Assembly: GCA_028278625.1 (NCBI GenBank)
Contig: JANQDY010000093.1
Span: 1-21,308, forward strand
Direction: 5' to 3'
Source: Thermodesulfobacteriota bacterium
GTDB lineage: Bacteria > Desulfobacterota > DSM-4660 > Desulfatiglandales > Desulfatiglandaceae
Length of the DNA stretch: 21,308 nucleotides
The notes below the pieces were generated by a model that had not been told where the DNA came from, did not search any database, and saw only the letters and a program-made list of their open reading frames with translations. The position numbers and the translations under genes are program-made. Below are positions 1 through 21,308 of the stretch, piece by piece (position 1 is the stretch's first letter; every line of letters starts with the position of its first letter).

Positions 1-82
1 ATACACGACTGAGACCATAGCTCAAAATTCCTGACTCACACCCGCGAGCTTGCTTTTGCCAACGATGTTTTTCAATCAATCC

Positions 83-111
83 TTATATCGGAATTCCAGA
101 CAAATTATAAT
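83..111 (+). promoter_or_regulatory. Candidate sigma-70 promoter of the left operon
   Basis: A perfect -10 hexamer TATAAT lies at 106-111. The best -35 at 17-bp spacing is the poor match TTATAT at 83-88. Transcription would begin near 118, about 60 nt upstream of the phosphoesterase start at 180. The -10 is convincing by eye; the weak -35 suggests either modest strength or dependence on an activator. The rest of 1-179 shows no gene. Confidence 0.4.
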
Positions 112-179
112 GCACTTTGACCTTTCGCCCGGTTTCTGTTAAATTTTCTTATGATTCTTCTCTGTTCGAGGGCGTTTCC

Positions 180-1514
180 ATGGATTTAAAAAGGCGCGAT
201 TTTCTGGCCTGGCTGGGTCTGGCAGCCATGGGTCTCACAAATCTCGGGAGCTTTGGCTGCGGCGGCAGGGGATTTTCAGCGGGAACATTGCTTGAGGCAC
301 CGGCCCAGGGGAAGGCAGCCCCTCCCAAGATCCCGGAAGATATTCCCATGAGAAACGATCTGGGCGCAGCCCCGCGGTTGGATGCCGCTACCGGCACGCC
401 CGGGCGCCTTCTCAATCTCGGTCACCTTTCCGATGTTCACATTACGCTGGAACAATTCACCTTTACGGGTCACCCGAAGCTGGAGGCAATACTGGACGGT
501 TTTGGGGAGGAAATCGGATTCGGAGGCCTTGACCGTCCCGAAATTCAGGAGAAATACGACGTGGATAATCTTCGGGCCATGGTCAAGACATTAAATGCGG
601 CCGAACCGCCCCTCGATTTTGTGGTCAATACCGGGGATGCCGTTGACATCGGAACGGTTCCGGAACTGGTCGGTTTTCTATCCGAAATGAACCAGCTGGA
701 CTGCCCCTGGTTTCAAGTACTCGGCAACCATGACTGTCTGGGCCTTGGGAATATTCCCCCGGGCATGCTGGAAGGTTTTACGGATATCGATTTCTTAAAT
801 AAGCAGGAATTCATTGAAAAGCATTTCCCCCAAAAGGGCCATCCCCTCTCCCCAACCGCTTTCGGTTCCCAGGCCAAAGGGTTTGACTTCAGTCCGGCTT
901 CCCGCGCCACTCCACCTCAGCTCTTGGGTTACTATGCCTTTACCGCCGTGCCGCCCATCCAGGGTGGCGGAGGCAGGCTGATTCGGCCCGGGATCCGCTT
1001 TTATGTTCTGGAAACCAGTCGTGCCGCGGGAAAAGCACTTGGGCATGTGGAAAAGGAACAACTTGCTTGGCTCAAAAAAGAGCTGGACAAACACCCCCGT
1101 TTCTTGGGCATCGTGGTCAGCCACCATCCCATCAGACGCATTCAAGAAGGGCGGGACGAGCTGCGGACCCTGCTCCTGGACCATCCCCAGGTGATTGCCC
1201 TGGTATGCGGCCACGAACACAGCCACCGCATCCGGGCTTTTAGAAATCCGAAAAAGCCGGGAACCGGATTCTGGCAGATACAGACCGGATCACTGATGGA
1301 TTATCCCCAGCAGGGGCGTATCCTGGAGATCTATGACCGGGGCAATGGAACGGGCGCCATTCGAACCTACGTTTTCAACCAGCAAGCCAGGGGACAACTG
1401 GGGAAAAACGCCCGTGCGTCATACCGGTCATCGGCGGCTGAAAGATTTGACGGGTCAGGGGGGGAAAAGGACCGAAATACAGAACTCATTTTTCAAATGC
1501 CTACTCTCAATTGA
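180..1514 (+). CDS. Exported calcineurin-like metallophosphoesterase (Tat/lipoprotein signal)
   Basis: 444-aa metal-dependent phosphohydrolase, predicted to act outside the cytoplasm. ATG 180 is preferred over an in-frame ATG at 117 because GAGGG at 168-172 sits 7 nt upstream and the protein then begins with a twin-arginine motif (KRRDFL, residues 4-9). A hydrophobic stretch follows, ending at Cys27 in SFGC, a loose lipobox. All five metallophosphoesterase motifs are visible in order: DVH (D85, H87), GD (D153), GNHD (182-185), SHH (about 314-316) and GHEH (344-347), so the di-metal site looks intact. Length and the Tat leader resemble the long Tat-exported metallophosphoesterase families (TIGR03767/TIGR03768 type). 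The substrate cannot be read from sequence. It is the first gene of a + strand run; the next start follows 23 nt after the stop. Confidence 0.88.
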   Translation: MDLKRRDFLAWLGLAAMGLTNLGSFGCGGRGFSAGTLLEAPAQGKAAPPKIPEDIPMRNDLGAAPRLDAATGTPGRLLNLGHLSDVHITLEQFTFTGHPKLEAILDGFGEEIGFGGLDRPEIQEKYDVDNLRAMVKTLNAAEPPLDFVVNTGDAVDIGTVPELVGFLSEMNQLDCPWFQVLGNHDCLGLGNIPPGMLEGFTDIDFLNKQEFIEKHFPQKGHPLSPTAFGSQAKGFDFSPASRATPPQLLGYYAFTAVPPIQGGGGRLIRPGIRFYVLETSRAAGKALGHVEKEQLAWLKKELDKHPRFLGIVVSHHPIRRIQEGRDELRTLLLDHPQVIALVCGHEHSHRIRAFRNPKKPGTGFWQIQTGSLMDYPQQGRILEIYDRGNGTGAIRTYVFNQQARGQLGKNARASYRSSAAERFDGSGGEKDRNTELIFQMPTLN

Positions 1515-1537
1515 TGCCAACGCTGGAGGTCTTTTCC

Positions 1538-1774
1538 ATGAAGAAGCTCTTTTTTCTGATCATTCTGGCGGCTTGCGCCTACGGAATCCTGAACTACCAT
1601 TTCATCCTCACGGACAGCAGTCTCAAGATACTGAAGAAGACACAGATGACCCTCGATGATACTTTCGTGGATGCCAGAGGGTCCAAAAAAGCGGAACTCC
1701 TTTTGAATCCGGCCCTGTTAAAGGCCGGTGCAAGGGATCTCGTGGCCCAGGACAGTCTGACCATTGGGAAGTAA
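1538..1774 (+). CDS. Small signal-anchored protein, unknown function
   Basis: 78-aa protein starting at ATG 1538, chosen because GGAGG at 1525-1529 lies 8 nt upstream. In-frame TTG/ATG codons at 1511/1514 lack a ribosome-binding site and would overlap the preceding stop. The N-terminus (MKKLFFLIILAACAYGIL) is a typical signal peptide or membrane anchor. The remaining about 55 residues are charged, hydrophilic and without a recognised domain, so the mature part is probably periplasmic. It sits between the phosphoesterase and the MscS-like channel, 23 nt and 58 nt from them, and is probably co-transcribed. I do not recognise the family. The good start signal and tight packing support a real gene. 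Confidence 0.7.
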   Translation: MKKLFFLIILAACAYGILNYHFILTDSSLKILKKTQMTLDDTFVDARGSKKAELLLNPALLKAGARDLVAQDSLTIGK

Positions 1775-1832
1775 GGACCGTCCACGGGTCACGGCCGAAG
1801 GACGGAACAAACCGAAAAAAGGATCACCCGCC

Positions 1833-3479
1833 ATGAAGAGAACCAAATGGTTTTTCCTTATTCTATTCATCCTGTTTACGCCATGGACATTTGCTCTGGC
1901 AGCGGATGTTACACCTGAAACCCTGCCAGACATAGAGAACCTCGAATCCCTTATTCAGTCCATGAACAACCTCCAGAGGATCATCTTAGCGACTCAGGAA
2001 GTCATGGAGGGTCCGGGCGGTGAGGGCCGGGAAAAAGAACTAAAGACCCGGCTGGACCAACTGCAAATGAAATTGCAGGTGATGGAACGGAGTTTTGAGC
2101 GGCTGAGCGCGGGCATGGCCGTGGACGCCCTTTTAAAGGGAAAGGAAGCGCCCGTTGACTGGAATCGTGAACTGGCGGAGTTCCTGTCGCCGATCATGAG
2201 TGAGATCAAAAAAATGACCTCACGGCCCAGACAGATCGAGGCCCTCAGAAACGAAATTGCACAAAATGATGCGCAGCTCCTGATGGCAAAAGGGGCCCAG
2301 GAACGCTTGATGGCCTTGGTGTCGAAAACCAGCAATCCACAACTGATTGAAAAGCTGGGAAAACTGACGCGCACCTGGGAAAACCAGGAAAACGAAATCA
2401 GGACCCGTAAAGCGGTATCCGAAAAAGCGCTTCAAAAGGCCCTGGGTGAGAAGAAATCCTTTTCTCAATCTCTAAAAGAAGTGCTGGCATTCTTCTTTCA
2501 AAGCAGGGGGAAAAATCTGTTTTTGGCCCTTCTGGCCTTCGCCGTTATCTGGGGCTTGCTGCACTACCTGCACAAGCTGATCTTTCATCTGAGCCCCTTC
2601 CACAAGAAGGGCAGATCTTTCGGCGTTCGACTCTTTGATCTTTTCTACCGGGTTTTCATGGTGGTGATCTCCGGCTTTGTGCTGCTTGGAACCTTCTATT
2701 TTCTGGGGGACTGGTTGCTCCTCTCCCTGGCCATCATTTTTGTCATGGGAATCGTCTGGGCCTCAAAACAGGCGCTACCCCGCTTTTGGAATCAGGCGGC
2801 CCTCATGCTCAATTTCGGCTCCGTCAGAGAAGGGGAAGTGGTGGTTTACAAGGGAATACCTTTTGAGGTAGGTTCCATCAACATGAATTCCAAACTGGAG
2901 AACGAGGCCTTTGAAAACGGTTTCGTGCGGCTGCACATTAATGATTTGATGGAATTGCGGTCAAGGCCCATCACCCAGAATGAACCCTGGTTTCCTTCCA
3001 GAAGCGGCGACTGGGTATTGCTTAAAGACGGCACATACGGCTCTGTCGTGGCCCAAACCCCTGAATTGGTGACCCTAAAACTGAAGGGGGACGCCCTGAA
3101 ATATTATGTCACACAGGAATACCTGGCCCAGTCACCCATAAACCTCTCCGAAGGCTACCGGCTTACGGGTGTCTTCGGTGTGGATTACCGGCATCAGGAC
3201 ATTGCCACCGGGGAAATCCCGGAAATACTGCAAAAATCGTTGACTGAGGCCCTTATTGAAGCGGGACACGGCGATTTGATTGAGCGCATACGGGTGGAAT
3301 TCAAAGAGGCCGGCGCTTCTTCGCTGGATTTGGCCATTCTGGCTGAATTCAACGGAAAGGCAGGGGCAAAATACTGGGTCCTTGAAAGGGCCATCCAAAG
3401 AATCTGCGTTGATGTCTGCAACCGGCACCAATGGGTCATTCCCTTTCAACAGGTCAGCGTTCATATGGCAGGATCATAA
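1833..3479 (+). CDS. MscS-like mechanosensitive channel with N-terminal periplasmic coiled coil
   Basis: 548-aa inner-membrane protein. ATG 1833 is preferred over an upstream in-frame codon at 1764 because AGGA (1820-1823) precedes it at 9 nt and a clean signal peptide then follows, with likely cleavage after Ala23 (ALA-AD). Residues about 30-215 are charged and helical, probably a periplasmic coiled coil. Three hydrophobic segments follow at about 228-250, 270-292 and 293-313. Next comes an MscS-type beta-domain (GEVVVYKGIPFEVGSINMNS, about 334-353) and a C-terminal region ending in the family-like phrase WVIPFQQVSVHM. The canonical pore-helix Gly/Ala pattern and the NFISG motif of E. coli MscS are not obvious, so this is an atypical member, possibly a regulatory or scaffold variant. 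It should gate on membrane tension if functional. Confidence 0.75.
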   Translation: MKRTKWFFLILFILFTPWTFALAADVTPETLPDIENLESLIQSMNNLQRIILATQEVMEGPGGEGREKELKTRLDQLQMKLQVMERSFERLSAGMAVDALLKGKEAPVDWNRELAEFLSPIMSEIKKMTSRPRQIEALRNEIAQNDAQLLMAKGAQERLMALVSKTSNPQLIEKLGKLTRTWENQENEIRTRKAVSEKALQKALGEKKSFSQSLKEVLAFFFQSRGKNLFLALLAFAVIWGLLHYLHKLIFHLSPFHKKGRSFGVRLFDLFYRVFMVVISGFVLLGTFYFLGDWLLLSLAIIFVMGIVWASKQALPRFWNQAALMLNFGSVREGEVVVYKGIPFEVGSINMNSKLENEAFENGFVRLHINDLMELRSRPITQNEPWFPSRSGDWVLLKDGTYGSVVAQTPELVTLKLKGDALKYYVTQEYLAQSPINLSEGYRLTGVFGVDYRHQDIATGEIPEILQKSLTEALIEAGHGDLIERIRVEFKEAGASSLDLAILAEFNGKAGAKYWVLERAIQRICVDVCNRHQWVIPFQQVSVHMAGS

Positions 3480-3498
3480 TCTTTCCGGAGCAAACAAT

Positions 3499-4755
3499 TT
3501 GGAACTGAAAATTCAAAATGAACACAAAATCGTGGCACTCATTCAAAAGGGTGTCAGAATCCCCAACCCCATGACCCTTTACCTGGATGATGACGTTCTG
3601 GTAGACCAGATCTCCGGGGACGGTGTGACCCTTTATCCCGGTTGCCGCATCTATGGCGCGGAAACGGCCATTTCACGGGGCGCACAGATTGGATTTGAAG
3701 GCCCCGCCACCATTCTGAACTGCCAGATCGGCGCCAACGTGGAACTGAAGGGCGGGTATTTCAAAAAAGCGGTCTTTCTCGCGGATTCGAAAATGGGTCT
3801 CGGCGCCCATGTGCGTGAGGGGACCATCTTGGAGGAGAAAGCCAGCGGTGCCCACTGCGTGGGTTTGAAACAGACCATTCTCTTTCCCTTTGCCACACTG
3901 GGAAGCCTGATCAATTTTTGCGACTGCCTCCTCGCCGGTGGCACCAGCCGAAAAGACCACAGCGAGGTGGGCAGCTCTTACATCCACTTCAATTTTTCCG
4001 TAACCGGCGATAAGACGACCCCCTCTATGTTCGGGGATGTTCCAAAGGGGGTCATGCTCGATCAGCCGCCCATCTTCCTGGGCGGCCAGGGGGGTGCCGT
4101 GGGTCCCCTTCGCGTGGGATTCGGAAATGCGGTCTCGGCGGGCACTGTCCTAAGGAAAGACGTTCTGAAGGAACGCAAGTTGATTATGGAGAAGGCGCGT
4201 CGTGGAGGCGAATTTCCCTTTATCTTCAATCGCTATTCCGGTCTGTCCCCCATGCTGGAGAAAAACCTTCATTATATGGCGCAGTTGGCAGCTCTTGAAG
4301 AGTGGTACCGTTACGTCCGGCGGGATTTTCTTAACGGGGAAAAACTGGGATATCTGCTCTATAACGGCGCACTGGATAATTTGAGGCTGGCGCTCGGAGA
4401 ACGGGGCAAACGATTAAAGGCGGTGGCCAGTAAAATGCCCGATTCAATCCGTCAAGATGAAAGCGACGGCATCAAAAACGGCAAACGTGAGTTTCATCAA
4501 ATGGTGGACGAGGTGTTGGGCGTATTTGATGTGGACGCTGAAACACCGGCCGCCCTTGAGCATCGTAACGATTTCCTGGAAGCGTTGGCAAATCGCAAGG
4601 GGGAAGATGGCTCGGATTATGTTGCCGTGATTCAGGGCCTTTCAGAGAACGCCAAAATGGAAGGCACAAAATGGCTCAAGACCATTGTTGAGGATCAGTG
4701 CCAAAAGGCGGGTGCCCTGCTGCCCGCCTTGCATCTATTTCAGGAATCTATCTGA
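3499..4755 (+). CDS. Left-handed beta-helix protein resembling the GlmU C-terminal domain
   Basis: 418-aa protein. The proposed start is TTG 3499, since GGAG at 3487-3490 sits 8 nt upstream and this start clears the mscS stop by 19 nt. Longer in-frame versions run about 200 nt into mscS and encode no recognisable extension. Residues about 15-220 contain hexapeptide-like turns (PGCRIYGAETAISRGAQIG, NCQIGANVELKGG) and the arrangement VGFGNAVSAGTVLRKDV, which resembles the acetyltransferase beta-helix of GlmU. The N-terminal uridyltransferase domain of GlmU, with its nucleotide-binding GxG loop, is absent. The C-terminal about 190 residues are alpha-helical and unfamiliar. Because glmM follows 105 nt downstream, a role in UDP-GlcNAc metabolism is attractive, but activity as a sugar-1-phosphate acetyltransferase is inference. 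It is not a complete GlmU. Confidence 0.72.
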   Translation: MELKIQNEHKIVALIQKGVRIPNPMTLYLDDDVLVDQISGDGVTLYPGCRIYGAETAISRGAQIGFEGPATILNCQIGANVELKGGYFKKAVFLADSKMGLGAHVREGTILEEKASGAHCVGLKQTILFPFATLGSLINFCDCLLAGGTSRKDHSEVGSSYIHFNFSVTGDKTTPSMFGDVPKGVMLDQPPIFLGGQGGAVGPLRVGFGNAVSAGTVLRKDVLKERKLIMEKARRGGEFPFIFNRYSGLSPMLEKNLHYMAQLAALEEWYRYVRRDFLNGEKLGYLLYNGALDNLRLALGERGKRLKAVASKMPDSIRQDESDGIKNGKREFHQMVDEVLGVFDVDAETPAALEHRNDFLEALANRKGEDGSDYVAVIQGLSENAKMEGTKWLKTIVEDQCQKAGALLPALHLFQESI

Positions 4756-4775
4756 GGAATCGTAAACCGAAACAG

Positions 4776-4847
4776 AAGAAGCTTCGGCAAACCCGTAAGG
4801 CGGGAACGCCCAGAGGGTTCACCGGCCGGGCTTCTTTTATCTTTTTT
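4776..4847 (+). promoter_or_regulatory. Structured hairpin with U-tract in the glmM leader (attenuator/terminator-like)
   Basis: By-eye folding gives an outer stem AAGAAGC (4776-4782) with GCTTCTT (4830-4836), continued by CGGC (4785-4788) with GCCG (4825-4828). Inside are AACCC (4790-4794) with GGGTT (4815-4819) and GGCG-GGAA-CGCC (4799-4810), capped by a GNRA tetraloop. An alternative inner helix CCCG/CGGG (4792-4795, 4801-4804) is mutually exclusive with it. The outer stem runs into TTATCTTTTTT (4837-4847), typical of an intrinsic terminator. The glmM Shine-Dalgarno AAGGAG starts at 4848, so no promoter fits between. It either ends the upstream operon or works as an attenuator for glmM. 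Confidence 0.6.
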
Positions 4848-4860
4848 AAGGAGATGAGCA

Positions 4861-6219
4861 GTGGGCAAGCTGTTTGGTACGGATGGTATCAGAGGTAAAG
4901 CCAATGAATACCCCATGGATGGGGAGACCGCCTTTCGCGTCGGCCAGGCACTGGCGGTTGTGTTAAAAGGTGAGAAGAAAAGGGTGCGGATTGTGATCGG
5001 CAAAGACACCCGTATATCGGGGGATATGCTTGAGAACGCGCTGTCCGCCGGAGTTGCATCCATGGGCGGCGACGTTCTTTCCTTAGGGATACTGCCCACA
5101 CCGGCGGTATCATACTTTACGGTCCTGCTGCAGGCGGACGCCGGTGTTGTTATTTCCGCTTCCCACAACCCCTTTTCGGACAACGGGATCAAGGTCTTCG
5201 GCAAAGACGGCTTCAAACTCTCGGATGATGAGGAATCGATCATAGAATCCCTTGTTCTCAAGAGAGTTTTCCCGGAATCCGCGCCTCAGCCTGAAAATTT
5301 GGGCCGAATCGATGCCGTAAAAGAGCGTTTGGATCAGTATGTAACCTTCCTGAAAGGGCATTTTCCTAAAAACCTCTCATTAAAGGGGATGCATATCGTG
5401 CTCGATACCGCAAACGGCGCAACCTACGAAGCCGCTCCTTTATTGTTTGAAAGTCTGGGCGTTAAGGTATCGGTAATCCACCATGAGCCCGATGGGATCA
5501 ACATCAACCACCGGTGTGGCTCCCAGCATACGGAGGATCTGTCGGCGGAAGTGGTCAGGAAGAATGCCCACATAGGGTTCGCTTTTGACGGAGACGGAGA
5601 CCGGCTGATTGCGGTGGACGAAAAGGGAAAACCACTCACCGGCGATCAGATTCTGCTAATTTGCGCCGGTTCCCTGAAGGAAAAAGGCGAGCTCCAGAAC
5701 AACCTGCTGGTGAGTACCGTCATGAGCAATCTGGGGCTTGCCAACGCCTGCCGGGAATACGGCATCAAACGCCATGAATCGGCTGTGGGGGACCGCTACG
5801 TGCTGGCGGATATGCAGCGGCACGGAGCGGTATTGGGCGGTGAAGAATCCGGTCACATCATTCTGTTGAACCATCACACCACCAGTGACGGGATCATAAC
5901 GGCGCTTCTGCTTCTTGAAACCATGGTTCAAAAGGGTCAACATCTCTCGGAACTCGCCCGGTTGATGACCGTGTACCCGCAGAAGCTGATCAATGTGCCG
6001 GTCAGGAAGAAAACCGACATTTCAAGAGTGCCCCAGCTGGCACAAACCATTCATGCGGTGGAATCGGAACTGGGCCGTGAGGGGCGGGTGCTGGTGCGAT
6101 ACTCCGGCACACAGAATCTATGCCGCGTGATGGTTGAGGGTCCAACATTGGCCGGTACCGAAGCATACTGCCGCCGGATTGCCGACAGCGTACAAGAAAA
6201 CCTGGGAAGCGATATTTGA
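4861..6219 (+). CDS. glmM: Phosphoglucosamine mutase GlmM
   Basis: 452-aa cytoplasmic enzyme of the alpha-D-phosphohexomutase family. It converts glucosamine-6-phosphate to glucosamine-1-phosphate, the step before GlmU in UDP-GlcNAc synthesis for peptidoglycan and LPS. It starts at GTG 4861 with AAGGAG (4848-4853) 7 nt upstream, and the protein opens with the diagnostic GKLFGTDGIRG. The phosphoserine loop SASHNP carries Ser101. The Mg-binding loop DGDGDR has D243, D245 and D247. The sugar loop GGEESGH is at 326-332, and the phosphate-binding loop RYSGT is at 413-417, followed by QN rather than the commoner EP. Length is normal. It is the last gene of the left + strand run and converges with the 83-aa gene on the other strand. 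Its expression probably depends on read-through of the leader hairpin. Confidence 0.96.
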   Translation: MGKLFGTDGIRGKANEYPMDGETAFRVGQALAVVLKGEKKRVRIVIGKDTRISGDMLENALSAGVASMGGDVLSLGILPTPAVSYFTVLLQADAGVVISASHNPFSDNGIKVFGKDGFKLSDDEESIIESLVLKRVFPESAPQPENLGRIDAVKERLDQYVTFLKGHFPKNLSLKGMHIVLDTANGATYEAAPLLFESLGVKVSVIHHEPDGININHRCGSQHTEDLSAEVVRKNAHIGFAFDGDGDRLIAVDEKGKPLTGDQILLICAGSLKEKGELQNNLLVSTVMSNLGLANACREYGIKRHESAVGDRYVLADMQRHGAVLGGEESGHIILLNHHTTSDGIITALLLLETMVQKGQHLSELARLMTVYPQKLINVPVRKKTDISRVPQLAQTIHAVESELGREGRVLVRYSGTQNLCRVMVEGPTLAGTEAYCRRIADSVQENLGSDI

Positions 6220-6222
6220 AAG

Positions 6223-6271
6223 AGCGTCCAACCCGGGGCATGCCCGCAACCCGGTGTTGAGTTGGGGCGCT
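6223..6271. terminator. Weak inverted repeats between convergent genes
   Basis: AGCG-T-CCAAC (6223-6232) can pair with GTTGG-GG-CGCT (6261-6271), enclosing the perfect palindrome GGGCATGCCC (6236-6245). It lies between the ends of glmM and the convergent 83-aa gene, where a bidirectional terminator is expected. Neither strand has a good T-run after the stem, so this is only a possible terminator. Confidence 0.3.
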
Positions 6272-6281
6272 GGAAAACGCC

Positions 6282-6533
6282 TCACCCGTCCAAGAAGAGT
6301 TCCTTCATTTTTTCACCCACTTCTTCAAGGATTTCCTCCAGCCACAGCACATCGTCAATGGTCAGCCGTCCCGCTTTGGTGGAGCTTTTTTTTCCATCTT
6401 TTCGGGTGTATACCCGGGGGCCGATCTGCAATTTGGGATCGCCTTCCCCGTAGCGGTTGATGGTTATCTGAAGCCCGGTCTCCTCGTTTTCCCAGGATGC
6501 CAGTACCAGGTCCTTGCTTGAATCGTAGGCCAT
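6282..6533 (-). CDS. Small PC4-like (transcriptional coactivator p15 fold) protein
   Basis: 83-aa protein. The start at 6533 is preferred over one 17 codons upstream because AAAGGA (6540-6545 on the complement) lies 6 nt before the ATG. The sequence has the strand-rich centre GLQITINRYGEGDPKLQIGPR, then KAGRLTIDDVLWLEEILEEV and a helical tail. This order (an IxIxxY strand, Lys/Arg-rich turns, then a LTxxxxxxLxE helix) resembles the PC4/p15 single-stranded nucleic-acid-binding domain found in small bacterial proteins. The assignment is by pattern only. It lies 75 nt downstream of the GT9 gene on the same strand and may share its transcript, without any obvious functional link. If correct, it would be a small cytoplasmic nucleic-acid-binding protein. 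Confidence 0.6.
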   Translation of the reverse strand: MAYDSSKDLVLASWENEETGLQITINRYGEGDPKLQIGPRVYTRKDGKKSSTKAGRLTIDDVLWLEEILEEVGEKMKELFLDG

Positions 6534-6608
6534 TTGCGGTCCTTTCTCTTCTATGTCAAAGGGAAGTGAATATAGAGCAATCATGGGGAGGTTGGCAAGG
6601 GAAAAAGG

Positions 6609-7544
6609 TCAAAACCCGGAGGCCGCCAAAATGGCCTCCTGGATACATATCAGATCGGACTCCCGGCGGTGCACCACGCGTACAAAGGGCCCCAGGGGCC
6701 GCCATTGGGACGGATCGGTGCTTCTGAACAGGGCCACCGTGGGAATTCCCAAAAGCCCCGAAAGATGCGTAATCCCGCTGTCATGTCCCAGGTAAACGGC
6801 CGATGCGCCCAACGTATTCACCAGTCGCTCTTTTGATGGAGAAATAATGATTTGAAGGCCTTTAACATTTTCGAAAGGCTCCCTCACACCCCTTTCAGCG
6901 GGTCCCAGCAAAAGCGTCGGTGTCAAATGGGCAAACCGCGGATTTTCCCGCAAGCGCCTGAGCATTTCAATCCAGAAACCGGGGGGGTGGTTTTTTTCAG
7001 AATCTCCGGAACCGGGATGGATCACCAGCCGGAACGGCTTTTCATGATTTTCAGGGAGTTGAAGAATGGGTTCGGTGATGGCTGCTTTAAAGGCCCGATC
7101 TGCATTAAGGGGCAATTCGGCGGAATGAAGGCAGCGGGCAAGGTATCTTGCCACATGAATCCTCTGGCCCTTTTGGGGAAATGGGGGAAAAAGAAAAGTC
7201 CGGGCAGGCGCCCAAAAGGCCTTGAGGTTCTTTTTAAGCTGCTCCCTGTCACCTGCTGAAAACAGAACAACCAGGTCTGCTTCCGGGAAAGGGTGCGTCG
7301 CCGTTTTTCCCCCAAGCGGCACATCCATGAACAATCTGTGCCATCCGCCGGTCTCAAGATTGATGCACAGGGAGACGAAATCACCCACGAAATCGATCGC
7401 CGGTTCTCTTCCGGCAAAAGCCACACGGGTTTTGCCCAGAAGGGCCTTCAGCGCCGGCAAAAGCAGCAGCGTATCGCCGATGGCCCCGGACCGGATAATC
7501 AGGACCCTGTGCCTTTCAGAATCGGGGGCATGGATTGCGGGCAT
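6609..7544 (-). CDS. Glycosyltransferase family 9 (ADP-heptose:LPS heptosyltransferase-like)
   Basis: 311-aa GT-B enzyme expected to transfer ADP-heptose onto the LPS inner core at the cytoplasmic face of the inner membrane. The N-terminal half opens with VLIIRSGAIGDTLLLLPAL; Asp24 in GAIGD aligns with the catalytic Asp of WaaC. The C-terminal half carries VIHPGSGDSEKNHP (about 174-187) and the nucleotide-sugar loop YLGHDSGITHLSGLLGIP, both diagnostic of the family. Length is slightly short of typical WaaC/WaaF (about 320-350). The start is ATG 7544 with only a weak AGGG about 10 nt upstream. Family membership is secure; which heptosyltransferase (I, II, or one with another sugar) is not resolvable. 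It is transcribed divergently from the PGK-like gene and sits alone, away from an LPS cluster. Confidence 0.87.
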   Translation of the reverse strand: MPAIHAPDSERHRVLIIRSGAIGDTLLLLPALKALLGKTRVAFAGREPAIDFVGDFVSLCINLETGGWHRLFMDVPLGGKTATHPFPEADLVVLFSAGDREQLKKNLKAFWAPARTFLFPPFPQKGQRIHVARYLARCLHSAELPLNADRAFKAAITEPILQLPENHEKPFRLVIHPGSGDSEKNHPPGFWIEMLRRLRENPRFAHLTPTLLLGPAERGVREPFENVKGLQIIISPSKERLVNTLGASAVYLGHDSGITHLSGLLGIPTVALFRSTDPSQWRPLGPFVRVVHRRESDLICIQEAILAASGF

Positions 7545-7557
7545 GTTTTGAACCCTG

Positions 7558-7586
7558 TTGACTTTTTTGGCCTATTCAGTAAGAAT
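7558..7586 (+). promoter_or_regulatory. Candidate sigma-70 promoter of the PGK-like gene
   Basis: TTGACT (7558-7563) is separated by 17 bp from AAGAAT (7581-7586), which matches the -10 consensus at four of six bases. It lies in the 94-bp divergent spacer between the GT9 gene and the PGK-like gene and would start a transcript near 7593, about 45 nt before the start codon at 7639. A second, weaker pair (TTTCAC 7591, TATAAC 7613) is also present. Confidence 0.4.
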
Positions 7587-7638
7587 TCAGTTTCACATTT
7601 CATAAGAGCCCTTATAACTATTATCTAAGAGGATGCAA

Positions 7639-8931
7639 ATGGAAAAAGATCGTCTGGACCCGCGCTTGAAACTGATCCAGCAAGCAGACATGAAAGACAA
7701 GGTGGTGCTTGTTCGGGTGGATCACAATGTGGTGAAGAAGGGCCGTATCAAGGATCCTTACAGGATTGACGCCACCATTGGAACACTCTATGCCATCGCA
7801 GCGGCCGGCGGAAAACCGATTCTCATGAGCCATGTGAGTCGCCCCAAAGACAAAAAAACGGGTCTTATCTCCTGTCGGGAAGATCAGTCGGTGGTGCCCA
7901 TTGTTCGCTATCTGGAACAAAAGCTTCCCGTGAGGATTCATGCTCAGGAATTTCCCATTTCAGAAGGAAAAGGGATTCAACATATCGATGAATCCATCAA
8001 ACCAACGATTAGCGCCCTCAAAAAAGGCGATGTGGACATGATCTACCTTCCCAACACCCGCTGGTTTTTGGGAGAACAGAGCAAGGGACCCGAGAGGGAT
8101 GTGCTTTCAGATGAACTGGCTTCAATCGCGGATCTTTTTGTCAACGATGCTTTTGGTTCCTGGAGCGTGGCGGCTTCCACCTATGACGTGGCCACCCGGC
8201 TCCCTTCATTTGCGGGCCATCTGCTGCAAAAGGAAATCAGCAATCTGTACCGGGTCCTTGAGCCGGAACGACCCTTTGTGGGAGTGGTGGCAGGCGCCAA
8301 GTACGACACCAAGATCGGTCCCTTAAAAGCCCTTTATGAGAAGGTGGATCACCTGATATTGGGCGGGCTCATGTATAACACCTATCTTTCCGCCAAATAC
8401 GGGGTGTCCGTCAAAGGGGTGTCCGAGGAAGACAGGGCGTTGGCCATGACCCTGGTGGAGTTGGACAAGCTGGGTGGAAAGATCGTGGAAATGCCCTGGC
8501 TGGTGGCCTCAGACAGTGTGGATGAACGGCTTCCGGGGGATCGCCGCCTGGTGGAAACCGCACAGTTGAAGGAAGGTCTTGATCTTCCCTATCTTGTGGA
8601 TATTCACGAACGGTCTTTTGAAAACCCCGGCATTGTGGAGGTTCTGACATCCGCCAGAACCGTCTTCACCAATGCGGTCATGGGTCTCATGCCACTGTTT
8701 CCTGAAGGCTCAACGGCCATTTACAGGCTCATATGCGGGAACCGGACGGCTAACAAGCTGTTTGCCGGCGGTGATACGCTCCAGGAACTTCGAAACCTCT
8801 GCCCCGGGCTTTACATGATGGGCCTGGACGACCCAAAGACCTACTATTTCACGGGCGGCGGCAGTGCTCTGGCTGCCATTGAACAGGGCAGCCCTTATCG
8901 AATGAAACCCTTTGAAGTGCTCTTAAAATAG
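7639..8931 (+). CDS. Divergent phosphoglycerate kinase-like protein
   Basis: 430-aa protein of the PGK fold. ATG 7639 is preferred to ATG 7633 because AAGAGG (7627-7632) abuts the latter with no spacing but is 6 nt from the former. Family features present: VRVDHNV (R26, D28, N30; usual form VRVDFNV), SHVSRPK, NTRW with R141, GAKYDTKI with K221 and K225, the nucleotide loop GGDT (D379) and TGGGS (405-409). The segment normally reading NDAFGTAHRAHAS is NDAFGSWSVAAS (169-180): the His-Arg pair and second His of the 3-phosphoglycerate site are Ser176, Val177 and Ala179. DIGPxT is also lost (DIHERS), as is WNGPMG (TNAVMG). ATP binding looks plausible, but glycolytic activity is doubtful. It probably has a repurposed substrate and is paired with the formyltransferase-like gene 8 nt downstream. 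Confidence 0.8.
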   Translation: MEKDRLDPRLKLIQQADMKDKVVLVRVDHNVVKKGRIKDPYRIDATIGTLYAIAAAGGKPILMSHVSRPKDKKTGLISCREDQSVVPIVRYLEQKLPVRIHAQEFPISEGKGIQHIDESIKPTISALKKGDVDMIYLPNTRWFLGEQSKGPERDVLSDELASIADLFVNDAFGSWSVAASTYDVATRLPSFAGHLLQKEISNLYRVLEPERPFVGVVAGAKYDTKIGPLKALYEKVDHLILGGLMYNTYLSAKYGVSVKGVSEEDRALAMTLVELDKLGGKIVEMPWLVASDSVDERLPGDRRLVETAQLKEGLDLPYLVDIHERSFENPGIVEVLTSARTVFTNAVMGLMPLFPEGSTAIYRLICGNRTANKLFAGGDTLQELRNLCPGLYMMGLDDPKTYYFTGGGSALAAIEQGSPYRMKPFEVLLK

Positions 8932-8939
8932 GATAACCC

Positions 8940-9746
8940 ATGACCCCAACGCCTGTTTTTGATCCCCAAAAGAAGGGACGCCCCATGCGGGTGGCGGCTT
9001 TCATGTCCGGTTCCGGTACCAATATCATGCGCCTTCTGGAACATGAATCGGCCCTGCGTGAGGAAAAGGGGCACGCGCCCTTTGAGACGGTATTCATTTT
9101 CAGTGATCGTTCGGACGGGGCCTCGGCCGGAGAGAAGATCGCCCTTAAGTGGGGTCTCCCCTACTTCAGCTATGACATCCGTGGTTTTCACAAAAAAAGG
9201 GGACTCGATCGGACTGTCAGGAACCCGGCCGGCCTTGGGACAAGGAAGGCCTATGATCAGCTGCCTGAAAGGCTCATTCACGCTTTTAGGGTGGATGTGA
9301 TTGCCTTGGGTGGTTATATGAGCTATACGACCCTCAAGGGATGCGTGAATGTGCATCCGGCGGACCTTTCCATTCAGGATGCCGAAGGGCACCGCAGGTA
9401 TGTGGGTGATCATGCGGTTCGGGATGCCATCCTGGCCGGCGAACGGGAATTGAGATCCTCAACGCTCTGGACCGATGAAGGGGTTGATACGGGGCCGCTT
9501 CTGATGGTTTCGGAACCCCTGCCGGTGATGCTACAGGAACCCCTTGAAGCCATGAAAAGAAATCCCGAAAGGCTTGCGGAGATCATTGATGCGCATCAGG
9601 AAAGGCTCAAGGAAGTGGGAGATTGGAAAATATTTCCTCGAACCATTGAATTGATCGCGAAAGGGCGATTTGCCTTCGACGCACAAGGCGCGGTCTATTT
9701 GGATGGTTCACCCGTACCCCGAGGATATCGACAACCAGTACATTAA
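8940..9746 (+). CDS. PurN-like formyltransferase-fold protein
   Basis: 268-aa protein of the phosphoribosylglycinamide formyltransferase superfamily. ATG 8940 follows AGGA at 6 nt; an in-frame ATG at 8985 (AGGG upstream) would give 253 aa beginning exactly at the first Rossmann strand, MRVAAFMSGSGTNI, as in E. coli PurN. The phosphate loop SGSGTN, the NVHP motif (N137, H139) and GVDTGP (D183) supply the Asn-His-Asp set used for formyl transfer. The canonical HPSLLPxxxG substrate segment is replaced by HPADLSIQDAEGHRRYVGD. The tail adds a helical region after about residue 195. It is coupled to the PGK-like gene rather than to purine genes, so the substrate is probably not GAR. Whether 10-formyltetrahydrofolate is the donor is inference. 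Confidence 0.76.
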   Translation: MTPTPVFDPQKKGRPMRVAAFMSGSGTNIMRLLEHESALREEKGHAPFETVFIFSDRSDGASAGEKIALKWGLPYFSYDIRGFHKKRGLDRTVRNPAGLGTRKAYDQLPERLIHAFRVDVIALGGYMSYTTLKGCVNVHPADLSIQDAEGHRRYVGDHAVRDAILAGERELRSSTLWTDEGVDTGPLLMVSEPLPVMLQEPLEAMKRNPERLAEIIDAHQERLKEVGDWKIFPRTIELIAKGRFAFDAQGAVYLDGSPVPRGYRQPVH

Positions 9747-9758
9747 GGAGATCCTGCC

Positions 9759-10205
9759 ATGAGCGAATTGATTCTTTGGATGGACAGGGAAATCAGCAAA
9801 ATGAAAAAGGACATGGACCGACTTTTCAGGGAGACATGGCCCGAAATCGGCGTGGACCTTTTCAGAGAAAAAGTCTCCCAGCAAATACCCGTGGAGACGT
9901 TTATGACGGACGATGCCTTTATTGTTCGAGCCCTGCTTCCGGGCGTCGACCGCAAGAGTCTCGATATTGCGGCCGTCGATTATCAATTGACCATCAGGGG
10001 GAGCAAAAAGGAAGCATCCGATGAAGACCACGGATACTTTCGTCACGTACAGCGCAAGCTGAGATCCTTTTCCCGTACCATTCCCCTCCCCTTCAAACCG
10101 GAGCCCGAGAACATAAAGGCAACTCTGAAAGATGACGTATTGACCATTCGAATCGCCAAGGAGGATCCCAAGAAAAAGCGTTATATCAGAATTGAACTTG
10201 CCTGA
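9759..10205 (+). CDS. Small heat-shock protein (Hsp20/alpha-crystallin family)
   Basis: 148-aa ATP-independent holdase chaperone of the cytoplasm. The start is ATG 9759 with AAGGAG (9745-9750) 8 nt upstream, the ribosome-binding site overlapping the preceding stop codon. Domain order is typical: a charged helical N-terminal arm (residues 1-40), then the alpha-crystallin domain from IPVETFMTDDAFIVRALLPGV through strands that include the FSRTIPLP segment, to the A-x-L-x-D-D-V-L-T-I hallmark (ATLKDDVLTI) near residue 130. The C-terminal extension is short, and the usual IxI motif appears as YIRIEL at the end. It lies 12 nt after the PurN-like gene and 76 nt before the Lon-like protease gene. Chaperone and protease may serve the same damaged-protein pool. 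Confidence 0.9.
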   Translation: MSELILWMDREISKMKKDMDRLFRETWPEIGVDLFREKVSQQIPVETFMTDDAFIVRALLPGVDRKSLDIAAVDYQLTIRGSKKEASDEDHGYFRHVQRKLRSFSRTIPLPFKPEPENIKATLKDDVLTIRIAKEDPKKKRYIRIELA

Positions 10206-10281
10206 TGTCGCCCTTTAAGCCCCAAACCGCAGGATGAAGCGGCTGGCGGCGCAACAAAACCATTACAAAGGAGATTGATCC

Positions 10282-12765
10282 ATGCCCAGAAAGAGATCCC
10301 CCAAGGAAGTGTCGGTCGACAAACTTCGCTGGAGACTTGATCCTGCCACCCTCCCCTTTGAGAATACCGACGATCTGGAACCATTGCGTGAAATCGTCGG
10401 TCAGAAGCGGGCCGTGGAAGCATTTAAGTTTGGAATGGGTATTGATAGCCACGGTTACAACGTTTTTGTGACCGGCATGGCCGGTACGGGACGGATGTCC
10501 ACGGTCAAGAAGATGCTGGAAGAGATGTCCCGAAAAGAGCGGGTTCCCGGCGACCTCTGTTACATCAACAATTTCAAGAACACTGAAGCGCCCATTTTGC
10601 TTCATCTCAAAGGGGGAGAGGGGGCGGCCTATAAAAAAGATGTCCATGATTTTGTTGAACTACTGAAGAAACAGATTCCCTTGCTGTTCGAAAGCCAGGA
10701 ATACATCAACAGCAAGAAGGAACTCATGGCAGCCTACGAGGCAAGAGGCAAGAGCTTCTTCAAGAATCTGGATGAAAAGGTCAAAGAGGAAGGATTTACA
10801 TTGGTGGACGTTCAAGTGGGCCAGATCAAACGTCCCGAAGTGATGCCCCTGGTGGATGGAAATCCCACCCATATTGACCAGGTTGAGGCGATGGTTGAAA
10901 AGGGCCGGTTTCCCAAAGATGAATTTGAGCAGATGAAAGAGAAATACGGGCAGCTGCGTGAGCGGGTGGAACAGATCTTCATCGAACTCAGGGATCTCCA
11001 GAAAGAAGTCCAGGAGAAGGTCGAAGAGATGGACCGCCTCACCTTCTTGAAGAATGCCGGCGACATGGCCAAACCATTGATTGAGAAATACGATCCACCG
11101 AAAATCAAGGCCCATTTGGAAGCCATGCTGGAGGATATGGCCGAAAACCTGCAGATCTTTAGTCCACAAACGCAACAGCCGCAGATTCCCGGGCTTGTGT
11201 TGCCGGTGCCCCCTTCGGAAGATCGTTTTCAGCCCTATCAGGTCAACCTCCTGGTGGACAACAGCGATCAGAAATCCCCGCCCATCATCGTGGAGAGCTA
11301 TCCCACATACCGCAATATTTTCGGCAGCATTGAGAGGATTGTGGACCGGGCGGGGGTCTGGCGAACCGACTTCAGCAAGATCAAGGCGGGTTCCCTGCTG
11401 AAAGCCCAAGGGGGGTATCTGGTCATCAACCTGCTGGACGCCATCGTGGAACCGGGGGTCTGGCAGGCATTAAAGAGGGCCCTTAAGAGTGAGCAGCTGG
11501 AAATTCAAACCTATGATCCCTTTTATCTGTTCACAACAAGCGGCTTGAAACCGGAGCCCATAGACCTGGATATCAAGGTGGTGGTGGTGGCGGATGCCTA
11601 TCTCTACCATCTGCTCCTTTTCCATGATCCGGATATGAACAAGGTTTTCAAAGTGCGGGCCGATTTTGATACCGTCATGGACAAGAACGAGGAGAGCATC
11701 CACCAGATTTCGCGGTTTGTCAAAATGAAGAGCGATGAAGAAAAGCTGAAACCCTTTGACCGAACCGCGGTGGCGGCACTGGTGGAACAGGCGGTCCGCA
11801 TGAGCGGCCGGCAGGAAAAGATCTCCACCAGTTTTCCCCAATTGACCGACTATCTAAGGGAGGCCAGTTATCTGGCCGGTCTCGAGAAAGAAGAGAATGT
11901 GCGGGACCAGCATGTTGAAAGCGTCCTGGAATCCCGAAGATTTCGCGCCAGCCGGGCCGAAGAACACCTTCAGGAGATGATCGACCGGGGAACCCTGATG
12001 ATCGATGTGGAAGGGAAAGCGGTGGGGCAGGTAAACGGCCTTGCCGTCTATTCCATGGGAGACTATGCTTTCGGAAAGCCCTCGCGCATTACCTGTTCCA
12101 CGGCAATGGGCCGCGCCGGCATCATCAACATCGAGCGGGAATCGGACCTTTCAGGCAACACCCACAACAAAGGGGTGCTGATTCTCGGCGGTTATCTCAG
12201 AAAGAAGTATGCACAGGACAAACCGCTGACCATGAGTGCCAGTATCGCCTTTGAACAATCCTACGGGGGTGTGGACGGCGACAGCGCCTCTTCAACGGAA
12301 ATCTACGCCCTTTTATCAAGCCTCTCCGAAATTCCCATCAGGCAGTACATCGCCGTTACCGGTTCGGTCAACCAGAATGGGCAGGTGCAGGCCATCGGCG
12401 GGGTAAATGAAAAGGTCGAAGGTTTTTTTGACTGCTGCATGAAAAAAGGGGCGGACCCGGAACAGGGGGTCATGATTCCCTTGAGCAATGTGGAAGACCT
12501 GATGCTGCGCCGTGATGTGGTAAAAGCGGTTGAAGAGGGCCGTTTCCACATTTATCCGGTCAGCACCATTGACGAGGGTATTGAAATACTGACGGGAAAA
12601 AGTGCCGGAAAAAGAAAAGCGGACGGTACATACCCGAAAGGATCCATCAATCAATTGGTGAATGACAAGCTGAAATCTCTGGCGGAAGGCCTTAAGAATT
12701 TTGCCGGAGACAAGGAGGAAGGAAAGAAAGAGGCCAAGAATAAGGGGTGTGCCAAGTGCTCTTAA
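10282..12765 (+). CDS. Lon-like AAA+ serine protease (AAA_32 / Lon C-terminal family)
   Basis: 827-aa predicted ATP-dependent protease. ATG 10282 follows AAAGGAG (10267-10273) at 8 nt. The N-terminal ATPase part opens with GMAGTGRMST (65-74). Relative to the Walker A consensus the Lys is Arg71 and the next position is Met72; Arg there is a known trait of this group. A long helical insertion (about 110-290) precedes the Walker-B-like GGYLVINLLDAI (about 374-385). The C-terminal protease domain has catalytic Ser668 (DGDSASS) and Lys711 (GGVNEKVEG), 43 residues apart as in E. coli Lon. The protein ends GCAKCS, a CxxC tail. It differs from the true Lon at 18652 in lacking the LAN substrate-recognition domain and belongs to the group annotated as Lon-related or LonB-like. 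Substrates are unknown. Confidence 0.88.
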   Translation: MPRKRSPKEVSVDKLRWRLDPATLPFENTDDLEPLREIVGQKRAVEAFKFGMGIDSHGYNVFVTGMAGTGRMSTVKKMLEEMSRKERVPGDLCYINNFKNTEAPILLHLKGGEGAAYKKDVHDFVELLKKQIPLLFESQEYINSKKELMAAYEARGKSFFKNLDEKVKEEGFTLVDVQVGQIKRPEVMPLVDGNPTHIDQVEAMVEKGRFPKDEFEQMKEKYGQLRERVEQIFIELRDLQKEVQEKVEEMDRLTFLKNAGDMAKPLIEKYDPPKIKAHLEAMLEDMAENLQIFSPQTQQPQIPGLVLPVPPSEDRFQPYQVNLLVDNSDQKSPPIIVESYPTYRNIFGSIERIVDRAGVWRTDFSKIKAGSLLKAQGGYLVINLLDAIVEPGVWQALKRALKSEQLEIQTYDPFYLFTTSGLKPEPIDLDIKVVVVADAYLYHLLLFHDPDMNKVFKVRADFDTVMDKNEESIHQISRFVKMKSDEEKLKPFDRTAVAALVEQAVRMSGRQEKISTSFPQLTDYLREASYLAGLEKEENVRDQHVESVLESRRFRASRAEEHLQEMIDRGTLMIDVEGKAVGQVNGLAVYSMGDYAFGKPSRITCSTAMGRAGIINIERESDLSGNTHNKGVLILGGYLRKKYAQDKPLTMSASIAFEQSYGGVDGDSASSTEIYALLSSLSEIPIRQYIAVTGSVNQNGQVQAIGGVNEKVEGFFDCCMKKGADPEQGVMIPLSNVEDLMLRRDVVKAVEEGRFHIYPVSTIDEGIEILTGKSAGKRKADGTYPKGSINQLVNDKLKSLAEGLKNFAGDKEEGKKEAKNKGCAKCS

Positions 12766-12808
12766 AACCGGGTTATTTTGAGTGACATGGCCATTTCTTT
12801 GCACTGAC

Positions 12809-13540
12809 ATGCGGAAAGAAGACTGGCAAAAACGGGGTAAGGGCCACCGGGAACGGCTTCGCCAGCGGTTTTTAAAGGGGGGGCTGGAGCAGTTTACAGA
12901 CGAGGAAGTGGTGGAATTCCTGCTGACCCTTGGAACGCCCAGGGGGGATCTCAAAAATGCGGCCCGGGATGCCATGAAAACCTTTAAGACCCTTTCAGGG
13001 GTCCTCTCCGCACCCAGAGAGAAGCTGATGGAAATCAGGGGCATCGGAGAGAAGAATGCCCTCTATCTGGGCCTGGTTCATTTGACGGCCAAAAGATATC
13101 TGAGGGACCGCGTCGCCGGAAAAACCTTCTTTGGATCGTCCAGGGAGGTTTTCGACTATCTCTTTCATTCCATGCGGGACCTTAAAAGAGAGGTTTTCAA
13201 AGTCTTTTTTCTGACCCGGAAGAATGAAGTCATTACCGATTGTGATCTGTTTCAGGGGAGTTTGACCGGCAGCGCGGTCTATCCCAGGGAAATCATCACG
13301 CTTGCCCTTGAACAGAAGGCGGCGGGACTCGTGTTTGCCCATAACCACCCTTCGGGAGACCCCGCCCCTTCGTCCGAAGATCAACGTTTGACAAAAGACC
13401 TGGTATGGGCGGCCATGCTCATGGGAATCCAGGTCCTGGACCATTTGATTATCGGAAACAACCAGTATTTCAGCTTCGCGGACCAGGGTCTTATCAAACG
13501 TTTTGCCGAAGAATACCACCAACGGTTCGACCGGCCCTGA
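12809..13540 (+). CDS. radC: RadC family protein (JAB/MPN-type, DNA-repair related)
   Basis: 243-aa protein if started at ATG 12809, which puts the family-typical KGHRERLRQRF near the N-terminus; an in-frame GTG at 12782 would add nine residues. Neither has a clear ribosome-binding site. The N-terminal UPF0758 helical region includes a helix-hairpin-helix-like motif LMEIRGIGEKNALYLG. The JAB/MPN zinc site is intact: H178 and H180 in HNHPSGD and D191 in SSED. The family was linked to recombination repair, but its biochemical role remains unsettled, so the name reflects family only. It is 43 nt downstream of the Lon-like protease gene and just upstream of tRNA-Leu. Confidence 0.9.
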   Translation: MRKEDWQKRGKGHRERLRQRFLKGGLEQFTDEEVVEFLLTLGTPRGDLKNAARDAMKTFKTLSGVLSAPREKLMEIRGIGEKNALYLGLVHLTAKRYLRDRVAGKTFFGSSREVFDYLFHSMRDLKREVFKVFFLTRKNEVITDCDLFQGSLTGSAVYPREIITLALEQKAAGLVFAHNHPSGDPAPSSEDQRLTKDLVWAAMLMGIQVLDHLIIGNNQYFSFADQGLIKRFAEEYHQRFDRP

Positions 13541-13544
13541 ATTC

Positions 13545-13572
13545 TTGACAATTTCCTGCATTTATGGAAGAT
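13545..13572 (+). promoter_or_regulatory. Candidate promoter of tRNA-Leu
   Basis: A perfect -35 hexamer TTGACA lies at 13545-13550, directly after the radC stop. The best -10 at 16-bp spacing is GAAGAT (13567-13572), a three-of-six match. The tRNA begins 20 nt later. The -35 is convincing; the -10 is weak. Confidence 0.45.
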
Positions 13573-13591
13573 AGCATCAAACGTTCAATAT

Positions 13592-13676
13592 GCGAGAGTG
13601 GCGGAACTGGTAGACGCGCTGGATTTAGGATCCAGTAGGGTGACCTGTAGGGGTTCGAGTCCCCTCTCTCGCACCA
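13592..13676 (+). tRNA. tRNA-Leu (anticodon UAG)
   Basis: 85-nt class II tRNA including an encoded CCA. The acceptor stem is GCGAGAG (13592-13598) with CTCTCGC (13666-13672). The anticodon arm CTGGA-TTTAGGA-TCCAG gives anticodon TAG. The variable arm is long (AGG-GTGA-CCT), as expected for leucine. The T arm AGGGG-TTCGAGT-CCCCT (13649-13665) is perfect. It reads CUA and, by wobble, other CUN codons. Confidence 0.97.
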
Positions 13677-13707
13677 TTCGTTAAATCACGCGCTTATCTT
13701 CATGGAA

Positions 13708-13740
13708 GGAATCCGAAATTGCTTCCAAAGGCCGGATTCC
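13708..13740. terminator. Hairpin between tRNA-Leu and the convergent hydrolase gene
   Basis: GGAATCCG (13708-13715) pairs perfectly with CGGATTCC (13733-13740) around a 17-nt loop. It lies 8 nt beyond the stop codon of the - strand hydrolase and 31 nt after tRNA-Leu, where a shared terminator is expected. T-runs are short (CTTT on +, TTCC on -), so termination is plausible rather than certain. Confidence 0.5.
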
Positions 13741-13747
13741 CTTTACT

Positions 13748-15046
13748 TCAATTGCTTTCGGCGAAGGCTGCCAGTATTTCATTGTACTGGTCCAGGGCTT
13801 CGTTGTCCGAAAGAATGCTCATGTGGTTTTCGTCGTAACCGTAGATCTGCACAGCTTCGTCCTGAGCTTTTGAATTCAACTGGCTTTTCAAACGGATGGT
13901 GCCATCGGTGTTTTCTCCCATTTTGATGACGGCGTCGTCGCGATAGGCGAAGAAAAGGTAGAAATCAATGTTGGAAGGCAATTCTTGGCGAAACAGGTTT
14001 TTGATAAATTCGCTGCGGGCAGCAATATCCCTCCAACAGGGAACAATCACCGGGGCGCTTTCGAGGGCTGATTGGGCCGCTTCACTGCCACCATAGGGCG
14101 TCGCCATGGATATAAAAAGCAGATCATTGCTGGGATGGGCTTTATACCGGTTTATTGCCGATCTTACCACCAACCCCCCCATGCTGTGGGCCGTAATCAC
14201 AAGCTTCTTCAATTGATCAAGATCATAACACAGAAAAAAGCGGTAAAAAGCCTCCGCCGCTTTTTCAAGGCCCTGGCCCGAAGGATAGTAGAAAAACCAT
14301 GGCTGGAAAATCTTCCGGTCGATGCCTTCGGCGAAATATTTCCATTCCCTGGGAGTACCACCGACACCATGGACGAAAATGATTGGAATGCGGTCTTTGT
14401 CCCAGGGCTCATCCGAGTAGAGAATCAGCCCTGCCTTCTTTAAGAACGCCGGCGTGGCGTATACTCCCAACTCCGCAACTTCATAGGAAAAAATGGGGTC
14501 ATCCAGGGATTTTACGTAGCTGTCGCGGCCCGAAGCCCTTATTCTAACGGGTGAATCCCACAATTGCGGTTGATCGAAAGAGACCTTGATATCAATTCCT
14601 TCAAGGATTCCGTTTTTGATCTTTTCAGGCATCACCAGCAGTCCTTTTGAACCGCCATATCTTCCAACCAGCTCATCCTGTTCAAAAAAAGAATCGTCAT
14701 CCAAATCGGCGAACACCAGAACGCTGAAGCGCCCTTCCGGAAGATATAGATAGTATGAATTATCGAACCAGTTCAGTAACTGGTGATCCACCAGCTCATC
14801 CTGCATGTAATCATCCGAGTAAGCAGCAATCATACAAGGCGTTCGCGTCAGTTCTTCCGGATCGTCGCTTCTGATATACCCGGAGATGAAGCTGCATTGT
14901 TCAGGGGAAATTTGCTGAGCCCGTTGGTGGGAGGGAGTGATTTCATCCATGACTTCCCCCGTCCATTTACTGCCCCACATTCCCATATAGCCGCAGCCGG
15001 AGAACAGAAGAGTGAGTATCGTAATAATCACAAATGCCGTTTTCAT
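13748..15046 (-). CDS. Lipoprotein alpha/beta hydrolase (lipase/esterase-like)
   Basis: 432-aa predicted outer-membrane or periplasmic lipoprotein. The signal peptide ends LLFSGC with Cys18 as the lipidation site. Residues about 50-200 form a beta-rich domain with an acidic loop ADLDDDSFFEQDE (113-125) that resembles an EF-hand-like calcium loop. The hydrolase domain follows: oxyanion motif FVHGVGG (224-230), nucleophile elbow AHSMGG with Ser288, probable Asp381 in DGTIRLKSQL, and His408 in ENHMS. The triad order fits triacylglycerol lipase or acyltransferase types (PGAP1-like or lipase class). The substrate is not inferable. It is read opposite to both flanking gene blocks, lies between a functional tRNA-Leu and a degenerate copy of it, and appears more AT-rich by eye than its neighbours, which hints at separate acquisition. 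Confidence 0.85.
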   Translation of the reverse strand: MKTAFVIITILTLLFSGCGYMGMWGSKWTGEVMDEITPSHQRAQQISPEQCSFISGYIRSDDPEELTRTPCMIAAYSDDYMQDELVDHQLLNWFDNSYYLYLPEGRFSVLVFADLDDDSFFEQDELVGRYGGSKGLLVMPEKIKNGILEGIDIKVSFDQPQLWDSPVRIRASGRDSYVKSLDDPIFSYEVAELGVYATPAFLKKAGLILYSDEPWDKDRIPIIFVHGVGGTPREWKYFAEGIDRKIFQPWFFYYPSGQGLEKAAEAFYRFFLCYDLDQLKKLVITAHSMGGLVVRSAINRYKAHPSNDLLFISMATPYGGSEAAQSALESAPVIVPCWRDIAARSEFIKNLFRQELPSNIDFYLFFAYRDDAVIKMGENTDGTIRLKSQLNSKAQDEAVQIYGYDENHMSILSDNEALDQYNEILAAFAESN

Positions 15047-15440
15047 TGATTTGTGCCCGGAATGTGCTCAACATGTCATTTTTTATCAAAGAAAGCCTAG
15101 CATTTTCCAGCCGATTAAGCAAAGATCTTCGACCAAAACCTGATCTTTATTGGGGCTAATTATCTGTAAAATATTGACTTTTTGGCATACCTATGATAGC
15201 AATGGCCTGCGTGTTCCGAGGATTTGGAATCCAGCAGGGAAACCTGTAGGGATTCGAGTCCTCGCTATGGCACCGGCACGAAAATATCGCACGGAATATT
15301 GTGCCTTGAATTCGGAAAAATCATTGTTAGTTTTTCACCTCACGGTGGTGGTTTTTTCGGATTTCAATGGAAAAAAGTAAGATGGAAGCCTGAAATTTGC
15401 TGTTAATTGCTAATAACGTTCAAGAGGATAATACAAAACC
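15047..15440. other. 394-bp intergenic region before tig
   Basis: No protein gene is supported here. It holds the inverted repeat AAAGATC (15121-15127) with GATCTTT (15142-15148), the degenerate tRNA-Leu (about 15195-15275), and a bulged hairpin GGCAC..AATAT (15275-15287) with ATATT-GTGCC (15296-15305) just after it. A weak stem CACC/GGTG (15336-15350) runs into GTTTTTT and could terminate transcription. Both the hydrolase (-) and tig (+) must be expressed from this region, but I could not identify a convincing promoter for either. Confidence 0.6.
15195..15275 (+). pseudogene. Degenerate tRNA-Leu remnant
   Basis: Positions 15220-15275 align without gaps to 13621-13676 of tRNA-Leu(UAG), with 45 of 56 bases identical by my count. 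They cover the anticodon loop, long variable arm, T arm and acceptor 3' end. The 5' half is not recognisable and is about 26 nt shorter when aligned on a shared ATAGCA upstream. The T-stem G53-C61 pair is broken (A), the anticodon stem has two mismatches, the D arm is absent, and the 3' end reads CACCG rather than CACCA. The variable arm remains a perfect CAGG-GAAA-CCTG helix. It is unlikely to be a working tRNA. Confidence 0.8.
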
Positions 15441-16775
15441 ATGAAAGCCAGCTTGGAAGACATCAGCCAGGTCAAAAAGAAATTGTCCGTGGAGATTGAT
15501 GCAAAGGAAGTTAATAAAAAACTCAACAACGCCTATGGAAGACTGCGCAAACAGACCAAGATCCCCGGTTTCAGGCCTGGAAAAGTGCCTCGCAAGATGC
15601 TGGAATCCTATTTCGGAAAACAGGTTGAGGCTGATGTGGCCAGTGAGATGGTCAACGAGACATTTCCAAAGGCCGTAGAGGAAACGGATGCATTCCCCTT
15701 GAGCCAGCCCGAACTGGAAAAAGGGCCCGTGAAACTGGGTCAGCAATTCGTCTACTCGGCAACCATGGAGGTCCGGCCCAAGTTTGAAGTGAAGGAATAC
15801 TTGGGGCTCGAAGCCGAAAAGGAGATGGTCTCCGTCACCGATGAAGATGTGGAAAAGAGGCTTGAACAGATCAGGGAAAGCAATGGAAAACTTGAATCCA
15901 TAGAGGAGCCGAGGCCCGTTCAGGAAGGCGATTTCGTCGTCGTCAATTATCAGGGATTTGAAAACGACCAGCCCCTTGACGAGATCAAAGATCAGAACCT
16001 CCTGTTGAATGTGGGAAAGGGGGACATCCACAAAAAGTTTGATGAAGCCCTCATCGGACGGAATAAAGAGGACGAAACCAAAATCGTCGTCGATTTTGAG
16101 GAGGACTATTTCAACAGCAAGCTGAAAGGGAAGACGGTTCGGTTTGACGTCACCATTGTTGACATCAAGGAACGGAACCTTCCGGAATTGAATGATGCGT
16201 TCGCAGAGAATCTGGGAGGGGATTTCAAGGATCTGGCGGGGCTCAGGGAACAGGTTCGCGAGAACATGGTCTCTCAGGAAGAAAACCGCGTGGAGCAGGA
16301 TGTGAAGCGGAGACTGATGGAGAAGATATCAAAGAGAACCGATTTTGAATTGCCGGAGACCATGGTGGACGCCGAGGTAGGGTTTTCCATCAGGAGCCTT
16401 CAGTCCAATTTTGAAAGAAGCGGATCCAGTTTTGAAAAGGCGGGCATAACGCCTGAGATGTTGCAGCAGCAATTCAGGCCTTCTTCCGAGAACCGGGTCA
16501 GGGAGAGGTTGATTTTGAGCCAGATTGCAGAGCAGGACGATATCGCCGTGAGCGATGATGAATTTGCGGAAGGGCTTGAGAACCTGGCAAAAGGCATGGG
16601 GCAGGAGGTGGAGACCATCCGTAAATATTATGAAGCACGCGGGGAAACAGATATCCTGAAGGAACAGATGCTCGAGGAAAAAACCTTAAAGTACCTGGTG
16701 GAAAACGCCAAAATAAAAGAGGTGGAAGCAGGGTCACTGAGCTCTGACGAAACCGCCGAAACGGAGGTCCAATAA
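15441..16775 (+). CDS. tig: Trigger factor
   Basis: 444-aa ribosome-associated chaperone and peptidyl-prolyl isomerase that receives nascent chains at the exit tunnel. The ribosome-docking signature GFRPGK is at 43-48. The FKBP-type domain spans about 160-245 ([12 protein letters not shown] to [16 protein letters not shown]), and the C-terminal helical chaperone arms follow. The isomerase loop usually containing IPGFE reads IHKKFDE, so prolyl isomerase activity may be reduced. ATG 15441 has GAGGA at 15424-15428, a long 12-nt spacing. It is the first gene of the tig-clpP-clpX-lon block; clpP starts 5 nt after its stop. A long acidic tail ends the protein. Confidence 0.97.
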
Positions 16776-16780
16776 TCCGC

Positions 16781-17389
16781 ATGTTAATACCAATGGTAAT
16801 CGAACAATCGAGCCGGGGCGAGAGGGCTTACGATATTTACTCCCGGCTGCTCAAGGACCGCATCATATTTATCACGGATCAGATTGCCGATCCCATGGCC
16901 AATACGGTCATCGCCCAGATGCTTTTTCTGGAATCGGAAGATCCGGAAAAAGATATCAACATGTACATCAACTCTCCCGGCGGATCCGTGACGGCCGGTC
17001 TGGCCATTTATGATACCATGCAGTATATCAAGCCCGACGTGGCGACCATCTGCATGGGACAGACTTCCAGCATGGCGGCCCTCTTATTGGCGGCCGGCGC
17101 AAAGGAGAAGCGTTATGCGCTGCCCCATGCCAGAATCATGATTCATCAGCCCCTGGGAGGGGCTCAGGGCCAGGCCACCGACATTGACATTCACGCCCGG
17201 GAAATACTCAAGATCAGAGACAAGCTCAACGAAATTTTGGCCCAGCACACCGGCACGAACATGGAAAGAATCCGCAAGGATACGGAACGTGATTTTTTTA
17301 TGGATAGCCAAGAAGCACAGAAATACGGTATTATTGATAAGGTGATTCATAAGAGGGAATTCAAGAGTTCATTAAAAGAAGAAAAATAG
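16781..17389 (+). CDS. clpP: ATP-dependent Clp protease proteolytic subunit ClpP
   Basis: 202-aa serine peptidase forming the tetradecameric chamber used with ClpX (and ClpA/C where present). The catalytic triad is complete and falls at the classic numbers: Ser97 in GQTSSM, His122 in MIHQPLGG and Asp171 in TERDFFMD. There is almost no propeptide ([24 protein letters not shown]), so little processing is needed. ATG 16781 follows GGAGG at 16763-16767 inside the end of tig; the 13-nt spacing is long, and translational coupling is likely. An in-frame ATG at 16793 is an alternative. clpX begins 11 nt after the stop. Confidence 0.97.
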
Positions 17390-17400
17390 GAAAGAAGGTT

Positions 17401-18648
17401 ATGGGCAAGAACGACAATTCCAATGATGACTTGCTGTGTTCTTTCTGCGGAAAGAGCCAGGACGAGGTGAAGAAGCTCATTGCAGGCCCTTCCGTGTATA
17501 TTTGTGACGAATGCATACAGCTATGTAATGAAATTATTGCCGAGGAATACAACCAGGAGGACGAAGAAGGGGGCCATCAGCTTCTCAAGCCTGTGGAGAT
17601 CAAAGAGACGCTGGACCAGTATGTCATCGAGCAGGAAAAAGCGAAAAAGGTTCTTTCGGTCGCCGTTCACAACCACTACAAACGGATCAACACCAAAGTG
17701 GATATGGAAGGGGTGGAGATTGAAAAAAGCAATATTCTGCTCATCGGTCCCACCGGTTCAGGCAAAACGCTTCTAGCCCAGACCCTTGCCAGAATCCTGA
17801 AGGTACCATTTACCATCGCGGACGCCACAACACTTACGGAAGCAGGCTACGTGGGTGAAGACGTTGAAAACATCATTTTGAACCTGGTCCAGATGGCGGA
17901 TTACGATGTGGAATCGGCCTGCAAGGGGATCGTCTACATCGATGAAATTGACAAGATTGCCCGAAAGTCGGACAGCCCTTCCATCACACGGGATGTTTCC
18001 GGCGAAGGGGTGCAGCAGGCACTCTTGAAAATCATCGAAGGTACCCTGGCAAACGTTCCGCCCAAGGGCGGAAGGAAGCACCCGCAACAGGACTTCGTTA
18101 AGGTGGATACCAGCAATATCCTCTTTATATGCGGCGGCACCTTTAATGGACTGGACAGGATTATCAGAAACCGGATCGGAAGCAAACTCATGGGCTTTGA
18201 AGCGGACATCCATGGGAAAGGCGATTTGGATGTGAACGAAATCATGGGTCTTGTTCAGCCGGAGGATTTGATCAAATTCGGGCTGATCCCCGAATTCATC
18301 GGACGTATCCCGATTCTGGCCACATTGAACGAGCTGAGCCTGGAAGCACTGGTTCGTATTCTCACGGAACCCAAGAACGCCCTTACGAAGCAGTACAAAA
18401 AGCTCTTTGAGCTGGAGGATGTTGAGCTGAAATTCACCGATGAAGTGTTGATGGCCGTGGCCAAAGCGGCTTTGAAACGAAAATCCGGCGCAAGGGGACT
18501 CAGGGCGATTCTGGAGTCGATCATGCTGGAAATCATGTATGATATTCCGTCGGTTCCGGAGATTCGGGAGTGCGTCATCAACGAAGAGGTGGTCACAAAA
18601 GGTGAGCCTCCCCTGCTGCTATATGAAAATCAAGCAAAATTTGGATAA
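17401..18648 (+). CDS. clpX: ATP-dependent Clp protease ATP-binding subunit ClpX
   Basis: 415-aa AAA+ unfoldase that feeds ClpP. The N-terminal zinc-binding domain has C13, C16, C35 and C38. The Walker A GPTGSGKT is at 116-123 and the Walker B follows in YIDEIDKIA. The pore loop GYVGED and the RKH loop (GGRKHPQQ) used for substrate gripping are present. A region around [11 protein letters not shown] corresponds to the segment before the ClpP-contacting loop, which in this protein is short and lacks an obvious IGF tripeptide at the usual spot. Sensor 2 region and length are normal. ATG 17401 follows AGAAGG closely. lon starts 3 nt after the stop, suggesting coupled translation. Confidence 0.97.
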
Positions 18649-18651
18649 GAA

Positions 18652-21111
18652 ATGTTGAATTCCATTAAGAAAAAGGACCGGGACAGTTTCGATATAGACG
18701 AGAAGTTTTATTACCCGCTTCTCCCTTTAAGAGACGTGGTGGTCTTTCCCAATGTGGTGGTTCCCCTTTTCGTGGGTCGGAAAAAATCGATCAAGGCGCT
18801 TGAATATGCCCTTTCCCATGAAAAGGAGGTTTTCCTTTCAGCCCAGGCCGATGCCGGTGTGGATGATCCCACGCCCAAGGATATCTATTCCTTTGGGACC
18901 CTTGGCACGGTCCTTCAGCTGCTCAAACTGCCCGACGGCACGGTCAAGGCCCTCATTGAGGGAAAGGAACGGGGCAGGATCGACAATTTCATGGACAAGC
19001 AAGGCTTTTTCATGGTCGAGGTCAGAAAATGTCAGGAAGTTCCCGCTCAAGACCTTGAAACGGAAGCCCTGGTGCGCAGTGTCAACACCAGCTTTGAAGA
19101 ATACGCAAAACTGAACACGAAGATCGGCAAGGAAGTTGTATCCGCCGTCAGTGCCATAGAGGAACCGGGACGTCTGGCGGATACCATTGCAGGCCATCTG
19201 GCGATGAAAATCGCCGAAAAACAGGGGATTTTGGAAACCACCGATCCCAACAAGCGCCTCGAACGGCTTTATGGGGTACTTGAGAACGAGGTGGATATCC
19301 TTCGGCTGGAGCAACGGTTGAGAACCCGGGTCAAAAAGCAGATGGAAAAGACCCAGAAGGATTACTACTTAAACGAACAGATCCGCGCCATTCAAAAAGA
19401 GATGGGTACCAAGGATGATTTCAAGGCGGAACTTGCGGATCTGGAAAAGAAAATCAAGCGGAAAAGGGTCTCCAAGGAAGCCCATCAGCGGGTGAGACAG
19501 GAGTTCAAGAAACTCAAAATGATGTCCCCCATGTCCGCGGAAGCAGCGGTGGTCCGAAATTATATCGACTGGATCATTGATTTGCCATGGTTTGAAAAAA
19601 CCAAGAAGAAATTCGATATCGCGGAAGCTGAAACCATCCTCAATGAAGACCACTACGGCCTTGAAAAGCCAAAAGAACGAATCCTGGAGTACTTGGCGGT
19701 ACAGCGCCTGACAAAGAAGATGAGAGGTCCCATCCTGTGTCTGGTGGGTCCGCCGGGCGTGGGCAAAACCTCTCTTGCCAAATCGGTGGCACGGGCTACG
19801 GGGCGGAATTACGTGCGCCTTTCTCTTGGCGGAGTCCGGGACGAGGCCGAGATCAGAGGCCACAGACGGACCTACATCGGAGCGCTGCCGGGCAAGATCA
19901 TTCAGTTCCTGAAAAAGGCAAAGACCAACAATCCCGTGTTCTGTCTGGACGAAGTGGATAAGATGAGTACCGATTTCAGGGGTGATCCGTCCGCGGCCCT
20001 CCTGGAAGTACTGGATCCGGAACAGAATGTGGCTTTCAATGACCACTACCTGGATTTGGACTACGACCTTTCGGATATTTTCTTTATCACAACGGCCAAC
20101 AGCCTTTACAACATTCCGGGGCCCCTTCAGGACAGAATGGAGATTATCCGTTTGCCGGGTTACACGGAAATCGAGAAACTGAATATTGCGAAACAGTTTC
20201 TGGTGAAAAAGCAGATCGAGATGAATGGTCTTTTGCCGGAGAATATTGTTTTCACCGACAAAGCCATTCTGACGATCATTCGCACCTACACCAGCGAAGC
20301 GGGTGTCAGGAATCTTGAACGGGAGATTTCGTCCATCTGCCGGAAAGTGGCCAAAGAGGTTGTTCTGAATGGGGAAAGCACGAAAATTCACGTGAAGGCC
20401 CAGTCCATCAAGAAATATCTGGGGATCCCCAAATACCGTTACGGCAAAACCGAAGAAAAAGACAGCATCGGTTTGACCACCGGGCTGGCATGGACGGACG
20501 TGGGGGGAGAACTGCTCCAAACGGAAGTGACCATCATGCCGGGGAAGGGAAAACTCTCATTGACCGGAAAGTTGGGCGAAGTGATGCAGGAATCGGCCCA
20601 TGCCGCTCTCAGTTATGTTCGGTCCAAGGCAAGAGCCCTCAAGCTCCCTGACGATTTTTATGAAAAGATCGATATTCACATACACGTGCCTGAAGGCGCC
20701 ATCCCCAAGGACGGCCCTTCCGCAGGGATTACCCTGGCAACTTCCATTGTGTCAGCGTTGACCCGCTATCCGGTGCGGTGCACGCTTGCCATGACGGGGG
20801 AAATAACCCTTAGGGGCAGAGTGCTGCCCATCGGCGGGCTGAAGGAGAAGATTTTGGCGGCCCATCGGGGTGGCGTTAAGAAAGTCCTGATCCCCATGGA
20901 GAACAAAAAAGACATGGCGGACATCCCCAAAAAGATACTCAGGAAGGTGGAATTGCTGCCTGTTGAGCATGCCGATCAGGTTCTAAAAGAGGCCCTGGTG
21001 TTGGAGGAGGGGCAGGAATTGTTTGCGCCGGACGCGGATGTTCAGCCCTTCTGCTTCAGCGATCTTGCAAAATCGGAAAAAGAGGTTGAAACAGCTGTCA
21101 CCGCCCATTAA
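18652..21111 (+). CDS. lon: ATP-dependent protease Lon
   Basis: 819-aa LonA-type protease degrading misfolded and regulatory proteins. The N-terminal LAN substrate domain opens with [23 protein letters not shown] residues (about 22-40). A coiled coil follows (about 215-300), then the AAA+ module with Walker A GPPGVGKT (366-373) and Walker B FCLDEVDK (D433, E434). The protease domain carries Ser690 in PKDGPSAG and Lys733 in GGLKEK, 43 residues apart. The C-terminus extends about 50 residues past the domain with an acidic tail. ATG 18652 is 3 nt after the clpX stop, with GGA at 18643 as a weak ribosome-binding site, so expression is probably coupled to clpX. Confidence 0.97.
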
Positions 21112-21124
21112 TGGCCGATTTTTG

Positions 21125-21153
21125 TTGACACCTACAACCGAACCTGCTAATTG
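21125..21153 (+). promoter_or_regulatory. Candidate promoter of tRNA-Val
   Basis: A perfect -35 TTGACA at 21125-21130 stands 17 bp before TAATTG (21148-21153), a poor -10. The tRNA starts 22 nt later. A similar perfect -35 precedes tRNA-Leu at 13545, so tRNA genes here may share a promoter style with a weak -10. Confidence 0.4.
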
Positions 21154-21174
21154 GATCTGACTGAGCTTTGGTTC

Positions 21175-21249
21175 AGGCGGGTAGCTCAGTGGGAGAGCAT
21201 CGGCCTTACAAGCCGGGGGTCACGGGTTCAAATCCCGTTCCGCCTACCA
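21175..21249 (+). tRNA. tRNA-Val (anticodon UAC)
   Basis: 75-nt tRNA with encoded CCA. The acceptor stem AGGCGGG (21175-21181) pairs with TCCGCCT, with one G-U pair. The D arm begins GCTCAGTGGGAGAGC, the anticodon loop CTTACAA gives anticodon TAC, and the T arm CGGG-TTCAAAT-CCCG is intact. It resembles E. coli tRNA-Val(UAC). Nothing further is seen in 21250-21308. Confidence 0.96.
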
Positions 21250-21308
21250 CTTTTATGGGGTGGTACCAAAGGGATGAATCAGCTATTTGAAATGATGTTG
21301 TTTTAAAC

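Follow-up and report, generated by a model that had tools for sequence, protein, structure and literature searches.

Intrinsic (Rho-independent) terminators, including the leaky ones that lie within operons, consist of a GC-rich stem followed directly by a U-rich tract. We found the same arrangement between a gene resembling the GlmU acetyltransferase domain and glmM in the window, as we call the whole 21,308-nt stretch of DNA that was analysed. The element differs from these terminators in being a large compound hairpin, in having a U tract broken by AUC, and in abutting the Shine-Dalgarno sequence of the next gene. Some likeness also exists to the c-di-GMP-I-GGC aptamer (RF03167), in that 24 aligned bases resemble its GGCAAACC...GGACGC helix. 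However, the element has neither a tetraloop helix of normal length nor the invariant As after ACGC, and the second helix could not be aligned. With the glmS ribozyme, the common ground was the pathway neighbourhood only, and no Rfam match was obtained even at E up to 10, in agreement with the original prediction that the element is a different RNA. No description of a glmM leader element appeared in the titles and abstracts of the literature searched, although other papers may contain one. Our preferred reading, held with moderate confidence, is that the element is a lineage-specific putative intrinsic terminator in the spacer of a GlmU-like/glmM operon, with partial read-through into glmM.

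The identity of the downstream gene as glmM is certain from its protein family match (Table 1). The true start of the upstream gene is probably nearer 3490, as guessed from how far the match to relatives extends. Its protein was matched by the NCBIfam GlmU models with a best E of 1.6e-13 and 50.4 bits, far below the curated cut-off of 658, and by the GlmU structure 5vmk in the PDB with an E of 0.001, while no Pfam family was found at 0.001. It is this weak GlmU similarity that suggests that both genes belong to one pathway. We inspected 71 glmM loci, comprising the window and two sets of 40 and 30, of which 15 were dropped as duplicates, as truncated or as having less than 120 nt upstream. A GlmU-like gene and glmM stood in tandem (within 400 nt) at 36 of the 56 distinct loci with the window and 35 of the 55 without it, one of the 36 (L109) being counted on a short partial match. 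In 22 of the 36 the spacer was at most 67 nt long, and three pairs overlapped by 8 nt. This recurrence makes it most likely that glmM is co-transcribed with the GlmU-like gene. In many lineages the GlmU-acetyltransferase-like gene adjoins glmM, with loci titled Kiritimatiellae, Verrucomicrobia and Raineyella among them, and this upstream member of a conserved pair has neither a clear Pfam family name nor an NCBIfam name above cut-off.

Table 1. Coordinates of the element and its flanking genes in the window
Feature	Position	Strand	Details	Basis
Upstream GlmU acetyltransferase-domain-like gene	3280..4755	+	Stop TGA 4753-4755	ORF as listed
Outer stem, 5' arm	4774..4788	+	Terminator-like; 4774-4783 and 4785-4788 paired, U4784 bulged	Fold and sequence
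Inner helices	4790..4819	+	AACCC/GGGTT 4790-4794/4815-4819 and GGCG/CGCC 4799-4802/4807-4810	Fold
Outer stem, 3' arm	4825..4838	+	Pairs with 4774-4788	Fold and sequence
U-rich tract TTTTATCTTTTTT	4835..4847	+	Directly after the outer stem	Sequence
glmM Shine-Dalgarno AAGGAG	4848..4853	+		Sequence
glmM, phosphoglucosamine mutase	4861..6219	+	Start GTG 4861	TIGR01455, 571 bits vs cut-off 447.55

The original prediction described a nested, multi-helix element with a GNRA-capped inner hairpin, ending in a terminator-like stem and a U tract up to 4847, with the glmM Shine-Dalgarno sequence starting immediately afterwards. Folding, shuffled controls and the sequence itself confirmed this description. 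The compound hairpin with its inner helices extends over 65 nt (4774-4838), and GGAA at 4803-4806, which is of the GNRA type, caps the GGCG/CGCC inner helix. The fold of 4775-4840 had an energy of -30.9 kcal/mol and a z of -3.51, and none of 200 dinucleotide shuffles equalled it. With 4756-4847 the z was -2.31 and 4 of 200 shuffles were equally good, and the wider segment 4740-4865 was unremarkable (z -1.31; 24 of 200). The features of an intrinsic terminator, a stable GC-rich hairpin and a U-rich tract right after the stem, were thus both present; the first four U of TTTTATCTTTTTT were paired in the fold. In prefixes of the RNA, a weak early hairpin formed by CCGAA/TTCGG (4767-4771/4783-4787, about -4.4 kcal/mol) was replaced by the terminator stem. 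The hairpin was missing from the list of a simple terminator scan because that scan allows loops of 3 to 8 nt only. Sequestration of the Shine-Dalgarno sequence by the U tract (4831-4865) was also considered and set aside, since the fold was unremarkable at -7.3 kcal/mol, with a z of -1.26 and 17 of 200 shuffles as good.

At the scan threshold, the + strand between 3500 and 6500 contained no promoter-like site. The best loose promoter match in 4500-4860 agreed at 7 of 12 positions, and a loose sigma-54-like site at 4718, which lacks the GG of the -24 element, agreed at 8 of 11. The scan thus bore out the expectation that no recognisable promoter lies between the hairpin and the glmM start, so that glmM probably depends on read-through from upstream; a glmM promoter of a type outside the scan is conceivable. 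Of the routes first proposed for glmM, namely regulated read-through or a promoter upstream of the element, dependence on read-through was retained as probable, and its regulation is considered unlikely. If the hairpin acts as a terminator, polymerase coming from the upstream gene would transcribe the U-rich tract after the GC-rich hairpin, and some complexes would stop at about 4841-4847, leaving the upstream gene with a stable 3' end. The remaining complexes would read through into glmM, and the hairpin would set a lower, roughly constant glmM dose, at an efficiency that we infer. Against this reading, an efficient stop just 5' of the Shine-Dalgarno sequence of an essential-type gene without its own promoter would be costly.

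We searched for the element in relatives with R1, a covariance model built from the one sequence entered twice and therefore weak for distant relatives. Among the 71 glmM loci it found the window and none of the 70 others, the best of which gave 14.1 bits (E 1) at a place off the spacer. In 85 genomes of the order, a single match was obtained (34 bits, E 1.6e-4), in which the outer stem alone aligned; this is a bidirectional hairpin that scores on the opposite strand too. The class-level genome set consisted of the identical 85 genomes. The nearest GlmM proteins were 76% identical among the best 120 of 8000 matches in a search of 5.8 billion proteins. The four nearest relatives, L098, L099 (strain NaphS2, the same place as L001), L100 and L101, had GlmM identities of 76, 76, 69 and 67%, and the element was absent from their spacers of 13, -8, 29 and 138 nt, respectively. 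A scan of the 120 nt upstream of glmM for a hairpin with a U-rich tract gave -31.7 kcal/mol for the window, -18.3 for the next-best relative (L102) and nothing in these four.

In DNA similarity searches, three near genomes yielded nothing beyond pieces of 14-27 bases, at E 0.3 or worse. Pieces of 17-34 bases were matched at E <= 0.05 in fourteen of the 85 order genomes, the whole element occurring in none; the longest piece, 32 bases in L081, seemingly coincides with the end of an open reading frame, as judged by eye. At E up to 10, four phage records matched 18-19% of the query and one plasmid record matched 36%, and two patterns searched against viral contigs gave no match. As far as these comparisons reach, the hairpin is private to its lineage, and the putative terminator was most likely gained recently rather than lost.

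A possible, if rather unlikely, explanation is a repeat-like palindrome, either neutral or mobile, or an mRNA-stability or processing hairpin, that sits in an insertion-tolerant spacer and terminates only incidentally. The spacers of the tandem pairs indeed varied from -8 to 301 nt. Some relatives' spacers contain other hairpins, and any hairpin there may therefore be neutral. For example, the 138-nt spacer of L101 (genome G005; 2857-2994, - strand) contains another inverted repeat, which is matched in part at 8 other sites of its genome at E <= 0.01. However, no second copy of the element was found within the 21-kb window and no whole copy in the 85 order genomes, and a U-rich tract immediately after the stem suits a terminator.

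Condition-dependent attenuation is a doubtful alternative. In this model, CCCGCCUU at 4723-4730 pairs either with 4705-4712, so that the terminator forms, or with 4797-4804, so that it is broken, depending on the position of the ribosome on the upstream gene. CCCGCCTT at 4723 can pair with either copy of the word AAGGCGGG, at 4705 or at 4797. With the RNA 5' end placed at 4713, the probability of the terminator stem fell to 0.10 and that of the long-range helix was 0.89. However, this effect appeared at 1 of 16 start points, the others giving 0.957-1.0 for the terminator stem; dinucleotide shuffling of the upstream part equalled it in 39 of 1000 cases, and an 8-base repeat occurred in 203 of 2000 mononucleotide shuffles. 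The upstream hairpin moreover lies within coding sequence, and no relative of the element was found for comparison. It is more doubtful still that, in this one species, the 3' end of the GlmU-like frame serves as a sensor, with a ribosome on the last codons setting the pairing of 4723-4730 and hence termination before glmM; if so, glmM output would be coupled to translation of its pathway partner. The segment 4705-4730, towards the end of the upstream coding sequence, is a perfect-looking GC-rich hairpin and shares AAGGCGGG with the element.

We also regard it as improbable that a c-di-GMP-I-GGC aptamer with its terminator survives here as a degenerate and shortened remnant or variant. Between 4785 and 4809, CGGCAAACCCGT and AAGGCGGGAACGC (24 nt) could be aligned to the aptamer of a relative, the two blocks being separated by a 3-nt gap and containing a single mismatch in all. 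Of 14286 control tiles, each 77 nt long, none reached the alignment score of 36, the best control being close at 34, and the aptamer class is widespread among relatives (above the cut-off in 39 of 99 genomes and at E <= 1 in 75 of 99). However, the Rfam score of 11.4 bits (E 3.6) falls far short of the gathering cut-off of 59 for membership of RF03167. A model of 28 relatives' aptamers gave 6.0 bits (E 2), ranking ninth among the window's own chance matches, and in a larger search it gave no match in the window at E <= 10. By our own reading of the columns that are invariant in the 28 aptamers, 6 of the 10 alignable ones were kept and 4 lost; both As after ACGC were lost, the remaining 6 invariant columns could not be aligned, and the similarity stops at 4809. 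We take the resemblance to be due to chance or, at most, a remnant. Among the 99 genomes searched, G091 (3.1 Mb) had the most c-di-GMP-I-GGC matches at E <= 1, with 13. Three c-di-GMP-I type aptamers lie within 2 kb in a Kuenenia MAG (L028:653-2641, - strand; 44.9-76.1 bits with model R2), on the strand opposite to glmM.

The original prediction proposed a cis-regulatory RNA with the geometry of an attenuator or riboswitch and with mutually exclusive inner helices. A riboswitch or a conserved cis-regulatory RNA found no support here. The alternative helix CCCG/CGGG (4792-4795/4801-4804) is present, with a probability of about 0.0006, and forcing it gave -28.6 vs -32.6 kcal/mol with the outer stem intact. 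The two inner helices do exclude each other, but the intact outer stem accommodates either of them, and their exchange would therefore not alter termination. Conservation upstream of glmM in relatives, on which the prediction had itself been staked, was seen neither in the 70 other loci nor in the four nearest spacers. The suggested Rfam scan gave nothing at the element at gathering cut-offs, the sole gathering matches in the window being two tRNA genes (13592-13673 and 21175-21246). In the scan at E up to 10, sucA (16.6 bits vs a cut-off of 40), a togavirus frameshift element (15.2 bits vs 40), suhB (11.5 bits) and sR18 (10.9 bits) were taken as chance. A ligand-sensing RNA that controls glmM according to amino-sugar supply is thus highly improbable, the position 5' of glmM and the terminator-like 3' end being in its favour, but the absence of the element from all 70 other loci, the lack of an Rfam match at gathering cut-offs and the indifference of the outer stem to the inner alternative standing against it.

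These results caution that a strong hairpin 5' of a pathway gene does not by itself make a riboswitch, and four near relatives sufficed to mark the present one as private to its lineage. Should the hairpin terminate transcription, as we favour, the case would illustrate on a small scale how an operon can gain an internal terminator between two genes of a pathway.
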